In this document: positions 1 to 64,000 of the stretch, one piece after another
Position numbering within the stretch: position 1 is the stretch's first letter
How the letters are laid out: each line of letters begins with the position of its first letter
Assembly: GCA_024679955.1 (NCBI GenBank)
Contig: JAILCQ010000029.1
Span: forward strand, 1 to 64,000
Direction of reading: 5' to 3'
Origin: Bacillota bacterium
Lineage (GTDB): Bacteria; Bacillota; Dehalobacteriia; UBA4068
DNA length: 64,000 nt
The notes under the pieces: model-generated
Databases searched by the model: none
Seen by the model: only the letters and a program-made list of their open reading frames with translations
What the model was told of the DNA's origin: nothing
Program-made: the position numbers and the translations under genes

Positions 1-139
1 AGCGGATTATATTGACTACTACAATAACGAGCGCATCCAGGCAAAAACAAAATGGATGCCACCTGTAAAGTACAGAATGGCATCCACCTGTTGAGCCTCG
101 GTCATAAATCAATGTGTCCAGGAAACTGGGTACATATCA
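1..139 (+). mobile_element. Right end of an IS3-family insertion sequence
   Basis: The first 94 bases encode the last 30 residues of an IS3-type DDE transposase (OrfB), with the typical tail YIDYYNNERIQ and a stop at 92-94. About 20 bases further on, a segment from about 115 to 139 ending GGTACATATCA looks like the right terminal inverted repeat of such elements. The left part lies outside the window, so completeness and target duplication cannot be judged. Confidence 0.75.
2..94 (+). CDS. IS3-family transposase OrfB, C-terminal end only (cut by window edge)
   Basis: The reading frame is open from the window edge to TGA at 92-94. The residues YIDYYNNERIQ followed by a basic stretch and a Pro-Pro-Val segment match the C-terminal end of rve-type IS3/IS150 transposases. 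The catalytic DDE residues would lie upstream of the window. It belongs to the insertion sequence whose end is at about 139. Confidence 0.75.
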   Translation, partial: ADYIDYYNNERIQAKTKWMPPVKYRMASTC

Positions 140-196
140 GATCGCCTCCCGGTTTTTCTATAGACAGATATAAAGAAGGGAATATCCCTCCGCCGC

Positions 197-1411
197 TTAC
201 GGCCGGGGCGTACAGTTTCGAAAAGCGGAGGGGCTTTTGCTGCCCCAAAACAGATAATAGGCGGCGGCCAGGATGGTGGTCAGGCACAGCGCCAGGTACA
301 TATGGGCGTAGCTGCCGAAGGCGTCCACCAGCAGGCCGGCCAGGATGCCGCCGCAGCCGATGCCCAAATCGAAGGCGCATAGATAAGTGGAAGTGGCTGC
401 CCCCCGTTTATCCGCCGGGGCAGTGCGCAACGCCATAGCCTGCATGGCCGGGGTGATCATGCCAAAGCCCATGCCGTACAGCACAGCGGCCCCGTAAAAG
501 GCCAGGGGATGGGGATATAAGCCCAGCAGGACGGTGGATAGACCGATGCAGCTGGCGGAGGCGTATACAGCGCTTTTTTCCCCGTTACGGTCGCTGATCT
601 TGCCGGTGCTGACCCGCATCAGGATGGTGGCGGCCGCCATAAACATAAAAAAGCCGCCGCCGTCGCCCAGCCCATTATCTCTGGCATATAAGGCGATAAA
701 GGTCATGATGGCCCCATGGGGGATCAAGCAGAAAAAGATAATGATGGAAGCCGGCAGGGCCTCCTTGGCGAAAAGGCTGCGGACAAAGGCGGCCAAACCG
801 CTTTTTGATGGAGCGGCAGCCGGCGGCGGGGCTTGCTTGCCGACGCCATAGACAAAAGCCAGGCCTATGGCCGCCGCCGACATACCGGCGGCCAACAGGA
901 ACATGGCGGTAAAGCCCCAACGGTTCATCACCGACAAGCCCAAAGCCGGCGATACGGACATGGAAAGCGCGGCGGTGACGCCGAAATAGCCCATGCCTTC
1001 GCTGAAACGTTTGCGGGGGATGATGCCCACCACCTCGCTGTTGACGGCGGTGGAGGACATGGACCAAAAAACGCCGTGCAGCAAGCGCAGCATCAACAGC
1101 AGGGCGATGATCCGTATGGAGATATAGGACAGCGGCAGCGCCAGCATGCCGGCGAGGCCGATGAAAAACGTCATCTTTTTGCTGTGCCGGTCAAATAAGC
1201 GGCCGGCAAAGGGGCGGGTGGCCAGGGCGGCGATAGAAAACATGCCCGAAGCCAGGCCGGCGACTGCGTCGTTGCCGCCCAAGTCTTTGATAAAAAAGGA
1301 GAAGGTGGCGACTTGCATATGAAAGCTGATGAATTGGCACAGGTTCATCAAAAACAGCACAACAAAGGATTTGTGCCATAATTTTTCTTGCGGCGAGGCG
1401 ATCCGGTTCAT
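197..1411 (-). CDS. MFS transporter
   Basis: A 404-residue polytopic membrane protein of the major facilitator superfamily. It begins with a short cytoplasmic stretch (MNRIASPQEKLWHKSF) and then has about 12 hydrophobic segments. The loop after the second segment reads GRLFDRHSKKM, the MFS loop 2-3 signature, and a second copy (GKISDRNGEK) follows in the C-terminal half. The ATG at 1411 is chosen because a GGAG sits about 10 nt upstream; a longer in-frame start at 1480 lacks a ribosome binding site. A drug or small-metabolite exporter is likely but the substrate cannot be read. It runs in the same direction as the EamA gene upstream, about 100 nt apart. Confidence 0.85.
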   Translation of the reverse strand: MNRIASPQEKLWHKSFVVLFLMNLCQFISFHMQVATFSFFIKDLGGNDAVAGLASGMFSIAALATRPFAGRLFDRHSKKMTFFIGLAGMLALPLSYISIRIIALLLMLRLLHGVFWSMSSTAVNSEVVGIIPRKRFSEGMGYFGVTAALSMSVSPALGLSVMNRWGFTAMFLLAAGMSAAAIGLAFVYGVGKQAPPPAAAPSKSGLAAFVRSLFAKEALPASIIIFFCLIPHGAIMTFIALYARDNGLGDGGGFFMFMAAATILMRVSTGKISDRNGEKSAVYASASCIGLSTVLLGLYPHPLAFYGAAVLYGMGFGMITPAMQAMALRTAPADKRGAATSTYLCAFDLGIGCGGILAGLLVDAFGSYAHMYLALCLTTILAAAYYLFWGSKSPSAFRNCTPRP

Positions 1412-1510
1412 TGAGTAGGACTCCGTTTGCTTATAAAGTGGCGGCCGGGAATGACCGCTGCAGTGGTTTTGGCCTTCCATATGTATTTCATAAGGCTGGA
1501 TGCTAGGCGT

Positions 1511-2422
1511 TTACGGGGCTGCGCTGTGCTTTTTGGCCATGATCAAACTGTAGCAAGAGGGCAGCCCGGCAGCCAACAGGATCAATATGCCGCCGGCCAT
1601 TTGCCCCAGGGTCAGTTGATCGCCAAAGAGCAGAAAGGCCAACAAAGCGGTGGTGGGCGGTTCGGCCAGGAAAATAATGCCGGCTTCTACCGCGCCGATG
1701 ATGTTCACCCCTACGGTCATGAAAAAGTTGCTGATCACGGTTACGCCCACGCCCAGCAACGCAGCGTATAGCCAGGCTTTTGGCTCCACCGCCAGGGAAA
1801 AGCTTTTGGAGAAAGGGGCGGCCGCTAAAAAAACGGCGGCGGCAATCAGCATAATGATCGAATTATAGACAATCAGATTGAGATTCGGCAAATGCTTTTC
1901 CAGAATATTGAGCTTGAAGGATTGATTCAATGCCGCCAGCAAAGCCAAAACCACGCCGAGGACGGATAAGCCTGCCGCCGACGTCCAATAGAGCATAACC
2001 AAACCGATGGCGGAAAAGGCCAAAGCGATGATGGATATTTTGTTTAGCTTTTGATGGAAAAACAGCTTTGCCACCAGGGCGGTGAGGGAAGGGTAGGCGT
2101 ATAAAAAAAGAATGGCCAAAGCCGCCGGCAACAGGGCGAAAGCCAGGAAAAGAACGGTAATGCCGAATACGGTCATCATGCCCAGGAGCAGCACGATTTT
2201 TCTTTCTGCTTTGGGGATGGTGAAATCCAGCTTTTTTATGCGGGCCACCGCCACAAAGATTGCGGCGGCCATTACATAGCGCACCGCCAGTATGGTAATA
2301 ACGGAAAAGCCCCCGGCATAGCACAATTGGGCCAAAACGGCTTCCGTGCCCATAATAACGGCGCAGCAAAACGTCATTAGATAGCCGTAGGCTTTGACGG
2401 CTGTCGATTGGAAGTTCGCCAT
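1511..2422 (-). CDS. EamA/DMT-family transporter
   Basis: A 303-residue membrane protein with ten hydrophobic segments in two similar halves, the usual layout and length of EamA (DUF6) drug/metabolite transporters. The N-terminal half carries a segment beginning TFCCAVIMGTEAVLAQL. The C-terminal half carries the ISNFFMTVGVNIIGAVEAGI region followed by a FLAEPPTTALLAFLLF segment, typical of EamA proteins. The ATG is preceded by GAGGT at a good distance. The substrate is unknown; family members export amino acids, purines or other metabolites. It may be cotranscribed with the MFS gene downstream. Confidence 0.85.
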   Translation of the reverse strand: MANFQSTAVKAYGYLMTFCCAVIMGTEAVLAQLCYAGGFSVITILAVRYVMAAAIFVAVARIKKLDFTIPKAERKIVLLLGMMTVFGITVLFLAFALLPAALAILFLYAYPSLTALVAKLFFHQKLNKISIIALAFSAIGLVMLYWTSAAGLSVLGVVLALLAALNQSFKLNILEKHLPNLNLIVYNSIIMLIAAAVFLAAAPFSKSFSLAVEPKAWLYAALLGVGVTVISNFFMTVGVNIIGAVEAGIIFLAEPPTTALLAFLLFGDQLTLGQMAGGILILLAAGLPSCYSLIMAKKHSAAP

Positions 2423-2571
2423 AGTACCTCGCTTTTTTATAGGGAAAGGACGGCCCTGCAGCCGTCCGAACAGGCAAAATATACTACTTATATTTTAACC
2501 GATGGGGCGGTGTTTGTCAATTCGCAGACCCCGTTTTTTTACACTGTTGGTCATTTTGTACAGTTTTCCCA

Positions 2572-2600
2572 TAGACATATTGGCGGAATTCCTTTATAAT
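2572..2600 (+). promoter_or_regulatory. Sigma-A-type promoter for the degV-like gene
   Basis: TAGACA at 2572-2577 and a perfect TATAAT at 2595-2600 are separated by 17 nt. They lie about 70 nt upstream of the DegV start, in an otherwise AT-rich gap. Confidence 0.6.
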
Positions 2601-2671
2601 AATAAAGAATGCGTATGATGCAAACCGTTTATCGCAAGATTATAGGTCAATAGGAGGTTCAATACTTTTAT

Positions 2672-3556
2672 ATGGATAAAGCCAATTATGTGATTATCAG
2701 CGAAGCGACCTCGGATTTGGCGCCGGAATTGGCGCGTCAGGCAGACGTACATATCATTCCCATGCCAGTAGGGGTAGAGGAGGATTCCTATCTGTATTCG
2801 CCCATCCCTGAAGACGGCAATATCGATACGGAAACGTTTTACGCCCTGCAAAAAGCGGGCAAATCCGTGCATACGTCCCAGATCAACGGCGCGGTGTACA
2901 ATGAAGTGTTCCAAAAGTATTTGCAAGAGGGTTACGATATCCTTTATATCGGCTTTTCTTCCGGTTTAAGCAATTCCGTGCTGGCCGGGGACAATTGCCT
3001 GAAGGAGTTGGCGCAGCAGTATCCGGATCGGCGGATGTATTGCGTGGACTCCTTATCCGCCTCGGTGGGGGAAGGGATGCTGCTGTATGCCGCCGCCAAG
3101 AAACGCCAGGCAGGCATGGATATCGATACCCTTTACGCCTGGGTGGAAGAGAATAAGCTGCATTTCTGCCATTGGTTCACCGTAGACGATTTGTCCTATT
3201 TGCGCCGGGGCGGCCGCATTTCCGCCACCTCCGCCACTCTGGGCACGGTGATCCAAATCAAACCGGTGATGCATGTGGATAACGAAGGACATCTGATCAA
3301 CGTGGCCAAAGCCCATGGACGCAAAAAGGCTATGCTGGCTATGGCGGAGATGATGCAAAAAACCTGGTTGCCGGATGCGGATACCACCGTTTTCATCGGC
3401 CACGGGGCCTGCCCGGAAGATGCGGAGGCTTTGCGGCAAATGGTGCTGCAGCGCTGCCCCCGGGCGGAAATCACCATTATGCCCATCGGCCCCATTATCG
3501 GCGCCCACAGCGGCGTAGGCACCCTGGCCCTGTTCTTCTTCGGCACGGAAAGATAA
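2672..3556 (+). CDS. DegV family fatty-acid-binding protein
   Basis: A 294-residue soluble protein with the DegV layout. It opens with a beta strand leading to SEATSDLAPELA, followed by the VHTSQ motif and GFSSGLSNSV, which contact the bound fatty acid in the family, and later by LSYLRRGGRIS and the glycine-rich GPIIGAHSGVGTLALFF near the end. In Gram-positive bacteria DegV/FakB proteins carry fatty acids to the FakA kinase; no fakA is present nearby, so the exact role is open. The start has a strong AGGAGG about 15 nt upstream. It is monocistronic, with its own promoter and a strong terminator. Confidence 0.9.
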   Translation: MDKANYVIISEATSDLAPELARQADVHIIPMPVGVEEDSYLYSPIPEDGNIDTETFYALQKAGKSVHTSQINGAVYNEVFQKYLQEGYDILYIGFSSGLSNSVLAGDNCLKELAQQYPDRRMYCVDSLSASVGEGMLLYAAAKKRQAGMDIDTLYAWVEENKLHFCHWFTVDDLSYLRRGGRISATSATLGTVIQIKPVMHVDNEGHLINVAKAHGRKKAMLAMAEMMQKTWLPDADTTVFIGHGACPEDAEALRQMVLQRCPRAEITIMPIGPIIGAHSGVGTLALFFFGTER

Positions 3557-3611
3557 ACGATAGCAAACGACGCGCTACGCGCCTTTAGGTTACGGAAGTC
3601 GTAAGACAAAA

Positions 3612-3641
3612 AACCGGCCGGTCTCATCAGACCGGCCGGTT
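3612..3641. terminator. Bidirectional hairpin between degV-like gene and iorB
   Basis: A perfect 13-bp inverted repeat (AACCGGCCGGTCT and its complement) with a 4-nt loop separates the convergent DegV and iorB genes. Short A and T tracts flank it, so it can terminate from either side. Confidence 0.75.
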
Positions 3642-3710
3642 CTTATGCTTGCTATAAACCGTTACCTACATCTTCCCCGAAAGGGAAGACGCCATGAAGG
3701 GTCGGTTACC

Positions 3711-4307
3711 TTACAGGGCTTTCATCGCCGCAAAACCGGCGTCAAAAGCTTTCATATTGGCTTCCAAAGCTTTGGCGGGAACGCGTTTTTGCAGGTTTTC
3801 TTTCCAGACATTTTCCGGGAAGTCCAGCATGGCGGCCAGAGCGCCCAACAGAACAACGCTGGCAACCTTTACGTTACCGATTTCTTTGGCCATTTTGTTG
3901 GCGTCGATGCATTTGACGTCATCCCGTTTTTTCAGCTCGACCAGAGCATCATCCGGATAATCGGCCATGCCGACGAAAGCCAGAGGCGGAATGATCCGAT
4001 CCTGATTGAGAATCATCACGCCGTCTTTGGCCAGATAATGGTTCCAGCGCAAACCTTCGGCTTCTTCAAAAGCCAAAATGACTTGGGCTTCGCCGGGGCT
4101 GATGAAAGGTGCGTATACTTTTTCGCCGAAACGGACCTGCGCGTGAACGCTGCCGCCCCTTTGGCTCATACCATGGGTTTCCGCTTTTTTAACATCCATT
4201 CCGTCGATGCAGCTTAATACGTCGGACAGAATATTACTGGCTAAAATAACGCCTTGACCGCCGCAACCAACGATAAGAACGTTTTGTGTTTCTTTGTAAT
4301 TAGCCAT
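3711..4307 (-). CDS. iorB: Indolepyruvate:ferredoxin oxidoreductase beta subunit (copy 1)
   Basis: A 198-residue gamma-domain protein of the 2-oxoacid:ferredoxin oxidoreductase family. It opens with the glycine-rich VLIVGCGGQGVILAS and continues with ETHGMSQRGGSVHAQVRFG, the hallmark of IorB/PorG subunits. With IorA it oxidatively decarboxylates aryl pyruvates to aryl-acetyl-CoA and passes electrons to ferredoxin. The ATG at 4307 was chosen because GGAGGTGA precedes it, whereas the upstream in-frame ATG lies inside iorA. It starts 2 nt after the iorA stop, so the two are translationally coupled. Confidence 0.93.
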   Translation of the reverse strand: MANYKETQNVLIVGCGGQGVILASNILSDVLSCIDGMDVKKAETHGMSQRGGSVHAQVRFGEKVYAPFISPGEAQVILAFEEAEGLRWNHYLAKDGVMILNQDRIIPPLAFVGMADYPDDALVELKKRDDVKCIDANKMAKEIGNVKVASVVLLGALAAMLDFPENVWKENLQKRVPAKALEANMKAFDAGFAAMKAL

Positions 4308-4309
4308 TG

Positions 4310-6091
4310 TTATTTCACCTCCCGAATCGCGTCTTTGGGGCAGATCTGCGCACAAATGGTGCAACCGACACAGTCGTCGGGGTTGATGCGAGGAATCAAT
4401 TTGCCTTTGTCGGTGGTTTGCTCGGTCAGTTCAAAGGCCGGGCAGGTGCACTGTTTGAGGCAGATATGGCAGCCGATGCATTTGTCCGCAACCACTTCGC
4501 ATTTTTGGGGAGCGACGTATTTCTTAGGATAGAGCATGCAGGGACGGTTGGTCATGACCACGGAAACGCCTTCATGAGCGGTGGTTTCTTTCAAAACATC
4601 CAGGCAGGCTTTGTAGTCGTAGGGATCCACGACATGAACGTCTTTTACGCCCAAAGCTTTACAAATTTCCGGAATGCTTACCGGGTCAGCCGGTACGCCG
4701 GAAAGGGTGTATTCGGTGCCGGGGTTGAACTGACCGCCGGTCATACCCGTGATGCTGTTGTTGAAGATCAACAGGGTGAGATTGCTCTTATTGTAAGCGG
4801 CGTTCAACAAACCGGTCATGCCGGAATGGAAGAAGGTGGAGTCGCCGATGACCGCAACGGTAGGTTTGTCCTGTTTGCCGGCACGGACAACGCCAACGGC
4901 GTTGCTGACGCTGCCGCCCATTTCCAGGTCGGTATGCATGATTTCAAACGGCGGCAGGGTGATCAGGTCGTAGCAACCGATATCGCCGCAAACGTTGAGG
5001 TCCAATTTTTTGATGGCCATGGAAATGCCTCTGTGGGGGCAGCCGGCGCATTGGACGGGCATACGCGGAACGCTCTTGGGCGGGTTGGCCACGATGTTCG
5101 CCATGTCTTTCCATCTGGGCAGGTCGATACCCGCTTTTATAAAGCCGGCGGCGATACGATCGGGGGTGAATTCGCCTTCCATGGGGAGCACTTCTTTGCC
5201 GATGACGGGGATGCCGGCGGCTTTGATATGTTCTTCGATGAAGGGCTCCAATTCTTCAACTACGAACAATTTTTCCACCGAAGCGGCGAATTTTTTGATC
5301 TTTTCCATCGGCAGGGGGAAGGTCATACCCAATTTGAGGAAGCTGGCATTGGGCATAACTTCTTTGGCGGCCTGATAGGTGACGCCGCTGCTGATGATAC
5401 CGATCTTTTTGTCGCCGGGTTCGATGCGGTTGATGTCGGATTCATTGCCCCATTCGGTCAGCAATCTTTCTCTTTCGATCAACCAGGTACGCAGTTTGCG
5501 GGCATAAGCGGGCAGCAAGCAATTCTTGGCAATATTCCGCTCAAAGCCTTTGCATTCATGCTCGGTGCGTTCGCCCAATTCTACCAAAGATTTGGAGTGG
5601 GAAAGACCGGTGGTGCTGCGCAGAATGACCGGGATATCGAATTTTTCGCTCAAATCCAGGGCCAAACCGACAAATTCTTTCGCTTCCTGGCTGTCGCTGG
5701 GTTCCAAAATCGGGCAGCGCGCCAATTTGGCGAAATAGCGGTCATCTTGTTCCGTAGAGGAACTGGCCATACCGGGATCGCCGCAAATGACCATGACAAA
5801 GCCGCCGTTTACGCCGGCATGGGTGAAGGCTACCAAGGGATCGCAGGCCACGTTGGCGCCGGCGCTTTTCATGGTAGTCATGGTACGGCTGCCGCCGAAA
5901 GAAGCGCCGATGGCAACTTCGGTGGCGACCTTTTCGTTGGTGGCCCATTCGACATAAATCACGTCTTTGTATTCAGCGGTATTCTTGAGAATTTCGCTGC
6001 TGGGCGTTCCGGGATAGGCGGAAGCAACTTTGACGCCGTATTCATAAGCGCCGCGGGCAATTGCTTCATTGCCGGATAACAAAGCTTTCAT
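4310..6091 (-). CDS. iorA: Indolepyruvate:ferredoxin oxidoreductase alpha subunit (copy 1)
   Basis: A 593-residue catalytic subunit. The N-terminal half is the pyrimidine-binding domain (SAYPGTPSSEI near residue 27). The middle carries the TPP/Mg site (GDIGCYDL, then GDSTFFHSGMTG and an NN pair). The C-terminus holds two [4Fe-4S] motifs, CIGCHICLKQC-x-CP and CVGCTICAQICP. The enzyme makes arylacetyl-CoA, CO2 and reduced ferredoxin from indolepyruvate, phenylpyruvate or hydroxyphenylpyruvate. An excellent AGGAGG precedes the start. It is followed by iorB 2 nt later. It shares domain order with iorA2 at 12372-14168, but the two are clearly divergent paralogues rather than a recent duplication. 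Confidence 0.95.
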   Translation of the reverse strand: MKALLSGNEAIARGAYEYGVKVASAYPGTPSSEILKNTAEYKDVIYVEWATNEKVATEVAIGASFGGSRTMTTMKSAGANVACDPLVAFTHAGVNGGFVMVICGDPGMASSSTEQDDRYFAKLARCPILEPSDSQEAKEFVGLALDLSEKFDIPVILRSTTGLSHSKSLVELGERTEHECKGFERNIAKNCLLPAYARKLRTWLIERERLLTEWGNESDINRIEPGDKKIGIISSGVTYQAAKEVMPNASFLKLGMTFPLPMEKIKKFAASVEKLFVVEELEPFIEEHIKAAGIPVIGKEVLPMEGEFTPDRIAAGFIKAGIDLPRWKDMANIVANPPKSVPRMPVQCAGCPHRGISMAIKKLDLNVCGDIGCYDLITLPPFEIMHTDLEMGGSVSNAVGVVRAGKQDKPTVAVIGDSTFFHSGMTGLLNAAYNKSNLTLLIFNNSITGMTGGQFNPGTEYTLSGVPADPVSIPEICKALGVKDVHVVDPYDYKACLDVLKETTAHEGVSVVMTNRPCMLYPKKYVAPQKCEVVADKCIGCHICLKQCTCPAFELTEQTTDKGKLIPRINPDDCVGCTICAQICPKDAIREVK

Positions 6092-6122
6092 ACTTGATCC
6101 TCCTCCGAAAGTAGATATATTT

Positions 6123-6152
6123 AATATAACATAAAACAGCCCCGCTTTTCAA
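6123..6152 (-). promoter_or_regulatory. Promoter of iorAB copy 1
   Basis: On the minus strand TTGAAA (6147-6152) and TATATT (6123-6128) are 18 nt apart, about 30 nt upstream of the iorA start. The resulting leader is short, unlike that of iorA2. Confidence 0.55.
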
Positions 6153-6243
6153 TATGTTTTCAAATATAAAAACAATTGTTGTGCCTGCAAAGGAAAACGA
6201 TCGACAGCTTTTTCCAGAAAAGCTTCGATCCCTTTTAATTGGT

Positions 6244-6273
6244 GAGCCGGCGGCTGCGAACAACCGCCGGCTC
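6244..6273 (-). terminator. GC-rich hairpin downstream of the BCCT gene
   Basis: A perfect 10-bp inverted repeat (GAGCCGGCGG / CCGCCGGCTC, 10-nt loop) lies between the BCCT stop and the iorA1 promoter. No clear T tract follows on the minus strand, so it may be a weak terminator or an mRNA 3'-end stabiliser. Confidence 0.45.
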
Positions 6274-6321
6274 ATTCAAGCATAGAGCGGGTAACAGTCT
6301 TACAGGTAACGCATACCTAGA

Positions 6322-7878
6322 TTAAGCAATGGTTTCTTCGGATTCCGGCAGTTTGTGGGGGATTCTGTCGTCGCCGAAAACTTCCAAGTATTCTTTGTTC
6401 AACATCTTCATCGTGGAGAACGGCATCAGCGCAACCACGAAGGAGAAGGGGAAGGCAAAGACGATGGAAACCGTTTGCAGGGCGCTCAATCCGCCGGTCT
6501 GCATCAGCACCAAACCGGAGATACCGATGATGATACCCATCGTTACCTTGGTGCCAACCTTCGGCGTTACGCTGCCTTTGTTGATGCAGGCCGCGCAATA
6601 GAAGGAAGCCGCGTCGGCGGAGGTGCAGACGAACACGACCATGTTGATCAGTACCAACAGGGAGAGGAATATTCCTGCGGGATAGGTGCTGAACAGGACG
6701 TACAAGCCGGATTGCGAGTATTCGGAAATGGTTTCATACATAGGCGCGATATTGTTGATGTCGGAGAAGATCGCAGCGCCGCCCAAAATGCCGAACCAAA
6801 GTACGGTCAAGATGGTGGGAGCGATCAGGGCGCCCATGATAAATTCGCGAATGGTGCGGCCTTTGGAGATCTTGGCAATGAAGCCGCCCACGAAAGGCGT
6901 CCAGCACAGCCACCAGCCCCAATAGAAAATGGTCCACCAATTCAGCCAACCGCTGGTTTCCACAGTATCCAGGAAGAAGTGGATTTGGAAGAAGTGATCC
7001 AGGTAGCCGCCGATATTGGTAACGGTGGCGTTGAGGATGAAGCGGGTGGGGCCCAAAATCAGGATCAGTGCCATCATGGCGAGGGACAGATACACATTGG
7101 CGGTACTCAGACGTTTGATGCCTCTGCCGATACCAACGGAGCTGGAAAGCAGGAAGGTCGCCACAACCAAAAGCATGATCACGATGTTCAGCATTACGGA
7201 GTTTTCAATACCGAACATGTAGTTGGCGCCGTAAGAAACGGACATAACGCCCAAACCGATGGTGGTGCAGATACCGGCGATGGTGGCGATGACGGACAGG
7301 GTGTCGATGACTTTACCCCAAGGTCCATGCACTTTGTCGCCCAATACGCCGTACAGCGCGCCGGCCATGGTCAAGGGCTGACCGTGACGGTAGGCGGCAA
7401 AACCGATGGCCAAAGCCGCCAGGGTGCAGGGGCCCCAGGCCACGATGCCCCAGTGGGACGTGCTGATGGCCAGAGAGGCGGACAAGCTTTCTTCGGTCGC
7501 GGGATCCGCCAGCAGATACACTCTGTCATGCAAGTGCAGGATCGGTTCGGCAACGCCCCAGAAGATCAAGCCGACGCCCACGTTGGAGCTGAACAGCATA
7601 GCGATCCAGGAGAAGGTGCTGTGCTCCGGACGGTCGCTCATCTTACCGACGCGGAGTTTACCGTATTTGCTGACCAACAGATACAACAGGAAGAAGCAAA
7701 CGCTGTTTGCCAGGATGGCATACCACCAACCGAAGTTGGTCACGATGCCGTCGTTTAATCCGCTCCAGAAGGTGTTAAACGTATCGGGAATGGCGATAGC
7801 AAATATGACCAAACCGATCATGACGAGAACGGAAATAAGGAACATTCCCTTATAATAATCGCCAAATAATTTACTCAT
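6322..7878 (-). CDS. BCCT-family transporter (betaine/carnitine/choline type)
   Basis: A 518-residue inner-membrane protein with about 12 hydrophobic helices. The BCCT signature is clear: SNVGVGLIFWGVAEP in the third helix and WTIFYWGWWLCWTPFVGGF with ISKGRTIREF following, close to the tryptophan box of BetP and CaiT. The third-helix glycine motif reads NVGVG where BetP has a Met-Gly-Ile-Gly type sequence, so coupling ion and substrate are uncertain. The gene lies between two arylacetate-type loci; a role in importing a quaternary amine or zwitterionic substrate for fermentation is possible but not shown. Start ATG has GGAGGAG upstream. Confidence 0.92.
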   Translation of the reverse strand: MSKLFGDYYKGMFLISVLVMIGLVIFAIAIPDTFNTFWSGLNDGIVTNFGWWYAILANSVCFFLLYLLVSKYGKLRVGKMSDRPEHSTFSWIAMLFSSNVGVGLIFWGVAEPILHLHDRVYLLADPATEESLSASLAISTSHWGIVAWGPCTLAALAIGFAAYRHGQPLTMAGALYGVLGDKVHGPWGKVIDTLSVIATIAGICTTIGLGVMSVSYGANYMFGIENSVMLNIVIMLLVVATFLLSSSVGIGRGIKRLSTANVYLSLAMMALILILGPTRFILNATVTNIGGYLDHFFQIHFFLDTVETSGWLNWWTIFYWGWWLCWTPFVGGFIAKISKGRTIREFIMGALIAPTILTVLWFGILGGAAIFSDINNIAPMYETISEYSQSGLYVLFSTYPAGIFLSLLVLINMVVFVCTSADAASFYCAACINKGSVTPKVGTKVTMGIIIGISGLVLMQTGGLSALQTVSIVFAFPFSFVVALMPFSTMKMLNKEYLEVFGDDRIPHKLPESEETIA

Positions 7879-8013
7879 GTTTTCTCCTCCATTTTCTATA
7901 AGATATAAGTCCTTTACTTATAAGTCTTTTACCCGTCGTATGCAGACAATACCGGATGAAGACAGGGGATGCGCGTCCATTTTCACGCTATCCCTACTGC
8001 AATATATCGAAAG

Positions 8014-8057
8014 GCCCGAACGGCTAGATGAATAGAGGATGGAACTAGCCGTTCGGG
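8014..8057 (-). terminator. Terminator of the phenylacetate-CoA ligase gene (copy 1)
   Basis: The 13-bp inverted repeat CCCGAACGGCTAG with its complement and an 18-nt loop lies just past the stop of the minus-strand ligase gene. Confidence 0.65.
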
Positions 8058-8076
8058 TTTGCTTCGTTATATTATA

Positions 8077-9420
8077 TTAGACGATCGGAGCACGTCTGTC
8101 TTCCACACGTTTGCTGGCGGTTTTACCGTGTTCCGCATCGCGCGGCAGGCTGCCGGCGGGTTTCAGCTCGACGGTGGGGGTCATGCCCAGATGCGTCTTG
8201 CACTGGCTGACAACTTCTTTGTTCAGTTTGGCGGCTTCAACTTCATTGTTCAGGATGTCGTTGTTTTCGACTTCCGCCAAAATGGTCAGATGGTCTTTTT
8301 CATGGACGGTTTCGATGATCATCCGGAAGTTATTGCCGATACCTTTGATGTGATCCAAGGTTTCTTCCACTTTGCTGGGGAATACAACATAGCCGGAGAT
8401 GGACAGCGCGTCGTCGCTGCGGCCTAAGATACGGCCCATCTTGGGATGGGTACGTCCGCAAGCGCAGGGTTCCCAAGAAATGCTGGCCACGTCGTGGCTG
8501 CGGTATCTCAGCATAGCGCAGCTGTCGGAACCGATCCAGGAGAATACCACTTCGCCTTGTTCGCCGTCGCCGACCCATTCGCCGGTTTCCGGATTGATGC
8601 ATTCAACCAGGATATGATCCGCCCAAACGTGCATGCCGTTTTGTTCTTTACATTCGCAGGCCATGCCTGGGCCAAGGAATTCGCCCATACCGAATTCGTT
8701 ATAGGCTTTGATTCCCAGGGATTCTTCCAATCTGGCGCGGGTGCTTTCGGGCCAGGGTTCGGCGCCGAACAGACCGTTTTTCAGTTTGGAATCATGCGCA
8801 AGATCGATGCCTTTTTCCAAGGCTTTTTCAACCATGTACATACCGTAGGTAGGCGTGGTGGTCAGGGTGGTTACGCCAAAGTCTTTGATCAGGTCAACCA
8901 GGAATTCGGTACGGCCGATACCGCCGGGCACAACGCCCATATCCATGGACTGCGCGCCATAGTGGAAGCCGATACCGGTGGCAAGACCATAAGCGAAGGA
9001 CATGATCAGCAAGTCGCCGGGGCGGCAGCCGCAGGCCCACAGCTCACGGGCGTTGACCATCGCCCAGTTGTCCATATCCTGTTGGGTGGCGCAAATGGCG
9101 ATCGCTTTACCGGTGGTGCCGGAGGTGGTGTGATATTCGCGGACGTCTTTTTGATCCGCCATCAGCAGTTCAAAAGGATAAGCGCTGCGAACGATTTTCT
9201 TTTCCAGGAAGGGCAGTTTTTGAATGTCTTCATAAACTTTGATATCGTCGGGGGTAACGCCTTTTTCTACCAACAATTTTTTGTAGTAGGCATTGGTGGC
9301 GTAAGCTTTTTTAACGATATTCTGCACCTTTTTCAGTTGCATTTCTCTGATTTGTTCCACCGGCATGGTTTCGATTTCCGGTTGGAGATATTCGCTGGTT
9401 ACGCTGACATTATATCTCAT
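8077..9420 (-). CDS. paaK: Phenylacetate-CoA ligase (copy 1)
   Basis: A 447-residue adenylate-forming enzyme of the PaaK type. The P-loop motif HTTSGTTGKA is near residue 97. YNEFGMGEFLGPG replaces the usual Tyr-Gly-x-Ser-Glu region. The Cys pair of SWEPCACGRTHP and the GRSDD motif are typical of PaaK, and the C-terminal AMP-binding domain ends with a DAEHGKTAS segment carrying the catalytic Lys region. It activates aryl acetates with ATP and CoA, or may run in reverse to gain ATP from arylacetyl-CoA made by IorAB. It is monocistronic, with a hairpin terminator behind it and a 1.1-kb non-coding region in front. Confidence 0.92.
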   Translation of the reverse strand: MRYNVSVTSEYLQPEIETMPVEQIREMQLKKVQNIVKKAYATNAYYKKLLVEKGVTPDDIKVYEDIQKLPFLEKKIVRSAYPFELLMADQKDVREYHTTSGTTGKAIAICATQQDMDNWAMVNARELWACGCRPGDLLIMSFAYGLATGIGFHYGAQSMDMGVVPGGIGRTEFLVDLIKDFGVTTLTTTPTYGMYMVEKALEKGIDLAHDSKLKNGLFGAEPWPESTRARLEESLGIKAYNEFGMGEFLGPGMACECKEQNGMHVWADHILVECINPETGEWVGDGEQGEVVFSWIGSDSCAMLRYRSHDVASISWEPCACGRTHPKMGRILGRSDDALSISGYVVFPSKVEETLDHIKGIGNNFRMIIETVHEKDHLTILAEVENNDILNNEVEAAKLNKEVVSQCKTHLGMTPTVELKPAGSLPRDAEHGKTASKRVEDRRAPIV

Positions 9421-10535
9421 TGTGAAGCCTCCCGTTTACTAGTTTTAATTACGAATCATTTAATCAAAAATTATGATACCCTCCATGCTGAATTGCTTGC
9501 CTTTCGCTACCCCCCTTTCTTGTGTGGCGAGCAATGTGTACAGAAACAGAAAACTATTGTTTTAACGATCCCGCCGCAATGCCGGTTATTCCGGCCTAGG
9601 CCGAACCGTAAGGAAAACCGTGTTCGCTGGAAAAGTGTTTTGTTGATTATGTGGTGGATCTGTTGGAAAAAGCAAAGGTATAAATCAAATTGCCGATGTA
9701 CCGTATCACGTACCGGCGAGGGAAAGAAAAATCAAAACAATATGCAAACCGAGGCTATATATATAAATTAGTGTGAAAATATAGCAAATTTTGTCAAGAC
9801 AAAATCCGCAAGGGCCTGCGGTTGTGATGGGGCGGTATTGAACCGTTTGTTAGATATATTACATGTATATTTGATTAATTTTTTAAAAACTTTAAAATTG
9901 TTTCCAAATACAAAACCATTATAGCATGGTTCTTATGGCAAAACAAGCGTTAAAAATACGGTAATCAATAGGCGTTATCAATAATTTTCGGGATTTTGAA
10001 TACCTTTGCAAAGCCGGAAAAACGGTATGCGCCGGTATCCAATCCCAGCATTAAGCATTTCATATAAAAAAAATAGTTTGGCTATATGAAAATAATTGGA
10101 GTCGATACTATTTTTATATTAAAAGAATACCTGCATAAGTCAGAATATTTTATTTACAAATCCGGGAAAATAGAAGGCGATGTTTTTTAAATTGTCTTAA
10201 TTTTTTTCATTGTCCAAGTATTGTAACGGTCGATATTTGGGAGGATCCGTCGATCAATGTAGGGAAAAAATATACGTTAAAATGTATAAAAATTTTTTTA
10301 TTTTTTTTGGTTATTTTACCGGATCTTTTTGTCCGCCTCAAATGTATTCTGAAAATTCTATAAATTTTTGCCTGCGGGCGGCATGGCGGAAACGGCGGCT
10401 AAATATTCTGTGCGGGCGGGCAGGCCTGAAAAAACCTTTCTGCCTGGGAAAAAGCCGGGTATGCCGGCCCGCCGCAGCGGTTTTTCGGTTTTGACAATCA
10501 AAAAGCGCGGCCTTTGTATTGGTCGCGCTTTCGGG
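9421..10535. other. 1.1-kb intergenic region without a recognisable gene, AT-rich core
   Basis: No convincing coding sequence was found on either strand between the two ligase genes. The part from about 9770 to 10370 is markedly AT-rich with long A and T runs, against GC-rich flanks. It should contain the promoter of the downstream ligase gene. Just before 10535 lies the terminator of the other ligase gene. Small open frames here lack ribosome binding sites and codon bias. Confidence 0.5.
10500..10530 (-). terminator. Terminator of the iorA2-iorB2-ligase operon
   Basis: On the minus strand GCGCGACC, an 8-nt loop, GGCCGCGC and a T5 run form a classic intrinsic terminator just after the ligase stop. 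Confidence 0.8.
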
Positions 10536-11783
10536 TCAATAGCGATAGTCAAAAATGCGGGTGGATTTTTTTTCGCTTCTGGGCAGTTCGCCCAGGGCCA
10601 CGGCTTTGGGAACCACGGTGATGTTGATTGCGGATTTGATCGCATCTTTTAAAGTCTTTTCAAAATGCTGTTTCTGTTCTTCCGCGTCCACCACGGCGGT
10701 TTCCACAAATACGGTGATCCTGTCTTTTCCGTGTTCATGATCGATAAAAACCTGGTATTCGCTGGAAGCGTCGGGAATGGTTTTCAGGATATCGTCGATT
10801 TGTCCCGGGAAAATGTTGACCCCTTTGACTTTTACCATGTCGTCGGTGCGGCCCAAAATCACGTCTATCCGGGGATAGCGCCGTCCGCAGGGGCAGGGCG
10901 TATCGTCGGGGATGATCCGGGTCAGGTCGTGGGTGCGGTAGCGGATCAGGGGCGCGCCTTCCTTTTGCAGGGTGGTGATCACCAATTCGCCCAATTCGCC
11001 GTCTTCCAGGTTTTCACCGGTTTTGGAATTGATGATTTCAAAATACAGATAATCGTCGAAATAATGCATGCCGGTATTGTATTCGCAGTTGATGGCGATG
11101 CCCGGGCCGTATACTTCGGTCAGCCCGTAAATATCGTATAATTCTACGCCCAATTCCCCGGCGATGCGATGGCGCATCTTTTCGCCCCAGCGTTCCGAGC
11201 CGATAATGCCTTTGCGCAGGCAAATCTCGCTTTTGCAGCCCCGCTTTTCGATTTCTTCCGCCAGCAGCAGGGCGTAAGAAGAGGTGGCGCACAATACGGT
11301 GGAGCGCATATCTTTCATAAACTGTATTTGCTTATCCGTGTTGCCGGGGCCCATGGGCAGCGCCATCGCGCCCAAACGTTCGGCTCCCAACTGAAAGCCG
11401 ATGCCCGCGGTCCACAAACCGTAGCCGGGGGTGATATGGATCCGGTCTTTTTTGGTCAGACCGGCGATCTCATAACATCTGTGAAACAGCAGCGCCCAGT
11501 CGTCCACGTCTTTTTTTGTATAGGGGATGATCACCGGCACCCCGGTGGTGCCGCTGGAGGAGTGGATACGGACGATCTCTTCTTCCGGTACGGCGGCTAA
11601 ACCCAGGGGATAGGCGTCCCGCAAATCGCTTTTTTCCGAAAAGGGGAGGCGTTGAAAGTCTTCCTGGCTGCGGATATCGTCCGGATCGACGCCGGCTAAT
11701 TTTTTGGCGTAAAAACCGCCGGCCCGGTTCACACGTTTCAGTTGGGTGCGGATTTGTTCCAGGGTTTGGTCGGACATTTTCAT
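10536..11783 (-). CDS. paaK: Phenylacetate-CoA ligase (copy 2, operon with iorAB2)
   Basis: A 415-residue PaaK-type adenylate-forming enzyme, shorter at the N-terminus than copy 1. The P-loop SSSGTTGVP is near residue 75, followed by YDIYGLTEVYGPG, a Cys pair in TPCPCGRRYP, and GRTDDMVKVKGVNIFPGQ. It starts 12 nt after the iorB2 stop with AGGAG upstream, so it is cotranscribed. Linkage to an indolepyruvate oxidoreductase is a known arrangement, coupling aryl-pyruvate oxidation to interconversion of the arylacetate and its CoA ester, for fermentation or for reductive aromatic amino acid synthesis. Confidence 0.92.
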   Translation of the reverse strand: MKMSDQTLEQIRTQLKRVNRAGGFYAKKLAGVDPDDIRSQEDFQRLPFSEKSDLRDAYPLGLAAVPEEEIVRIHSSSGTTGVPVIIPYTKKDVDDWALLFHRCYEIAGLTKKDRIHITPGYGLWTAGIGFQLGAERLGAMALPMGPGNTDKQIQFMKDMRSTVLCATSSYALLLAEEIEKRGCKSEICLRKGIIGSERWGEKMRHRIAGELGVELYDIYGLTEVYGPGIAINCEYNTGMHYFDDYLYFEIINSKTGENLEDGELGELVITTLQKEGAPLIRYRTHDLTRIIPDDTPCPCGRRYPRIDVILGRTDDMVKVKGVNIFPGQIDDILKTIPDASSEYQVFIDHEHGKDRITVFVETAVVDAEEQKQHFEKTLKDAIKSAINITVVPKAVALGELPRSEKKSTRIFDYRY

Positions 11784-11795
11784 GGCGTTTCTCTC

Positions 11796-12371
11796 CTAAA
11801 GCAACTTGGCGCCTATGGCTAAGGCTTGCCTGTTCAGGGCCAACAGTTGCGGTTTTATTTTTCTTTGCAGGGCGTTTTGTATGTTTTCCAAAGTCAGATC
11901 CATGACGCCGCTTTGGGCCATGGCGCCCAATAAGGCGATATTCAGCGCCTTCAGCGTGCCGCAGGCGTCGTAAACGGCTTGACAGGGGATGATATGACAG
12001 CGGCCGGCGTTTTGCTGCAAATAGGCCAGCATCTCGCCGCCGTCATAGGGCTGGGCAGAGCAGGCGGCGATGGGCTGCACGGTTTTATCGCAAACGATGA
12101 CCGCGCCGTCTTTTTTTAAATAATGCAGGTTCCTTACCGCTTCGCCGGGCTCGAAACCGATGATCAAATCGGCTTTTCCCGGCGGGATCAGCGGCGAGGC
12201 CACCTTTTCGCCGATGCGCACATGGCTGACCACGCAGCCGCCCCGTTGCGCCATGCCGATGGTTTCCGCCGTTCTGGCAAACCAGTCCTTTTCCAAAGCG
12301 GCCCCGGCGATGATGCGGGAGGCAAGCACCGTGCCCTGGCCGCCAACGCCGCATAAAAGACAGCTTTTCAT
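11796..12371 (-). CDS. iorB: Indolepyruvate:ferredoxin oxidoreductase beta subunit (copy 2)
   Basis: A 191-residue IorB with the N-terminal CLLCGVGGQGTVLASRII nucleotide-type loop and the ETIGMAQRGGCVVSHVRIG motif. The middle has an acidic GFEPGEA stretch, as in copy 1 (AFEEAEG). Its ATG directly follows the iorA2 stop codon, and the ribosome binding site AGGAGGAAA lies inside iorA2, so synthesis of the two subunits is coupled. The downstream ligase gene follows after 12 nt. Confidence 0.93.
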   Translation of the reverse strand: MKSCLLCGVGGQGTVLASRIIAGAALEKDWFARTAETIGMAQRGGCVVSHVRIGEKVASPLIPPGKADLIIGFEPGEAVRNLHYLKKDGAVIVCDKTVQPIAACSAQPYDGGEMLAYLQQNAGRCHIIPCQAVYDACGTLKALNIALLGAMAQSGVMDLTLENIQNALQRKIKPQLLALNRQALAIGAKLL

Positions 12372-14168
12372 TTAGCTTTCCTCCTGTATGATACATGCTT
12401 GCGGGCAGATTTGCCGGCACAGGCCGCAGCCGTTGCATAAGCTGGCGTCGATCACCGCCCGGTCCTCCGGGCCGAAGCTCAATGCGGGACAGCCCAGCTG
12501 CCGCAGGCAAAGGCGGCAGCCGCTGCAGCGGCCGGCGTCTACTTTCAGCGGTTTTGTATTTTTGAGCAAGGCTGCGCAGGGGGAACGGAAAACAATGGCC
12601 CGTACGCCCTCCTGCCTCAGAGCCGTTTTGACGGCGGCCACCGCTTGCTTATGCTCCAGAGGGTCTACCGTCTGAACATGTTCCACCCCCAGGGCGGTCA
12701 GGACTTTTTCAATGCTGACCGGCGCTACCTTTTGGCCGGAAATGGTTTTTCCCATACCGGGATGGCTTTGATTGCCGGTCATGGCGGTGGTGCCGTTATC
12801 CAATACGATCAGGATCAGCTGGGCCTGATTGGTCAAGGCGTTGACAACGCCGTTGATGCCCGAAGCAAAAAACGTGGAATCGCCGATAAAGGCGAAGGGG
12901 ATATCCCGGATCTTCGAGTGGAAAAGCCCCTGGGCCATGGTGACGCCGGCGCCCATGCACAGACAGGTATCCACCATATGCAAAGGCGGCGCGTTGCCCA
13001 GAGTATAGCAGCCGATATCGCCGCAAAAGATAGCCGATTGGCCAGCACAGGCTTTTTTCACGGCGTAAAAGGAAGCCCGGTGGGGGCAACCGGCGCATAA
13101 CACCGGCGGCCGGGTGGGAACAGGCGGCAGATCTGCTCCGGGCTGCGGCTCCGGCGGGGCTTCGCATACGCCGTGAGCGGACAGGATCTTGCCAATGGCC
13201 GCGGCGCTCAATTCCCCGGCCACGGCTACGCTATGATCCCGTTTGCCGGAGATTTGGGCGCGTATGCCGTTCTTGCCGCATAAATAGATGAGCTCGTCTT
13301 CGATCACCGGGTCCAATTCCTCGAAAACAAAGACTCTTTCCGTTTCTTTCAAAAAAGATAGGGCCAAATCCTCGGGAAATGGATAGGGAGTGGCGATTTT
13401 CAAAACTTGAAACAGATGCTCCCGGCCTTCAATAGCTTCCTGCACATAGGCATAGCTGACGCCGCCGCAGGCGATGCCGGTTTTCCCGGCGCCGATGCGC
13501 TGGTTGAAAGGATAGCCGCAAAAGTCCCGGCCGATTTCCGGTTCCCGGGCTACCAGTTTTTGCTTATTTATATAGGAAAGACGGGGAAAAATCACCCATT
13601 GGCTGCCTTTTTCAAAAGCCGTTTCCCCTTTGGGCGGGGAGATCTGGGGGATCTCCACCGGCGCGCAGGAATGGCAAACCCTGGTGGTGGAGCGCAGGAT
13701 CACCGGCCCGCCGTATTTTTCCGAATAGGCAAAGGCATCCTGCACCATATAGAAGGCTTCTTCCGGCGAAGAGCAGTCGAATACCGGGATGCGGGCATAT
13801 TGGGCGAAATGCCGCGTATCCTGCTCCGTTTGGGAAGAAATGGGGCCTGGATCGTCGGCGACATAAATGACCAGCCCGCCTTTTATCCCCACGTAATTGA
13901 CGCACATCACGGGGTCGGCGGCTACGTTCAGCCCCACTTGCTTCATGGTGACCAAGGCTCTGGCCCCGGTATAGGCTGCCCCCACGGCCACTTCCGCAGC
14001 GGATTTTTCATTGACTGACCATTCTACATGCACCCAGCCGGGATTGATTTTGGCCAAAGTTTCCAGGGTCTCGGTGGAGGGCGTGCCGGGATAGCCGCAG
14101 GCTACCGATACGCCGGCAGCCAAAGCGCCCCAGGCCACGGCTTCATTTCCCATTAGCAATTCTTTCAT
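12372..14168 (-). CDS. iorA: Indolepyruvate:ferredoxin oxidoreductase alpha subunit (copy 2)
   Basis: A 598-residue IorA. The N-terminal region has ACGYPGTPSTETLE. The TPP site reads GDIGCYTLG and GDSTFFASGINGVVNAL with a following DNGTTAMTG. The C-terminal ferredoxin part has CSGCRLCLRQLGCP and CNGCGLCRQICP, so both [4Fe-4S] clusters should form. It heads the iorA2-iorB2-ligase operon. Expression is probably controlled by the 5' leader at 14169-14355, whose intrinsic terminator ends about 27 nt before the start codon. The translational start has only a modest AAGGA. Confidence 0.95.
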   Translation of the reverse strand: MKELLMGNEAVAWGALAAGVSVACGYPGTPSTETLETLAKINPGWVHVEWSVNEKSAAEVAVGAAYTGARALVTMKQVGLNVAADPVMCVNYVGIKGGLVIYVADDPGPISSQTEQDTRHFAQYARIPVFDCSSPEEAFYMVQDAFAYSEKYGGPVILRSTTRVCHSCAPVEIPQISPPKGETAFEKGSQWVIFPRLSYINKQKLVAREPEIGRDFCGYPFNQRIGAGKTGIACGGVSYAYVQEAIEGREHLFQVLKIATPYPFPEDLALSFLKETERVFVFEELDPVIEDELIYLCGKNGIRAQISGKRDHSVAVAGELSAAAIGKILSAHGVCEAPPEPQPGADLPPVPTRPPVLCAGCPHRASFYAVKKACAGQSAIFCGDIGCYTLGNAPPLHMVDTCLCMGAGVTMAQGLFHSKIRDIPFAFIGDSTFFASGINGVVNALTNQAQLILIVLDNGTTAMTGNQSHPGMGKTISGQKVAPVSIEKVLTALGVEHVQTVDPLEHKQAVAAVKTALRQEGVRAIVFRSPCAALLKNTKPLKVDAGRCSGCRLCLRQLGCPALSFGPEDRAVIDASLCNGCGLCRQICPQACIIQEES

Positions 14169-14194
14169 TACCGTTATCCTTTTCTGTTGGTTTT

Positions 14195-14231
14195 AAAAAA
14201 AATCTGCCCTTGAGCAGCGATGCAAGGACAG
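14195..14231 (-). terminator. Intrinsic terminator (attenuator) in the iorA2 leader
   Basis: Read on the minus strand, CTG-T-CCTTG pairs with CAAGG-G-CAG around an 11-nt loop, followed by an A and a run of eight T. It lies between the promoter and the iorA2 start codon, so it can only act as a regulated terminator or it would silence the operon. Confidence 0.8.
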
Positions 14232-14355
14232 AGGTTTTCGCTGGTTGAAATGGAGTATGGGTTTTGCAGGCGACCGTCGCAAAGCGACTTCCCGGCATAA
14301 TTCCGCAAATGCCTCCGAAAAAGCGCGGCCAAACGCCGGATACGCCTGGAAATAC
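14232..14355 (-). ncRNA. Structured 5' leader of iorA2, riboswitch-like, class unknown
   Basis: On the minus strand the leader can fold into a multi-helix element. A closing stem CAGGCG/CGCCTG pairs 14343-14348 with 14267-14272. An inner stem CCGGC/GCCGG pairs 14335-14339 with 14292-14296 and encloses a further CCGC/GCGG helix. A small hairpin GTCGC-ttt-GCGAC lies at 14276-14288. It is followed by the intrinsic terminator at 14195-14231. I compared it from memory with TPP, glycine, SAM, lysine, cobalamin, c-di-GMP, T-box and FMN elements and found no match. It may sense an aromatic metabolite or a cofactor; that is inference. Confidence 0.55.
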
Positions 14356-14360
14356 AAGTT

Positions 14361-14390
14361 ATTTTATCATATTCAGAAGAGGATTGTCAA
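14361..14390 (-). promoter_or_regulatory. Promoter of the iorA2 operon
   Basis: A consensus TTGACA (14385-14390 on the minus strand) and TAAAAT (14361-14366) are separated by 18 nt. Transcription would start near 14354, giving a leader of about 185 nt. Confidence 0.75.
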
Positions 14391-14493
14391 TCCTAAGCGC
14401 CCCGGGAATCTCTGTTTTCCTCCGGTTTGGCAATGCCAACGCCGTACCCATGCCTTTTGTGGCGGGGAAAGGAACCGGTGTACAATATGTTAA

Positions 14494-14512
14494 ATTAATG
14501 ATAATTATTATC
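14494..14512. promoter_or_regulatory. Fur-box-like operator
   Basis: The 19-mer ATTAATGATAATTATTATC matches the classical Fur consensus (GATAATGATAATCATTATC) at 16 of 19 positions. It lies about 145 nt upstream of the flavodiiron gene and 100 nt from the iorA2 promoter, in the divergent intergenic region. Iron- or PerR-type control of the detoxification gene is the likely role. Confidence 0.6.
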
Positions 14513-14656
14513 GATATATTGACTTTTGCTTTTCTTTGCTTTATGATTTATAATATAGACAATCTGTTTATTCGGTTTCGCGGAATCGGATTTTCAGGCT
14601 GCTTTTGAATGCTTTCTTCATTAAAATAAATAAAAATCATAACAGGAGGGGCGTAT

Positions 14657-16510
14657 ATGCATTGCACAAGAAAAGTTCAAGAGGATTTGTATTGGGTAGG
14701 CGCCAACGACCGGCGTTTGTCGCTTTTTGAAGGGGTGTATGCGGTACCCAAGGGCGTATCCTACAATTCCTATTTGTTGCTGGATGAGAAAACGGTGCTG
14801 TTCGATACGGTAGATCAGGCGGTATCGCAGGCTTTTTTTGAGAACATCCGCTATGCCTTGGCCGGCCGGGATCTGGATTACGTCGTGATCCAGCATATGG
14901 AGCCGGATCATTCCGCCACTTTGGGAGAATTGCTGTGCAAATATCCCCAGGTCCGCCTGGTTTGCAATGAGAAAATCGCCGTTATGATACAGCAATATTT
15001 TGACGTGGATGTCCGGGACCGGGCGCTCATCGTCAAAGAAGGGGATACCTTCTCCAGCGGCAAGCATACCTTTGCTTTCGTTATGGCGCCGATGGTGCAT
15101 TGGCCGGAAGTGATGGTCACCTATGATCAAACCGATAGAATCCTCTTTTCCGCCGATGCTTTCGGCACCTTTGGCGCATTGAACGGCGCGCTTTTTGCCG
15201 ACGAAGTGGATTTCTATGGAGATTATATGGACGAAGCCCGCCGCTATTACTGCAATATCGTCGGTAAATACGGCCAGCAGGTGCAGGCGTTGTTGCAAAA
15301 AGCCGCCGGTTTGGACATTGAGATGATTTGTCCTTTGCACGGTTTTGTGCACCGCAAACACCTTGGCGATTTCATTGAGAAATACCAAAAATGGAGCGCC
15401 TATATCCCGGAAGAAAAAGGGGTCATGATCGCTTACGCTTCCGTTTACGGGCATACGGAAAACGCCGCGGATATCCTGGCCTGCCGTTTGCGGGACAAAG
15501 GCGTTCCCACCGTTATGTTTGACGTATCGGTCACGCCGGCCTCGGAAATCATCGCCGCGGCTTTCCGTTACAGCCATTTGGTATTTGCTTCCACCACCTA
15601 TAATGCGGGCGTCTTTGTCAGCATGGATGAATTGCTGCGGGATTTGGCGGCGCATAATCTGCAAAACCGTACCGTGGCCATCGTACAAAACGGTTCCTGG
15701 GCGCCTGCCAGCGGCAAATTGATGAAGGAAATCCTCTCCACCATGAAAAACATTACCTTTATCGAGCAAGACCTTACACTCAAATCCGCTTTGAAGGAAT
15801 CCCAGGAGGAAGAGATCGAAGCCTTGACGGCGGCCATCGCCGCGGATTTCCCCGGCCAGTTTGCCAATGCCGCCGCTAAGCCTGCCGCCGCAGGGACCAT
15901 CGATAATACGGCCATGTTCAAACTGTCCTACGGCCTGTTCGTACTGACCCTGCATGAAGAGGGCAAAGACAGCGGCTGCATCATCAATACGGCCATCCAA
16001 ATCGCCGATAAGCCCAAACGGATCAGCTTCGCGGTGAACAAAGCCAACTACAGCCATGATATGCTGATGCGGACCGGTGTGTTTAATATATCCATCCTCA
16101 GCGAAGACGTTCCCTTCAGCCTGTTCCGCCATTTCGGTTTCCAAAGCGGCCGGGATACCGACAAATTCGCCGACTGGACGGAGGCCAAGCGCAGCGCCAA
16201 CGGCGTCTATTATATCACCCAGGCCACCAACGCCTTTATTTCCGGTAAAATCGTGGCGGCGGTGGACAACGGCAGCCATACCCTGTTTACGGCGGATATC
16301 ACGGAAGCGCAAAAGCTCAGCGACGTTACTTCCATCACCTATGATTATTACTTCAAGCATGTGAAACCCAAACCGCAGCCTACCGCCGAAAAGAAAAAAG
16401 GCTTTGTCTGCAAGATCTGCGGTTATGTGTATGAAGGCGACGTCTTGCCGCCGGATTTCATTTGCCCCCTGTGCAAACATGGCGCGGAGGATTTTGAGCC
16501 TTTGTCCTGA
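14657..16510 (+). CDS. Multidomain flavodiiron protein: FprA core + flavin reductase + short rubredoxin
   Basis: A 617-residue fusion. Residues 1-250 form the metallo-beta-lactamase-like diiron domain, with ligands in HMEPDH (80-85), H148, D167 and H228. Residues 255-395 are a flavodoxin domain with the FMN loop YASVYGHTENA. Residues about 418-570 resemble a flavin reductase domain. The end is a rubredoxin with C585, C588, C603 and C606, having only 14 residues between the two Cys pairs. Moorella encodes FprA and its reductase Hrb (flavin reductase plus rubredoxin) as separate adjacent genes; here they appear joined, giving a possible one-chain NAD(P)H:O2 or NO reductase. AGGAGG precedes the ATG. 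Confidence 0.9.
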   Translation: MHCTRKVQEDLYWVGANDRRLSLFEGVYAVPKGVSYNSYLLLDEKTVLFDTVDQAVSQAFFENIRYALAGRDLDYVVIQHMEPDHSATLGELLCKYPQVRLVCNEKIAVMIQQYFDVDVRDRALIVKEGDTFSSGKHTFAFVMAPMVHWPEVMVTYDQTDRILFSADAFGTFGALNGALFADEVDFYGDYMDEARRYYCNIVGKYGQQVQALLQKAAGLDIEMICPLHGFVHRKHLGDFIEKYQKWSAYIPEEKGVMIAYASVYGHTENAADILACRLRDKGVPTVMFDVSVTPASEIIAAAFRYSHLVFASTTYNAGVFVSMDELLRDLAAHNLQNRTVAIVQNGSWAPASGKLMKEILSTMKNITFIEQDLTLKSALKESQEEEIEALTAAIAADFPGQFANAAAKPAAAGTIDNTAMFKLSYGLFVLTLHEEGKDSGCIINTAIQIADKPKRISFAVNKANYSHDMLMRTGVFNISILSEDVPFSLFRHFGFQSGRDTDKFADWTEAKRSANGVYYITQATNAFISGKIVAAVDNGSHTLFTADITEAQKLSDVTSITYDYYFKHVKPKPQPTAEKKKGFVCKICGYVYEGDVLPPDFICPLCKHGAEDFEPLS

Positions 16511-16650
16511 CCCCCTTGCCCCTTCGATCCACATAACCTTTTGCGCCTTCCGGCCCCATCCAAGGGGCGGAAGGCGCTTTGTCGCATGCGGATTGGGCAT
16601 AGGCGAAGATGATGCAAAAAGCGGCGGTTTTGCCGACGGAGGTTTGTTGG

Positions 16651-17367
16651 ATGAACGAATCGCATTTTTATGAAAGCGATATGCTGCCCCGCGCCGCAGG
16701 CGGCTGGCGCAGGCCGGGCGGGGCAGAACTGACCCGAAAGGCGGTGCGGTTGGCCGGGTTGAGGGCCGGCGACGCTGTGATCGACGTGGGCTGCGGCAGC
16801 GGGGAGACCGTGCATCTTTTGCGGTCGGAATTGGCGATAGAGGCCGTGGGCGTGGATATTTCTCCGGCCCTGATCGCCCTGGGTAAGCAAAAGTTTCCCG
16901 GTTTGCCGCTGCAGGTGGGCGATATGGAAAAGCTGCCTTATGGGGACGGCGTTTTTGCCGCAGCTTTGGCGGAATGCGTTTTGTCTTTGGCGGAACATCC
17001 CCATAGGGCGCTGGCGGAGATACGCCGTTGCTTGCGTCCGGGGGGCGCGCTGATCGTCAGCGATGTCTATATCCGCAGCGGCGAACAGGAGCCGCAGGCC
17101 GGCCCTTTACCCCGGGGCAGTTGTTTGCAGGGGGCGGCGGGCAAAAGGGAGATACTGGAATGCTTTGCCGCCGCCGGCTTTTTGCCGCAGTGTTTTGAGG
17201 ATCATACGCCGCTTTACAAAAGCCTGATTGCCCAGCTGATCATGGATAATGGCAGCGCCTTGGATTTTTGGCGGCCGTTTTTGGGCGGCAGCCCCGGCTG
17301 CCGCCAGGAGGCGGGCCCCCAACGGCGGAGATTCGGTTATTATTTAGCCCTGTGCCGGGCGGTTTGA
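16651..17367 (+). CDS. SAM-dependent class I methyltransferase
   Basis: A 238-residue soluble methyltransferase. Motif I is AVIDVGCGSGETVHLLR near residue 45, followed by the acidic VGVDIS at the end of strand 2 and GDMEKLPYGDGVF, as in UbiE/Methyltransf_11 proteins. The post-motif LRPGGALIVSDVY segment is also present. The C-terminal part from about 150 has several Cys and may bind substrate. The ATG at 16651 has GGAGG 8 nt upstream; in-frame codons before it do not. Substrate unknown. It follows the flavodiiron gene on the same strand by 140 nt and ends at a strong terminator. Confidence 0.85.
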   Translation: MNESHFYESDMLPRAAGGWRRPGGAELTRKAVRLAGLRAGDAVIDVGCGSGETVHLLRSELAIEAVGVDISPALIALGKQKFPGLPLQVGDMEKLPYGDGVFAAALAECVLSLAEHPHRALAEIRRCLRPGGALIVSDVYIRSGEQEPQAGPLPRGSCLQGAAGKREILECFAAAGFLPQCFEDHTPLYKSLIAQLIMDNGSALDFWRPFLGGSPGCRQEAGPQRRRFGYYLALCRAV

Positions 17368-17401
17368 CCGGAGGGTGCGGAGAATACCCCTGAAAAATCG
17401 C

Positions 17402-17446
17402 AAAAAAAATCGCCTTCATGGATACGGATCAGGAAGGCGATTTTTT
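17402..17446. terminator. Bidirectional terminator between methyltransferase and SDR genes
   Basis: The inverted repeat ATCGCCTTC/GAAGGCGAT (17409-17417 and 17433-17441) is flanked by A8 on one side and T6 on the other, so it can stop transcription from both convergent genes. Confidence 0.85.
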
Positions 17447-17455
17447 ATAGTTTTT

Positions 17456-18244
17456 TTATTTCATGTATATGCCCCGGATCAAGCGATTGGTCAGGGAAGC
17501 GGGTAATATCTTGCCGAGAACATAGAATAGCTTGTATTTGCCGCCGGCAACGTACAGGGGCTTGGGATGCTTCTTTTGGCAGATTTTGTAAATGATTTTG
17601 GCCACGTATTCCGGGGACATGCCGTTTTGTTCATCTTTTTCCATGGCGCTGACCGCCTGGCCTGCCGCGGAGCCGTACACCGCTTCACCCTTTGCGATTT
17701 TGCGCCGGGCTGCGGTAAAACCGGTGCGTACGTCTCCCGGCATCACCGCGCTGACCCGCACGGCGGAGTCCTTTACTTCATTGGCCAGAGCCAAAGTCAA
17801 AGCGTTGATCGCGCTTTTGCTGGCGGAATAGAATGCCTGGAAGGGAATGGACAGGGGCGCGGCCACGGAGCTGACATTGATGATTTGGCCCCGGCTTTGG
17901 CGCAAATAGGGCAAAGCCTTTTGCATGCAGGAAACGCCGGCGAAGAAATTGACCTCGAACTGTTCTTTGGCCTGGCTCAACGGGGTATATTCCACCGGCC
18001 CGGATATGCCGAAGCCCGCATTGTTGATCAACAAATCCAAAGTATCGCTATGCAGGGCAAATTGGTCGAAAGCGGCCTGGATGGACTGTTCGTCCCTCAG
18101 ATCCGCGTCGATATGGATGACGCCCGGTTCCGCCAGCCCCCGCCGGCTGAACTCGAATACCTGCCAATGGTCGGCCGCCAGCAAATGGGCTGTGGCCAAG
18201 CCGATACCGGAACTGCCGCCGGTGATGATCGCCGTCTTTTTCAT
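17456..18244 (-). CDS. Short-chain dehydrogenase/reductase, possible 3-ketosphinganine reductase
   Basis: A 262-residue classical SDR. The NAD(P) loop TGGSSGIGLA is at residues 6-15, NNAG follows near 80, and the catalytic Ser (NVSSVAA) and YSASK lie near 135-155. The C-terminal part is basic with a hydrophobic tail. The ATG overlaps the stop of the oxoamine synthase gene in an ATGA, so the two are translationally coupled. Bacterial and eukaryotic ketosphinganine reductases belong to this SDR group. The pairing suggests reduction of the 3-keto product of the upstream enzyme; other beta-keto substrates are possible. Confidence 0.85.
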   Translation of the reverse strand: MKKTAIITGGSSGIGLATAHLLAADHWQVFEFSRRGLAEPGVIHIDADLRDEQSIQAAFDQFALHSDTLDLLINNAGFGISGPVEYTPLSQAKEQFEVNFFAGVSCMQKALPYLRQSRGQIINVSSVAAPLSIPFQAFYSASKSAINALTLALANEVKDSAVRVSAVMPGDVRTGFTAARRKIAKGEAVYGSAAGQAVSAMEKDEQNGMSPEYVAKIIYKICQKKHPKPLYVAGGKYKLFYVLGKILPASLTNRLIRGIYMK

Positions 18245-19419
18245 AGGGCGTGCCTCGACAGCACCCTGGCGATGATATCCATGGCTTCGTCCAGTATATC
18301 TTCCGTATGGGTGGCCATATAGCTGGTGCGCAGCAGGCATTCTTTGGGGGAGGTGGCAGGCGGCAGAACGGAGTTGACATAAACCCCTTCTTCATACAAT
18401 TCTTTGGATATCTGCAGGGTTTCGATGGCGTCGTATGTATAAATGGGAATGATGGGCGTTTGGGATTCTTTGATTTTGATATGCCGCGCTTTCAGGCCAT
18501 TCCGCACATATTGGCACAAACCGGCCAGTCTTTGGACGATTTGCGGATGCGCCTGAATATAATCCAAAGCGGCGATGGCCACCGCCGTATTGGCCGGGGG
18601 AATGGAGGCGGAAAAGATGAAGGGCCGGGAATTGTGACGAATATAATCCACCACATTGGCGTCGGCGGCGATATATCCGCCCAGGCTGGCCAGGGATTTG
18701 GAGAAGGTGCCCATGATGATGTCCACCTGATCGGTCAAGCCGAAATGATCCGCCGTGCCGCGGCCGCCGTTGCCGATAACGCCCAAGCCGTGGGCGTCGT
18801 CCACCATCACCCGGGCCCCGTACTCTCTGGCCAAACGGACGATATTGGGCAAATCGGCGATATCGCCGCCCATGGAGAACACGCCGTCCACCACGATGAG
18901 GCAGCCGGATGTTTCCGGTACCTTTTGCAAAGCCCGTTCCAGAGAGGCCATGTCGTTGTGATGGTAGCGCAGCATGGTCCCATAGCTTAATTTGCAGCCG
19001 TCGTATATGCTGGCATGGTTTTCCGCGTCGCAGATGACATAGTCATGCCGGCCGACGATGGCGCTGATCGCCCCCAAATTGCTTTGAAAACCGGTGGAAA
19101 AGGTGACGGCGTCCTCTTTGCCCACAAAACCGGCCAGCTTTTTTTCCAGCTGCCAATGCAGCTCCAGGGTGCCGTTGAGAAAGCGGGAGCCGGAGCAGCC
19201 GGTCCCGTATTGATCCAAAGCCTGATGGGCGGCGGCGATGATCTCCGGATGGGTGGTCAGTCCCAAATAATTATTGGAACCCAGCATGATCCTTCTTTTG
19301 CCTTCCATGATGACTTCGATATCCTGTTTGGATTGCAAAGAACGGAAATAGGGATATATGCCCATTTGCCTGTATTCGTTGGCTAATGTAAATTCGTCGC
19401 ATTTTTTAAAAATATCCAT
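18241..19419 (-). CDS. PLP-dependent alpha-oxoamine synthase, serine palmitoyltransferase-like
   Basis: A 392-residue fold-type I enzyme. SNNYLGLTTHPEI and the GTGCSGSRFLNGTLELH glycine-rich region are typical, as are DAENHAS, VDGVFSMGGDIADLP, the PLP aspartate in DDAHGLGV, and the Schiff-base lysine in GTFSKSLAS. The family covers 2-amino-3-ketobutyrate CoA ligase, aminooxononanoate synthase and serine palmitoyltransferase. The GIYPYFRSL start, the HNDMASLE segment and the IFSASIPP loop resemble bacterial serine palmitoyltransferases as I recall them. The coupled reductase gene supports a sphingoid-base route. No biotin or threonine-degradation genes are adjacent. Start at 19419 has GAGGT; the longer in-frame start does not. 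Confidence 0.85.
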   Translation of the reverse strand: MDIFKKCDEFTLANEYRQMGIYPYFRSLQSKQDIEVIMEGKRRIMLGSNNYLGLTTHPEIIAAAHQALDQYGTGCSGSRFLNGTLELHWQLEKKLAGFVGKEDAVTFSTGFQSNLGAISAIVGRHDYVICDAENHASIYDGCKLSYGTMLRYHHNDMASLERALQKVPETSGCLIVVDGVFSMGGDIADLPNIVRLAREYGARVMVDDAHGLGVIGNGGRGTADHFGLTDQVDIIMGTFSKSLASLGGYIAADANVVDYIRHNSRPFIFSASIPPANTAVAIAALDYIQAHPQIVQRLAGLCQYVRNGLKARHIKIKESQTPIIPIYTYDAIETLQISKELYEEGVYVNSVLPPATSPKECLLRTSYMATHTEDILDEAMDIIARVLSRHAL

Positions 19420-19511
19420 GAAGGTACCTCGATCGTTTATCCAATTCCATTTGCGTTTGCTAGTAACGTACATTATATCGCATGCAATCTAATATAGAAT
19501 GCACATTATAT

Positions 19512-19540
19512 ATTGTATGACTTTCCGTCTATCCTGTCAA
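19512..19540 (-). promoter_or_regulatory. Promoter of the oxoamine synthase-SDR operon
   Basis: TTGACA (19535-19540) and TACAAT (19512-19517) on the minus strand are 17 nt apart. A second TATAAT-like hexamer occurs at 19472-19477. The rest of the gap from 19541 to 19847 shows no supportable gene. Confidence 0.7.
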
Positions 19541-19847
19541 CGGCAAATCCTTTGCCCTGTTTTAAGCGAGATATGGAAAAAACATAGCGTCCAACATCTT
19601 TTTTGTATAGTATTTTAAAGAAAGCATAAGAAAATCTTCAAGAATTGATGATAATGAATACTTATATAAAAAGCGGAAGCAGCGTTGCCGCACGGGGCCT
19701 TCCGCGGCTTGATCCTGGCTGAGCGGCTGTTTGGTAAACAGCGCAAGCAACAGACCGGCGGCGGAACGCGCCTTTCTGTTGCTTGCGGCAAAATGCGTTG
19801 AATGCGGATGACGCTTTATGTAGATCGCGCCGGCAGGTACGGCAGCT

Positions 19848-20429
19848 TTACTTTTGTTCTGCAGCGGCGCTTTCCTGCGCTTCCGAAGATGCCGCGTTTT
19901 CCGGCGGTTCCAGGGCAGGCGCGTTTTCCGGCGGTTCCAGGGCGGCCTTTTCCTGCAGCGCCTTTTCGGCTTTGGCCTGGGCGCGTTTGGCCATTCTGCG
20001 CTTGAACCGGTCTTCTATGGTATTGGATTCCAAGGCCACCATGGCGATGACAAAAGCGACCATAGCCGGGTAATAAAGCCCCAATCCGATGGTGATGCCG
20101 ATCACTGCCAGAAGCAGAATATCCGCCGCCGTGGTGATGCCCTGCACGCTGCCGGTGGAGCCTCTCCAAATAATGCCCGCGCCGATAAAACCGATGCCGG
20201 TCATAATGCCCACCACCAAACGGGCCAGATCCACAGAGACGTTGGGAGAATCGCATAAATCGGTAAAGCCATAGGCGGAGACCATAGTCAATAAACAGGA
20301 GGCGACGCTGATGAGCACATGGGTGCGTTTGCCCACCGGTTTATGGCTTTTGCGCCGCTGAAAGCCCAAACCGCAGCCGACAAAACAGGCTAACAGTAAG
20401 CGTATGGTGACTTCCTCATTGCTGAGCAC
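19848..20429 (-). CDS. MgtC/SapB family membrane protein with repeat tail
   Basis: A 193-residue inner-membrane protein. Four or five hydrophobic helices include LLLACFVGCGLGFQRR, the pattern GKRTHVLISVASCLLTM, and GIMTGIGFIGAGIIW, all characteristic of MgtC/SapB. Family members are linked to magnesium starvation and ATP homeostasis. After the last helix comes a charged Ala/Lys-rich stretch and a tail in which the segment ALEPPENA is repeated. A GTG at 20429 with AAGGAGAGG 8 nt upstream is preferred; the ATG at 20462 has no ribosome binding site. It is divergent from the sigma operon. Confidence 0.85.
   Translation of the reverse strand: MLSNEEVTIRLLLACFVGCGLGFQRRKSHKPVGKRTHVLISVASCLLTMVSAYGFTDLCDSPNVSVDLARLVVGIMTGIGFIGAGIIWRGSTGSVQGITTAADILLLAVIGITIGLGLYYPAMVAFVIAMVALESNTIEDRFKRRMAKRAQAKAEKALQEKAALEPPENAPALEPPENAASSEAQESAAAEQK
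19894..19943 (-). repeat. 27-nt tandem repeat in the 3' end of the mgtC-like gene
   Basis: A 23-nt block at 19894-19916 recurs identically at 19921-19943, so the repeat period is 27 nt or nine codons. It encodes a repeated Pro-Pro-Glu-Asn-Ala motif in the cytoplasmic or extracytoplasmic tail. Confidence 0.8.
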
Positions 20430-20508
20430 CGGTATCCTCTCCTTTCCGTCGTTATTATTCATTTTTCTTTATTATACCATTCTATCACATACTTGAGACA
20501 AATAAAAG

Positions 20509-20534
20509 GGAACAAAAAGAGAAAACCTTACGTC
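20509..20534 (+). promoter_or_regulatory. ECF-sigma-type promoter in front of the sigma factor gene
   Basis: GGAAC at 20509-20513 and CGTC at 20531-20534 are separated by exactly 17 nt, the pattern read by many ECF sigma factors. It lies 110 nt upstream of the ECF sigma gene and implies positive autoregulation. Confidence 0.65.
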
Positions 20535-20643
20535 CTATGCATAGTAGCAAACCTATGCGTTAGTCTGTTCATATCGCATGCCGCCGGTTTTTATGCGGTC
20601 ATCACGATATCGTACTATCATCCAGTAAAGGAAGGGAAGCGCT

Positions 20644-21291
20644 ATGCCTGTATTTTCCCATGAGGCCGGTCCTGCTCAAAAGGAGCGGGAGCAAATCAAA
20701 GCCTGTCAGGCCGGGGATGTGAACGCCTTTGCCGATTTGATCGTTCCCTATCAACAGCAGGTGTACCATATCGGTTTGCAAATGCTGCACGATCCGGAGG
20801 ATGCGGCGGACATGCTGCAGGAAACCATGCTGAAAGCCTATCGGGGCCTGCCTTCGTTTCGCGGAGACGCCCGCTTTTCCACCTGGCTGTACCGGATCGC
20901 CGTCAATTGCTGCCGGGATCTTTTGCGCAAAGCCTATAAGCAAAAAGAAAGGCCCTTCTGCGATTTTCTGGGGGAAGAAGACGGGGAGGGCGAAGCCGCT
21001 ATCGCCGACTATTCCTTCGCGCCGGAACAAGCGGTGCTGGAGGGGGAAAGCCATGCGTATTTGTGCCGTTTGATAGAAGGTCTTTCGCCTAAATATCGTT
21101 TGACAGTTTTGCTGCGGGAGTTTTGCGGCCTCAGTTATGAAGAAATCGGCCGCATAACCAATGTTTCCCAAGGAACGGTAAAATCCCGCATCAGCAGAGC
21201 CAGGGCGGCCATGAGCCGCCAGGCGCTGCAGGACGCGGAACAATTTCCGCAGGCGTCCCGTCTAACCGGCCAAAGGAGGGAACAAGCATGA
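20644..21291 (+). CDS. ECF-subfamily RNA polymerase sigma factor
   Basis: A 215-residue sigma-70 family protein with only regions 2 and 4. Region 2 is at about residues 25-95 (DPEDAADMLQETMLKAYRGL, then FSTWLYRIAVNCCRD). Region 4 is at about 135-190 and contains the helix-turn-helix LSYEEIGRITNVSQGTVKSRISRAR. AAGGAAGGGAAGCG precedes the ATG. The last codons overlap the anti-sigma gene in ATGA, the standard coupling for an ECF/anti-sigma pair. The upstream GGAAC-N17-CGTC promoter suggests that it activates itself. Confidence 0.92.
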   Translation: MPVFSHEAGPAQKEREQIKACQAGDVNAFADLIVPYQQQVYHIGLQMLHDPEDAADMLQETMLKAYRGLPSFRGDARFSTWLYRIAVNCCRDLLRKAYKQKERPFCDFLGEEDGEGEAAIADYSFAPEQAVLEGESHAYLCRLIEGLSPKYRLTVLLREFCGLSYEEIGRITNVSQGTVKSRISRARAAMSRQALQDAEQFPQASRLTGQRREQA

Positions 21292-22541
21292 ATTGTCAAC
21301 AAGCGCAAGCGTGGATCTCTTTGGATATAGACGGCGGTTTGCCGCCGGAAGCGCAAAAAGATTTAGCGGAACATTGCCGGACCTGCGAAGACTGCCGCAA
21401 TTTGGCGGAGACCGCCCGGGCTTTGCACGCGTCTTTTTCCCAAATGGAGCTGCCGCCGCTTCCGGAGGGGGCGGAGGCCAGGTTAAAGCAGGCGCTGGCC
21501 GAAGAGAACCGCAAGCGGCCCCGCCGCCGGCCGGTATATTCCCATGCCTGGTTCAAAGGCCTGGCCGCTGCGGCCTGTTTATTGCTGCTGTTTGGCATAG
21601 GCAGCGTTTTCTATCCGTTTTCCGGCAAAGGCGCCAATGATTCCGCGGCGTTCGAAAGCGCCAACAGCGCCGGCCCTGCCGCCAGCGAGGAAGCGCCGGA
21701 AATGCTGACCTACAAGACGGAGCTGTCCCAGCCCGCCGCCGAAGCCCAAGCCGATGGGGCATATGACGCCGATTTGCCATATGATATGGAAGACGCTGCG
21801 GCGGAAAGCGAAGGCGGCCAAGCGAATCCAGCCTTGCAGCGGAAGATTATCCAAAACGTGGATTTAAGCCTGAAGGTGGAGGATTTTGACAAAGCCTACC
21901 AACAGCTGAACGACTTGGCGCAAAAATACGAGGGCTATACGGTTTCCGGAGAAGTCTATACCAATGAAAACGATATCGCCACCTCCGGATTTATATCCTT
22001 GCGGGTAGCGGCGGATTCCTTATCCCAAGCCTTAGATGATATCCAGCAGATCGGCGCGGTAACGGACCGGCAGCTTTCCACCGAAGATATCACCTATCAG
22101 TATTATGATACGCAGAGCCGCCTGGAACAATACCGGGCGCAAAAGGAACGCTTGTTGGATTTCTATCAGCAAGCGAAGAACATTAATGACTTGTTGGCCC
22201 TGGAACAGGAATTGAACCGGGTGCAAATGGAACTGGACGCCTTGCAAGGCTCGATAAAGTATTACGATCAGCTGACCGCTTTGTCCCTGATCTCGATCCA
22301 TTTGTATACGCCCAGCCGCTATGATGTTTCGGTGGAGCCCAGAGGCTTCGCCGGCTTTTGGCGGGACCTGCGGGAGGCTTTCTTCAACGGTATCAACGGC
22401 ATGCTGGACTTTTTCGCCGGATTGCTATTGATCATCGTGCGGCTGTTCCCGCTATGGATCCTTTTGGCGCTGGTTTTGTTTTTGATTTTCCGCCGCCGCC
22501 GTAAAAAGAAGGCGCAAACCGGCGGCGCGGACCGGACGTAA
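21288..22541 (+). CDS. Membrane anti-sigma factor: zinc-finger N-terminus plus DUF4349
   Basis: A 417-residue protein. The N-terminal 45 residues form a putative anti-sigma zinc finger with HCRTCEDC. A first transmembrane helix lies near residue 90 (LAAAACLLLLFGIGSVF). The extracytoplasmic part from about 185 to 345 matches DUF4349, with QKYEGYTVSGE and long heptad-like helices. A second helix (LLLIIVRLFPLWILLAL) and a basic tail close it. It probably holds the sigma factor at the membrane and releases it on an envelope signal. The DUF4349 domain may be the sensor; that is inference. Confidence 0.85.
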   Translation: MNCQQAQAWISLDIDGGLPPEAQKDLAEHCRTCEDCRNLAETARALHASFSQMELPPLPEGAEARLKQALAEENRKRPRRRPVYSHAWFKGLAAAACLLLLFGIGSVFYPFSGKGANDSAAFESANSAGPAASEEAPEMLTYKTELSQPAAEAQADGAYDADLPYDMEDAAAESEGGQANPALQRKIIQNVDLSLKVEDFDKAYQQLNDLAQKYEGYTVSGEVYTNENDIATSGFISLRVAADSLSQALDDIQQIGAVTDRQLSTEDITYQYYDTQSRLEQYRAQKERLLDFYQQAKNINDLLALEQELNRVQMELDALQGSIKYYDQLTALSLISIHLYTPSRYDVSVEPRGFAGFWRDLREAFFNGINGMLDFFAGLLLIIVRLFPLWILLALVLFLIFRRRRKKKAQTGGADRT

Positions 22542-22572
22542 GCGGCGGCTGCGCTGAAGGAAAGGAAGCTAT

Positions 22573-22610
22573 AACGGCGTTCGTCTTCCGTAAGGGGGAC
22601 GGATGCCGTT
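22573..22610 (+). terminator. Terminator after the sigma/anti-sigma operon
   Basis: AACGGC at 22573-22578 and GCCGTT at 22605-22610 close an extended imperfect stem containing CGTC/GACG, followed by TGTTTGT. Confidence 0.6.
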
Positions 22611-22673
22611 GTTTGTCCGGCAGCCCGGGGCAGGGCGGCAGCCGGATTGTCTATGGTAAAAGCCGCGCCTTTG

Positions 22674-22682
22674 TGGTATAAT
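22674..22682 (+). promoter_or_regulatory. Extended -10 promoter element for polA
   Basis: TGG directly precedes a perfect TATAAT at 22677-22682, 42 nt upstream of the polA start. No good -35 hexamer is seen 17 nt further up, which fits an extended -10 promoter. Confidence 0.45.
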
Positions 22683-22723
22683 TACAAAATAGCAAGTAAA
22701 AGGATAGAGGCGGCGACAAAGGA

Positions 22724-25351
22724 ATGAAAAAACTGTTATTGATCGACGGAAGCAGCTTGCTGCACCGGGCTTTTTACGCTTTGCCCTTGCTCACCAACAG
22801 CCAGGGGCAATATACCAACGGCGTACACGGCTTTATGATGATGTTCAACCGTTTGCTCCAGCAAATGCAGCCGGATCATATCGTGGTTTGCTTTGATAAA
22901 AGCCGGATCAGCTTTCGCAACGACATGTTTGCCGATTATAAGGCCGGCCGCAAAGAAACGCCTGCCGAATTGAAAGGGCAATTCGAGTTGCTGAAACAAG
23001 TGCTGGATGCCGCCGGCGTGGCCTGGTTGGAAATGGACGGTTACGAAGCCGATGATTTGCTGGCCACTTTATCCGCCGCCGCGCAAGAGGATTTTTCCGT
23101 GGATATCATCTCCGGAGACCGGGACATTTTGCAATTGATCGGCGAACATGCCCGGGTATATTTGACCAAAAAAGGCATCACGGATATAGAATGCTGGGAC
23201 GAAGCGGCGTTCCGGCAAAAATACGGGGTAGGCCCGGAGCGCCTGCCGGATATCAAAGGCTTGATGGGGGATACCTCGGACAATATTCCCGGCGTGCCGG
23301 GGGTAGGGGAAAAAACCGCCGTCAAATTATTGACGGCATACGGCTCCCTGGAGGAATTGTACGCCCATTTGCCCCAGGTCAAGCAGGAAAAACTGCGGCA
23401 AAAGCTGGAGACCTATAAAGAGCAGGCTTTCCTGTCCAGAGATTTGGCTACGGTGAACCGCCAAGCGCCTATGGTCGTGGATTGGCAGGCCAACCGCTAT
23501 CAGGCCGGGATGGACCGGCCCCAACTGCGGGAGATTTACCAACGGCTGGAGCTGCGGCAATTGCTGAGGGGCCTGGCCGGTAAAAGCGAAGGGGAAAACG
23601 CAGCTTCCCGCTCCGCCGCCGGCAAGGCGGCAAAAGCCGACGCCGGCCAGGAGACGCAGGCCGGGAATTCTCCCGTGGAAGATTGGCAGGCGGTGCTGGA
23701 TACCGCCCGGCGCGACGGTCGCTGCGGGGCGGTGGCTGTTTATGCGGGGACGGGCTTTGGCAAGACCCTGACGGCTTTGGCCGTGGCTGCCGGAGAACAG
23801 GCGGCTTTTGCGGAAGGGGATACGGCTCTGGAGCTGCTGCGCTTTTTCCGGGAGATATGGCAGGACGGATCGATCGCCAAATACACCGCCGACGGCAAAG
23901 AATTGCAGGTTTTATGCCGCGCCAACGATATGGCGCTGACCGGCGTCCGCGAAGACGCCATCCTGGCAGCCTATCTTTTGGACCCGGCGGCGGGCAGCTA
24001 TGATATCGCCGCCATCGCGGAAAAAAACGGCGTATATCCGCCGCCCGCTTCCGCCCCTGCCGCAACGGCAGCTTTGATTTTGCCCCCTTTGCTGGAAAAG
24101 CTGCACAAGCAATTGCAAGATACCGGTATGGAAAACTTATACCGGGGATTAGAGCTGCCCCTGTCGCCGGTTTTGGCCAATATGGAATGGACGGGCATTC
24201 GGGTGGAAGAAGAGAAACTGGCGGATATGTCCAAAACTTTAAGCGAAAGCGCCGCCTCGCTGCAGGCGCAGATCTATGCCTTGGCCGGCCATGACTTTAA
24301 TCTGCAATCTCCTAAGCAGCTGTCGGCGGTGCTGTTCGAGGAAATGGGCGTCGCCCCGGTGAAAAAGAATAAAACCGGCTATTCCACAGATGCGGAGGTT
24401 TTGGAACAATTGGCGGAAACCCAGCCCATCGCCGCCCATATCCTGGAATACCGCCTGGTCAGCAAATTGAAATCCACCTATACCGACGGCCTGCGGGCCC
24501 TGATCGATAAAAAAAGCGGCAAATTGCATACCACCTTTACCCAAACGGTGACCGCCACCGGCCGTCTGTCCTCCGTGGAGCCCAATTTGCAGAATATACC
24601 CGTCCGGCATGAGCTGGGCCGGCGCATACGCCAGGTATTTGTGGCGGATAAGCCCGGCGACATTTTGCTGTCCGCCGATTACAATCAGATCGAATTGCGG
24701 GTGCTGGCTCATATGTCCGGCGACGAAAAACTGATCGAAGCCTTTACCAAGGGCGAGGATATCCATACCCGGACGGCCTCGGAAGTGTTCGGCGTACCCC
24801 CGGAACAGGTGGATAAGCAAATGCGCCGCAGCGCCAAAGCGGTGAACTTTGGCATCGTCTACGGCATCAGCGATTACGGATTGTCCCGGGATTTGTCCAT
24901 CAGCCGCAAGCAGGCGGGGGAATATATCCAGCGCTATTTCCAAAGATATCCCCAGGTGGAAGCCTATCAGAAGCAAGTCGTGGAAAACGGGAGCAAAAAT
25001 GGGTATGTGACCACCATTTGCGGCCGCCGGCGGTATTTGCCGGATCTGAACAGCCTCAATCACAATCTGCGCAGCTTCAGCCAGCGTATGGCCATGAACA
25101 CACCTATACAGGGCAGCGCCGCGGATATCATCAAGATCGCCATGCTCAATATTGCGGCCGGGATCGAAGCGGCGGGGCTGCGTTCGCAAATGCTGCTGCA
25201 GGTACACGACGAATTGATCTTCAATATGCCCCCGGAGGAACGGGATATCCTCCCGGGACTGGTGCGGCGCTGTATGGAACAGGCAATGCTTTTGGACGTG
25301 CCTTTGACGGTGGATATCAAAACCGGCCCCGATTGGTATCATATGGAGTAA
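22724..25351 (+). CDS. polA: DNA polymerase I
   Basis: An 875-residue replication/repair polymerase. Residues 1-290 are the 5'-3' exonuclease (IDGSSLLHRAFYALP, GLMGDTSDNIPGVPGVGEKTA). The middle domain from about 325 to 460 lacks the DxE metal ligands of motif I, so 3'-5' proofreading is probably lost, as in Bacillus enzymes. The polymerase domain has motif A (LLSADYNQIELRVLAH), motif B (RRSAKAVNFGIVYG) and motif C (LQVHDELIF). It works in Okazaki fragment processing and excision repair. It is followed by mutM and coaE, a common Bacillota order. Confidence 0.96.
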   Translation: MKKLLLIDGSSLLHRAFYALPLLTNSQGQYTNGVHGFMMMFNRLLQQMQPDHIVVCFDKSRISFRNDMFADYKAGRKETPAELKGQFELLKQVLDAAGVAWLEMDGYEADDLLATLSAAAQEDFSVDIISGDRDILQLIGEHARVYLTKKGITDIECWDEAAFRQKYGVGPERLPDIKGLMGDTSDNIPGVPGVGEKTAVKLLTAYGSLEELYAHLPQVKQEKLRQKLETYKEQAFLSRDLATVNRQAPMVVDWQANRYQAGMDRPQLREIYQRLELRQLLRGLAGKSEGENAASRSAAGKAAKADAGQETQAGNSPVEDWQAVLDTARRDGRCGAVAVYAGTGFGKTLTALAVAAGEQAAFAEGDTALELLRFFREIWQDGSIAKYTADGKELQVLCRANDMALTGVREDAILAAYLLDPAAGSYDIAAIAEKNGVYPPPASAPAATAALILPPLLEKLHKQLQDTGMENLYRGLELPLSPVLANMEWTGIRVEEEKLADMSKTLSESAASLQAQIYALAGHDFNLQSPKQLSAVLFEEMGVAPVKKNKTGYSTDAEVLEQLAETQPIAAHILEYRLVSKLKSTYTDGLRALIDKKSGKLHTTFTQTVTATGRLSSVEPNLQNIPVRHELGRRIRQVFVADKPGDILLSADYNQIELRVLAHMSGDEKLIEAFTKGEDIHTRTASEVFGVPPEQVDKQMRRSAKAVNFGIVYGISDYGLSRDLSISRKQAGEYIQRYFQRYPQVEAYQKQVVENGSKNGYVTTICGRRRYLPDLNSLNHNLRSFSQRMAMNTPIQGSAADIIKIAMLNIAAGIEAAGLRSQMLLQVHDELIFNMPPEERDILPGLVRRCMEQAMLLDVPLTVDIKTGPDWYHME

Positions 25352-25384
25352 ACCGGAATAAACCGGGACGAACGGGAGGATGCC

Positions 25385-26209
25385 ATGCCGGAATTACCGG
25401 AGATCGAAACGGTGAAAAGGACCCTGTCGCCGCTGCTATGCGGCAAATCCTTTACGGATTGCACATTGTTCAACGAAACGGTGATCAAACATCCGCAGCC
25501 GGCGCTTTTCGCCCGGCGTATCATCGGGCGGCAGATACGGGAGATCAGTCGCCGGGGCAAATATTTGCTGCTGCATTTGGACGATGGGGCCGTTTTGGCG
25601 GCGCATCTGCGTATGACCGGGCGATTGCTGTACGCGCCTGCGGACCGTCCCCTGAAACCCCACACCCATGTGGTGTGCGCCCTGTCCGACGGCTGCCGGT
25701 TATGCTATACCGATGTGCGGCGCTTCGGCCGTTTGTGGTTGATCGAGCCGGGAGAAACGGATGATTTTACCGGTATGTCCGCCCTGGGCATAGAGCCGCT
25801 GTCGCCGGAATTCGGCCCGGAATATTTGCAGAGCGCCCTGGGCAAAAGAAGCGCCGCCGTCAAACAAGGCCTTTTGGATCAGCATGTTTTGGCGGGATTG
25901 GGCAATATCTATGCCGACGAGAGCCTGTTCGCAGCGGGGATTTGTCCTTGCCGCGGGGCGAATAGCTTAAACGAAGAAGAGTGGCGGCGGCTGGCGGCGG
26001 CCATTCCGCCGGTTTTGCAAGCCGCCATTGAACATAACGGCACCACCTTTCGGGATTATGTGGACGGCGAAGGAAAAGAAGGGGAAAACCTGCCTTTTTT
26101 ACAAGCCTACAGCCGGGCCGGTCAACCCTGTTTCCGTTGCGGAACGCCGTTGCTGAAAATCAAAGTAGGAGGCAGAGGAACGGTGTACTGCCCCCATTGC
26201 CAGAAATGA
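25385..26209 (+). CDS. mutM: Formamidopyrimidine-DNA glycosylase
   Basis: A 274-residue base-excision repair enzyme, the usual family length. The N-terminal PELPEIETV supplies the catalytic Pro and Glu after Met removal. A conserved Lys lies in ISRRGKYLL, the helix-two-turn-helix region contains GLGNIYADES, and the C-terminal zinc finger has CFRC and CPHC. It removes 8-oxoguanine and formamidopyrimidines and nicks the DNA. It follows polA by 33 nt with GGGAGGATG before the start and overlaps no neighbour. Confidence 0.96.
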   Translation: MPELPEIETVKRTLSPLLCGKSFTDCTLFNETVIKHPQPALFARRIIGRQIREISRRGKYLLLHLDDGAVLAAHLRMTGRLLYAPADRPLKPHTHVVCALSDGCRLCYTDVRRFGRLWLIEPGETDDFTGMSALGIEPLSPEFGPEYLQSALGKRSAAVKQGLLDQHVLAGLGNIYADESLFAAGICPCRGANSLNEEEWRRLAAAIPPVLQAAIEHNGTTFRDYVDGEGKEGENLPFLQAYSRAGQPCFRCGTPLLKIKVGGRGTVYCPHCQK

Positions 26210-26217
26210 GGAAAACC

Positions 26218-26835
26218 ATGACGACTGTGATCGGTTTGACGGGAAGGATCGGCTCGGGAAAAAGCCTGGCCGCCGCAGACTTAAAGGAAATGGGAGCGGC
26301 GATCATCGACGCCGATAAAGTAGGACATCAAATCATAGCCAAAGGGAAACCGGCATATGATCAAATCATCGACGCCATTCCCGGCGACTATTTGGATGAA
26401 ACCGGTGAAATCGACAGAAAGAAATTGGCTGCCGCCGTGTTCGGCGATGCAAGCGGAGCCTATGTGCGAAAGCTGAACGCCATTACCCATCCGCAAATCA
26501 CGGCGGAGATACAACAAAAGATAGAAGAATACACGAGCCAGGGGTATCCGATGATCGTCATTGAAGCGGCTTTGCTTTTGCAAAGCGATTTGATGCGCCT
26601 GGTGGACGGCGTGTGGTTGATCACCGCGCCGGATGAGATCGCCGTGGCCCGGGCGGCGGCCAGAGACGGCGTCAGCAGGGAAAAAATCGAAGCCCGGCTG
26701 GCCGCCCAGATGAGCGAAGAAGAAATGGCCGCCCAAGCCGACCTGCGTATCGTCAACGACGGCGACCGGGCGCAGCTGGCGGCACGATTGGCTCGGGCCA
26801 TGCGGGATTGGCTGGGCGATAATTCGGGAATATAG
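26218..26835 (+). CDS. coaE: Dephospho-CoA kinase
   Basis: A 205-residue P-loop kinase. GLTGRIGSGKS is at residues 6-16, DADKVGHQI follows, and the lid region carries an Arg-containing MSEEEMAAQADLRIVNDG stretch. It phosphorylates the 3' hydroxyl of dephospho-CoA, the last step of CoA synthesis. The ATG at 26218 is 8 nt past the mutM stop, with GAGGA between. The upstream in-frame codons run through the end of mutM and are not used. Confidence 0.95.
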   Translation: MTTVIGLTGRIGSGKSLAAADLKEMGAAIIDADKVGHQIIAKGKPAYDQIIDAIPGDYLDETGEIDRKKLAAAVFGDASGAYVRKLNAITHPQITAEIQQKIEEYTSQGYPMIVIEAALLLQSDLMRLVDGVWLITAPDEIAVARAAARDGVSREKIEARLAAQMSEEEMAAQADLRIVNDGDRAQLAARLARAMRDWLGDNSGI

Positions 26836-26851
26836 GGAGTATACAGTATAT

Positions 26852-27421
26852 ATGGCGAAAAGAAGGAGCGGCTGCGGCTGCGGCTGCCTTACGGTCATCG
26901 TATTGATCCTGTTGGCGGCGGCGTTGCTGATCGCCAACCGGGAGCGGATCATCCATTATTTTTATCCGTTGACCTATACGGAATATGTGGAAACCTACTG
27001 CCGGGAATATGACGTGGACTATTGGCTGGCCATGGCGGTGATCCGGGAGGAAAGCGGCTTTGACCCCAATGCCCGTTCTGCGGCGGCGGCTTGCGGTTTG
27101 ATGCAGTTGATGCCGGAGACCGCGGAGTGGATATGCAGAAACATCGGTATCGATTATCGGGAGGGGCTGTTATGGCAGCCGGAAGCCAATCTGCGGCTGG
27201 GGATTTGGTATTTGTCCTGGTTGATAGAACAATACAAGGGCAATGCCGTGGCGGCGGTGGCGGCCTATAACGGCGGCAAAAGCAATGTAGACGTGTGGCT
27301 TTCCCAAGGCCAGTGGCTGGGCAGGCTGGAGAGCGCGGAGAATATCCCCTTTCCCGAGACCAGGCGTTTTGTGCAGCATGTTTATGAAAGCAGAAACATG
27401 TATATGCTTATTTATGATTGA
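26852..27421 (+). CDS. Membrane-anchored lytic transglycosylase (SLT domain)
   Basis: A 189-residue protein. A basic Cys-rich start (RRSGCGCGC) is followed by one transmembrane helix (LTVIVLILLAAALLIA). The extracytoplasmic SLT domain has the catalytic Glu in VIREESGFDP, then GLMQLMPETAEW and AVAAYNGG. It cleaves peptidoglycan to anhydromuropeptides. It starts 16 nt after coaE, preceded by GGGAG, so it is likely in the polA-mutM-coaE operon. Confidence 0.92.
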   Translation: MAKRRSGCGCGCLTVIVLILLAAALLIANRERIIHYFYPLTYTEYVETYCREYDVDYWLAMAVIREESGFDPNARSAAAACGLMQLMPETAEWICRNIGIDYREGLLWQPEANLRLGIWYLSWLIEQYKGNAVAAVAAYNGGKSNVDVWLSQGQWLGRLESAENIPFPETRRFVQHVYESRNMYMLIYD

Positions 27422-27474
27422 GCCCCGGCATGAATCCGCGTAAATGCTCATATATTGTTGCGGAGGTGACAGAT

Positions 27475-27951
27475 ATGAGCAAACGAAAGGATATTTTGGG
27501 TTTATTGTTCAGTTTGCTGCTGGTCGGGGTGGCGGCGGCGGTGGCGTCGTTTTTCGCATCCGGCTCCACCGATATTTATCAAAGCCTGAACCGGCCGCCT
27601 TTGGCCCCGCCGGCCTGGGTTTTTCCCTTGGCGTGGAGCGTCTTGTATTTTTTGATGGCTGTTTCCGCCTGGCTGGTGTGGCGGCAGGGCGGGGAAGGCG
27701 TAAGCCGGGCCTTGGCTTTATATGTGGGCCAATTGCTGGTAAACGTTTTTTGGCCCCGATTGTTTTTCGCCGATCAGGCCTTTGGCGCGGCCTTGGTGTG
27801 GCTGCTGCTGTTGCTGGTATTGGTGATCGCCATGATCAAAGCCTTTTATCCCATCAGCCGCTGGGCGGCTTTTTTGCAAATACCGTATCTGGTATGGCTG
27901 TTGTTCGCCGGCTATTTGAACTTCATGGCCGTCGTTTTGAATTCACCTTGA
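27475..27951 (+). CDS. TspO/MBR family protein
   Basis: A 158-residue membrane protein with five hydrophobic helices, the family size. The segments LNRPPLAPPAWVFPLAWSVLYFLMA and VNVFWPRLFFA are TspO signatures, while the usual tryptophan-rich pattern is retained only in part. The ATG at 27475 follows GGAGGTGA at a good distance. TspO proteins bind porphyrins and may act in tetrapyrrole or stress responses; the role here is unknown. It runs with the neighbouring genes. Confidence 0.9.
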   Translation: MSKRKDILGLLFSLLLVGVAAAVASFFASGSTDIYQSLNRPPLAPPAWVFPLAWSVLYFLMAVSAWLVWRQGGEGVSRALALYVGQLLVNVFWPRLFFADQAFGAALVWLLLLLVLVIAMIKAFYPISRWAAFLQIPYLVWLLFAGYLNFMAVVLNSP

Positions 27952-28000
27952 ATCAGCCGCCGGCAGGAAGGAACAAGGCAAAACGGAGGATGTATGCTTT

Positions 28001-28522
28001 ATGGATGAAATCATTTTGGTGGACGCGCTGGACCGGCCGGCCGGCAGCGCAGAAAAGATGGCGGCCCATCGCCGGCCCATGCTGCACCGGGCTTTTTCCA
28101 TTTTTCTTTATGATGGAGACAGGATACTATTGCAAAAACGGGCCGCAGGCAAATATCATTCCGGCGGCCTGTGGGGGAACAGCTGCTGTTCCCATCCGCG
28201 GGCAGGGGAGGAACTGCTGCCGGCAGCCCACCGCCGTTTGACGGAAGAATTATCCTGCGACTGCCCCCTGGAGGAGATCGGCTCTTTCGTTTATTTTCAC
28301 CGTTTTGCCGATGATTTGTTTGAATATGAATACGACCATGTTTTGATCGGCGCGTATGCCGGGCCGGTGCAGGCCGATCCTCGGGAAATAGAGGAAGTGA
28401 AATGGTGCGCCGCGGAAGAGATCATGGCGGGATTGCTTTCCCGGCCGGAAGAATACTGCGCCTGGTTCCGTACGGCGGCGCCTATGGTGTTCCGCCGCCT
28501 GCAGGAAAAAGGCGCCCTTTGA
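28001..28522 (+). CDS. idi: Isopentenyl-diphosphate delta-isomerase, type I
   Basis: A 173-residue Nudix-fold isomerase. Metal and catalytic motifs are visible: the loop GLWGNSCCSHP with the active-site Cys, a Nudix-like helix (ERLTEEL-type RRLTEEL), and the EYEYDHVLIG segment with the catalytic Glu. The enzyme interconverts IPP and DMAPP. Most Bacillota that have an isomerase use the unrelated flavin-dependent type II, so this copy is somewhat unusual. It starts 49 nt after tspO, preceded by GGAGG. Confidence 0.92.
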   Translation: MDEIILVDALDRPAGSAEKMAAHRRPMLHRAFSIFLYDGDRILLQKRAAGKYHSGGLWGNSCCSHPRAGEELLPAAHRRLTEELSCDCPLEEIGSFVYFHRFADDLFEYEYDHVLIGAYAGPVQADPREIEEVKWCAAEEIMAGLLSRPEEYCAWFRTAAPMVFRRLQEKGAL

Positions 28523-28614
28523 CCGCCGGCAGGGCGGGCCGCGCTTCTTTTGTCTTTTGCAGCTTTTCCCAGGGGAAGGGCTGCCGGTATGGGCAGGCAA
28601 ATTGTTTTTTCTCC

Positions 28615-28643
28615 TTGCTATAGCTTGCCGTTTATGGTAAAAT
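28615..28643 (+). promoter_or_regulatory. Promoter of tRNA-Ser
   Basis: TTGCTA (28615-28620) and TAAAAT (28638-28643) are 17 nt apart, with a TGG extension in front of the -10, about 80 nt upstream of the tRNA. Confidence 0.6.
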
Positions 28644-28721
28644 AAGCGTGTTCATTCTTTAGCATGCGCTGCCTATTTCGCCTTTTCTTGCAGAATCACG
28701 AAAGGAACGGCGCGCATATAC

Positions 28722-28810
28722 GGAGACGTATCGAAGTGGTCATAACGAGCCTGACTCGAAATCAGGTAGGCCGCAAGGTCTCGTGGGTTCGAATCCCACC
28801 GTCTCCGCCA
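28722..28810 (+). tRNA. tRNA-Ser(CGA) with encoded CCA
   Basis: The acceptor arms GGAGACG and CGTCTCC pair fully, with discriminator G at 28807 and CCA at 28808-28810. The anticodon stem CCTGA/TCAGG holds the loop CTCGAAA, anticodon CGA, reading UCG. The T arm GTGGG-TTCGAAT-CCCAC is canonical, and a long variable arm is present as expected for serine. A foreign island begins right behind it. Confidence 0.95.
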
Positions 28811-28812
28811 CA

Positions 28813-28854
28813 TAAGGACTCTAATTTTGATAGAATTAGGGTCCTTACCTTTTT
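28813..28854 (+). terminator. Terminator of tRNA-Ser
   Basis: TAAGGAC-T-CTAATT pairs with AATTAG-G-GTCCTTA, followed by CCTTTTT immediately downstream of the tRNA. Confidence 0.8.
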
Positions 28855-28892
28855 GCCAAAAAACCTTTGATTTCAGAGGGATATTAAGATTT

Positions 28893-28930
28893 AAGGCCGA
28901 TCTCGGATCATTCCCGGGACCGGCCTTTTC
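28893..28930. terminator. Hairpin at the island edge
   Basis: AAGGCCG and CGGCCTT (28893-28899 and 28921-28927) close a stem with an inner CGG-rich helix, followed by TTTTC on the plus strand. It may end readthrough from the minus-strand restriction operon or from the tRNA side. Confidence 0.5.
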
Positions 28931-28968
28931 GCATTTTAAAGTTTTTTTGTGGTCAAACTGTCATTCAG

Positions 28969-29068
28969 GTTCGTTGGATTTATGGGCAGTTCGTTGGAGT
29001 ATTGAGTAGTTCGTTGGATTATTGTCTGGTTCGTTGGAGTTATGGGTAGTTCGTTGGATTATTGTTTC
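28969..29068. repeat. Five tandem 20-bp repeats (GTTCGTTGGA core)
   Basis: Copies start at 28969, 28989, 29009, 29029 and 29049 with an exact 20-nt period. GTTCGTTGGA is invariant. The following bases alternate between T (copies 1, 3, 5) and G (copies 2, 4), and each copy ends with a variable TATGG/ATTG block. The last copy contains the stop codon of the GIY-YIG gene, so the array forms the 3' end of the restriction operon transcript. Confidence 0.9.
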
Positions 29069-29919
29069 GCCTCCGCAGCTTCAATCTCTTTCAACGATTT
29101 GCCCTCAGCGTTTTTCCAGTTTGCCGGCCCACTCACACTGTAGCCTGTAATAAAATCAGCTGCAGCTGATGAGCTTGAGAAAAGAATATCTTCTACGGTT
29201 ATGAAATCCTTAACCTTTTCTGAAGCCAGCAGTTTTTCTCTTCTGGCAACGGAGTTCTTGTTCAGTGACTTGACAGATGTCTTTGGATTTACAGTAGCAC
29301 CAGCAAAAACTACAAAACCTTCTGTAGTGATGATTCCTTTAGCCCTAGTGTTACCCATGCTTAAGTATAGGACATCTTGCTCCTCGGTTCCGGGGACGGT
29401 TGGCTGCACTGTTGGCTCGAGAACCTTATATCCGAGCGCATTGATGAGGACCTTGATATTATCGATAAATTCTTCCATTGCAGCGACTTGGGATTCTTTA
29501 ATGACAGTCTTTCCATATGTGTTTTTAGTGAGAACCTTATACCTTTTACTGTCTCGAGCGAGAACAACCAACCGATCTTCCAAATACCGGATTAATGTTT
29601 TATTCAGATCCCGGCCGGTAAAGATCACGGCTGTTGTCCAGTAATACTTTTCTTTATCCGCAGAGAAATCACGTAGGTGTTGAATAAGCCTGTCCTTTAC
29701 TGTTTCAGATTCCCCAATATATACTGCGTCGGATTCATCTTCATCCTTGCAAAAAAGGAAGTATACACCAGGTCCTTTCACATCATCACGGTCACAGTCA
29801 GCAACCTCAATGCGGGGGATTTTTATTGCTTTGCCATTCCAGTTTGAAAGCTCAGCAGTAATTAGGCTGTCTGCCGTTCCATTTGCCAAGAATAATTCAA
29901 TTGATCTTCCGTATGCCAT
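29059..29919 (-). CDS. GIY-YIG nuclease family protein with DUF4357
   Basis: A 286-residue protein. The GIY-YIG nuclease core is visible as GVYFLF at about 51 and AVYIGES at about 66, followed by the conserved Arg/His helix (VKDRLIQHLRDF) and a later Glu (YLEDRLV). The C-terminal 80 residues contain the FITGYSVSGPANWKN segment of DUF4357. Such proteins often sit at the end of type I restriction operons. The ATG at 29919 is preferred over 29928 because GGGAGG lies 9 nt upstream; it then starts just after the hsdR stop. It may add nuclease activity to the defence operon. Confidence 0.88.
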   Translation of the reverse strand: MAYGRSIELFLANGTADSLITAELSNWNGKAIKIPRIEVADCDRDDVKGPGVYFLFCKDEDESDAVYIGESETVKDRLIQHLRDFSADKEKYYWTTAVIFTGRDLNKTLIRYLEDRLVVLARDSKRYKVLTKNTYGKTVIKESQVAAMEEFIDNIKVLINALGYKVLEPTVQPTVPGTEEQDVLYLSMGNTRAKGIITTEGFVVFAGATVNPKTSVKSLNKNSVARREKLLASEKVKDFITVEDILFSSSSAAADFITGYSVSGPANWKNAEGKSLKEIEAAEAKQ

Positions 29920-29920
29920 T

Positions 29921-32900
29921 TCAAACATCCTCCCGGCTTACAGAGCCAATATCATCTAGTACGCCATCCTCTGAATGAGGCATTACATAAGGTTTCCCCT
30001 CAGGGTTGTATGTCAGGTTAAATACCAAGTCAGATAGCCACTTCTTGAAAGACGGATTGTCCTGAAACTGTTTGAACAGCTCCATATTGTCCGCCATGAT
30101 AGAGAAGATGACCTGCTGCAGAGCACGCTCGCTTTCGGTACGCGCTTCCTGAGCATCAGAGTTCCTCATGGCATTCTGATATTTCTTATCCTTGGATACC
30201 ATTTCGGGAATACGAAGGATTTGCTGCTGTACGTTATCAGCGTCGTTCCAGTTGATATTTCCGAACATGTCGTTGAAGTCCATGATGATCTTAGAAAGCA
30301 GATCCATCTCTGGCTCAACAATATGACCTATCTTTCCAGCGGGTACAGGTGCAATTTCAGCGTCGGAATCCTCAAGTTTAATGGAGATAGCTTCCTGTGC
30401 TTCGTTCCGATAACTGCTTAAATCTATCGTTTGGAGGATGCCTTCGGAAAGATCGTCGTCTCGCGGCGATGGAAGCTTAGGAATCAGCAAGTTCAGAAAG
30501 ATCGAGAGCTTTTCCCAGTCGACATTTCCGTAAGGGAGGATTGCACCAAGGAAACCATATGTACGCACAAAAGACTTAGCGGCGCTCTTGAATTTAATCT
30601 GATCGTCCAGCTCAAGCTGTTTATATACAGCTGTGCATGCATCCAAAATCGGATCAAGGCGGTCACGTTCTGCACCACTCAGGAAAAGGTCCACCAGCTT
30701 TTCAACATCGCTTTCGTCATAGACCTGATACTCTTCCATGATAGTAATCAAGTCGTACAGCTTATTAGGATCGGTCTCCCCGGAAAGAATAGTTGTTCTG
30801 TAGAACTTAGAGAACGCCTCCTCAATCACAGAGGTCTTGTTGGCAAAGTCCAAAACATATACTTCATCCTTGCCAGGATACGCTCTGTTCAAGCGAGAAA
30901 GGGTTTGCACCGCACCAATATCATAGAGCGGCTTATCCACATACATTGTCTGCAGAAGCGGCTCGTCGAAACCGGTCTGGAACATGTCAGCAACGATAAG
31001 TATCCTATACGGATCTTTCTTGAACTCCTTCGGAATCTTGGCGTCCGGGAATCCGTTCATGGCAGCCGATGTCAATGCCGGTTCCTGACCGTTATACTTG
31101 TGCTCACCGGAAAAAGCCACGATGGTCTTATAAGGACTATGCCTGTCAGCGAGGCACTTATTGATTGCATAATAGTATTCGATACACCTTGGAATACTGG
31201 CGGTGACTACCATTGCACGAGCTTTGCCGCCGACCTTTTTCTTGGCAATAACCTGCTCGTGGAAGTGATCCACCATCATTGCAGCTTTTTTTGCGATAAC
31301 ATCCGGATTGCCCTCGACAAAGGCACGCAGCTTCTTCTGCGCACGCTTCTTGTCAAACATCGGGTCGTCCTCGACTGTTTTCATGAGTTTATACCAGCTG
31401 TCGATGGTCGTATAATTTCGCAGCACATCGAGGATAAAGCCTTCCTGAATAGCCTGCTTCATCGTATAGACATGGAACGGACGATGCTTGATTTCGCCGT
31501 CCTCCTCATAGGCAACACCGAACATCTCCTCAGTCTTATTCTTCGGAGTGGCGGTGAAAGCAAAGTAGCTGGCGGAGGGGACGAGTTTGCGTCCTTCCAT
31601 CATGGCATTGATCTTGTCCTCATTATCAGCCTCATCATCTGTAGCGAGCCCGGAAAGCGCCAGATTCATATTTGCGGAGTTACGTCCGCTCTGGCCGGAG
31701 TGCGCCTCATCGATGATGATGGCAAACTTGTTATTCTTATGTTCTTGCCCAATCTCAGAGATGATGTACGGAAACTTTTCAATCGTAGATATAATGATGC
31801 GCTTGCCATCCTGTATGGCTTTACGCAGGTCTCCGGAATGCTCAGCCCATGTTACGGTGTTCTTGACCTGCATGAACTGCTTGATCGTATTGCGGATCTG
31901 CTTATCCAGAATACGACGGTCAGTGACGACAAGGACAGAATCGATCATTGGGTGGCCGTCTTTTTCAAGTCCGATCAACTGATGAGCCAGCCAAGCGATA
32001 GAGTTTGACTTGCCGCTTCCGGCGCTGTGCTGAATCAGGTACCGCTTGCCGACACCGTTTTCTTTCACATCAGCTAGCAGCTTTTCTACGCAGTCGAGCT
32101 GATGATAACGCGGCCAAATCTGCTTGATGGACTTTTTGCTGGTGTCCTCGTCCACTTCTTCAATGACCTGAGCGTAATTTTCTATAATGCGTGACAGTTT
32201 TCTCTTTGTAAGGATATCCTTCCAGAGATAGTCGGTCATGAGGCCGTCCGGATTCGGCGGATTGCCTGCACCATCGTTATATCCTTTGTTGAACGGCAGG
32301 AACCAGCTGTCCTTCCCAGCGAGCTTTGTGCAAAACTGGATCGTAGCATCGTCCACGGCAAAATGAACCATGCAGCGCTTGAAAGAGAATAGGAGATCGT
32401 GGAAATCACGGTCTTCCTTGTACTGGCGGACAGCATTTTCCGTGTTCTGCTTTGTCAGCTGGTTCTTCAACTCCAGCGTGATGACGGGCAGGCCGTTGAT
32501 AAAGAGGCAGACATCCAGAGCCAGCTTTCCGGCATCCTGCGAGTAGCGCAGCTGGCGGGTCACGCTGAAGATATTCCTCTCATACATAATTCTGGCCTGC
32601 TCATTATTTTCGGTCGGCGTCAGGAAGAACATGATGAGGTCTGCAGGGTATACCTTCACACCATTGCGCAGCACGTCAATGATACCGCGCCTGGCAATCT
32701 CTCCGGACAGGCGGTTCAGGAACTGGCGTTTCTTCGTATCCGAAGTAAACACGCCTAGTTTACCCATTTCCTTCGGCTGCGTGTCCTGCAGGAACCGAAA
32801 CAGGCGCATTTCGTCGACAGCATACTCTTTGTTATAGTCGGCGTTTGTTCCTTCCTCGTATCCGTTTTGCGCAACAAGCCATTTTACAATTAAGGATTCA

Positions 32901-32932
32901 AGGCCGCTTTCCTTTGTGTTGGTAAAAGCCAT
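29921..32932 (-). CDS. hsdR: Type I restriction enzyme R subunit (HsdR)
   Basis: A 1003-residue motor/nuclease subunit of normal length. The N-terminal nuclease has D140 with the ELK of motif III at about 154-156. The helicase part has Walker A HSAGSGKS near 302, DEAH at 408-411, and FTATPKNKTEEMFG, followed by the second RecA domain (RILIVADMFQTGFDEP, TLSRLNRAYPGK). It translocates DNA and cuts it when sites are unmodified. The start lies just after hsdS, with AGGAGG inside hsdS. No frameshift is seen, so the system appears intact. Confidence 0.95.
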   Translation of the reverse strand: MAFTNTKESGLESLIVKWLVAQNGYEEGTNADYNKEYAVDEMRLFRFLQDTQPKEMGKLGVFTSDTKKRQFLNRLSGEIARRGIIDVLRNGVKVYPADLIMFFLTPTENNEQARIMYERNIFSVTRQLRYSQDAGKLALDVCLFINGLPVITLELKNQLTKQNTENAVRQYKEDRDFHDLLFSFKRCMVHFAVDDATIQFCTKLAGKDSWFLPFNKGYNDGAGNPPNPDGLMTDYLWKDILTKRKLSRIIENYAQVIEEVDEDTSKKSIKQIWPRYHQLDCVEKLLADVKENGVGKRYLIQHSAGSGKSNSIAWLAHQLIGLEKDGHPMIDSVLVVTDRRILDKQIRNTIKQFMQVKNTVTWAEHSGDLRKAIQDGKRIIISTIEKFPYIISEIGQEHKNNKFAIIIDEAHSGQSGRNSANMNLALSGLATDDEADNEDKINAMMEGRKLVPSASYFAFTATPKNKTEEMFGVAYEEDGEIKHRPFHVYTMKQAIQEGFILDVLRNYTTIDSWYKLMKTVEDDPMFDKKRAQKKLRAFVEGNPDVIAKKAAMMVDHFHEQVIAKKKVGGKARAMVVTASIPRCIEYYYAINKCLADRHSPYKTIVAFSGEHKYNGQEPALTSAAMNGFPDAKIPKEFKKDPYRILIVADMFQTGFDEPLLQTMYVDKPLYDIGAVQTLSRLNRAYPGKDEVYVLDFANKTSVIEEAFSKFYRTTILSGETDPNKLYDLITIMEEYQVYDESDVEKLVDLFLSGAERDRLDPILDACTAVYKQLELDDQIKFKSAAKSFVRTYGFLGAILPYGNVDWEKLSIFLNLLIPKLPSPRDDDLSEGILQTIDLSSYRNEAQEAISIKLEDSDAEIAPVPAGKIGHIVEPEMDLLSKIIMDFNDMFGNINWNDADNVQQQILRIPEMVSKDKKYQNAMRNSDAQEARTESERALQQVIFSIMADNMELFKQFQDNPSFKKWLSDLVFNLTYNPEGKPYVMPHSEDGVLDDIGSVSREDV

Positions 32933-32934
32933 TG

Positions 32935-34284
32935 TTAATCCTCCTGTTCCTCTGCTTCATCGAGTTCTTCATCGTTTTCTATTTCTATATCTTCATCTAT
33001 GTGTTCAAAGTCAGGCACTTCGATTTCTCGCACATCGATATGCCCTGTGACCGCTTCCGCAATAATTCTCGAACGCAGCTCGTGTAATATATCAATATAA
33101 TCATTGATTGCGTCTATAGCTTCTTTTGTTTGCTGTTCTACATTCTCAATCTCTTTAACTATGGCATCCTGCTCTTCTTTTGGAGGATAAATGGTGTAAA
33201 CATCATAAAAGTTCTGATTGGAAAGGTTCTGTAAACCTACTGTCATTCCATTTGACCGGCCTGCGTAGACAGTCCTATATTCAGGTGTATGATACAACGC
33301 CTCATAATATTTAGAGTTTGCATCTCGCTTGGGCACAAAAACGCCATAATGGAATGTAACAATTCCACGATACTTTGAGGCAAAAAATACGCCTAAATGT
33401 GCTTTGAATCTATTAAGAACCAAATCATTAGGAAGCACAAGTTTCCAATTGTCATATGATGCAGTATGCAAAGAACGTTCCTTCATATTTTCGTATGGCA
33501 ACAGTCCGTCCTTCTGTGAAAGTGAAAGGACAAGCTCATTGCCCTCAAATTTACGACTATTCTCTTTGAACAGCCTTCCATTTAAAAGGATTTGCCAATG
33601 TTCAGGAACTTTACCGATGTAATCAATTCCACTATCTTTAAAATGGCGCGTATCATCTAATCCTCTCTTTACGATTCGACTAATTCTGATTTCCCGTTGT
33701 TCCCTTAATAGCCTAACTTGTTGCTTTCTCGTATCAATCAAGGAGTTAATTTTTGATACTTGCCAATCCAAATAATGAGCTATTTTCTTCTGTTCCTCGA
33801 TTGAAGGAACAGGTGTTTTTAACGCACCAAAAGCGTCAAATGAAATCGTGTATCTTACGTTCTTTGAATACATTTTGTAATTCCGGTTTGAAAATACATA
33901 TTGAAACCAGCAATCTACATAATCTTCATCGATATATAATTCATTGCATTCTGCGACATCATATGCGGACGTAATCATTCCATTATATTTTGATATGCCG
34001 GAGAAGACTGCAGAAACATCAAGATCAAAAAGGCAAAAAACCATATCGTGTGGTCTTACCTCTTGGTATCCACTATAAGAAGCAGGGACCTTTCCTCTTC
34101 TATCTTCTATACTTTTCTCCTTGATGCCTCCGGTTGTCAGTGACAACAGTTGGTAATTCTTGTACGCTTCACCGACCTTGATCTGCCTTTTCTTAAACAA
34201 AACCTTGTTGGGTATAAGTTTCCACGAGGATGGAATCTCGCCAATCCAAGGAATTTCACTGTCTTTGTATAGTTCATACCTCAT
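32935..34284 (-). CDS. hsdS: Type I restriction enzyme specificity subunit (HsdS)
   Basis: A 449-residue specificity subunit with two target-recognition domains. Each begins with an Ile-Gly-x-Val/Ile-Pro-x-x-Trp motif (WIGEIPSSW near residue 13 and YIGKVPEHW near 215) and ends in a conserved helix (LDWQVSKINSLIDTRKQQ, and a second dimerisation helix). The C-terminal tail is unusually acidic, with a run of Glu and Asp. The ATG at 34284 overlaps the end of hsdM by 11 nt and has AAGGAGGG inside hsdM. DNA target cannot be predicted from sequence alone. Confidence 0.93.
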   Translation of the reverse strand: MRYELYKDSEIPWIGEIPSSWKLIPNKVLFKKRQIKVGEAYKNYQLLSLTTGGIKEKSIEDRRGKVPASYSGYQEVRPHDMVFCLFDLDVSAVFSGISKYNGMITSAYDVAECNELYIDEDYVDCWFQYVFSNRNYKMYSKNVRYTISFDAFGALKTPVPSIEEQKKIAHYLDWQVSKINSLIDTRKQQVRLLREQREIRISRIVKRGLDDTRHFKDSGIDYIGKVPEHWQILLNGRLFKENSRKFEGNELVLSLSQKDGLLPYENMKERSLHTASYDNWKLVLPNDLVLNRFKAHLGVFFASKYRGIVTFHYGVFVPKRDANSKYYEALYHTPEYRTVYAGRSNGMTVGLQNLSNQNFYDVYTIYPPKEEQDAIVKEIENVEQQTKEAIDAINDYIDILHELRSRIIAEAVTGHIDVREIEVPDFEHIDEDIEIENDEELDEAEEQED

Positions 34285-36289
34285 GGAGCAATCCCTCCTT
34301 GATATCTGCGAGCTTTCCATCTGCTTTGATTTCCAAAGTGATTAAATCATCTACAATATCTTGAATTGATCGACTTGAGAACGCTTTATAGAAGTACCTC
34401 GAAAAAGAAACTTCATATCCCGTTTGTGTTTTACTGTCGTCCACAAATGCGTCATCGTTATACGGCAACACTTCATTTCTCATAAATCCTTGTATTCCAT
34501 CAACATAATTGAATGGAACTATTTCTGTCTCTCTGAGTTCAGAATCCGTTTCACCTACAACGGGCTGAGCACTGGGATCTTTCTCAGTGATAAATGGGCG
34601 GATTTTTTTAAGTGTAGCAGCTTTAAGTTTTGTCTTTTTCGCAAAAGCCGACCAATCATCTGTGAACGCATCACCCGAAACTGATGCCAATGCGCTCTTT
34701 ACTGCTTCAAATTCGTCAGCTTTCTTAAATGTGTCCGCAGGAATAGGTCGTTCTGGATATACACGCAGTCTAAGAGGGCGTTCAACCGTTATAGACCAAA
34801 ACCCAAAATCAGAATTGTCAAAAATGCGGCTAACCTTGCTTTGTTCCATGTTCATAAAAATTCTAAGAATTTCCTTACGTATTTCAGCTGTTAACTCGCA
34901 ATTCTTCTTTCCCATGTTCTTGCGTAGGAGGGCCTTCATTTCCGTTGCGTCAATAAGCTGTATTTTACCCCTGCGACGTTCTTCTTTTTTGTTTGAAAGA
35001 ATCCATATATATGTGCCAATTCCCGTGTTGTAAAACATGTTTTCAGTAAGCGCAATTATGGCTTCAACATAGTCATTCTCTATCAAATATTTACGTGCGT
35101 TGCTTTCTCCGCTACCTGCATCCCCTGTAAAGAGCGACGAGCCATTATGCACCTCTGCAATACGGCTGCCAAGCTCGGTGTCTTTCTTCATCTTTGCCAC
35201 ATTGTTTAGCAAGAACAGGAGCTGGCCATCACTGGTACGCGGAATCATCGGCATGACATCCCCACCTTCAAGATAGGTGTTGAAGCGGGTATCGAGGATT
35301 TCCTTCTTGCCTCCCATTTTCTCGGCATCAGTTTTCCAGCTCTTTCCGTATGGAGGATTTGAGAGCATGAAGTCAAACTGACGAGATGCGTGCTGATCGT
35401 CAGAAAGTGTGGAGCCATACATAATGTGCTCGGCCTCTTCTCCATCGCCCTTGAGTAGCATATCCGCCGTGCAGATCGCATAAGTTTCCGGATTGATTTC
35501 CTGCCCGAACAGATGGATGGCGACTTCTTTGCCACGCCTCTTAGCCAGCGTCAAAAGTCTGTCCTGAGCGACGGTGAGCATGCCTCCCGTACCGCAGGCT
35601 CCGTCATAGCAGGAATAGGAAGCATCCTTGATCTTGTCGGCAATAGGCATGAAAACAAGGTCGGCCATAAGCTCGACAACATCACGAGGCGTCCAGTGTT
35701 CACCGGCTTCCTCGTTATTCTCCTCGTTGAACTTGCGGATCAGCTCCTCAAAGATGGTACCCATACCGTGATTATCGAGGCCGGGATGCTTGAGGATGGT
35801 CTTCGCAGCGTCTTTATAAATCGGATTCGGGCTCAGGTTAATATCAGAAGATGTAAACTTCTCAATGACCGCACCAAGAATATCCGCATCCACCATAGTA
35901 TCGATCTGGTTACGGAATTTGAACTTATCCAGAATTACCTGAACATTTGGCGAGAAGCCATCAAGATATGCGATAAAGTCCGCCTTCAAGGTCTGCGCCT
36001 TTGCGCGGCTTGTCAGATCTTTCAGAAGGAAGGGAGACGCATTACAAAACGCCTGTCCCGCTGCATTGCACAGCGCAGGCCACTGGTTATCGATTTTTGC
36101 AGCATCAAGCTGTTTCTTCATTGCCAGCACTGCCGGTTTTGTTTCTTCTAGCATAGCGTCCAGACGGCGGATAACCGTCATCGGAAGAATGACGTCACGA
36201 TACTTGCCGCGCACATATACATCGCGCAGGCAATCATCTGCGATCCCCCAAATAAAACTGACTATCTGATTATGCACCTGATTATCCAT
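34274..36289 (-). CDS. hsdM: Type I restriction enzyme methylase (HsdM)
   Basis: A 671-residue N6-adenine methyltransferase. The helical N-terminal domain (HsdM_N) spans about residues 5-155. The SAM motif DGACGTGG is at 229-236 and the catalytic NPPY at 311-314. The C-terminal third is longer than in compact HsdM proteins and may contact HsdS. GGAGGAATC precedes the ATG. The gap of 81 nt to the radical SAM gene upstream has no terminator with a T run, so read-through from the TcmP operon is possible. Confidence 0.95.
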   Translation of the reverse strand: MDNQVHNQIVSFIWGIADDCLRDVYVRGKYRDVILPMTVIRRLDAMLEETKPAVLAMKKQLDAAKIDNQWPALCNAAGQAFCNASPFLLKDLTSRAKAQTLKADFIAYLDGFSPNVQVILDKFKFRNQIDTMVDADILGAVIEKFTSSDINLSPNPIYKDAAKTILKHPGLDNHGMGTIFEELIRKFNEENNEEAGEHWTPRDVVELMADLVFMPIADKIKDASYSCYDGACGTGGMLTVAQDRLLTLAKRRGKEVAIHLFGQEINPETYAICTADMLLKGDGEEAEHIMYGSTLSDDQHASRQFDFMLSNPPYGKSWKTDAEKMGGKKEILDTRFNTYLEGGDVMPMIPRTSDGQLLFLLNNVAKMKKDTELGSRIAEVHNGSSLFTGDAGSGESNARKYLIENDYVEAIIALTENMFYNTGIGTYIWILSNKKEERRRGKIQLIDATEMKALLRKNMGKKNCELTAEIRKEILRIFMNMEQSKVSRIFDNSDFGFWSITVERPLRLRVYPERPIPADTFKKADEFEAVKSALASVSGDAFTDDWSAFAKKTKLKAATLKKIRPFITEKDPSAQPVVGETDSELRETEIVPFNYVDGIQGFMRNEVLPYNDDAFVDDSKTQTGYEVSFSRYFYKAFSSRSIQDIVDDLITLEIKADGKLADIKEGLLHEV

Positions 36290-36370
36290 TTAGTGATTCC
36301 TCCGTTTGTCAGCGGCGTAGCATGCCACCATGTCATCTAATTCTATAAAAGCGCTGCCCCAAAAACGGAC

Positions 36371-37144
36371 TCAGTTCGTTATGGTTTTCTCTTTTATGTG
36401 GTAAGCGATGTTCCGACTATCGCAAAACTGTATAACCTCTGCTGCTTTTTCATTATAAAAATGCTTGTGGTCCGGGTAGGCAGATACAGTAGGGTTATAA
36501 TTTGTCCTGCCAAAAATTATTTTATCCACAAAGGAAACTTTCCTGAGAAGCTTTTGAAGATCTTGCTCTACGAGATTGGGTGTGGGGTATGGTTCAATAC
36601 TAACCCAGGTCTTACAGCCTTTCTCGTGAAGTTCCCGTAAGGCATGCAACCTCTTAGGATATGGCGAGGAGTGAGGTTCCATTTTCTTTCGGAACTCTGC
36701 GTCAAATGAGACCAGTGTAATGCCATACTCGTTATCAGATGATAGCTCGGCGAGCTCAGTTGGAAGGACGCCCTTTGTTAATACAGTGCACTTGATTCCT
36801 GCCTCATTTAGTTTCCGAATAGCAGCAATGGACATGTCGGAAATCTCGTCATACCCATACATAAAAGGATCTGTGGTGAAACACAACTGAACCGAGGTGA
36901 TTCTATCTTTTAGCTTTGGTATTTCCTTATCAAGCAGTTCAAGAGTGTTAGATACTAAATAGGGTTTTTTCCACTCCTCATAGTTTTTTACCACACCGAA
37001 TCGTTTCTTTTGTAGATAGGCATAGCAGGGATAATTACAGCCATGTGCACAGCCAAGTACATGATTCATAGTGTAATCACCATACTCAACCCCGGTAACA
37101 TAGAGCATGGAATTACGCTCTATATAACCAGCTACTTTTTTCAT
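36371..37144 (-). CDS. Radical SAM protein (SPL-like, three-Cys motif), partner of TcmP
   Basis: A 257-residue radical SAM-like protein related to the spore photoproduct lyase/COG1533 group. The cluster-binding cysteines are C32, C36 and C40 (GCAHGCNYPCYAY), a CX3CX3C pattern with one residue more than the canonical CX3CX2C. Other supports are a barrel strand with CFTTDPF, LTKGVLPTEL and WVSIEPYPTP. Its ATG overlaps the stop of the TcmP-like gene (ATGA). Proteins with such a three-Cys motif are known to occur beside TcmP; the substrate is unknown. A nucleic acid substrate is a guess. Confidence 0.8.
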   Translation of the reverse strand: MKKVAGYIERNSMLYVTGVEYGDYTMNHVLGCAHGCNYPCYAYLQKKRFGVVKNYEEWKKPYLVSNTLELLDKEIPKLKDRITSVQLCFTTDPFMYGYDEISDMSIAAIRKLNEAGIKCTVLTKGVLPTELAELSSDNEYGITLVSFDAEFRKKMEPHSSPYPKRLHALRELHEKGCKTWVSIEPYPTPNLVEQDLQKLLRKVSFVDKIIFGRTNYNPTVSAYPDHKHFYNEKAAEVIQFCDSRNIAYHIKEKTITN

Positions 37145-38283
37145 GACTTACAACCCCTATCGAGAAATGTAATTGTGCTTTTCTGACCATTTCTCCCTCT
37201 GGCTTCTGAAGCACCATAGTAAGTGGTTAATATCTGTTTAATCTCTTTTCTGAAGCCCTCAGATGGGAAAATTGGATGTTCATCAAGGACAGCCCATATT
37301 TCATCAAGAGATACTGTCTGCCCTGCAAACGCTTTTTGAAGGTATTCAGCAATATCTTTCACATAATAGCAATATTCATCGGTTGAGGTTGCCGGAACTC
37401 CTGTTCCGCTAAAATCCATCACATATTGATTTTCGCGGCCATGTGTATTTTTAGTAGAGGATTTTCCTCCAAAGACTTGCCATGCAGTTTTCTTGTATAG
37501 CTTAAATCCCTGGATATGTCCGGTACAATGGATAAGGTTATACACTATTGCATTGTTGACATTGAAAAAAGGAAATGCCGCGACGTAATAGTCATTTTGT
37601 TTCCTTCGATGAAGCATGTAAATAATCTGCTCAATACGCTCTTCGAGAGCCTTTTTATCACTACCAAGTGGGATAAGGTCTTCAATATGCGAAAGATACG
37701 TTCCTTCATATTTCCCGATAGCAGCGTCAGTTTTGGCTTGTTTCACAGCCCGGATAGAATCAGAAACCATATGATTGATAATCACTTCACCCCAGTTATT
37801 CAAGAAAGGGAGAATTGCTGGCCAGTCAATTCGTGCATCATATGGATCATATACAAGCAAATAATGATAGCCAAGTGAGGAATCCAACCTGCTTCCAATT
37901 CTTTTTAGGAGGTCGTTAGCGTCTTCGGTACGTGTAATAATCTTAAAGTTTGTTGTGTCGCCAGGAAGCAAGCCTTTTAGATGGGCAATTTTTCTCTCAT
38001 CTCGATCGTTAAAGTATAAAAGAAATTTTTTAGGGTAATACTGGCCTGCTGCCTTTCTTAGTATTTTTGCAACACGGATGGGAGTACCAAAAACCGGATT
38101 ACCATCGTCGTCATAGTACTCTCCACTATTACTCATGCAATCGATAAAGATAAGGCATTTACAGCTTTTATTGAGCGCGAGAATTTGAGACCAAGCTTCA
38201 ACATATTTTTCAATCAGGTCAAACTTCTTTATCGTATGTGGGCTTGCATTGCTGATGATTTCATCGTTGTTTGCACTAGACAC
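37141..38283 (-). CDS. tcmP: Three-Cys-motif partner protein (TcmP) family
   Basis: A 380-residue protein matching the TcmP pattern: SPHTIKKFDLIEKYVEAWSQIL at about 14-35, then a Rossmann-like strand CLIFIDCMSNSGEY followed by GTPIRVAKIL, LLYFNDRDERK, and LLVYDPYDARIDW at about 142-154, which resembles a methyltransferase motif IV. The C-terminal 80 residues look like a winged helix. A GTG at 38283 is the start, 2 nt after the HTH gene stop. No biochemical function is established for the family as far as I know. The tight coupling to a radical SAM gene suggests they act together. Confidence 0.75.
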   Translation of the reverse strand: MSSANNDEIISNASPHTIKKFDLIEKYVEAWSQILALNKSCKCLIFIDCMSNSGEYYDDDGNPVFGTPIRVAKILRKAAGQYYPKKFLLYFNDRDERKIAHLKGLLPGDTTNFKIITRTEDANDLLKRIGSRLDSSLGYHYLLVYDPYDARIDWPAILPFLNNWGEVIINHMVSDSIRAVKQAKTDAAIGKYEGTYLSHIEDLIPLGSDKKALEERIEQIIYMLHRRKQNDYYVAAFPFFNVNNAIVYNLIHCTGHIQGFKLYKKTAWQVFGGKSSTKNTHGRENQYVMDFSGTGVPATSTDEYCYYVKDIAEYLQKAFAGQTVSLDEIWAVLDEHPIFPSEGFRKEIKQILTTYYGASEARGRNGQKSTITFLDRGCKS

Positions 38284-38285
38284 AG

Positions 38286-38513
38286 TTACAGATCGCCTTC
38301 TTCCACATTTTCAGCGGGAATGAAATCCATTATATCGCCAATGTTACAATCGAGCGCTTTACAAACCTTGATGAGAACTTCCATACTCACATTTTCATTC
38401 TTAGAAAGTTTCGTTACGGAAGCCCAGCTGATACCCGCTTGTTTTTGAAGGTCGGTTTTCTTCATATCCTTATCTATCAGCAGCTTCCAAAGCTTCTTAT
38501 AACTAATTTCCAT
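38286..38513 (-). CDS. Small HTH (XRE/Cro-CI-type) regulator
   Basis: A 75-residue protein that is nearly all helix-turn-helix: KTDLQKQAGISWASVTKLSKNENVSMEVLIKVCKALDCNIGDIMDF. It heads the TcmP-radical SAM operon. Two copies of AGAATTCTTC in its own promoter are likely binding sites, so autorepression is probable. AGGTGACG precedes the ATG. The gene order, small HTH first, is common in regulated defence operons. Confidence 0.88.
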   Translation of the reverse strand: MEISYKKLWKLLIDKDMKKTDLQKQAGISWASVTKLSKNENVSMEVLIKVCKALDCNIGDIMDFIPAENVEEGDL

Positions 38514-38545
38514 TTTGCGTCACCTCGAAGATGATATATATATTG

Positions 38546-38574
38546 ATTATATACAGAATTCTTCTTTTAAGCAA
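38546..38574 (-). promoter_or_regulatory. Promoter of the HTH-TcmP-radical SAM operon
   Basis: On the minus strand TATAAT lies at 38546-38551 and a TTGCTT-like -35 at about 38567-38572, with 15 to 16 nt between. One operator-like repeat sits between them. Confidence 0.5.
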
Positions 38575-38585
38575 TAGAATTCTTC
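38555..38585. promoter_or_regulatory. Paired operator-like repeats (AGAATTCTTC)
   Basis: Identical decamers with palindromic core GAATTC lie at 38555-38564 and 38576-38585, centres 21 nt apart or two helical turns. They flank the -35 of the HTH gene and are the best candidates for its binding sites. The divergent promoter is about 30 nt away, so both operons may be controlled. Confidence 0.55.
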
Positions 38586-38612
38586 ACAAATACGAGAATT
38601 TCCACTGTGTTA

Positions 38613-38641
38613 TTGTCAATAATCAGATGTGGTGGTATAAT
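38613..38641 (+). promoter_or_regulatory. Promoter of the plus-strand island operon
   Basis: TTGTCA (38613-38618) and TATAAT (38636-38641) are 17 nt apart with a TGG extension, 34 nt upstream of the first gene. Confidence 0.7.
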
Positions 38642-38674
38642 TACAAAAACACTTTGTGAGAGGAAGATCTTTAG

Positions 38675-39340
38675 ATGCCTGGCTACCGAAACGAACTGGA
38701 GCGGTTTATCTATGAAAAGTGCTATGATCATCTATTTACAGGGATTAACGCTTATCTAGCCGTTCATCCACAATGCGCAAAACGGGCAAATTCTCGTGTT
38801 TTTGTACCGACGAAGGCAGAACTTTTGGATATGATCCTTGAAGGTATTCCTTCTGTCTGGATAGACGATGACACGATTAAGTTTCAAGCTGTTGTCAGCG
38901 GTTCAGTTTATTTAGAAGAGGACCAGGAATACTATGGGACGAATAGCTGTGAAACTAATGTTTATGTTTTCCGTGTCGGTGAAGCGCACCAGAAGGATGA
39001 TATTGTTAGGTTTATCGACTTTTCCGTTGATGGTTATACAAGAACGAACCGTAAGAAAGCAAGCGTCAATTTAAGGGACACCGATCATGCGAAAGAACGT
39101 TATGCAGAACTTGTAGATTTGGTACGTTTCGGAAAGGGCAAGTTACATTACTATACCGAAAAGGAATATTACGAGGGCACCATTGACCCCGACAACGGTG
39201 CTGACTGGAATCAAACAGCGCCCATTGATACAAGACCGACACTGGAGGACTTCAAAAAGACGGTCAGCGATTATTTGGCATGGGAGGTTTCAAACCTTCT
39301 GAAGAGCCAAGATAAGGAGGACGACCGCCTGGGAAAATGA
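38675..39340 (+). CDS. Probable chimeric remnant: unknown N-terminus joined to C-terminus of an N6 DNA methylase
   Basis: A 221-residue protein without an obvious catalytic motif. Residues 1 to about 95 (RFIYEKCYDHLFTGINAYL, PSVWIDDDTIKFQAVVSGS) resemble the start of a mobile-element protein I cannot name. From about 97 (YVFRVGEAHQKDDIVRFIDFS, then IDTRPTLEDFKKTVSDYLAWEVSNLLK) it resembles the C-terminal end of BcgI/type IIG-like N6-adenine methylases, which normally precede an S gene as here. The NPPY and nuclease parts are absent. I infer a deletion that joined two genes; it may instead be an intact accessory protein. It overlaps the S gene in ATGA. Confidence 0.55.
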   Translation: MPGYRNELERFIYEKCYDHLFTGINAYLAVHPQCAKRANSRVFVPTKAELLDMILEGIPSVWIDDDTIKFQAVVSGSVYLEEDQEYYGTNSCETNVYVFRVGEAHQKDDIVRFIDFSVDGYTRTNRKKASVNLRDTDHAKERYAELVDLVRFGKGKLHYYTEKEYYEGTIDPDNGADWNQTAPIDTRPTLEDFKKTVSDYLAWEVSNLLKSQDKEDDRLGK

Positions 39341-40464
39341 CAGCCTCACTTAACGAAAAGCTGAGGACTGTTAAGTGGGGCAAATATAAACTCGGCTCAT
39401 TATTTGAGATAGATAACACGCTTAGTTTTAATGCAGATGTCTTGGTACCAGGAGAAAAGTACGATTATGTTACTAGAACTTCACTGAATCAAGGGATTTT
39501 GCAATCTACCGGTTTTGTTAACAAAGAAAATATTAATCCTGCTGGGACTTGGAGTTTAGGCTTACTGCAAATGGATTTCTTTTATAGAAGAAAACCTTGG
39601 TATGCTGGTCAGTTTATGCGCAAAATAACGCCCAAAATAACAATTCCAAAAGGGGCAATCTTATTCGTTTCAACTGTACTAAACATGCAGAAACCTATTC
39701 TTCTTTCTGTTCTCGTACGCAATGTTGATTCGACCTTTAAGAATATAGAGGTTTATTTACCTGTTTCGTCCGAAGGAAACATAGATTTTAATTTTATGGA
39801 ATCATTTGTAGCGGAGCTGGAGGCGGAGCGTATAGCGGAGCTAGAGGCGGAGCGTATAGCGGAGCAGTCCGCTTACTTAACAGTAAGCGGACTGGACAAT
39901 TATGAATTGTCCAAAGAGGAAGAACGAGCGATAACGGATTATAGTTCTTACGTTTGGAAATCCTTTAACCTTAAGGACTTGTACGGAAAATCGACTCGAG
40001 GGAAGCGTCTGAAAAGCGAAGATCGCATTCCGGGTACTCTCCCGTTTGTAACTGCAGGTGAAGCCGAAGAAGGCGTTTCTGCTTTTATAGGAAATGATGT
40101 TGAAGTATTTGAAAAGAACACGACCACTATTGATATGTTCGGTTCCGCCAAATACCGCAATTACCGTTACGGCGGTGATGACCATGTGGCGATTGTACAT
40201 ACTGAGAATGTTCCGATGAAGGCATCGATATTCGTTACCTCGGCATGCCACAAGGCCGCTCATACCGGCAAATTCGATTACGGTCATAATTTCTATGCAA
40301 AAGATGCCGATGCTCTTGATATCATGCTTCCTTCAAAGGACGGCAAGCCGGATTATCAGGCTATGGCACTGCTGATTTCGGCAATTCAGAAGCTGGTCAT
40401 AAAAGACGTTGTCCGCTATGCAGATCGGAAGGTTGCTGGAACAAAATATGTCATCGGCAAATGA
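39337..40464 (+). CDS. Restriction specificity subunit (S), orphan, with repeat linker
   Basis: A 375-residue protein with two target-recognition-like halves. Each starts alike: KWGKYKLGSLFEI near residue 13 and VWKSFNLKDLYGK near 208. The second half has GTLPFVTAGEAEEGVSAFIG and TIDMFGSAKYRNYRYGGDDHVAIV, typical of S subunits of BcgI-type and related systems. Between the halves lie two copies of AELEAERI (159-166, 167-174), recalling the repeat spacer of EcoR124 S. No intact cognate methylase gene lies next to it, so it is probably an orphan, unless it borrows HsdM from the nearby system. Confidence 0.8.
   Translation: MTASLNEKLRTVKWGKYKLGSLFEIDNTLSFNADVLVPGEKYDYVTRTSLNQGILQSTGFVNKENINPAGTWSLGLLQMDFFYRRKPWYAGQFMRKITPKITIPKGAILFVSTVLNMQKPILLSVLVRNVDSTFKNIEVYLPVSSEGNIDFNFMESFVAELEAERIAELEAERIAEQSAYLTVSGLDNYELSKEEERAITDYSSYVWKSFNLKDLYGKSTRGKRLKSEDRIPGTLPFVTAGEAEEGVSAFIGNDVEVFEKNTTTIDMFGSAKYRNYRYGGDDHVAIVHTENVPMKASIFVTSACHKAAHTGKFDYGHNFYAKDADALDIMLPSKDGKPDYQAMALLISAIQKLVIKDVVRYADRKVAGTKYVIGK
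39811..39858 (+). repeat. 24-bp tandem repeat in the S-subunit linker
   Basis: Two 24-bp units at 39811-39834 and 39835-39858 differ at one base and are followed by a partial third. Each adds eight residues to the helix between the two recognition domains, without changing frame. Confidence 0.9.
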
Positions 40465-40534
40465 GGCCGATGAGTTTATCAAAAATCGGTATGCGATGCG
40501 AAAGATACAATGAACAAATCAAATACCGAAAACG

Positions 40535-40594
40535 ATGAAAGGAAAAACTATGAAAGAAAAAACTATGAAAGAAAAAACTATGAAAGAAAAAACT
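40535..40594 (+). repeat. 15-bp tandem repeat with reiterated start codons
   Basis: Four near-identical 15-bp units (ATGAAAGAAAAAACT type) begin at 40535, 40550, 40565 and 40580. The first differs by an A-to-G change that creates AAAGGA. Each unit encodes Met-Lys-Glu-Lys-Thr. Confidence 0.9.
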
Positions 40595-41467
40595 ATTTCT
40601 TCATTGAGTCAATTGATCGATGCTATTGAAAAACTTAAAAGTTATTATCCATCTGGAATCATGCTAAACAATCCAGTTGCCAATACTTTTTTGTACAGAG
40701 GGTTAAGTGACGTTTCATATAAATTGATTCCCAGTGTATTTAGAAAAAAAGAAGACAATATTGACGGCCGTGTCGTAATAAACAATAAGTATCTTGCCTG
40801 GGCGAATGAGAAGTCATTATTGCTTTCATTTATACATGAAGCAAGTGGATTATTAAGCATTTCAACAAATGATTTACCCCGATGGGCAGAATATGCACAG
40901 CATTACGGTGTACCGACACGTTTTTTGGATTGGAGCAGCAATCCATTAGTTGCTCTATACTTCGCCTGTAGAGATAGAACAGAACAAGATGGTGCTATAT
41001 GGATGCTTCATGGAACAAACTATAAAAGGTTCCTTGCTAAAAACCTACAGATACCAAAAGAGAAGACTGTAAAAGAGATTTTATCCGATTTATTCAATGA
41101 CGATAAAGAAATTGATTATCCTGTTCTGTATACTCCATATTACGTAGATGCACGTATGAGTGCTCAAAAAAGCTATTTCCTCGTATGGGGTGCAAAAAAA
41201 GAACCTTTGGAAGATATGCTTCTAAATGATGAGTTGTTTATGGAGCTTCCAGAGGTTGATAATGGAATTCGTCTATATGGAGATGATCAGCAGAATAACA
41301 TCCTATTTAAATTCTTCATACATGCAGATAGCAAGCAACCCTTATTACACGAGCTTGATATGGTTGGAATCAATGAAAAAACCTTATTTCCAGGATTAGA
41401 CGGTATCGGAAGATATGTAGAAAGACAATATCGATTTGACTATAACGAAACGATCATCAGCATGTAA
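40550..41467 (+). CDS. FRG domain-containing protein
   Basis: A 305-residue protein with an FRG domain: FLYRGLSD at about 47 and AQHYGVPTRFLDWSSNPLVALYFAC at about 116-140. The domain is common in defence and mobile-element proteins but its activity is not established. The N-terminus is a repeat of Lys-Glu-Lys-Thr-Met. I chose the second ATG (40550) because AAAGGA from the first repeat unit lies 7 nt upstream; the first ATG (40535) has no ribosome binding site. It is the last gene of the plus-strand island series, about 85 nt after the S gene. Confidence 0.85.
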   Translation: MKEKTMKEKTMKEKTISSLSQLIDAIEKLKSYYPSGIMLNNPVANTFLYRGLSDVSYKLIPSVFRKKEDNIDGRVVINNKYLAWANEKSLLLSFIHEASGLLSISTNDLPRWAEYAQHYGVPTRFLDWSSNPLVALYFACRDRTEQDGAIWMLHGTNYKRFLAKNLQIPKEKTVKEILSDLFNDDKEIDYPVLYTPYYVDARMSAQKSYFLVWGAKKEPLEDMLLNDELFMELPEVDNGIRLYGDDQQNNILFKFFIHADSKQPLLHELDMVGINEKTLFPGLDGIGRYVERQYRFDYNETIISM

Positions 41468-41769
41468 GCATGTGTCCAAAATGCGCTTTTAGGGATTTAT
41501 AGGATATCAGAAAGGGAAAGGAATCTATAATTATTTCAGAAACATGGGCATATTCCATCGTTTCCTCCCCATCGTATACCGCTGGCGGGGCGCAGAAAAA
41601 AATCAAAATCCTTATTGATTTTTCTGGCGTTTTTGGTATAATGCAATGTGGCCGTCAGGCTGAGGTTCTGCCGCCCAAGCAACGGTCTGAAAGATCCTGC
41701 GCCGGCAGAGCGGCGGCATGGCTGCTTTCCGAATACATATGTTTTGAAGGAGAAAAAGGAGGAAGAACA
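41468..41769. other. Right edge of the island and upstream region of the lipoprotein gene
   Basis: Composition changes from AT-rich to GC-rich around 41500-41580. No copy of the tRNA-Ser 3' end was found here, so no direct-repeat attachment site is visible. The segment contains the lipoprotein promoter. A short open frame from 41641 lacks its own ribosome binding site. Confidence 0.5.
41615..41642 (+). promoter_or_regulatory. Promoter of the lipoprotein gene
   Basis: TTGATT (41615-41620) and TATAAT (41637-41642) are 16 nt apart with a TGG extension before the -10. Confidence 0.65.
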
Positions 41770-42300
41770 GTGAAAAAACTCATCATCATGCTTTTGGCGC
41801 TGGCCATGGTATGCACGCTGGCCGCTTGCGGCAATACGCCCGACGCGCAGCCCCAGGATGAAGAAAACGAGACGGCGGACGTGATCGATGACGCCACCGA
41901 GGACGCTACCGAGGATGCGACCGAGGCTGTCGAGAAAAACATGAGTCTGAACGACGCCGAACACCAAATCCAGGTTGCCATGAAGAATCTTTTGCAGGAA
42001 GCCTTCGGCGACAAGATCGATGACGCCAAAATCTCTGTGGAAAAAATCTACACCGCGGAAGAAGAACAGGCGGACGAACTGCTGAAATCCCTTGGGCTGG
42101 GGCCGGATGAATACGCCTTTGAGGTGAAATACGAGCTGCATCCCACCGAGAACGCCGATCCCATCGAAATGACGGCCGCTACCGGAGAATATGATGAGGA
42201 ATCCGGCTGGGTTGTGGATAAATACAACGTCGGCGTTTTGAGACCCAATCCGGACGGCGACCCGGAATACATCATCACGGACTTCGGCACCGCCTTTTAA
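41770..42300 (+). CDS. Lipoprotein of unknown function
   Basis: A 176-residue secreted lipoprotein. The signal peptide KKLIIMLLALAMVCTLAAC has a lipobox ending in LAAC, so the mature protein starts at Cys 20. An acidic linker follows with DATEDATEDATEA repeats, then a soluble domain of about 120 residues with strands around DEYAFEVKYEL and SGWVVDKYNVGVL. The start is GTG at 41770, with AGGAGG 7 nt upstream. No family was recognised. It has its own promoter and terminator and is flanked by the island and ogt. Confidence 0.8.
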   Translation: MKKLIIMLLALAMVCTLAACGNTPDAQPQDEENETADVIDDATEDATEDATEAVEKNMSLNDAEHQIQVAMKNLLQEAFGDKIDDAKISVEKIYTAEEEQADELLKSLGLGPDEYAFEVKYELHPTENADPIEMTAATGEYDEESGWVVDKYNVGVLRPNPDGDPEYIITDFGTAF

Positions 42301-42410
42301 ACGGCCAAATCCATAGGCTGCGCGTTCAAAATGCTTCCCTGGCGGCAGAGCAGAGAATGCCGCAAATGCGCAGCGGATCCAAAACCTTTTAGAAAAAAAT
42401 TAGATCGCAA

Positions 42411-42450
42411 AAGAATGAGCTCGGAATCCAACCGGGCTCATTCTTTATTT
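42411..42450 (+). terminator. Terminator after the lipoprotein gene
   Basis: AAGAATGAGCTCGG and CCGGGCTCATTCTT (one mismatch, 7-nt loop) are followed by TATTTTT. The remainder of 42301-42744 shows no supportable gene. Confidence 0.8.
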
Positions 42451-42744
42451 TTGCCGTTTTCTATACCGTTGCCGTTTGTGCGCCTTTTCGGGGACGGTAA
42501 GCCGTATGGTCGTATCGACCGGCAGAATCAGGCGCTATGCGCAAATTGCTTTGCAGCCCCGGATAATGGCCCTAGCATATTCGTTGCCGTTTTTGACGCT
42601 GTCAGGGAAACAGCCGGCGCAGGGAAGGGTTCGCGGAACAGCTTGGCCGCTCCGGCTCGACAAGGCTGTCGCGGCGCGGTTGCGGCATAAGGAAGCTGTG
42701 GTACGAGGGTCTGGCAAAGGACGTCTTCTTTTGTCCCGGCAAAT

Positions 42745-43278
42745 CTATCCGGGCCTCTTGTTCGAACCGGGCAGAAAGAAACGGGCCATATCTATGCCTT
42801 CACCGCGCAGCAGTTGGCACTTTCTGTCTATGCCGCCGCCATAGCCGGTCAAGTTGCCGTTGGCGCCTACCACCCGATGGCAGGGGATGAGGATGGATAT
42901 GGGGTTGCGTCCCACGGCTCCGCCTACCGCCTGGGCCGACATACGGGGACGGCCCTGGCTGCTGGCCAGGGATGCGGCGATTTCGCCATAAGTAACGGTT
43001 TGTCCGTAGGGGATGCTTTGCAGGAGCTGCCACACGGAAAGTTGAAAAGGCGAGCCGCAGAGGGACAAAGGCGGCATAAAATCAGGTTCCTTTTGTTGAA
43101 AGTAGATATCCAGCCAATGCTTTACGGCGGAAAAAAGCGGGATATCTTTTTTTATGGCGTTTTCTGGGATTTTTTGCCGTCCCGGCGATTCGGCAAAGCA
43201 AAGCCCGGTCAAGGCGTCTTCCCCGGCGAATAGCCATATTTTTCCCAGAGGGGATTGGTAATCGCTGCTATATTGCAT
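42745..43278 (-). CDS. ogt: Methylated-DNA-protein-cysteine methyltransferase
   Basis: A 177-residue suicide DNA repair protein. The C-terminal domain holds the acceptor cysteine in ISILIPCHRVVGANGNLTGYGGG and the preceding helix-turn-helix (TYGEIAASLAS, AVGGAVGRNP). The N-terminal domain begins MQYSSDYQSPLGKIWL. It removes O6-alkyl groups from guanine. It is single, on the minus strand, between the lipoprotein gene and the divergent germination operon. The C-terminus is extended by a short basic FLPGSNKRPG tail. Confidence 0.94.
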   Translation of the reverse strand: MQYSSDYQSPLGKIWLFAGEDALTGLCFAESPGRQKIPENAIKKDIPLFSAVKHWLDIYFQQKEPDFMPPLSLCGSPFQLSVWQLLQSIPYGQTVTYGEIAASLASSQGRPRMSAQAVGGAVGRNPISILIPCHRVVGANGNLTGYGGGIDRKCQLLRGEGIDMARFFLPGSNKRPG

Positions 43279-43493
43279 GCAACAGGCTCCTTTTACCGTC
43301 GGTTTGAAGCGGCGGCGTCTTATTTTTTGCTATTCCGCATAGAAAATGGGCCGCCGCTTTGCTTTTATGGTTCTGGACAGGGAGCGAACATTCCTGTTGC
43401 CGCGGCGGTCGATTTTCCCTGGGCAAAGCGTATTTTTTTATCGCTTTTGGAAATGCTGACCATGAGTGCCAGCAAGCTGGAGGGGAAATACCG

Positions 43494-45014
43494 ATGCATA
43501 CATCTGATCAAGCCACTGAACAAATTGCCGCCGCGGCATGCCGCATACAAGAAGATCGCATCGAAACGGATATCCGGCGGAACATGGAAAAGGTTCGCGC
43601 CTGCCTGGGCGGCAGTATGGATGTGGTGATCCGGGACTTCCGTCTGGGCAACGGGCAGGAAGCCGCCGTATTCTATATCGATAATCTGGTCAATAAAGAG
43701 ATCCTGGGCCGGGATTTTTTCGCCCCTTTGCAAGGGATATCCGTCCCGGGACCCGTCACGCCGGGGCAAATATGCAAGGACGTGTTAAAAACCGGCGAGC
43801 TGCGGCAAATCGACAGTTTCCGGGATTTGACCGATATGGTGCTGCTGGGCTGGACCGGCCTGTTCCTGGCCGGGGCGGATACGGCGGTGGCCGTAGAGGC
43901 GGTCAGTTGGCCTCAGCGAGGGATTGTCGAACCGGGTACCGATGTGGTGATACGAGGGCCCAGGGAAGGATTTATCGAAAATGTCCGGGCCAATGCGGCC
44001 CTGCTGCGGCGGAAGATCCATCACAAAGATCTGCGCCTGGAGGAGCTGCGTTTGGGCAAATACAGCAATACGCCGGTGGTTTTGGCCTATGTGGACAGCA
44101 TTGCCAACAAACAGGTCCTTGCGGAAGTGAAAAAGCGACTGCAAAAGATCGATATCGACGCCATATTGGATAGCGGCTATGTGGAGCAATTCATTCAGGA
44201 AACCGGGTATTCCCTGTTTCCCACCGTGGGCATAACGGAAAAGCCGGATATCGCCGCCGCCAAAATCATGGAGGGACGCACGGCGATCCTGGTGGACGGT
44301 TCGCCGGTGGCCCTGACCGTGCCTATGTTTTTTGCCGAAGGCCTGCAAAGCGCGGAGGATTATTATAATAAATTTTACTATGCCTCCTGGCTGCGTATCA
44401 TACGCATGCTGGCGTTTTTGACCAATATTTGGCTGCCGGGCCTGTTTGTAGCCATCGTTTCCTGGCATCCGCAAATCATCCCGGCCCGCTTGTTTATGTC
44501 CATGGCGGCGGCGGAAAAAAACACCCCTTTTTCTTCCGGCTTGTCCATGCTGCTGATGCTGCTGGCCTATGAGGTCCTCAAAGAGGCCGGCGTACGCTTG
44601 CCCAAACCGGCGGGGCAGGCCATTTCCATCGTTGGCGCGATCATTATGGGCGACGCGGCCATATCCGCCGGTTTGATTTCCGCGCCGGTGCTGATCGCCC
44701 TGTCTTTGACGGTCACCGCTTCCTTTGTCACCGTAAATCTATCGGAGGTTTCCACGGTATTGCGGTTGTTCTTTTTGGCCGCCGGTTGGGCCATGGGGGT
44801 ATACGGTTTGCTGTTGGTGAATTTGCTGCTGCTGTTTTATTTAAGCGCTCTGTCTTCTTTCGGCCTGGCCTATTTTGCGCCTTTTTCGCCCTTAAATTGG
44901 CAGGGGCTGAAGGATGTAGCCCTGCGTTTGCCTTTGCGGCATCTGCAGTTTCGCCCGCCGGGTTTGAGTCGGAATCGCCGGCGCATGCGCGTCGGCAAAA
45001 AGGAGGAAAACTGA
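43494..45014 (+). CDS. Spore germination receptor subunit A (GerA/GerKA family)
   Basis: A 506-residue protein. The N-terminal cytoplasmic half has FRLGNGQEAAVFYIDNLVNKEIL, then the hallmark PQRGIVEPGTDVVIRGPREGFIENVRANAALLRRKI. The C-terminal half has several membrane helices, including LRIIRMLAFLTNIWLPGLFVAIVSWHP and the segment PAGQAISIVGAIIMGDAAISAGLIS. It forms the germinant receptor in the inner spore membrane. The ATG at 43494 has GGAGGGG upstream; in-frame residues before it are not supported. It heads an A-C-B operon. Confidence 0.92.
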   Translation: MHTSDQATEQIAAAACRIQEDRIETDIRRNMEKVRACLGGSMDVVIRDFRLGNGQEAAVFYIDNLVNKEILGRDFFAPLQGISVPGPVTPGQICKDVLKTGELRQIDSFRDLTDMVLLGWTGLFLAGADTAVAVEAVSWPQRGIVEPGTDVVIRGPREGFIENVRANAALLRRKIHHKDLRLEELRLGKYSNTPVVLAYVDSIANKQVLAEVKKRLQKIDIDAILDSGYVEQFIQETGYSLFPTVGITEKPDIAAAKIMEGRTAILVDGSPVALTVPMFFAEGLQSAEDYYNKFYYASWLRIIRMLAFLTNIWLPGLFVAIVSWHPQIIPARLFMSMAAAEKNTPFSSGLSMLLMLLAYEVLKEAGVRLPKPAGQAISIVGAIIMGDAAISAGLISAPVLIALSLTVTASFVTVNLSEVSTVLRLFFLAAGWAMGVYGLLLVNLLLLFYLSALSSFGLAYFAPFSPLNWQGLKDVALRLPLRHLQFRPPGLSRNRRRMRVGKKEEN

Positions 45015-45015
45015 T

Positions 45016-45666
45016 ATGGGCAAACGACTGCTGCCGCTTATATGCATTTGCGGGCTGCTGTTGACCGGTTGCGGCAACCGGCAGGAGATCGACGACGTAG
45101 CCGTGGCTTTGGGCGTGGCCGTTGACGGCGGCAGCCGGGGCGGATACCGGGTGACGGTAGAGCTGGCCGCGCCCAAAGCGCCGGATGATTTGGGCGAAGG
45201 GGTGTTTTTCGTCAGCGAAGGCGGGGATCTGCAGCAAGCGCTGGCCGCGTTGGACTGCCAATTGGAAAAAGAGTTGTTCTGGGGACATTTGCAGGTGATC
45301 CTGGTAGGCGAAAGCATGGTTTCCCGTATGGAGGAGATCAGCGAATATTTTCATTCCCTGCGGCAATTGGCCACGTCTTCGTTGCTGGTGACAGCCAGTG
45401 GTCCGGCCGGGGATATGCTGCGGCAAGGCTTCGGACAGGCGGATTACGCCTCTTTCGGCATTGCCGGGGCGGTCCGGGACGCGCTGCCCCGGAACGTTCG
45501 GCCCAATCTGCTTTATGTCATGGAAAGATTACAGAAAAACAGGCCGCTGGATTTGCCCTGCCTGTACCGGCAAACCGGCAGGGAAGACGGCCGCCTGGAA
45601 ATCAAAATAAAAGAGGAAACCATCCGCAAGGATGCGCTGGGGGATCATGAACCGAGACATGCTTAG
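45016..45666 (+). CDS. Spore germination receptor subunit C (GerC-like), short form
   Basis: A 216-residue lipoprotein. The signal ICICGLLLTGCGNRQEIDDV has a lipobox ending LTGC and the family motif after it. The N-terminal Ger(x)C domain follows (GHLQVILVGESMVSRMEEISEYF). Typical GerC proteins are about 370-400 residues with a second large domain; here the reading frame ends after the first, and gerB already starts inside it. No remnant of the missing domain is seen downstream, so this is a genuine short form or an old deletion. It starts 2 nt after gerA. Confidence 0.85.
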   Translation: MGKRLLPLICICGLLLTGCGNRQEIDDVAVALGVAVDGGSRGGYRVTVELAAPKAPDDLGEGVFFVSEGGDLQQALAALDCQLEKELFWGHLQVILVGESMVSRMEEISEYFHSLRQLATSSLLVTASGPAGDMLRQGFGQADYASFGIAGAVRDALPRNVRPNLLYVMERLQKNRPLDLPCLYRQTGREDGRLEIKIKEETIRKDALGDHEPRHA

Positions 45667-46726
45667 CAGCGGCCAGGGCCTGGCCTTGATCATGGCCAAT
45701 GTTTTTGCCGGAATGGCGGTTTTTTTTCATGCTGGATGTGATTTGGGGCATAATCTTTGGCAGATCCTGCTCATCGCCGTTCCGTTTGTTTTGCTCATGC
45801 TGTACCTGCTGTTTTTATTGCTGGAGCATTTGCAGGGACAAAGCGTTTTTGCTTGCCTGGAGGGAGAGCCCGCCCGGTTTTTTTCTTTGCGTATGGCCTG
45901 GTGGCTGCTGCTGTTATGGGTTTATGGCGGCCTTTTTCTCGCCGCGGCTTTTGATATGTGGCAATATCTGGACAGCCAGACCGGTTTGGCCTGGCTGAAG
46001 CTGTTGCTGCTGTTTGTATTTTTGACTGCCGCCTGCTATTGGGGTTTGCAGGCTATCGCCAGAGCCGCGACCTTTATCCTGTTGCTTTTTTTGCTGTTCT
46101 TTGTCCTGGATAGCCTGTTGCTGCTGGGGGATATGGATATGACCCGCATTTTGCCCTTGGCCATGCCGGCTGCCGGCCGTTGGTATTCCGCTGTGGGAAA
46201 AACCGTCTCCGGCGTCGTCTTGCTGCCGCTATGCTTATCCTATATACCCAAGCTGCAAAATCCGGATAAAAGTTTCTCTGTGCTGCGAAAGGGAATTCTG
46301 CTATGCGGCGCGTATTATTTAGCCGTAACGGTTCGCAATATTCTCTTGTTCGGCGATTTGCTGGCGTTTACGGAATATCCGCTGTTAAGCGCTTTGCGGT
46401 TGATCGTTTGGGGCGGGGTGGAATATCTGGTTTTGCCCGCCGCTTTATTGCTTTTGTCCGTGATTTTGGCCGGTATCGCCTTGCTCTGGCAGATCGCGGT
46501 GGATTGTATGCGCCGGCTGCGGCGGCAAAAGGAGGCAAAGGGCAAAGAGCGTTTTCAGCTATGCGCCCTATGGGCCTTGCTGCAAACCGGGGCGGTCCTG
46601 GCGATATACGCTTTGCCGGAAAAATTTATGGAGGGGCTGGCCGTCTACGGAACGGCTACGGCTTATGCCGGACAGTTGTTCTGCCTCATTTTTCTACTGT
46701 ACCAAGTCAATAAAAAAAAATTGTAA
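45647..46726 (+). CDS. Spore germination receptor subunit B (GerB/GerKB family permease)
   Basis: A 359-residue membrane protein with about ten hydrophobic helices, in the amino-acid-permease-like GerAB family. Signs are the start LSSGQGLALIMANVFAGMAVF, the helix break LLLLFVFLTAACYWGLQAIARAATF, and VRNILLFGDLLAFTEYPLLSALRL near residue 230. It is expected to bind the germinant, typically an amino acid. The ATG at 45647 overlaps the gerC end by 20 nt; GGGGGA lies just upstream. It is the last gene of the operon. Confidence 0.9.
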   Translation: MNRDMLSSGQGLALIMANVFAGMAVFFHAGCDLGHNLWQILLIAVPFVLLMLYLLFLLLEHLQGQSVFACLEGEPARFFSLRMAWWLLLLWVYGGLFLAAAFDMWQYLDSQTGLAWLKLLLLFVFLTAACYWGLQAIARAATFILLLFLLFFVLDSLLLLGDMDMTRILPLAMPAAGRWYSAVGKTVSGVVLLPLCLSYIPKLQNPDKSFSVLRKGILLCGAYYLAVTVRNILLFGDLLAFTEYPLLSALRLIVWGGVEYLVLPAALLLLSVILAGIALLWQIAVDCMRRLRRQKEAKGKERFQLCALWALLQTGAVLAIYALPEKFMEGLAVYGTATAYAGQLFCLIFLLYQVNKKKL

Positions 46727-46872
46727 AAATTGCTAAATTAATGTGGTAATATATGTAAATCTTTAGTATAATTATATTATAGTTAAGTTATATAGTTCAG
46801 TACCGGTTTTGCGGGAAAAGCCGGTGGGGAAAAGATATAGTATGCCGTTTTCGGCCGATGGGAGGTTTTATT

Positions 46873-47169
46873 ATGTCATTCGAAAGCAGATTTAAAAGCG
46901 AAGTGATCGACGAACTGTTCAAAGCCATTTTATCACTGGACAATATCGATGACTGTTACCGGTTTTTTGAGGATTTAACCACCGTTCCGGAGATCAAATC
47001 CTTGGCCCAGCGTCTGCAGGTAGCAAAAATGCTGCTGCAGAACGAAACCTATACGACGATTTCCGAAAAGACCGGCGCTTCTACCGCTACCATCAGCCGG
47101 GTCAAAAACTCCTTGTATTATGGGGTAGACGGTTATAAAATGGTCATCAAAAATCTGGAAAACATGTAA
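46873..47169 (+). CDS. YerC/YecD family TrpR-related protein
   Basis: A 98-residue DNA-binding protein of the TrpR/YerC superfamily, which is usually about this length. It has KSEVIDELFKAILSLDNIDDCYRFFEDLTTVPEI, then the recognition helices QRLQVAKMLLQNETYTTISEKTGASTATISRVKN. Its targets are not known; family members sit near varied metabolic genes. The ATG at 46873 has GGGAGG upstream, the longer in-frame start does not. The next gene, HisA-like, follows 27 nt downstream and may be cotranscribed. Confidence 0.92.
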   Translation: MSFESRFKSEVIDELFKAILSLDNIDDCYRFFEDLTTVPEIKSLAQRLQVAKMLLQNETYTTISEKTGASTATISRVKNSLYYGVDGYKMVIKNLENM

Positions 47170-47196
47170 CGCGCCAAGGGGAAAGGGTTGGTCATT

Positions 47197-47913
47197 TTGC
47201 AAGTTATCCCGGCAATCGATTTACGGGTCGGGGCATGCGCTCGCTTGCTGGACGATTATCAACTGGCGGCGGACGTATATTCCGACAACCTATTGGAACA
47301 GGTAAATATATTCAAAAACTTGGGCGCCGGTAAAGTGCATATCACCGATGTGGACGGCTCTTTTTCCGGGCATTTGTGCAATCTGCGTATCCTGCAGGAA
47401 GTGGTGCGGGACGCTGATGTGGAAATACAACTGGCCGGCGGTATCCGCAGCATGGAGAATATCGATACCCTGGTTTCTTTGGGCATACATCAGGTGGTGC
47501 TCAGCGCCACGGTTTTGCGCAACGCTGAATTGACGGGGCGCGCTCTGGCCGCCTATGGCCGTCAGGTGGCGGCCGGTATCGACGGACGGGACGGCATGGC
47601 CACCATAGAAGGCTTCGAGACCTCCGCCAGCAAAACCGTACGGCATTTGCTGGATGAGATCATCGCCTTGGGCATGCGGGATATCATCTTTACCGATGTG
47701 CGCCGTTATGGCAGCATGAAAGGCCCCAATATGGAAAGCATAGGCGAATTGATCGAAAGCGGCGCAGCCGATATTTATATCGCCGGCGGCATTTCCGATT
47801 ATCAGACCATACAGCGTTTGAAGGAGATCGGCGTATCCGGGGTGATCATCGGCAAAGCTTTGTACACCGGCGCGATCGACTATGCGAAAGCAAAGGAAAT
47901 GGCGGAGGCATGA
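47197..47913 (+). CDS. HisA-like (beta/alpha)8 isomerase, orphan
   Basis: A 238-residue HisA/HisF-type barrel. It starts QVIPAIDLRVGACARL with the catalytic-type Asp, and has HITDVDGSFSG, QLAGGIRSMENID, AAGIDGRDGMATIEGF and a final IAGGISDYQTI phosphate-binding strand. HisA would isomerise ProFAR in histidine synthesis, but no other his gene is present. The segment after strand 6 reads DVRRYGSMKGPN, with Tyr where I recall Asp in typical HisA. A TTG start at 47197 fits the usual HisA N-terminus and the AAAGGG 9 nt upstream; TTG at 47188 is also in frame. A related but different substrate is possible. Confidence 0.75.
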   Translation: MQVIPAIDLRVGACARLLDDYQLAADVYSDNLLEQVNIFKNLGAGKVHITDVDGSFSGHLCNLRILQEVVRDADVEIQLAGGIRSMENIDTLVSLGIHQVVLSATVLRNAELTGRALAAYGRQVAAGIDGRDGMATIEGFETSASKTVRHLLDEIIALGMRDIIFTDVRRYGSMKGPNMESIGELIESGAADIYIAGGISDYQTIQRLKEIGVSGVIIGKALYTGAIDYAKAKEMAEA

Positions 47914-48755
47914 GCGTTTCTACCTCGTTCATAAAATGGACGAATCATATTTTTCCGCAGGTGGTCCACCCTTTTAATTTGCAAAACAACGGGCGGCAAA
48001 CCTATGCCGAATGGCAATTTGCCAAAGGGGAAGATACGGTGCGTTTGTTTTTGGACCGGTATTCCCTGGACGAAATGTTTTTACATAAAAGGGTTTTGGA
48101 CATGGGCTGCGGCGCGGCCGGCAAAAGCCTCTATTATGTAAAGTGCGGCGCGGATCATGTGACCGGCGTGGATATCGTGCCCCATTATCGGGAGGAAGCG
48201 CTGGCCCTGGCCAAAAAGCTGTCTTTCGACGGGAAATTTACATTTGCCGTCGCTTCGGCCTGCGCATTGCCTTTTGCGGACAATAGCTTTGATACGATCA
48301 TCATGAACGATTTTATGGAGCATGTCTCCCAGCCCCGGCAGGCCCTGGCGGAAGCCCGACGCCTGTTGACGCCGGAGGGAAGGATATTTATCAATTTCCC
48401 GCCCTATTATCATCCGTTTGGCGCGCATCTCAGCGACACCATCAATATGCCCTGGGTGCATTTGTTTTTCCGCGAAAAAACATTGGTCGCCGCCTACAAG
48501 GATTTGATCCGCGGCCTGCCGGATGAGGCGGAACGGCTGCAGCTTAAAATCGGTCTGGACGGGCAAGGCAGGGAAGCCTTTACCTATATCAACAAAATGA
48601 CGCTGAAAAAATTCAAGTCTATGCTGCAGGATATGGGCATAACGCCTCAGTATTATCGGGAGGCGCCTTTGCGAAGCTATTTCAAGCTTTTGGCCAGGAC
48701 GCCTTTGCTGAAAGAAATGTTTGTGAAAATGGCTGTATGCGTGATCGGCAAATAG
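47910..48755 (+). CDS. SAM-dependent class I methyltransferase
   Basis: A 281-residue methyltransferase. Motif I is VLDMGCGAAGKSLYYVKCG near residue 62, followed by VTGVDIVP, the ALPFADNSFDTIIMNDFMEHV stretch typical of Methyltransf_11, and LTPEGRIFINFPPYYHPFGAH. The C-terminal part is rich in Arg and aromatic residues and may bind a lipid or large substrate. It overlaps the HisA-like gene in ATGA, so the pair is coupled. The substrate is unknown; an attached role in modification of a nucleotide or lipid is only a guess. Confidence 0.85.
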   Translation: MSVSTSFIKWTNHIFPQVVHPFNLQNNGRQTYAEWQFAKGEDTVRLFLDRYSLDEMFLHKRVLDMGCGAAGKSLYYVKCGADHVTGVDIVPHYREEALALAKKLSFDGKFTFAVASACALPFADNSFDTIIMNDFMEHVSQPRQALAEARRLLTPEGRIFINFPPYYHPFGAHLSDTINMPWVHLFFREKTLVAAYKDLIRGLPDEAERLQLKIGLDGQGREAFTYINKMTLKKFKSMLQDMGITPQYYREAPLRSYFKLLARTPLLKEMFVKMAVCVIGK

Positions 48756-48786
48756 CCGGCGCAAAACGGCGTATCGCGATGATGAA

Positions 48787-48831
48787 AAAGGACTGCGGCG
48801 GCGGTTGCGTGCAACCCTGCCGCAGTCCTTT
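48787..48831 (+). terminator. Terminator after the HisA-like/methyltransferase operon
   Basis: AAAGGACTGCGG pairs with CCGCAGTCCTTT (48787-48798 and 48820-48831) just beyond the methyltransferase stop. Confidence 0.75.
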
Positions 48832-48846
48832 CACAAAGCCCCTAGC

Positions 48847-48881
48847 AAAAAAGGAGCAACCCCGAAGAGGGGCTGCTCCTT
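48847..48881 (-). terminator. Terminator of tyrS
   Basis: On the minus strand AAGGAGCAGCCCC pairs with GGGGTTGCTCCTT around a short loop and is followed by T6. Confidence 0.85.
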
Positions 48882-48907
48882 GAAAAATCTGTCGCCGCAA
48901 GCGGCAT

Positions 48908-50140
48908 TTATTTTAACAGCACTTTGTGATAGACTTTTTTCCCTTTGCGCAATAAGGCGTAGCCGTCTTTGAAATCCGCCTCGCCGATGGCTTGATCGAA
49001 AGCGCCTACCCGTTGATTGTTTAAATAGATCCCGCCGTCTTTGATCAGGCGGCGGCCTTCGCTGTTGCTGGCGATCAGGCCGCATGTATGGAGCAGGGCG
49101 GTGATATCCAGACCGGCCAGATCTTCCCGCCGGATTTCCGTGGTGGGCATGTCGTCCAAATTGCCGCCGCCGCCGCCAAACAAAGCCCTGGCCGCTTTTT
49201 GGGCTTTTTCCGCTTCTTCCGGACTGTGCACCAAAGCGGTGACTTCATAGGCCAGCCGTTCTTTGGCTTTGTTGATATTGGCGCCGGCCGCCACGTCGGT
49301 AAGGGCGCGCACTTCATCCATGGGGATAAAGGTGAGCAGGCCCAGGCAATTGGCCACGTCCGCGTCGTCGATATTGCGCCAGTATTGATAGAAATCGTAA
49401 GGGCTGGTTTTTTCCGGATCCAGCCATACCGCGCCGCTTTCGGTCTTGCCCATTTTTTTGCCGGCGCTGGTGGTCAAGAGCCGGAAGGTCAAGGCATGGG
49501 CCTGGGCGCCTTCCACCCGGCGGATCAAATCCGCGCCGGCCAGGATATTGGACCACTGATCATTGCCGCCCATTTCCAAAATGGCCCCATGGCGGCGGTA
49601 CAGTTCCAGAAAGTCATAGGACTGCATCAGCATATAGTTGAATTCCAGGAAGGATAAGCCTTTTTCCATACGGCTTTTGAAGCATTCCGCAGTCAGCATT
49701 TTGTTTACGGAGAAATATTTGCCGTAATCCCGGATGAATTCGATATAATTCAAGGGCAAAAGCCATTCTGCATTGTTGAGCATGATGGCGCCGTCTTTGT
49801 CGTCAAAACGCAGGAATTTGGAGAACTGTTTTTTGAAACGTTCGCCGTTGGCGGCGATTTCCTCCTGGGTGAGCATTTTACGCATATCGGTGCGGCCGGA
49901 AGGGTCGCCCACCATGGTGGTGCCGCCGCCGATCAGGGCGATGGGGCGATGGCCGGCTTTTTGCATATGCATCATGACGATGATTTGGATAAAATGGCCC
50001 ACATGTAAACTGTCGGCGGTAGGGTCAAAGCCGATATAAAAGGTGATCGGGCCGGAGCCCAGCAATTCTCTTACTTCTTCTTCGTTGGTGGATTGTTCTA
50101 TAAAACCTCTTTCTTTCAGTACATCGAAAACATTGGTCAT
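48908..50140 (-). CDS. tyrS: Tyrosyl-tRNA synthetase
   Basis: A 410-residue class I synthetase. The HIGH-type motif is in [14 protein letters not shown], and the KMSKS-type motif is [15 protein letters not shown]. The tyrosine pocket is seen in [27 protein letters not shown]. The C-terminal S4 domain ([25 protein letters not shown]) contacts the tRNA. AAGGAAGGAAC precedes the start. No T-box leader is visible in the 150-nt upstream gap, which is notable for a Gram-positive synthetase gene. Confidence 0.96.
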
Positions 50141-50185
50141 TGCGGCTGTTCCTTCCTTTCCGGCAGAAAATATCTTGTCTCATTC

Positions 50186-50214
50186 ATGATAGAATTATTA
50201 TAACTTTTTGTCAA
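50186..50214 (-). promoter_or_regulatory. Promoter of tyrS
   Basis: TTGACA (50209-50214) and TATCAT (50186-50191) on the minus strand are 17 nt apart. It abuts the divergent promoter at 50219. Confidence 0.65.
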
Positions 50215-50218
50215 GTTA

Positions 50219-50247
50219 TTGGCATGATGCTCTGAAAATGCTATAAT
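50219..50247 (+). promoter_or_regulatory. Promoter of the aldo/keto reductase-purB unit
   Basis: TTGGCA (50219-50224) and TATAAT (50242-50247) are 17 nt apart. Confidence 0.7.
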
Positions 50248-50292
50248 AATCTGAAATACACTTTGTCTGGATTTGGCAGAAGGAGACAAATT

Positions 50293-51243
50293 ATGCGCTA
50301 CAACCTTTTGGGCAATACCGGCATTAAAGTCAGCCAATTGTGCTTCGGCGTATTGCCGATGGGGCCGCTGCAGGTCAATATTTCCCCGGATGACGGCGGA
50401 GAATTGCTGTTGGCCGCTATGGAAAACGGCGTGAATTTTTTTGATACCGCCCAATCCTACGGAACCTATGCCCATTTGGCAAAGGCTTTGCGCCATTATC
50501 CGGAACGGGTGGTTTTGGCCAGCAAATCCACGGCCGCGGATTATGCCGGTATGCGCCGGGCCATCGAAGAGGCCCTGGAGCAATTGGGCGTGGACTGTAT
50601 CGATATTTTCCATTTGCATGCCGCCCGGGTGGGCCGGGATTTGTTGACGCAAAGAGCCGGCGCCTGGCAATGCCTGCTGGATTACCGGCAGAAGGGCTAT
50701 ATCCGGGCAGCCGGCGTTTCCAGCCACAATGCGCAGCTGATAGAAGATTTGGCGGAGAATCCCGATGTGGACGTGCTGTTCCCGCTGATCAATAAGACAG
50801 GGCTGGGGATTCTATCCGGCGGCAGGGAAGATATGTGCCGGGCCATCGCCAAGGCTGCGGCTGCCGGCAAAGGCGTCTATGCCATGAAGGCTTTGGGCGG
50901 CGGCGCTTTGCTGAGCGACTACCGCCAGGCTATGGATTTTGTCTGCGGTTTGCCGGGAGTGGCTTCGGTGGCAGTGGGCATGGTACGCGTATCGGAATTG
51001 GCTTTTAATCTGCGTTATTTCAACGGTCAAACCATAGAGGAAGAGGAACTATCGCATTTGAAAAACGGCAAACGCTGGGTGCTGATGCAGGCATTATGCA
51101 AAAATTGCGGCACATGCGTGCAGGTTTGCCCCAACCATGCCCTGCGTTTGGGGCCGGAATGCTGCCAGGTGGACGAAGCAAAATGCATATTATGCGGCTA
51201 TTGCGCGCCGGTATGTCCGCAATTTGCCATTCGTTTGGGATAG
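50293..51243 (+). CDS. Aldo/keto reductase with C-terminal ferredoxin domain
   Basis: A 316-residue protein. The barrel carries the AKR tetrad: Asp and Tyr in FFDTAQSYGTYAHLA, Lys in VVLASKST, His in IDIFHLHAA. The last 60 residues form a 2[4Fe-4S] ferredoxin (CKNCGTCVQVCPNHAL and CILCGYCAPVCPQFAI). The catalytic tetrad suggests reduction of a carbonyl, with electrons possibly exchanged through the clusters. AGAAGGAGAC precedes the ATG at 50293. purB follows 27 nt later, so they may be cotranscribed. Substrate unknown. Confidence 0.9.
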   Translation: MRYNLLGNTGIKVSQLCFGVLPMGPLQVNISPDDGGELLLAAMENGVNFFDTAQSYGTYAHLAKALRHYPERVVLASKSTAADYAGMRRAIEEALEQLGVDCIDIFHLHAARVGRDLLTQRAGAWQCLLDYRQKGYIRAAGVSSHNAQLIEDLAENPDVDVLFPLINKTGLGILSGGREDMCRAIAKAAAAGKGVYAMKALGGGALLSDYRQAMDFVCGLPGVASVAVGMVRVSELAFNLRYFNGQTIEEEELSHLKNGKRWVLMQALCKNCGTCVQVCPNHALRLGPECCQVDEAKCILCGYCAPVCPQFAIRLG

Positions 51244-51270
51244 GAAAGGAAAAAATAATAGGAGAAGATT

Positions 51271-52566
51271 ATGAACAGGCGCTATATGTTGCCGGAAATG
51301 GCGAAAATATTCAGCGAAGAGAATCATTTTCAATTGATGCTGGACGTATCCATCACCGTTTGCGAAGCGATGGCGGATATCGGCCAAATGCCGAAAGCCG
51401 TGTATGAGGATATCAAAGCAAAGGCCGCCTACGATTTGGATCGCATCGATGAGATCGAGGCCATCTGTCATAATACGGTGGTGGCTTTTTTGAATTCCGT
51501 GGCGGAAAGCATCGGCCCCTCCGGCGACTATCTGTATCGCGGCATCAGCGCCATGGATATCAAAGACACCGCTTTGTCCCTGCAGATCCGCAAAGCTTCC
51601 GATCTGCTTTTGGCCAAGCTCACCCATTTGCGGGCGCTTTTGGCGGAGATGACCAAAAAGTATAAAGATACGTTGATGATCGGCCGCACCCATGCCACCC
51701 ATGCGGAGCCCATCACCTTCGGTTGGAAAATGGCTTTGTGGACCAAGGAGATCGACCGTTCCATCGTGCGGCTGAACAATGCCCGCAATGTGATGGCAGT
51801 GGGCAAATTATCCGGCGCGGTGGGTACGTTTTCCAATATCGACCCGCGGGTGGAGACGTTTGTATGCCGCCGTTTGGGGTTGTATCCGGCTTATGTTACC
51901 AATCAGATGCTGCAGCGGGACCGGCATGCGGAATTCATGACCACGCTGGCGATCATCGGCGGTTCTCTGGAAAAATTTGCCTTGGATCTGCGGATTTTGC
52001 AAAGCACCGATGTGCAGGAAGTGGAGGAGAACATGAGCGCCGGCCAGACCCATTCCGCCGTCATGCCCCATAAGCGCAATCCGGTGATCAGCGAACGCAT
52101 TTGCGGCATGAGCCGTATCCTGCGGGGGAACGCCATGGCCGCTTTGGAGGATATTGCGATATGGAATGAACGGGACGCCAGCCATAATGTGCCCGAAGAT
52201 ATGCTGATCGGCGACAGCTGCTGTTTGCTGGATTATATGCTGTATCATTTCACCCAAACCATGGAAAACCTGATCGTTTATCCGGAGAATATGCGCCGCA
52301 ATATCGACGAGACCGTGGGCTTGATCTTCTCCCAGCGGGTGATGATCCGCATGATGGATAAAGGCGCGTCCTGGAATACCGCCTATGAAATCATTCACCG
52401 CAACGCCACGGAAGCCTGGAATCAGCATATCGATTTTCAGTTCCTGCTGTTGGAAGACGAAGAAGTGGCCAAATATCTGGCCAAAGATGAACTGATGGAA
52501 ATTTTCGACCTGAACAATTTTGTCCGCAATATCGATTTTGTATTCCACCGGGCCGGTTTGGATTGA
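51271..52566 (+). CDS. purB: Adenylosuccinate lyase
   Basis: A 431-residue lyase of the fumarase/aspartase superfamily. It has the conserved region GRTHATHAEPITFGWKMALW with the catalytic His, and the flexible-loop signature AGQTHSAVMPHKRNPVISERICG with the catalytic Ser. It cleaves SAICAR and adenylosuccinate in purine synthesis. It stands alone without other pur genes nearby. A good GGAAAGG and AGGAGA lie upstream of the ATG. The N-terminal MNRRYMLPEMAKIFS motif also fits the family. Confidence 0.93.
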   Translation: MNRRYMLPEMAKIFSEENHFQLMLDVSITVCEAMADIGQMPKAVYEDIKAKAAYDLDRIDEIEAICHNTVVAFLNSVAESIGPSGDYLYRGISAMDIKDTALSLQIRKASDLLLAKLTHLRALLAEMTKKYKDTLMIGRTHATHAEPITFGWKMALWTKEIDRSIVRLNNARNVMAVGKLSGAVGTFSNIDPRVETFVCRRLGLYPAYVTNQMLQRDRHAEFMTTLAIIGGSLEKFALDLRILQSTDVQEVEENMSAGQTHSAVMPHKRNPVISERICGMSRILRGNAMAALEDIAIWNERDASHNVPEDMLIGDSCCLLDYMLYHFTQTMENLIVYPENMRRNIDETVGLIFSQRVMIRMMDKGASWNTAYEIIHRNATEAWNQHIDFQFLLLEDEEVAKYLAKDELMEIFDLNNFVRNIDFVFHRAGLD

Positions 52567-52605
52567 GTCGAAGGCGGGAAAACGGATGTATAATGGCAAA
52601 CTTTA

Positions 52606-52640
52606 GACGGCATACCATCCTTGGGTATGCCGTCTCGCTT
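52606..52640 (+). terminator. Terminator of purB
   Basis: GACGGCATACC and GGTATGCCGTC form a perfect 11-bp stem with a 7-nt loop, followed by TCGCTTTT. Confidence 0.85.
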
Positions 52641-52694
52641 TTGAGGAAGCGCATATGCACAGGCTTCCAGCTGCTGTTCCTGCACGGTTCGGGT

Positions 52695-52826
52695 TTATTT
52701 GCCGTACTTTCTTTCGTAAGCGACAAGAATGATTTCCGTGCCGGTTTTCGCGTGCAGTTCTTTTTCCGCAGCCTGGATATATTGGATGGCTTCCGTGCCG
52801 ATGCTGGCGATCTTCTTATCATACAT
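52695..52826 (-). CDS. 43-residue small protein, function unknown
   Basis: A 43-residue open frame, ATG at 52826 and TAA at 52695-52697. It reads as one amphipathic helical stretch (IASIGTEAIQYIQAAEKELHAKTG) followed by a strand-like EIILVAYERKYGK end. The start overlaps the end of the next small gene upstream in ATGTATGA, and a GGGGGTAA stands in front of it, so it is translationally coupled. I recognise no family, but the codon use and coupling support it as real. Confidence 0.6.
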   Translation of the reverse strand: MYDKKIASIGTEAIQYIQAAEKELHAKTGTEIILVAYERKYGK

Positions 52827-53034
52827 GCTGATTACCCCCGTTTTTTGTTAATGGCGTTTTGTAGATTTGGCTATAGGACTCTACTTCTGCATCGGTGTTG
52901 GGCGGCGTGACCTCCAGACCGGTGCAATCGTTGGCGGATGCAACCGATGCAGACGCGAAATAATAGCGCTGCCGGTCTTCGTCGAATAAAGGATCTTTGA
53001 CGTCGCGCAAAGGCATGTTTTTCGGATCTATCAT
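52819..53034 (-). CDS. 71-residue small protein, function unknown
   Basis: A 71-residue acidic protein beginning MIDPKNMPLRDVKDPLFDEDRQRYYF and ending with a polar tail. AAGGAGGACGGCC lies just before the ATG at 53034, an excellent ribosome binding site; the longer in-frame start at 53154 has none. No signal peptide, membrane helix or known motif is seen. It is divergent from the acyl-CoA synthetase gene and coupled to the 43-residue gene downstream. Confidence 0.75.
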   Translation of the reverse strand: MIDPKNMPLRDVKDPLFDEDRQRYYFASASVASANDCTGLEVTPPNTDAEVESYSQIYKTPLTKNGGNQHV

Positions 53035-53111
53035 GGCCGTCCTCCTTTTCAGTTGTTCTATGGCTATTTTGCGTTTTCCGGCCGTTTTTATGCCCGGAAA
53101 AAGACGGCAGT

Positions 53112-53129
53112 ATCTGTCAAACGACAGAT
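53112..53129. promoter_or_regulatory. Perfect 7-bp inverted repeat between divergent genes
   Basis: ATCTGTC-aaac-GACAGAT lies in the divergent region between the small-protein genes and the acyl-CoA synthetase promoter. It could be an operator for a dimeric regulator. Confidence 0.4.
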
Positions 53130-53181
53130 GGCTTTTGGGCCAAATCCTTGACAAAATTTTCTTTTTGACCGGGTATCCGCC

Positions 53182-53210
53182 TTTACAAAGTAGGGATTTG
53201 CTGGTATACT
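53182..53210 (+). promoter_or_regulatory. Promoter of the acyl-CoA synthetase gene
   Basis: TTTACA (53182-53187) and TATACT (53205-53210) are 17 nt apart with a TGG extension. Transcription should start near 53217, leaving a 150-nt leader. Confidence 0.75.
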
Positions 53211-53216
53211 AACTAT

Positions 53217-53299
53217 TGTAGGTTTTAGCTTCGGGCTAAAAAGCAGGTTTTCAGTATGCAAATCGGTAGGACGGAAAGATGGCGATAAAGGGAGTTATT
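53217..53299 (+). ncRNA. Structured leader, riboswitch-like, upstream of acyl-CoA synthetase
   Basis: The leader begins with a 7-bp hairpin (TTTTAGC, 5-nt loop, GCTAAAA at 53223-53241). A purine-rich middle part around 53262-53290 follows, in which ATCG and CGAT can pair around GGTAGGACGGAAAGATGG. An intrinsic terminator comes next, just ahead of the ribosome binding site. I considered a c-di-GMP-I aptamer because of a GCAAA and GGAAAG pattern but the usual P1b helix is missing. The class is unknown. Confidence 0.45.
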
Positions 53300-53331
53300 G
53301 CGGCTTTTCTGTGCTAAAAGCCGCTTTTTTG
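53300..53331 (+). terminator. Intrinsic terminator (attenuator) before the acyl-CoA synthetase
   Basis: GCGGCTTTT and AAAAGCCGC form a 9-bp stem with a 7-nt loop, followed by T6. It lies between the promoter and the start codon. Confidence 0.85.
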
Positions 53332-53367
53332 TTGCGTCTTTATCATTGCAGGAGGTTGTAGCATAAT

Positions 53368-55002
53368 ATGGTGATCACGGATTTGTTAAGTCGTAACGCC
53401 GCGCTGTATGGCGATGAAGTGAGTCTGGTGGAAATAAGCCCGGCAAAAGTAGAGACCGCCGGTTTGACCTGGCATGAATATGACATGAATCATATACAGC
53501 CCGCCGTGGATTTTCGCCGGGAAATGACCTGGCGGGAATTTGACGATCAGGCCAACCGTTTTGCCAATTTTTTGCTTTCCCGCAATTTGGGCAAAGGGAA
53601 AAAAGTCGCCATTTTGATGGTGAACTGTTTGGAATGGCTGCCCATTTATTTTGGCATTCTCAAAGCGGGCGCTTTGGCCGTTCCCTTGAACTTCCGTTAT
53701 ACGGCGGATGAAATCAAGTATTGCCTGCAGCTTTCCCAATCCGACGCATTGATTTTCGGCGAAGTTTTTACCCAGCGGATCGAAGCGATCAAAGACGGCT
53801 TGCCGGAAATCCAATTATGGCTTTTCCTGGGGGAAAACAAACCGGATTTCGCGGAGGATTATCCCCAGGTCACCACGTCTTTTTCCGCGGAAGCGCCGGC
53901 GGTGGACCTGCAGCCGGAGGATGACGCGGCCATATATTTTTCCTCAGGTACCACAGGCTTTCCCAAGGCGATTCTGCACGATCATGCCAGCCTGTATTCG
54001 GCCTGCGTTACTGAGCAAAAGCATCACGGGCAAACCAGAAAAGACAATTTTCTGTGCATACCGCCGCTGTATCATACCGGCGCGAAAATGCATTGGTTCG
54101 GCAGTTTGATTTCCGGCGGCAAAGCCGTGCTGCTGTGCGGCGTCAAGCCCCAATGGATCATGCAGGCGATTTCCGATGAAAAAGCCACCATCGTCTGGCT
54201 GCTGGTGCCCTGGGCCCAGGATATTCTGGACAGCATCGAAAGCGGCTTGATCGATCTGGGCGAATACCATCTGGATCAACTGCGTTTGATGCATATCGGC
54301 GCCCAGCCGGTGCCGCCCAGCCTGGTCAAACGCTGGCTGCGCTATTTCCCCAACCATGACTACGATACCAATTACGGCCTGTCCGAATCCATCGGCCCCG
54401 GCTGCGTTCATCTGGGCGTGGGCAATATTGATAAAGTCGGCGCCATCGGCAAGGCCGGCTATCACTGGCAAACGAAAATCGTGGACGAAAACAAAAACCC
54501 TGTGCCCCAGGGCGCGGTGGGCGAATTGGCGGTAAAAGGGCCGGGCGTCATGAAATGCTATTTTAACGACGTGGAAGCCACAGAAGCGGTTTTGCAGGAC
54601 GGCTGGCTGTTTACCGGCGATATGGCCAAAACGGATGAAGACGGTTTCATCTATTTGGTGGATCGCAAGAAGGACGTGATCATCAGCGGCGGCGAGAATA
54701 TTTATCCCGTGCAGATCGAGGATTTCCTGCGGGCCAATGAAGCCGTCAAGGACGTGGCCGTCATCGGCATACCGGATAAACGTCTGGGCGAGATCCCGGC
54801 GGCGATCATCGAGGTAAAAGAGAATTATACCCTGGATAAACAGCATGTGGACAGCTTTTGCCAGGATCTGCCTCGTTACAAACGGCCCAAACGGGTCATC
54901 TTTGCCGAAGTGCCCCGCAACCCCACCGGCAAAATCGAAAAACCGAAGCTGCGGGAGATGTACTGCGGCGAAGGCTTGATCGCTTCTCAATTGAACAGTT
55001 GA
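53368..55002 (+). CDS. Acyl-CoA synthetase (AMP-forming), fatty-acyl/aryl type
   Basis: A 544-residue ANL-superfamily ligase. The P-loop is IYFSSGTTGFPKAI near residue 192. The A5 motif is YDTNYGLSESIGPG. The later motifs are GWLFTGDMAKTDEDGFIYLVDRKKDVIISGGENIYPVQIE, and the C-terminal catalytic Lys is in NPTGKIEKPKLRE. It activates a carboxylic acid to the acyl-CoA through an acyl-adenylate; the substrate cannot be read. AGGAGG precedes the ATG. It has its own promoter, an attenuator-like leader and a terminator, so expression is likely regulated. Confidence 0.92.
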   Translation: MVITDLLSRNAALYGDEVSLVEISPAKVETAGLTWHEYDMNHIQPAVDFRREMTWREFDDQANRFANFLLSRNLGKGKKVAILMVNCLEWLPIYFGILKAGALAVPLNFRYTADEIKYCLQLSQSDALIFGEVFTQRIEAIKDGLPEIQLWLFLGENKPDFAEDYPQVTTSFSAEAPAVDLQPEDDAAIYFSSGTTGFPKAILHDHASLYSACVTEQKHHGQTRKDNFLCIPPLYHTGAKMHWFGSLISGGKAVLLCGVKPQWIMQAISDEKATIVWLLVPWAQDILDSIESGLIDLGEYHLDQLRLMHIGAQPVPPSLVKRWLRYFPNHDYDTNYGLSESIGPGCVHLGVGNIDKVGAIGKAGYHWQTKIVDENKNPVPQGAVGELAVKGPGVMKCYFNDVEATEAVLQDGWLFTGDMAKTDEDGFIYLVDRKKDVIISGGENIYPVQIEDFLRANEAVKDVAVIGIPDKRLGEIPAAIIEVKENYTLDKQHVDSFCQDLPRYKRPKRVIFAEVPRNPTGKIEKPKLREMYCGEGLIASQLNS

Positions 55003-55065
55003 TTCTGCGGCGGCGCAACCGCCATGCTGTAAGCCAGAATTTATTCTACATACAACAACAAACAA

Positions 55066-55100
55066 AAGGGAACCGCAGGTTTTTGGCCGGCGGTTCCCTT
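55066..55100 (+). terminator. Terminator of the acyl-CoA synthetase gene
   Basis: AAGGGAACCGC and GCGGTTCCCTT form a perfect 11-bp stem (55066-55076 and 55090-55100). Confidence 0.75.
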
Positions 55101-55295
55101 GATTATCGTTTTTCACAGCAAACGGCAGCTTTCGGAATTTCGCTGTAGATTAGTGGCACAGGAACCGATGCATCACCGCAACAGAAAAATCGATAGAATA
55201 AAAAATTCAACCCAATTTGACGCCGTCATGCCGCGGCAAGACTTGACAAATGCCGCTGAGGCGGATATACTGGCAATAGAATTGAATAGAACAAA

Positions 55296-55403
55296 ATCTT
55301 CAGGGCAGGGTGCAATTCCCGACCGGTGGTAAAGCCCACGAGCCGCAAGGCATGATTCGGTGCAACTCCGAAGCCGATAGTATAGTCTGGATGAAAGAAG
55401 ATG
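55296..55403 (+). promoter_or_regulatory. FMN riboswitch (RFN element)
   Basis: All conserved blocks are present: ATCTTCAGGGCAGGGTG at the start, AATTCCCGACCGGTGGTA, AGCCCACGAGC, GATTCGGTG-x-AACTCCGAAGCCGA and the closing GTATAGTCTGGATG-AAAGAAGAT. It precedes ribD and, with the terminator at 55517-55545, controls the riboflavin operon by FMN. Confidence 0.97.
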
Positions 55404-55516
55404 ACGAAGCGCGGAAGGCAAAAAGCATTTCTGCGCAGGAAGAGACTGCTCTGGAATGTTTTGCATTCCGGAGTTTTGTGTTTCTGCGGAAACGCCGTCC
55501 CGTTGTTGCCAGTTGG

Positions 55517-55545
55517 CCCTGAACGTTTTGTTCAGGGTTTTTTAT
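55517..55545 (+). terminator. Expression-platform terminator of the FMN riboswitch
   Basis: CCCTGAAC and GTTCAGGG with a short loop are followed by T6, just before ribD. Confidence 0.9.
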
Positions 55546-55561
55546 GTTGGGGGGCGGTACT

Positions 55562-56668
55562 GTGAACGATGAAGAATATATGGGCCGGGCATTGGCTTTG
55601 GCGGAAAAGGGGCGGGGCCGGACTTCTCCCAATCCCATGGTGGGCGCCGTCATCGTCAAAGACGGCCGGGTGATCGGCCAGGGCTGGCATGCAGTATACG
55701 GCGGCCCCCATGCCGAGCGCAACGCTTTGGCCGCCTGCCGGGAATCCCCCGCAGGTTCTACCATGTATGTGACTTTGGAGCCATGCTGCCATTACGGCAA
55801 ACAACCCCCGTGCGTAGAGGCGATTTTGGCCGCCGGTGTGGGGCGGGTGGTCGTGGGCTGTACCGACCCCAATCCTTTGGTTGCCGGCAAGGGCATAGAG
55901 ATTTTGCGGCGGCAGGGCGTGATGGTGACGGAAAACGTTCTGGAAAAAGAATGCCGGCAGCTGAACGAGATCTTTTTCCATTTTGTCCAAAGCGGGCTGC
56001 CCTTTGTGACCATGAAATACGCCATGACCATGGACGGCAAAATCGCCGCCTATACCGGCGAATCCCAATGGATCACCGGGGAAGAGGCGCGCCGTCATGC
56101 CCGGCTGCAACGCAGCCGCCATGCGGCGATCATGGTGGGGGTAGGCACGGTGCTGGCGGATGATCCCCGCTTGACCTGCCGCGTCCCCGGCGAAAGGGAT
56201 CCCCTTCGCATCATTTGCGATACCCACCTGCGCACGCCGCTTCAGGCCCAGGTGGTGGTTACGGCGGCGCAGACGCCCACCCTTTTGGCCACCTGTTGCA
56301 GGGATAAAAGCAAGATTTCCGCCTATGAACGCTGCGGCTGCCGGGTTTTGCCGGTGGAAGAAAAGGACGGACATGTGGATTTGCGGCAGTTGATGCGGCG
56401 GCTGGGGGAGGAAAATGTGGACAGCGTGCTGTTGGAAGGCGGCGGCATTTTGAATTGGTCGGCTTTGGAAAGCGGCGTCGTCAAAAAAGTGCAGATCTAT
56501 ATCGCGCCCAAGCTGTTTGGCGGCAAGGAAGCCAAAACACCGGTGGAAGGGCAGGGCGTGGCTTCTCCGGCGGCGGCGATTTTGCTGCAGAATTATTCCG
56601 TTCGCAAACTGGATGAAGATTTGTTGATCGAAGGCGAGGTGAGACCGGATGTTTACGGGGATCGTTGA
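55562..56668 (+). CDS. ribD: Riboflavin biosynthesis deaminase/reductase
   Basis: A 368-residue bifunctional enzyme. The N-terminal deaminase has the zinc motif HAERNAL and PCCHYGKQPPC. The C-terminal reductase begins VTMKYAMTMDGKIAAYTGESQWITG. It converts the pyrimidine product of GTP cyclohydrolase II to 5-amino-6-ribitylamino-uracil phosphate. A GTG at 55562 is preferred, with GGGGGG about 7 nt upstream; the ATG at 55544 lies in the terminator T run. It is the first gene of the FMN-controlled operon. Confidence 0.95.
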   Translation: MNDEEYMGRALALAEKGRGRTSPNPMVGAVIVKDGRVIGQGWHAVYGGPHAERNALAACRESPAGSTMYVTLEPCCHYGKQPPCVEAILAAGVGRVVVGCTDPNPLVAGKGIEILRRQGVMVTENVLEKECRQLNEIFFHFVQSGLPFVTMKYAMTMDGKIAAYTGESQWITGEEARRHARLQRSRHAAIMVGVGTVLADDPRLTCRVPGERDPLRIICDTHLRTPLQAQVVVTAAQTPTLLATCCRDKSKISAYERCGCRVLPVEEKDGHVDLRQLMRRLGEENVDSVLLEGGGILNWSALESGVVKKVQIYIAPKLFGGKEAKTPVEGQGVASPAAAILLQNYSVRKLDEDLLIEGEVRPDVYGDR

Positions 56669-57296
56669 AGAAATCGGCGTCGTGGAAGGGATACGCAGGG
56701 GGGCGCATTCCGCCGTTTTGCAGATTCAGGCCAAAACGGTGTTGGAAGGAACAAAAACCGGCGACAGCATTGCCGTAAACGGCATATGCCTGACGGTAAC
56801 CGCCTTGACCGCCGCTGCTTTTTCGGTAGATGTTATGCACGAAACGCTGAACCGCTCATCCCTGTCCCGGCTCCGTCCGGGCAGCGCCGTCAATTTGGAA
56901 CGGGCTTTACCGGCCAATGGACGCTTCGGCGGCCATATCGTGGCCGGTCATGTGGACGGGGTGGGTAAAATCATCCGCGTCCGGCGGGACGATACGGCGG
57001 TATGGTACACGGTGGAGGCTGCGCCGGCCATTTTGCGCTATATTGTGGAAAAAGGCTCTGTCGCCATGGATGGCGTCAGCCTGACGGTGGCGGCGGTGGG
57101 GAATACGGATTTTTCCGTTTCCATCATCCCGCATACGATGGGACAGACGGTCTTGCGTGAGCGGCGGGAAGGCGACTGGGTCAATTTGGAAACGGATATC
57201 ATTGGTAAATATGTGGAAAAACTGTTGCGCATTGCGCCGGAGTCCCCGGAACAAACCGGGATCACCGGGGAAATGCTATCCAGATATGGGTTTTAG
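56649..57296 (+). CDS. ribE: Riboflavin synthase alpha subunit
   Basis: A 215-residue enzyme with two lumazine-binding repeats, starting MFTGIVEEIG and carrying GDSIAVNGICLTV and GSVAMDGVSLTV. It dismutates two lumazines to riboflavin. It overlaps ribD by 20 nt with GAGGTGA inside ribD, so translation is coupled. Confidence 0.95.
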   Translation: MFTGIVEEIGVVEGIRRGAHSAVLQIQAKTVLEGTKTGDSIAVNGICLTVTALTAAAFSVDVMHETLNRSSLSRLRPGSAVNLERALPANGRFGGHIVAGHVDGVGKIIRVRRDDTAVWYTVEAAPAILRYIVEKGSVAMDGVSLTVAAVGNTDFSVSIIPHTMGQTVLRERREGDWVNLETDIIGKYVEKLLRIAPESPEQTGITGEMLSRYGF

Positions 57297-57307
57297 GAGG
57301 TTGAAAA

Positions 57308-58507
57308 ATGATACGATTCAATACGGTGGAAGAAGCGCTGGCAGATCTGCGGCAGGGAAAAATCATTTTGGTCACGGACGATCCCGACCGGGAAAACGAG
57401 GGGGATTTTATTTGCGCCGCCGAATTTGCCACCACGGCCAATATCAATTTTATGGCCACTTATGGCAAAGGGCTGATTTGCATGCCTATGTCGGAAGAAT
57501 ATGTAGAGAAATTGCGTATTCCCCAGATGGTACGGCACAATACTGACAATCATGAAACGGCGTTTACCGTGTCCATCGATCATGTATCCACCTCTACGGG
57601 GATATCCGCCGCCGAACGGTCCGTCACTGCCTTGGCCTGCGTGGATCCGGCGGCCAGGCCGGAGGATTTTCGCCGGCCCGGGCATATGTTTCCTTTGTTG
57701 GCCAAAACCAACGGCGTGCTGGAGCGCAACGGCCATACCGAGGCCACGGTAGATCTGTGCCGCCTGGCGGGATTAAAAGAATGCGGCTTATGCTGCGAAA
57801 TCATGCGGGACGACGGCACGATGATGCGCACGCCGGAACTGGCGGAGTTGGCAACGCGTTGGGATCTGAAATTTATCACCATCAAGGATTTGCAGAACTA
57901 TCGAAAATATCATGAGAAGCTGGTGGATCAAGTGACGGCCGTGCATATGCCCACCAAATACGGAGATTTTATCGCCCATGGCTTTGTCAACCGGCTCAAT
58001 GGCGAACATCATGTGGCCCTGGTAAAAGGGGAGATCGGCGACGGTGAGAACGTGTTGTGCCGGGTGCATTCCGAATGCCTGACCGGGGACGCTTTCGGTT
58101 CTTTGCGCTGCGATTGCGGACAGCAATTCGCTGCGGCTGCCACCCAGATCGAGCAGGAAGGCCGGGGCGTGCTGCTCTATATGCGCCAGGAGGGCAGAGG
58201 CATCGGCTTGATCAATAAGCTTCGGGCTTATGCCCTGCAGGAGCAGGGCATGGATACGGTGGAAGCCAATCTGGCCCTGGGTTTTGCCGGTGACGAGCGG
58301 GAATACTATATCGGCGCGCAGATCCTGCGGGAATTGGGGGTAAAAAGCATGCGTCTTTTGACCAACAATCCGGATAAGGTCTACCAACTGGCGGAATTCG
58401 GTATCGAAATCAAAGAACGGGTGCCGATACAAATGGACGCCACGAATTATGATTTGTTTTATTTGAGAACCAAACAAGAGCGTATGGGACATATTTTAAA
58501 ATATTAA
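57308..58507 (+). CDS. ribBA: 3,4-dihydroxybutanone phosphate synthase / GTP cyclohydrolase II
   Basis: A 399-residue bifunctional enzyme. The RibB half has [16 protein letters not shown], and the RibA half the zinc-binding [19 protein letters not shown] and [13 protein letters not shown]. Together they supply both starting compounds of riboflavin. AGGAGG precedes the ATG, 11 nt after ribE. Length and motifs are normal. Confidence 0.96.
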
Positions 58508-58524
58508 AGGAAAGGACCAGAACA

Positions 58525-58995
58525 ATGAAAATATTTGAAGGCAAACTGGTGTCGCAAGACATGACCGTGGGCATAGTCGCCTCCCGTTTTAACGAGTTTA
58601 TTACCTCTAAACTGCTGGAGGGGGCCATGGACGCTTTGCTGCGTCACGACGTACAGGAGAAGAATGTGCATGTGGCCTGGGTGCCCGGGGCGTTTGAGAT
58701 CCCCTTGATCGCATCCAAAATGGCCAATAGCGGCAGATATGACGCGGTTATTTGCCTGGGGGCCGTGATCCGCGGGGCCACCAGTCATTACGATTATGTT
58801 TGCAACGAAGTTTCCAAGGGCGTGGCCGCCGTTTCTTTGTCCAGCGGCATACCGGTGATGTTCGGCGTGCTCACCACCGATAATCTGGAACAGGCCATCG
58901 AAAGGGCAGGCTCCAAAGGGGGCAACAAAGGTTATGATTGCGCCATGGGCGCCATCGAAATGGTAAACCTGATCCAGGAGATCGGCAGGGAATAA
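58525..58995 (+). CDS. ribH: 6,7-dimethyl-8-ribityllumazine synthase
   Basis: A 156-residue enzyme that forms icosahedral capsids in many bacteria. Motifs are [26 protein letters not shown] and [19 protein letters not shown] with the catalytic His. It condenses the products of RibD and RibB. It follows ribBA by 17 nt with AAAGGA upstream and ends the operon. Confidence 0.96.
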
Positions 58996-59049
58996 ACGGC
59001 TACGGCCAGCCGCTTACCCAAAAGCGCCGGCGCTGCCAGCAAGGGAAAA

Positions 59050-59104
59050 GGCTTTCCCATGGCGAAAACATCCATATAGTATTGAAAAACAGCGTGGGAA
59101 AGCC
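59050..59104 (+). promoter_or_regulatory. Long stem-loop in the leader of the molybdoenzyme gene
   Basis: GGCTTTCCCA and TGGGAAAGCC (59050-59059 and 59095-59104) form a perfect 10-bp stem around a 35-nt A-rich loop, with more GC-rich complementary segments on both sides. No T run follows, so it is not an ordinary terminator. It ends about 30 nt before the ribosome binding site. Confidence 0.5.
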
Positions 59105-59146
59105 GGCCGGCGTCCAGCTGCGGACAGCAGAAGGGGAGTGGAAACG

Positions 59147-61240
59147 ATGGCAACCGAGATCAAGCATGGACTATGCGGCATGTGCCGCAGTCAATGCGCC
59201 ATAACCGCTACGGTAACAGACGGCGTGATCCGGGAATTGGCGGCGGATACCGCCTCTCCCCGGGGCCGGCTATGCGCCCGGGGGGCTTTGGCCAAGTCCG
59301 TCATCTACGGCAAGGACAGATTGCTGCATCCGCTGATCCGCACCGGGGATAAGGGCGAGGGGAAATTCCGCGCCGCCGGCTGGGATGAGGCATTGGACCA
59401 TGCGGCCCAAGGCTTCCGGCATATCCTGGAGGACGGCGGCCCCCGGGCTTTGGCCGCCTATTTCGGACAGGGGGTGCTGGAGGACACCATCACTATGGCC
59501 GGGGATCGTTTCTGGGACGCTTTGCATTCCCCCAACGGTATGAATTGCGGATCGATTTGCAATACCGTTTCCCGGCATATTGCGCCCATTACCACGCTGG
59601 GCATATCCGGCAGCAGTTTCAGCGCCGATCTGGAACATTGCCGGGCCGTCTTTGTCTGGGGAAAGAATACGGATACGGACGAAGGTACGAAATTTTATTC
59701 CCGTAGAATTCAAAAAGCCCAGCAACGCGGCGCCAAGCTGGTGGTGATCGACCCGCGGCAAACCGGCATCGGCGAAAAGGCCGATTTATGGGTCCCGGTG
59801 TTGCCGGGCAGCGACGGCGCTTTGGCCCTGGCCATGCTGAAATACACGGTGGAAAACCGGGCCTATGACCAAAAGATCGTGGCAGACCATACCAAGGATT
59901 TTGATAAACTGGCGGCTTACCTGCGGGGGCTGGACACGGCGGATCTTTTGCGCCGCTGCCGGATTCCGGAGCAGATGTTCCGCCAATTGATGGATATCTT
60001 TCTCTCCTCGGAAAAGATCCCCCTGATCTCCTATACCGGTTTGGAATATCAGCTAAGCGGCGTACAAAGCATTCGCGCCATCTTTTTGCTGTGGGCCATC
60101 ACCGGCAAAGTGGATGTGGAAGGCGGCCTGTATATCGACGAGCAGGCCATAGAAACCTGGCGGCCCTATGCCGTCGATCCCGCCGGTCCGCCGCTGGGCG
60201 CGGAAGATTTTCCCGTATTCGCCGCCTTTACCGGCAAAGGGCAGTTTTCCCGCTTCCCGCAAGCGGTGTTGGAACAAAAACCCTATGGGGTGCAGGGCCT
60301 GCTGCTTTGCGGCGGTTCGCCGCTGCTTTCCTATCCGGATAGCCGCTGTTGGCGGGAAGCCTATGGCAAATTGCGCTATATGATCGTTTTGGAGCGCTAT
60401 ATGACGGAGGACGCCAAATACGCCGATGTGATTTTTCCGGCGGCCACCTGGTACGAAAACGCCTCGGCCTATTTCTTCAAGGGCCAATGCCAGCTGCGCT
60501 ATCCCTTGATCGAACCCCTGGGAGAAGCCAAAAACGACGTGTTTATTCTGCAGAATCTGGCGGAACGGTTGGGCTTCGGCGACGCGCTGCCCAAAAACGA
60601 CCGGGAGCTGCATCTGTGGGCCCTGGGAGGCGATGCTTCGCTGTTGGAAAAGCTGAACGCCGCCGGCGGGCCGGTATATTTGCGGCAGCCGCCGCCCCGG
60701 CAATACCGGAAATATGAAAACGGATTATTGCGCAAAGATGGGAAGCCGGGCTTTCCCACGGAATCCGGCAAAATCGAGCCCTATGCCGCCTTGTTTGAAA
60801 AATACGGCTATGATCCATTGCCGGAATACCGGGATATACGGGATTTGCCCGGCATGGATGAACAATACTATCCGCTGCTGTTGACCTCCGGTTCCCGTGG
60901 CAAGGTGCGCATCGGCACTTTTGGTCAAAACATTCCGGAAATGGCCGCCTACGACCCCTATCCGGTTGTGGAGATCAGCGCGGCCGACGCCGCGCAGTAT
61001 CAGGTTTGCGACGGGGAGACCGTCTGCGTGATCAGCCCCTTCGGCCGCAAAAGCTTTACCGCCCGCATCGCGCCGATGGCCAAGGGGGCGATTCATATCC
61101 CTTTCGGCGGCGGCAGCTCTTTTATGAACGCCGCATGGGCCAATGGAAATGTCAACGATTTATGCAGCTTGGACTATACGGATCCCATTTCCGGCTTTGT
61201 CACCATCAAATCCGTGCCCTGCCGCATGGAAAAGCTATGA
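59147..61240 (+). CDS. Molybdopterin oxidoreductase catalytic subunit, substrate unknown
   Basis: A 697-residue protein of the bis-MGD/DMSO reductase superfamily. The N-terminal [4Fe-4S] cluster is bound by CGMCRSQC and RGRLCARG. The segment MNCGSICNTVSR near 135 is where the metal ligand should lie, and a Cys is available. Other supports are VWGKNTDTDEGTKF, IDPRQTGIGEKADLW and the C-terminal MopB cap with HIPFGGGSSFMNAAWANG. No Tat signal is seen, so it is probably cytoplasmic. No electron-transfer subunit adjoins it. GGGGAG precedes the ATG at 59147. Confidence 0.9.
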   Translation: MATEIKHGLCGMCRSQCAITATVTDGVIRELAADTASPRGRLCARGALAKSVIYGKDRLLHPLIRTGDKGEGKFRAAGWDEALDHAAQGFRHILEDGGPRALAAYFGQGVLEDTITMAGDRFWDALHSPNGMNCGSICNTVSRHIAPITTLGISGSSFSADLEHCRAVFVWGKNTDTDEGTKFYSRRIQKAQQRGAKLVVIDPRQTGIGEKADLWVPVLPGSDGALALAMLKYTVENRAYDQKIVADHTKDFDKLAAYLRGLDTADLLRRCRIPEQMFRQLMDIFLSSEKIPLISYTGLEYQLSGVQSIRAIFLLWAITGKVDVEGGLYIDEQAIETWRPYAVDPAGPPLGAEDFPVFAAFTGKGQFSRFPQAVLEQKPYGVQGLLLCGGSPLLSYPDSRCWREAYGKLRYMIVLERYMTEDAKYADVIFPAATWYENASAYFFKGQCQLRYPLIEPLGEAKNDVFILQNLAERLGFGDALPKNDRELHLWALGGDASLLEKLNAAGGPVYLRQPPPRQYRKYENGLLRKDGKPGFPTESGKIEPYAALFEKYGYDPLPEYRDIRDLPGMDEQYYPLLLTSGSRGKVRIGTFGQNIPEMAAYDPYPVVEISAADAAQYQVCDGETVCVISPFGRKSFTARIAPMAKGAIHIPFGGGSSFMNAAWANGNVNDLCSLDYTDPISGFVTIKSVPCRMEKL

Positions 61241-61292
61241 CGGCTGCCGTCTGACGCCTGCGGGATTGGACAAAAGCCAGTGCTAATAAACA

Positions 61293-61328
61293 AAAAGAGT
61301 CGATCGCAAACAAACGATCGACTCTTTT
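61293..61328 (+). terminator. Terminator of the molybdoenzyme gene
   Basis: AAAAGAGTCGATCG and CGATCGACTCTTTT form a perfect 14-bp stem with an 8-nt loop. Confidence 0.85.
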
Positions 61329-61356
61329 GGGGCACCCTCCGTAAGGAAGGTGCCCC
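61329..61356. repeat. Inverted repeat at the backbone/insert boundary
   Basis: GGGGCACC and GGTGCCCC lie 12 nt apart, directly after the terminator and about 60 nt before the recombinase remnant. It may be a second hairpin or part of a mobile element end. Confidence 0.5.
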
Positions 61357-61416
61357 AAGGTGGCTCTTGTATCTGAATTGAATGTTGTTTGATGTGGTAT
61401 CGGCGTGGCCCTATGG

Positions 61417-62030
61417 CTACGCCGGTATTTCTTTGCCCTGCGATTGTCCCGCAAGGCGTTTCTGGAACGCTTCTTCCATTTCCTCGGGGCTGAGTTCCCG
61501 GAGAATGCCGACGCCGCTGTAGTAGACGTCCACCACCTGGTATCGCTTTCCGTCGAGGTACTTCGGGGCATATACCACGATCCTGTCAATGAATTCGTGG
61601 ATCAGCTCCGGCGTCAGTTCCTTGATCTCGGTGAGCTGCTTCACCTTGGCAATGAACCGCTGCAGATTCTCCGTCTTGTCCGTCTCAGTCTCCAGATAGA
61701 CCTGCATTTCGGGGAGTGCGGCTTTCAGCTTCTGCTGTTCCTCCTCGTAAGCCATGGACAGGGTAGCGTAGCGGTCATCGGAGAGTTTGCCCTTGGCGTT
61801 GTCCTCGTAGAGCTTTTGGATCAGCCCATCGATTTCGGCGATACGGCGCTTGGATTTGTTCAGTTCCCAGCGCTTTTCGGCAAGCTCCTTCTTCTTGTCC
61901 TCGCTGTAGCATTCCATCTGCTTTCGAGCGAACTCTTTCTCGAAGATCTGCACGTTCTTGAGCACTCGCTGCATACTCTCCAGCACCAGCTCAAAAACGA
62001 CCTTTTCCCGGATGAAGTGCGCCGTGCAGC
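61417..62030 (-). pseudogene. C-terminal fragment of a large serine recombinase (DUF4368)
   Basis: Only the last 190 to 205 residues remain. The fragment includes SCTAHFIREKVVFELVLESMQR, a long coiled coil, and LTPELIHEFIDRIVVYAPKYLDGKRYQVVDVYY of the DUF4368 region, typical of TnpX/Tn4451-like recombinases. The catalytic N-terminal resolvase domain and the recombinase domain are absent, and the frame meets a stop just upstream. The fragment is therefore inactive; it marks an excised or deleted mobile element. Confidence 0.85.
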
Positions 62031-62299
62031 TTTCTGTAGCTTTTCGATAGACAGTTCACTGCCTTCGGCGGAAATCGTGTCCGTGCTCGCTTCGGCAGCC
62101 TTCTCTGACGTGCTTTCACTGCCGATTTGGTCTGCCGCTGAAGGATTGGAGGTAGTTGCCTCCGATGTGTTTGTTCCTACAGTTTCCGAGCTCTGTGTGC
62201 CGGATCCATTCGCGTTCAAAGCTCCTCCGCATCCGGTCAGCATGAGTGCCATCGATAGAATCATAATAGCGGCTGTTACCGCAAACAGGCTTTTTTCAT
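62030..62299 (-). pseudogene. Broken lipoprotein gene (N-terminal part only)
   Basis: A lipoprotein signal (SLFAVTAAIMILSMALMLTGCGG) is followed by a Ser/Thr/Glu-rich linker up to about codon 80, where the sequence runs into the recombinase remnant. The ATG at 62299 is followed by six A and is then out of frame with the signal peptide; seven A would give an in-frame MKKSLFAV start. So both ends are damaged. By position after VTC and DUF4956 genes it may be the remnant of a CotH- or carbohydrate-binding-type lipoprotein; that is inference. Confidence 0.7.
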
Positions 62300-62324
62300 A
62301 ATGTTTTCCTCACTTTCGTTTATA

Positions 62325-62996
62325 TTAAAGCTGATTTGTTTGTTCCGTGTAAGGCAAAATTGAGATTTCAAGATTGCCGTTTCTGGTACGAAGCTCATCT
62401 ATGAACGCTTTTTCTTCTTTAGGGTCCTTCATTTGAATCTTATAGGAGAGACGAAACATGCTGCCCATACCGGTGGTCTTTACGCCAACGCTTTCCGCCT
62501 TTTTCAGATAGAAATCGAATGCGTCGTCAAAAGCTCCGCTATACTCGAGTGTTTCCGGAATGGTGATCCGCAGAAGACGATCATCTGTTATGCCCTTATG
62601 CTCGAATATGTTAGCATAGCTGAGTATCAGGAATAAAACTGCCATGGCGAGAAGAATAATCACACCGTAAACGATATAACCCATACCGAAGGCGATGCCG
62701 GATCCCATGGCTACCAAAATGGCGGCAATTTCGTCTGCACTGCCCTGAGCTGAGCGGAAACGAATCAAGCCGAAGGCGCCGCCGATAGCAACTCCGGCGC
62801 CGATATTGCCGTTGACAAAGGTGATTACTGCGCTCACCACGAAAGGGATCAGTGCGCTGATGATGAAAAAACGCTTTGTAGAGCGGATGCGAAAACTCAT
62901 GATCCATGAAAAGACAAAGCCTGAAACAATCGCTGCGGCCGCCATAAGGAAAAACTGAGTCGGAGTAACTATAGCTGAATAAATAGAATCAAACAT
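62325..62996 (-). CDS. DUF4956 membrane protein
   Basis: A 223-residue protein. It has four hydrophobic segments in the first 135 residues, including the conserved GAGVAIGGAFGLIRFRSAQGSADEIAAIL motif of DUF4956. A soluble C-terminal domain of about 80 residues follows. These proteins are typically found next to VTC-domain proteins, as here, and may act in polyphosphate- or cell-surface-linked processes. AAAGGAC precedes the ATG. It starts about 15 nt after the VTC gene. Confidence 0.88.
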   Translation of the reverse strand: MFDSIYSAIVTPTQFFLMAAAAIVSGFVFSWIMSFRIRSTKRFFIISALIPFVVSAVITFVNGNIGAGVAIGGAFGLIRFRSAQGSADEIAAILVAMGSGIAFGMGYIVYGVIILLAMAVLFLILSYANIFEHKGITDDRLLRITIPETLEYSGAFDDAFDFYLKKAESVGVKTTGMGSMFRLSYKIQMKDPKEEKAFIDELRTRNGNLEISILPYTEQTNQL

Positions 62997-63011
62997 GTTG
63001 GTATTGTCCTT

Positions 63012-63746
63012 TCATGCGACACCGAACAATTTCGGTGCTGTGTATACAATCTTTCTTTCTTTCTGTTTAAGTAGTTCCCGTCGATATGCCTCTCCGTATT
63101 TTGAAAAACTGCTTTTATAGATTCTTCCATTGTTGAGAATTGAGGAGAGCCACAGCGGCATTGCCCCCTGTACTTTGACCTCCAGAATGCTCCATCCTGT
63201 GTCCAGGAGCGGAATCCCATCCATTGATTTGGTCAGCGATAAACCTTCCATCCGATAACGCGGTTTGTTGTCGATCGTCAGGCGTAAATCTCCGTCGGGT
63301 TCGAAGTATGCTGCTCGGTCATAGATAATGAGGCAGGTGGGGATAAGCGTCTTGTAATAGTCTCGGAAGTAGGTGAGCTCCTTTTGAATCTGTCCAGTTC
63401 CCAGCGTATCGTATCCGGAGAAGAATGAATCTACATCCATGATCGTGGACTGTATCCGGCGCTTATATACGACGCCGTCATATTTTCGCTTCAGCTCCAG
63501 ATAAACAGGGGACTTGTCGGTTGCGAGTCCGTAAGAGCGCAAACGAAGTTTTTCTTTGAATTTCGGCTTTTCAAGACTTTCACGAATCAGCCGTTCATCA
63601 GATGTGTCATAATATAGAGACGCGATCGATGTCAGTCCATACTCGTCGATCTGCATATACCCTTCAAGCTGTCGGTAAAGATAGTCCGTCTGTCTGGCGT
63701 TCAGCAGATATTTCATCTCATACCGCTGCATAACTGTAATTGCCAT
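63012..63746 (-). CDS. VTC domain-containing protein (polyphosphate polymerase-like)
   Basis: A 244-residue soluble protein with a VTC tunnel domain. It has QRYEMKYLLNARQTDYL, SLYYDTSDERLIRESL, KLRLRSYG, the basic LELKRKYDGVVYKRRI, and the late Glu/Lys LEVKVQGAMPLWL. In yeast the domain makes polyphosphate from ATP; bacterial members sit beside DUF4956 and lipoproteins. It is first in this minus-strand operon, and GGAGGCGAC precedes the ATG. The activity of the bacterial protein is not certain. Confidence 0.88.
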   Translation of the reverse strand: MAITVMQRYEMKYLLNARQTDYLYRQLEGYMQIDEYGLTSIASLYYDTSDERLIRESLEKPKFKEKLRLRSYGLATDKSPVYLELKRKYDGVVYKRRIQSTIMDVDSFFSGYDTLGTGQIQKELTYFRDYYKTLIPTCLIIYDRAAYFEPDGDLRLTIDNKPRYRMEGLSLTKSMDGIPLLDTGWSILEVKVQGAMPLWLSSILNNGRIYKSSFSKYGEAYRRELLKQKERKIVYTAPKLFGVA

Positions 63747-64000
63747 TGTTGTCGCCTCCTGTCTTTTGACGATTCAAGAATAGCCTGGAATGATTGAAAG
63801 AAAATTGAAGAATAATATATATTTTTACAAAATGAGTTTTGTGTTTTAATGAACATGAATAGATATGTGACATTAGAATTCAAGCATCTTTGAAATGATA
63901 TGGTTAAGAGGAATTAGCACTATAATGAAATTAGCGACGGGGATTGCTCCCCGCCGCTCATGACGCTCAAGTATATATTAGTTCCGCATTCACTATCTCC
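63747..64000. other. AT-rich upstream region of the VTC operon
   Basis: No gene is seen. It should contain the promoter of the VTC-DUF4956 operon. Near its far end GCGACGGGGA and TCCCCGCCGC (about 63930-63957) form an imperfect stem that may terminate a neighbouring gene beyond the window. Confidence 0.4.

Follow-up and report, generated by a model that had tools for sequence, protein, structure and literature searches.

The iorA2 operon of the window (the whole stretch of 64,000 nucleotides that was analysed) is preceded by a leader which a sequence-only reading had proposed as a possible new riboswitch or attenuator. The question raised by this locus is to which class of regulatory RNA, if any, the leader belongs. 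All of the leader elements lie on the minus strand. The consensus promoter, for which that reading gave no strand, was confirmed there. The predicted transcript start is near 14354, giving a leader of ~185 nt up to iorA2, the ATG of which is at 14168. The promoter and the genes downstream are as follows:

14361 to 14390, minus strand: sigma-70-type promoter TTGACA-18-TAAAAT with an extended -10 TG (11 of 12 consensus matches)
12372 to 14168, minus strand: iorA2, indolepyruvate ferredoxin oxidoreductase alpha subunit (TIGR03336 cut-off exceeded)
11796 to 12371, minus strand: iorB2, indolepyruvate oxidoreductase beta subunit (the best-fitting models are for IOR beta, with scores under the curated cut-offs)
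10536 to 11783, minus strand: phenylacetate-CoA-ligase-like AMP-forming ligase (gene order matching that of the congener and of 16 T-box-bearing loci)

The leader was present as a single copy in the genome, which ruled out a repeat or mobile element. A second IOR set (3711–9420) lies 1 kb away from the iorA2 operon; in it, iorB1 (3711–4364) overlaps iorA1 (4310–6091), and the pair adjoins a BCCT transporter (6322–7878) and another PaaK-like ligase (8077–9420). The divergent gene at 14657–16510 (plus strand) encodes a multi-domain flavoprotein with ODP beta-lactamase-like, flavodoxin, flavin reductase and rubredoxin-like domains, and has a promoter-like site at 14519–14547. An FMN riboswitch was identified elsewhere in the window (55292–55406, plus strand, 108.9 bits).

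Conservation of the Leader

The only close relative compared was a congener (genome G001, CASEQE010000008.1, loci L003 and L015), the IorA of which is 83% identical to that of the window. To judge by this congener, the window derives from a Peptococcaceae-like bacterium of the gut. The promoter (TTGACA...TAGAAT in the congener), leader and terminator were found at the same place in L015. The alignment of the two leaders was good over a 3' core only, and the remainder had diverged beyond alignment. The two parts of the leader are:

14199 to 14246, minus strand: conserved 3' core AACCAGCGAAAACCTCTGTCCTTGCATCGCTGCTCAAGGGCAGATTTT (~48 nt, three substitutions in the congener)
14247 to 14354, minus strand: variable 5' leader domain, a three-way junction predicted by folding and not conserved in the congener

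The core of both species follows the pattern AACCAGCGAAAAC-N-TCTGTCCTTG-N-ATCGCTGCTCAAGG(G/A)CAGATTTT, and its folding was better than that of shuffled sequences (z of -2.4 in the window and -4.8 in the congener). The folding of the whole leader was within chance (z of -1.4, with 16 of 200 shuffles equally good), as was that of the 5' domain (z of -1.25, with 14% of the shuffles equally good). The three nested helices described previously were all located in the 5' domain, namely CAGGCG/CGCCTG (14348–14343/14272–14267), CCGGC/GCCGG (14339–14335/14296–14292) and GTCGC/GCGAC (14288–14284/14280–14276). They fold like shuffled sequence, and none was present in the congener leader. A lack of conservation of the helices in relatives, which the sequence-only reading had named as evidence against its proposal, therefore applies to these three, and not to the terminator/anti-terminator core, which had not been singled out.

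Terminator and Anti-Terminator Hairpins

The elements of the two hairpins predicted in this region are:

14223 to 14232, minus strand: terminator 5' arm TCTGTCCTTG (the T-box antiterminator 3' strand of homologous leaders)
14203 to 14212, minus strand: terminator 3' arm CAAGGGCAGA (by folding, both species)
14195 to 14202, minus strand: T-tract TTTTTTTT, eight T (from the sequence)
14238 to 14243, minus strand: anti-terminator 5' strand CAGCGA (pairs with 14220–14215)
14215 to 14220, minus strand: anti-terminator 3' strand UCGCUG, within the terminator loop (by folding)

The 10-bp intrinsic terminator spans 14232–14195 (TCTGTCCTTG-CATCGCTGCT-CAAGGGCAGA-TTTTTTTT, with an N10 loop). Its run of eight T, noted previously as standing just before the start codon, is present and ends 26 nt short of the ATG. 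When the growing transcript was folded, the CAGCGA/UCGCUG pairing had a probability of 0.96–0.98 until the terminator 3' arm emerged and of <0.01 once that arm was complete, with the terminator taking over after six to eight of its bases, in both species. The two hairpins are predicted to be mutually exclusive. A pseudoknot holding both stems at once was considered unlikely, because only two nucleotides would cross the six-pair stem. With a conserved pair of hairpins predicted to exclude each other, one of them a good intrinsic terminator, the leader very probably is a true transcription attenuator, and the earlier use of that term is supported.

The anti-terminator was calculated at -6.3 kcal/mol and the terminator at -12.5/-14.1 kcal/mol, and the predicted equilibrium is all terminator. 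As the anti-terminator is far weaker at equilibrium, it may do little without a stabiliser. The covariation in relatives that had been proposed as a check was not observed. The six pairs of CAGCGA/UCGCUG were invariant in both species and the terminator carried a single U-A/U-G change, so there was no covariation either way. No compensatory change was identified in the core between its two species, and because only these two carry it, covariation cannot be shown.

Distribution of the Core and Comparison with Known Regulatory RNAs

No Rfam family matched the leader at gathering score or to E 10 (561 nt), in agreement with the earlier statement that it could be assigned to no known riboswitch class. 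The core was found in the two congeneric species only, among ~660 genomes searched in all (a DNA search of 199 related genomes, and a covariance model run on 43 genomes of the class and 398 of the phylum). It was found before no other gene in these genomes, and no second copy of the site was identified in the window genome or the congener genome. Weak additional matches corresponded to the terminator of an FMN riboswitch (L149), a terminator at a coding end (L148) and unrelated sites, and were discounted.

A new small metabolite riboswitch, with the ~48-nt core as its aptamer, would be consistent with the compactness of the core, its unpaired conserved bases and the absence of an Rfam match. 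This is improbable, however, given that the core occurs in no other genome searched and before no other gene, that the two exclusive stems explain most of the conserved bases, and that a T-box origin accounts for the terminator. The suggestion of a new riboswitch that senses a cofactor, an aromatic acid or an amino acid was thus not sustained, as the named helices are not conserved, no covariation can be shown, and the terminator is most readily accounted for as what is left of a Trp T-box.

The leader resembles the T-box (RF00230, class I, Trp-specific, of other Clostridia) in its operon, its position, the choice between terminator and anti-terminator, the terminator 5' arm TCTGTCCTT(G), the T-tract and the similar energies of the two states. 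The terminator 5' arm is of the UGUCCUU type that T-boxes share between terminator and antiterminator 3' strand, and as in other attenuators an intrinsic terminator stands between promoter and gene. In contrast to the T-box, the window leader is without Stem I, specifier, UGGNACC bulge and recognisable Stem III; its terminator loop is larger by the new UCGCUG strand; and its anti-terminator pairing is CAGCGA/UCGCUG rather than AAGG..CAGA/UCUG..CCUU. The RF00230 covariance model gave no match on 561 nt at gathering score or to E 10, and the UGGN/T-box bulge sequence GGUGGNACC was absent from the leaders of the window and the congener. A Stem I with specifier was not identified, with no significant match in the 5' domain and, by reading, no UGG in the congener leader. 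The defining features of a T-box were tested for and not found, so the leader is not a T-box, though it would work as a T-box expression platform does. A T-box that has degenerated but can still respond to tRNA-Trp would have the operon, locus and terminator of the Trp T-boxes; it is highly improbable in view of the missing model match and UGGN bulge and of a congener leader without any UGG.

Like the BglG/SacY RAT sites, ANTAR targets and TRAP sites, the leader has a short hairpin overlapping a terminator. Its geometry differs from theirs in the 17-nt loop with the terminator arm inside, and no RNA-binding protein matching RAT or TRAP was found in either genome. The trp-type leader-peptide attenuators similarly place exclusive hairpins before a biosynthetic operon, whereas the window leader has no conserved leader peptide or run of control codons. 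A leader-peptide attenuator was rejected, there being no conserved ORF and no Trp-rich peptide in the leader.

Tryptophan T-Boxes at Homologous Operons

Of the 83 homologous loci, 17 had a T-box before iorA that carried GGUGGNACC and a terminator and was followed by iorA-iorB-ligase; five of these leaders were above the Rfam gathering score. The gene order was kept in all T-box loci that can be read. The sequence AA-UGG, containing the Trp codon UGG, was read by inspection at the specifier position in 16 of the 17, with that position as placed by the Rfam alignments of L117, L119 and L123. T-boxes with the UGG context upstream of iorA were seen in many Clostridia and included those of L123, L031, L055, L047, L090, L045, L069 and L026, among others. 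One of them, L123 (genome G012, 84.5 bits), belongs to the same family as the window. A further UGG-context T-box lies ~0.9 kb downstream of iorA in L085 (5590–5735), with the same CTGTCCTTG terminator arm.

The T-box carriers were scattered over the IorA tree, so gain and loss of the T-box are common at the iorA operon. One carrier, L031, falls inside the well-supported 16-member clade that holds the window. The window's genome itself retains two T-boxes with UGG context, before trpB-like and trpE-like genes (L117 and L119; genes named from the beginnings of their proteins). In this genus, the iorA operon has probably left the tRNA-Trp regulon, and trpE and trpB have not.

Origin of the Terminator

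The terminator 5' arm of the homologous T-boxes doubles as their antiterminator 3' strand and has the sequence (T)CTGTCCTT(G). When terminator-like hairpins were picked from the 83 loci by a simple rule, TGTCCTT was present in 8 of 16 T-box terminators and in 1 of 157 others, that one being the congener leader. The core itself was absent from the other homologous loci when its model was run over 636 kb of them. The best outside match (E of 0.0086) was the T-box terminator of L055, which stands directly upstream of iorA and shares with the window an identical run of 18 bases reaching from its 3' arm into the T-tract. The weaker matches included the T-box terminators of L047 and L090. The energies of the window attenuator fall within the range of the T-boxes of homologous operons folded free of tRNA (anti-terminator median of -7.3 kcal/mol, gap 10.9). 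Compared with these T-boxes, the window lacks GGUGGNACC and has exactly two extra, complementary segments, CCAGCGAAAAC and UCGCUG.

No significant similarity to the homologous T-boxes was found in the 5' domain by alignment against shuffles or by profile search. The window 5' domain aligned with stem IIA/B of L031 over 20 of 25 columns, a result equalled by 37 of 200 shuffles, and the congener leader aligned with stem II of L026, equalled by 3 of 200. Both were rejected as T-box relics, and these alignments were left out of the evidence for descent, which consequently comes from the terminator and its location.

We favour the reading that the leader is probably an attenuator descended from a Trp T-box, which lost tRNA sensing, kept the terminator and acquired a new anti-terminator; the descent is something that we infer. 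The parts that sense tRNA, namely the UGGN antiterminator bulge and the specifier-bearing Stem I, would have been lost or replaced and the T-box terminator retained, with CAGCGA/UCGCUG now standing in for the T-box antiterminator. As the leader is transcribed, the CAGCGA...UCGCUG hairpin would form first and hold the terminator 5' arm in its loop. The emerging CAAGGGCAGA would then let the more stable terminator displace it and stop RNA polymerase, so that read-through into iorA would be partial, set by the competition between the hairpins and by any stabiliser of the first. Such kinetic competition in the cell is suggested by the folding predictions.

Alternatively, the leader may be a functionless remnant of a T-box terminator with fixed low expression, in which CAGCGA/UCGCUG arose by chance. 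Shuffling gave a 6-bp match between segments this long in ~1% of cases, which is not negligible, and an equilibrium that is all terminator would also fit. We regard this as decidedly unlikely, since 48 nt have only three changes where the remainder of the leader can no longer be aligned, and since CAGCGAAAAC, which lies outside the terminator, is conserved too.

Candidate Signals

An unpaired AAAAC beside CAGCGA was conserved in both species, outside both stems. This, and the need of the anti-terminator for a stabiliser if it is to win, could be explained by a factor-dependent antitermination site, at which a protein or small RNA binds CAGCGAAAAC and stabilises the anti-terminator. Neither a TRAP gene nor a BglG-type RNA-binding domain was found in either genome, with controls that worked, and each genome has the site only once; the explanation is considered a minority one, on the unlikely side. 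An ANTAR search returned nothing, and its control failed as well.

Rather unlikely, also, is that the T-box has turned, in this genus, into a ~48-nt attenuator sensing a non-tRNA signal (protein, small RNA or metabolite) via CAGCGAAAAC. If true, this would be a new class of regulatory RNA that arose out of another class's expression platform.

Probable Pathway Direction and Possible Turnover of Regulators

A Trp T-box activates its genes under a shortage of charged tRNA-Trp. Trp T-boxes at iorA-iorB-ligase thus imply induction at low charged tRNA-Trp, and hence the tryptophan-making direction. Reductive carboxylation of arylacetates is known in anaerobes. In the T-box carriers, iorA-iorB-ligase most likely makes Trp from indoleacetate by reductive carboxylation and is not catabolic; the proposed route would run from indoleacetate through indoleacetyl-CoA and indolepyruvate to Trp. 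No mention of T-boxes linked to iorA-iorB-ligase was found in the literature searched, most subscription papers being outside its scope. The presence of Trp T-boxes at these genes matters for the annotation of the 'indolepyruvate oxidoreductase plus aryl-CoA ligase' set.

A different candidate attenuator was noted at iorA-iorB-ligase in L124 (1241–1500; genome G018, same family). Its leader has a Shine-Dalgarno AGAGG and a 19-codon ORF, MLLSIAINIATIASLSGNW*, with Trp as the last codon before the stop, followed by the terminator CTCCTCAT-TGATGAGGAG-T6. Within the family, the operon has a Trp T-box in L123, a candidate Trp-codon leader peptide in L124 and no leader recognised in L125. If the reading of the window leader as an attenuator descended from a Trp T-box is right, its T-box terminator with an exchanged anti-terminator would make visible an intermediate stage in the replacement of one RNA regulator by another, at one operon within one family.

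Follow-up and report, generated by a model that had tools for sequence, protein, structure and literature searches.

TcmP proteins are already known as defence candidates. In PADLOC, the candidate systems PDC-M30 and PDC-M41 pair a TcmP (the A component) with a DUF5131 protein of the 'phage Gp37/Gp68 family' (the B component), and we take this DUF5131 partner, which carries a CX6CX2C motif, to be the 'three-Cys' protein behind the name of TcmP. Of 100 strains of P. aeruginosa, 32 were predicted to have PDC-M30 and 68.8% of these 32 were phage resistant, which is a correlation only (PMC10855318). PADLOC also reports PDC-M30 loci in the laboratory strain P. aeruginosa PA14 (PMC11878078). A TcmP gene beside the Hna defence gene is listed for S. 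meliloti (PMC12445080), but PDCs do not always hold up, since two others failed to protect their native host (PMC12409345). In a survey of the literature on TcmP systems, no publication with a phage phenotype was found for any of them. A second survey, on TcmP, DUF5131 and CX3CX3C radical SAM proteins, found no function, and the sole mention of CX3CX3C for a radical SAM protein concerned NifB. The NifB motif is believed to be CX3CX2C.

The window, i.e., the whole stretch of 64,000 nucleotides that was analysed, contains a TcmP gene in a different setting (Table 1). It is the middle gene of a cassette which starts with a small helix-turn-helix (HTH) regulator and ends with a radical SAM protein. 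The GTG start of the TcmP gene is located 2 bp past the stop codon of the HTH gene on the minus strand, and the radical SAM and TcmP genes overlap by 4 bp. The compact three-gene unit proposed in the preliminary description was confirmed by these ORF coordinates and by the Pfam and TIGR04474 matches. The genes are considered to be real because homologues in several phyla retain the same order. Beyond a gap of 81 bp, the radical SAM gene is followed by hsdM, hsdS and hsdR and then by the PDC-S14 gene, all on the minus strand. The three subunits of a type I restriction-modification system are all present according to Pfam and PADLOC, and the position directly upstream of hsdMSR, also claimed beforehand, was likewise found to be correct. 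A minus-strand scan of the gap between the radical SAM gene and hsdM found no intrinsic terminator. A weak hairpin spanning the radical SAM stop codon was considered as a terminator and rejected, being equivalent to shuffled sequences (z = 0.15). The statement that no terminator precedes hsdM holds insofar as none is above chance, but co-transcription across the 81 bp is not thereby proven.

Table 1. Features of the cassette and of its surroundings in the window.
Feature	Position	Strand	Evidence
GIY-YIG/DUF4357 protein, overlaps the end of hsdR	29059..29928	-	PADLOC PDC-S14, E 1.6e-95
HsdR, type I restriction subunit	29921..32932	-	PF04313, PF18766, PF22679
HsdS, type I specificity subunit	32935..34320	-	PF01420; PADLOC Specificity_I, E 1e-74
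HsdM, type I DNA methyltransferase subunit	34274..36289	-	PF02384, PF12161; PADLOC MTase_I, E 2e-241
Radical SAM protein, 257 aa, CX3CX3C	36371..37144	-	PF04055, 53.7 bits (cut-off 29.5); motif in 36/36
TcmP-like protein, 380 aa, GTG start	37141..38283	-	TIGR04474, 97.8 bits (curated cut-off 53)
HTH regulator, Cro/C1-type (HTH_26), 75 aa, ATG start, first cassette gene	38286..38513	-	PF13443, E 1.3e-23
Divergent intergenic region, promoter and operator-like blocks	38514..38674	.	Alignment of 14 loci
Divergent gene, M78-peptidase/HTH-type N-terminus and type IIG-type C-terminus	38675..39340	+	
Type II (BcgI-like) specificity subunit, overlaps the preceding gene by four bases	39337..40464	+	PF01420; PADLOC Specificity_II
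FRG-domain protein	40535..41467	+	PADLOC PDC-S15

The co-occurrence of TcmP and three-Cys proteins, to which the preliminary description referred, does exist in the form of PDC-M30 and PDC-M41, but the CX3CX3C protein of the window belongs to a family that is distinct and distant from DUF5131. The window TcmP matched the A components (PDC-M30A with E = 1.1e-14 and 52 bits, PDC-M41A with E = 3.3e-13 and 48 bits). The radical SAM protein remained below threshold for the B component (E = 0.0064 for PDC-M41B, and 16.1 bits for DUF5131, whose cut-off is 28.9), and a remote profile similarity was detected between the two families (hhalign, 70%, E = 4e-5). Twenty-nine TcmPs scored over the cut-off in 398 genomes of one phylum. 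Fifteen of them had DUF5131 as a neighbour, nine had the radical SAM family of the window, none had both, and five had neither, at least two of these five being truncated or located at contig ends. Like PDC-M30 and PDC-M41, the cassette associates a TcmP with a three-cysteine radical-SAM-like protein in a mobile and defence context. It differs from them by the CX3CX3C motif, by its own HTH gene and conserved promoter, and by a partner that the B models miss at E = 0.001. We assign the cassette to a second lineage of the known TcmP candidate (PDC-M30/PDC-M41-type). The PADLOC models that were applied miss it as a complete system because the partner is not DUF5131.

The radical SAM protein is a member of the superfamily by profile and fold, with a non-canonical cysteine spacing. 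CX3CX2C is the usual, although not universal, spacing in radical SAM proteins. Here the motif reads C32-x3-C36-x3-C40, with the consensus C-x-H-G-C-x-[YF]-P-C-Y, and the CX3CX3C spacing, as first noticed in the window, was kept in all 36 full-length homologues. No further cysteine was invariant among the homologues and, with only three such residues, nothing points to an auxiliary cluster. Across the main clade the protein is 57–82% identical and its gene is almost always paired with TcmP; the alignment has 55 invariant positions. Homologues of approximately 50% identity with no adjoining TcmP were seen at loci L103 and L104 and at the viral locus L135. The structural model (pLDDT 92.4) had spore photoproduct lyase (SPL) as its best PDB match (Foldseek E = 3.7e-7, TM 0.68 by query), and viperin ranked 17 in the list of fold matches. 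Neither the SPL nor the viperin family models of Pfam and NCBIfam matched the protein, and a PDB sequence search with single sequences and profiles found nothing. The fold similarity leaves the substrate of the enzyme unfixed.

The AlphaFold2 model of TcmP (pLDDT 83) resembled class I methyltransferases in Foldseek (E values of 3e-6 to 1e-3, with modest TM of 0.3–0.5), and the Rossmann-type core initially attributed to this protein is supported by the fold. Histamine methyltransferase came first, RlmJ, MnmM, TrmR, KsgA and METTL6 were among the best PDB matches, and a comparison with viral models again returned generic methyltransferases. A motif-I-like DCMSNSG (residues 48–54) and a DP (146–147) were observed, in which D48, G54, D146 and P147 are invariant. 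Motif I is DCFAGxG in canonical TcmPs, as compared to DCMxNSG in the subtype of the window. Since this subtype does not have the FAGxG form, SAM binding by TcmP is uncertain, and the subtype may be unable to bind SAM. The secondary structure of the model shows a winged-helix topology in the last 75 residues, and a canonical TcmP gave a weak, sub-threshold winged-helix Pfam match. A C-terminal winged helix is probably present in TcmP at about positions 303–375 of the model.

A marked difference in conservation between TcmP and the other two proteins was seen among the relatives, which were drawn from the 398 genomes sampled within the phylum and from GTDB contigs, viral contigs and phage records; plasmid and phage databases contained few close relatives. 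The HTH homologues are 65–84% identical to the window HTH across 16 related loci. TcmP is 15–64% identical to that of the window. The loci L076 and L108 illustrate this situation, with 75–77% identity to the window for the HTH protein, 70–74% for the radical SAM protein and only 16–19% for TcmP. The type of TcmP changes approximately seven times along the radical-SAM tree, and at least two to three of these changes are forced by well-supported branches. Some loci possess two TcmPs for one radical SAM protein, the second being of the canonical PDC-M41A type (E = 8e-91), and broken TcmPs mark degenerate copies at L090 and L095. The simplest reading of these comparisons would be a constant regulator and radical enzyme associated with an exchangeable TcmP. 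An in-frame fusion of the radical SAM gene and an IsrB-type RRXRR protein, accompanied by a HEARO RNA, was observed at L102 (8202–10193, plus strand, 590 aa), and another copy of IsrB was present at L141 (8845–10470, plus strand) of the same genome. The fusion was rejected as proof of DNA targeting, being most likely an insertion chimera, because the genome has an identical IsrB ORF elsewhere, following a truncated TcmP, and a HEARO RNA is located upstream.

The region upstream of the HTH gene was conserved among 14 loci despite different TcmPs and different downstream genes. The alignment revealed blocks of the form AAATTC..GCG...AGA, a CTCTTG-like −35 element and an extended −10 element TATAAT, and the HTH protein presumably autoregulates the promoter of the cassette, as the preliminary description had guessed. 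On the other side of this region, the N-terminal 130 aa of the divergent gene product resemble the M78-peptidase/HTH proteins which, in prophages, are encoded upstream of the cassette in divergent orientation. Such M78 (ImmA/CapP-like) peptidase proteins, of 620–660 aa, are encoded by the divergent upstream gene at L074, L077–L081, L083 and L085–L087, the copy of L083 being shorter with a separate HTH gene and that of L087 being truncated. It is possible that they are regulators of the cassette HTH or of the prophage. In the window, the fused divergent gene and the BcgI-like specificity subunit next to it (38675–40464) resemble a partly deleted type II system.

We propose that the cassette acts against phages as a mobile module under its own regulation, and that it represents a second TcmP/three-Cys lineage in which DUF5131 is replaced by an SPL-like CX3CX3C radical SAM enzyme; to this whole proposal we give an even chance. 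In this model, the small HTH protein would bind the divergent promoter and hold the operon at a low level. TcmP, with its methyltransferase-like fold and probable C-terminal winged helix, would recognise a nucleic acid, most likely invading DNA or that of a replicating element, and the common radical SAM subunit would make a radical-based base change on the target chosen by TcmP. In some loci the neighbouring restriction enzymes may hit the same DNA, the module being independent of them. A physical partnership of TcmP and the radical SAM protein is presumed, whereas the nucleic-acid target and the radical chemistry are speculative. Modification of a nucleic acid is put forward tentatively as the mechanism, and with some doubt. 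The narrower version, in which interchangeable TcmP specificity subunits direct one conserved CX3CX3C radical SAM catalytic subunit to alter nucleic acid, in the manner of restriction enzymes, is rather unlikely to hold in full.

The target could also be RNA. TcmP and the radical SAM protein would then modify tRNA or rRNA upon infection, and either stop translation or mark the host RNA. Radical SAM enzymes which modify RNA are common, and RlmJ, MnmM, TrmR, KsgA and METTL6 were among the best matches of the TcmP model. These RNA methyltransferase matches are, however, generic to the fold, the nearest radical SAM fold, spore photoproduct lyase, is that of a DNA enzyme, and the genes around the cassette are for the modification and restriction of DNA. 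We consider an RNA-directed, translation-targeting system to be unlikely.

In 19 of the 37 informative loci (six of 16 in the genome-derived subset), the gene directly downstream of the cassette was for restriction or modification or matched another PADLOC model. The other 18 had no recognised defence gene in this position. The downstream genes were of at least six unrelated kinds, with gaps often of 3–17 bp. Some were type III mod/res genes, accompanied by SNF2 helicases or AbiU-like genes, and three were type I hsdM genes that are only distantly related to one another. Others were GmrSD type IV together with a type II nuclease, a HindIII-like nuclease plus a DUF1156 methyltransferase, HEC-07, and type II methyltransferases. 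As a control, ten genes adjoining other radical SAM genes of the SPL/PA0069-like type in the same genomes were inspected; none was a restriction gene, and one had a generic ATPase match. A Fisher test gave p = 0.003 with 0/10, or 0.03 with 1/10, values to be taken with caution as several of the loci are related prophages. Many cassettes were alone in prophages, in ICEs, or beside a phage terminase on a phage contig, and these standalone copies indicate that no particular restriction system is required. Among the other settings, the cassette of L097 lies among metabolic genes, and leuC/leuD adjoin the cassette or its radical SAM gene in two unrelated loci (L007:5743-11859 and L098:3-3144). The association with HsdMSR in the window is non-specific, as the cassette is also found ahead of type II, type III and type IV systems or ahead of none.

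These neighbourhoods bear on another explanation, an accessory role in the control or alleviation of restriction, where the HTH protein would be controller-like and TcmP and the radical SAM protein would modulate the restriction enzymes or the host DNA. The size of the HTH protein is that of controller proteins, the promoter is conserved, and in several loci only 3–17 bp separate the cassette from an hsdM or mod gene directly after it. The restriction types are nevertheless mutually unrelated, the gap in the window is 81 bp, and many loci, several prophage and ICE positions and the phage contig among them, have no adjoining restriction gene, so that an accessory role appears quite unlikely.

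The window cassette itself lies in a low-GC region, with 37–50% GC across 29–42 kb as compared to mostly 52–60% on either flank. This region of about 29–42 kb is a defence island, which begins just past a tRNA-Ser gene (28722–28810) and also contains the BcgI-like specificity gene and the FRG-domain gene (PDC-S15). Repeats of the type 'GTTCGTTGGA(T/G)TATTG' are visible at about 28970–29065, between the tRNA-Ser gene and the first island gene. In an empty-site comparison with the sole congener, the tRNA-Ser side of the congener stopped at a contig edge. Carriage on mobile elements might simply reflect selfish or housekeeping cargo which gathers in islands and has no role in defence. The frequent presence on prophages and ICEs and the degenerate copies at L090 and L095 would fit such a cargo. 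Against it stand the strong conservation of the radical SAM protein (the 55 invariant positions), the enrichment beside restriction genes over the control and the fact that PADLOC independently lists the DUF5131 lineage among its defence candidates, and we regard it as just as improbable as the accessory role. A small antiviral molecule of the viperin type, tailored by TcmP as a methyltransferase, is very unlikely: viperin is an antiviral radical SAM enzyme and is present in the fold list, but no viperin or other nucleotide-pathway model matched, and the rapid divergence of TcmP beside a constant radical SAM protein better suits target recognition.

The preferred reading thus remains the anti-phage module. 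The idea of a defence system, already voiced in the preliminary description, is supported by context, i.e., by 19 of 37 loci against no clear case in ten controls and by the carriage on prophages and ICEs; it has to be qualified in that TcmP was already a PADLOC candidate and that the link to HsdMSR is non-specific. We conclude that the cassette is very probably a defence-associated variant of the TcmP systems, and a real anti-phage function seems somewhat more probable than its absence. If TcmP systems do protect against phages, they would be widespread, with 29 TcmPs in 398 genomes, and would provide a second radical-SAM route in immunity. The exchangeable TcmP opposed to the constant radical SAM protein offers a concrete and testable idea of which partner recognises and which one reacts. 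The interchangeable-specificity reading, if true, would imply a new DNA or RNA modification chemistry in immunity.

To our knowledge, viperins are the only established case of radical SAM chemistry in bacterial immunity. The cassette shares with prokaryotic viperins a radical SAM protein in an anti-phage context, but this protein has no sequence or family match to them and possesses a partner protein. The closest sequence models, PA0069, Rv2578c and rSAM_mob_pair, matched it with E values of 2e-13 to 2e-5, far under the curated cut-offs (e.g., 49.9 as compared to 360 bits). The predicted fold of the TcmP core resembles that of RlmJ and other class I methyltransferases, with a motif-I-like sequence and the DP motif at the expected places, and differs from them by the DCMxNSG form of its subtype, by the added C-terminal winged helix and by the fact that no Pfam family is recognised. 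Spore photoproduct lyase (SplB), the best fold match of the radical SAM protein, likewise has a single three-Cys radical SAM centre, and acts on DNA. In comparison, the protein of the cassette has an extra residue between the second and third cysteines, measures 257 aa instead of about 340 aa, shows 13% identity, does not match the SPL model and, in the main clade, is almost always paired with TcmP.
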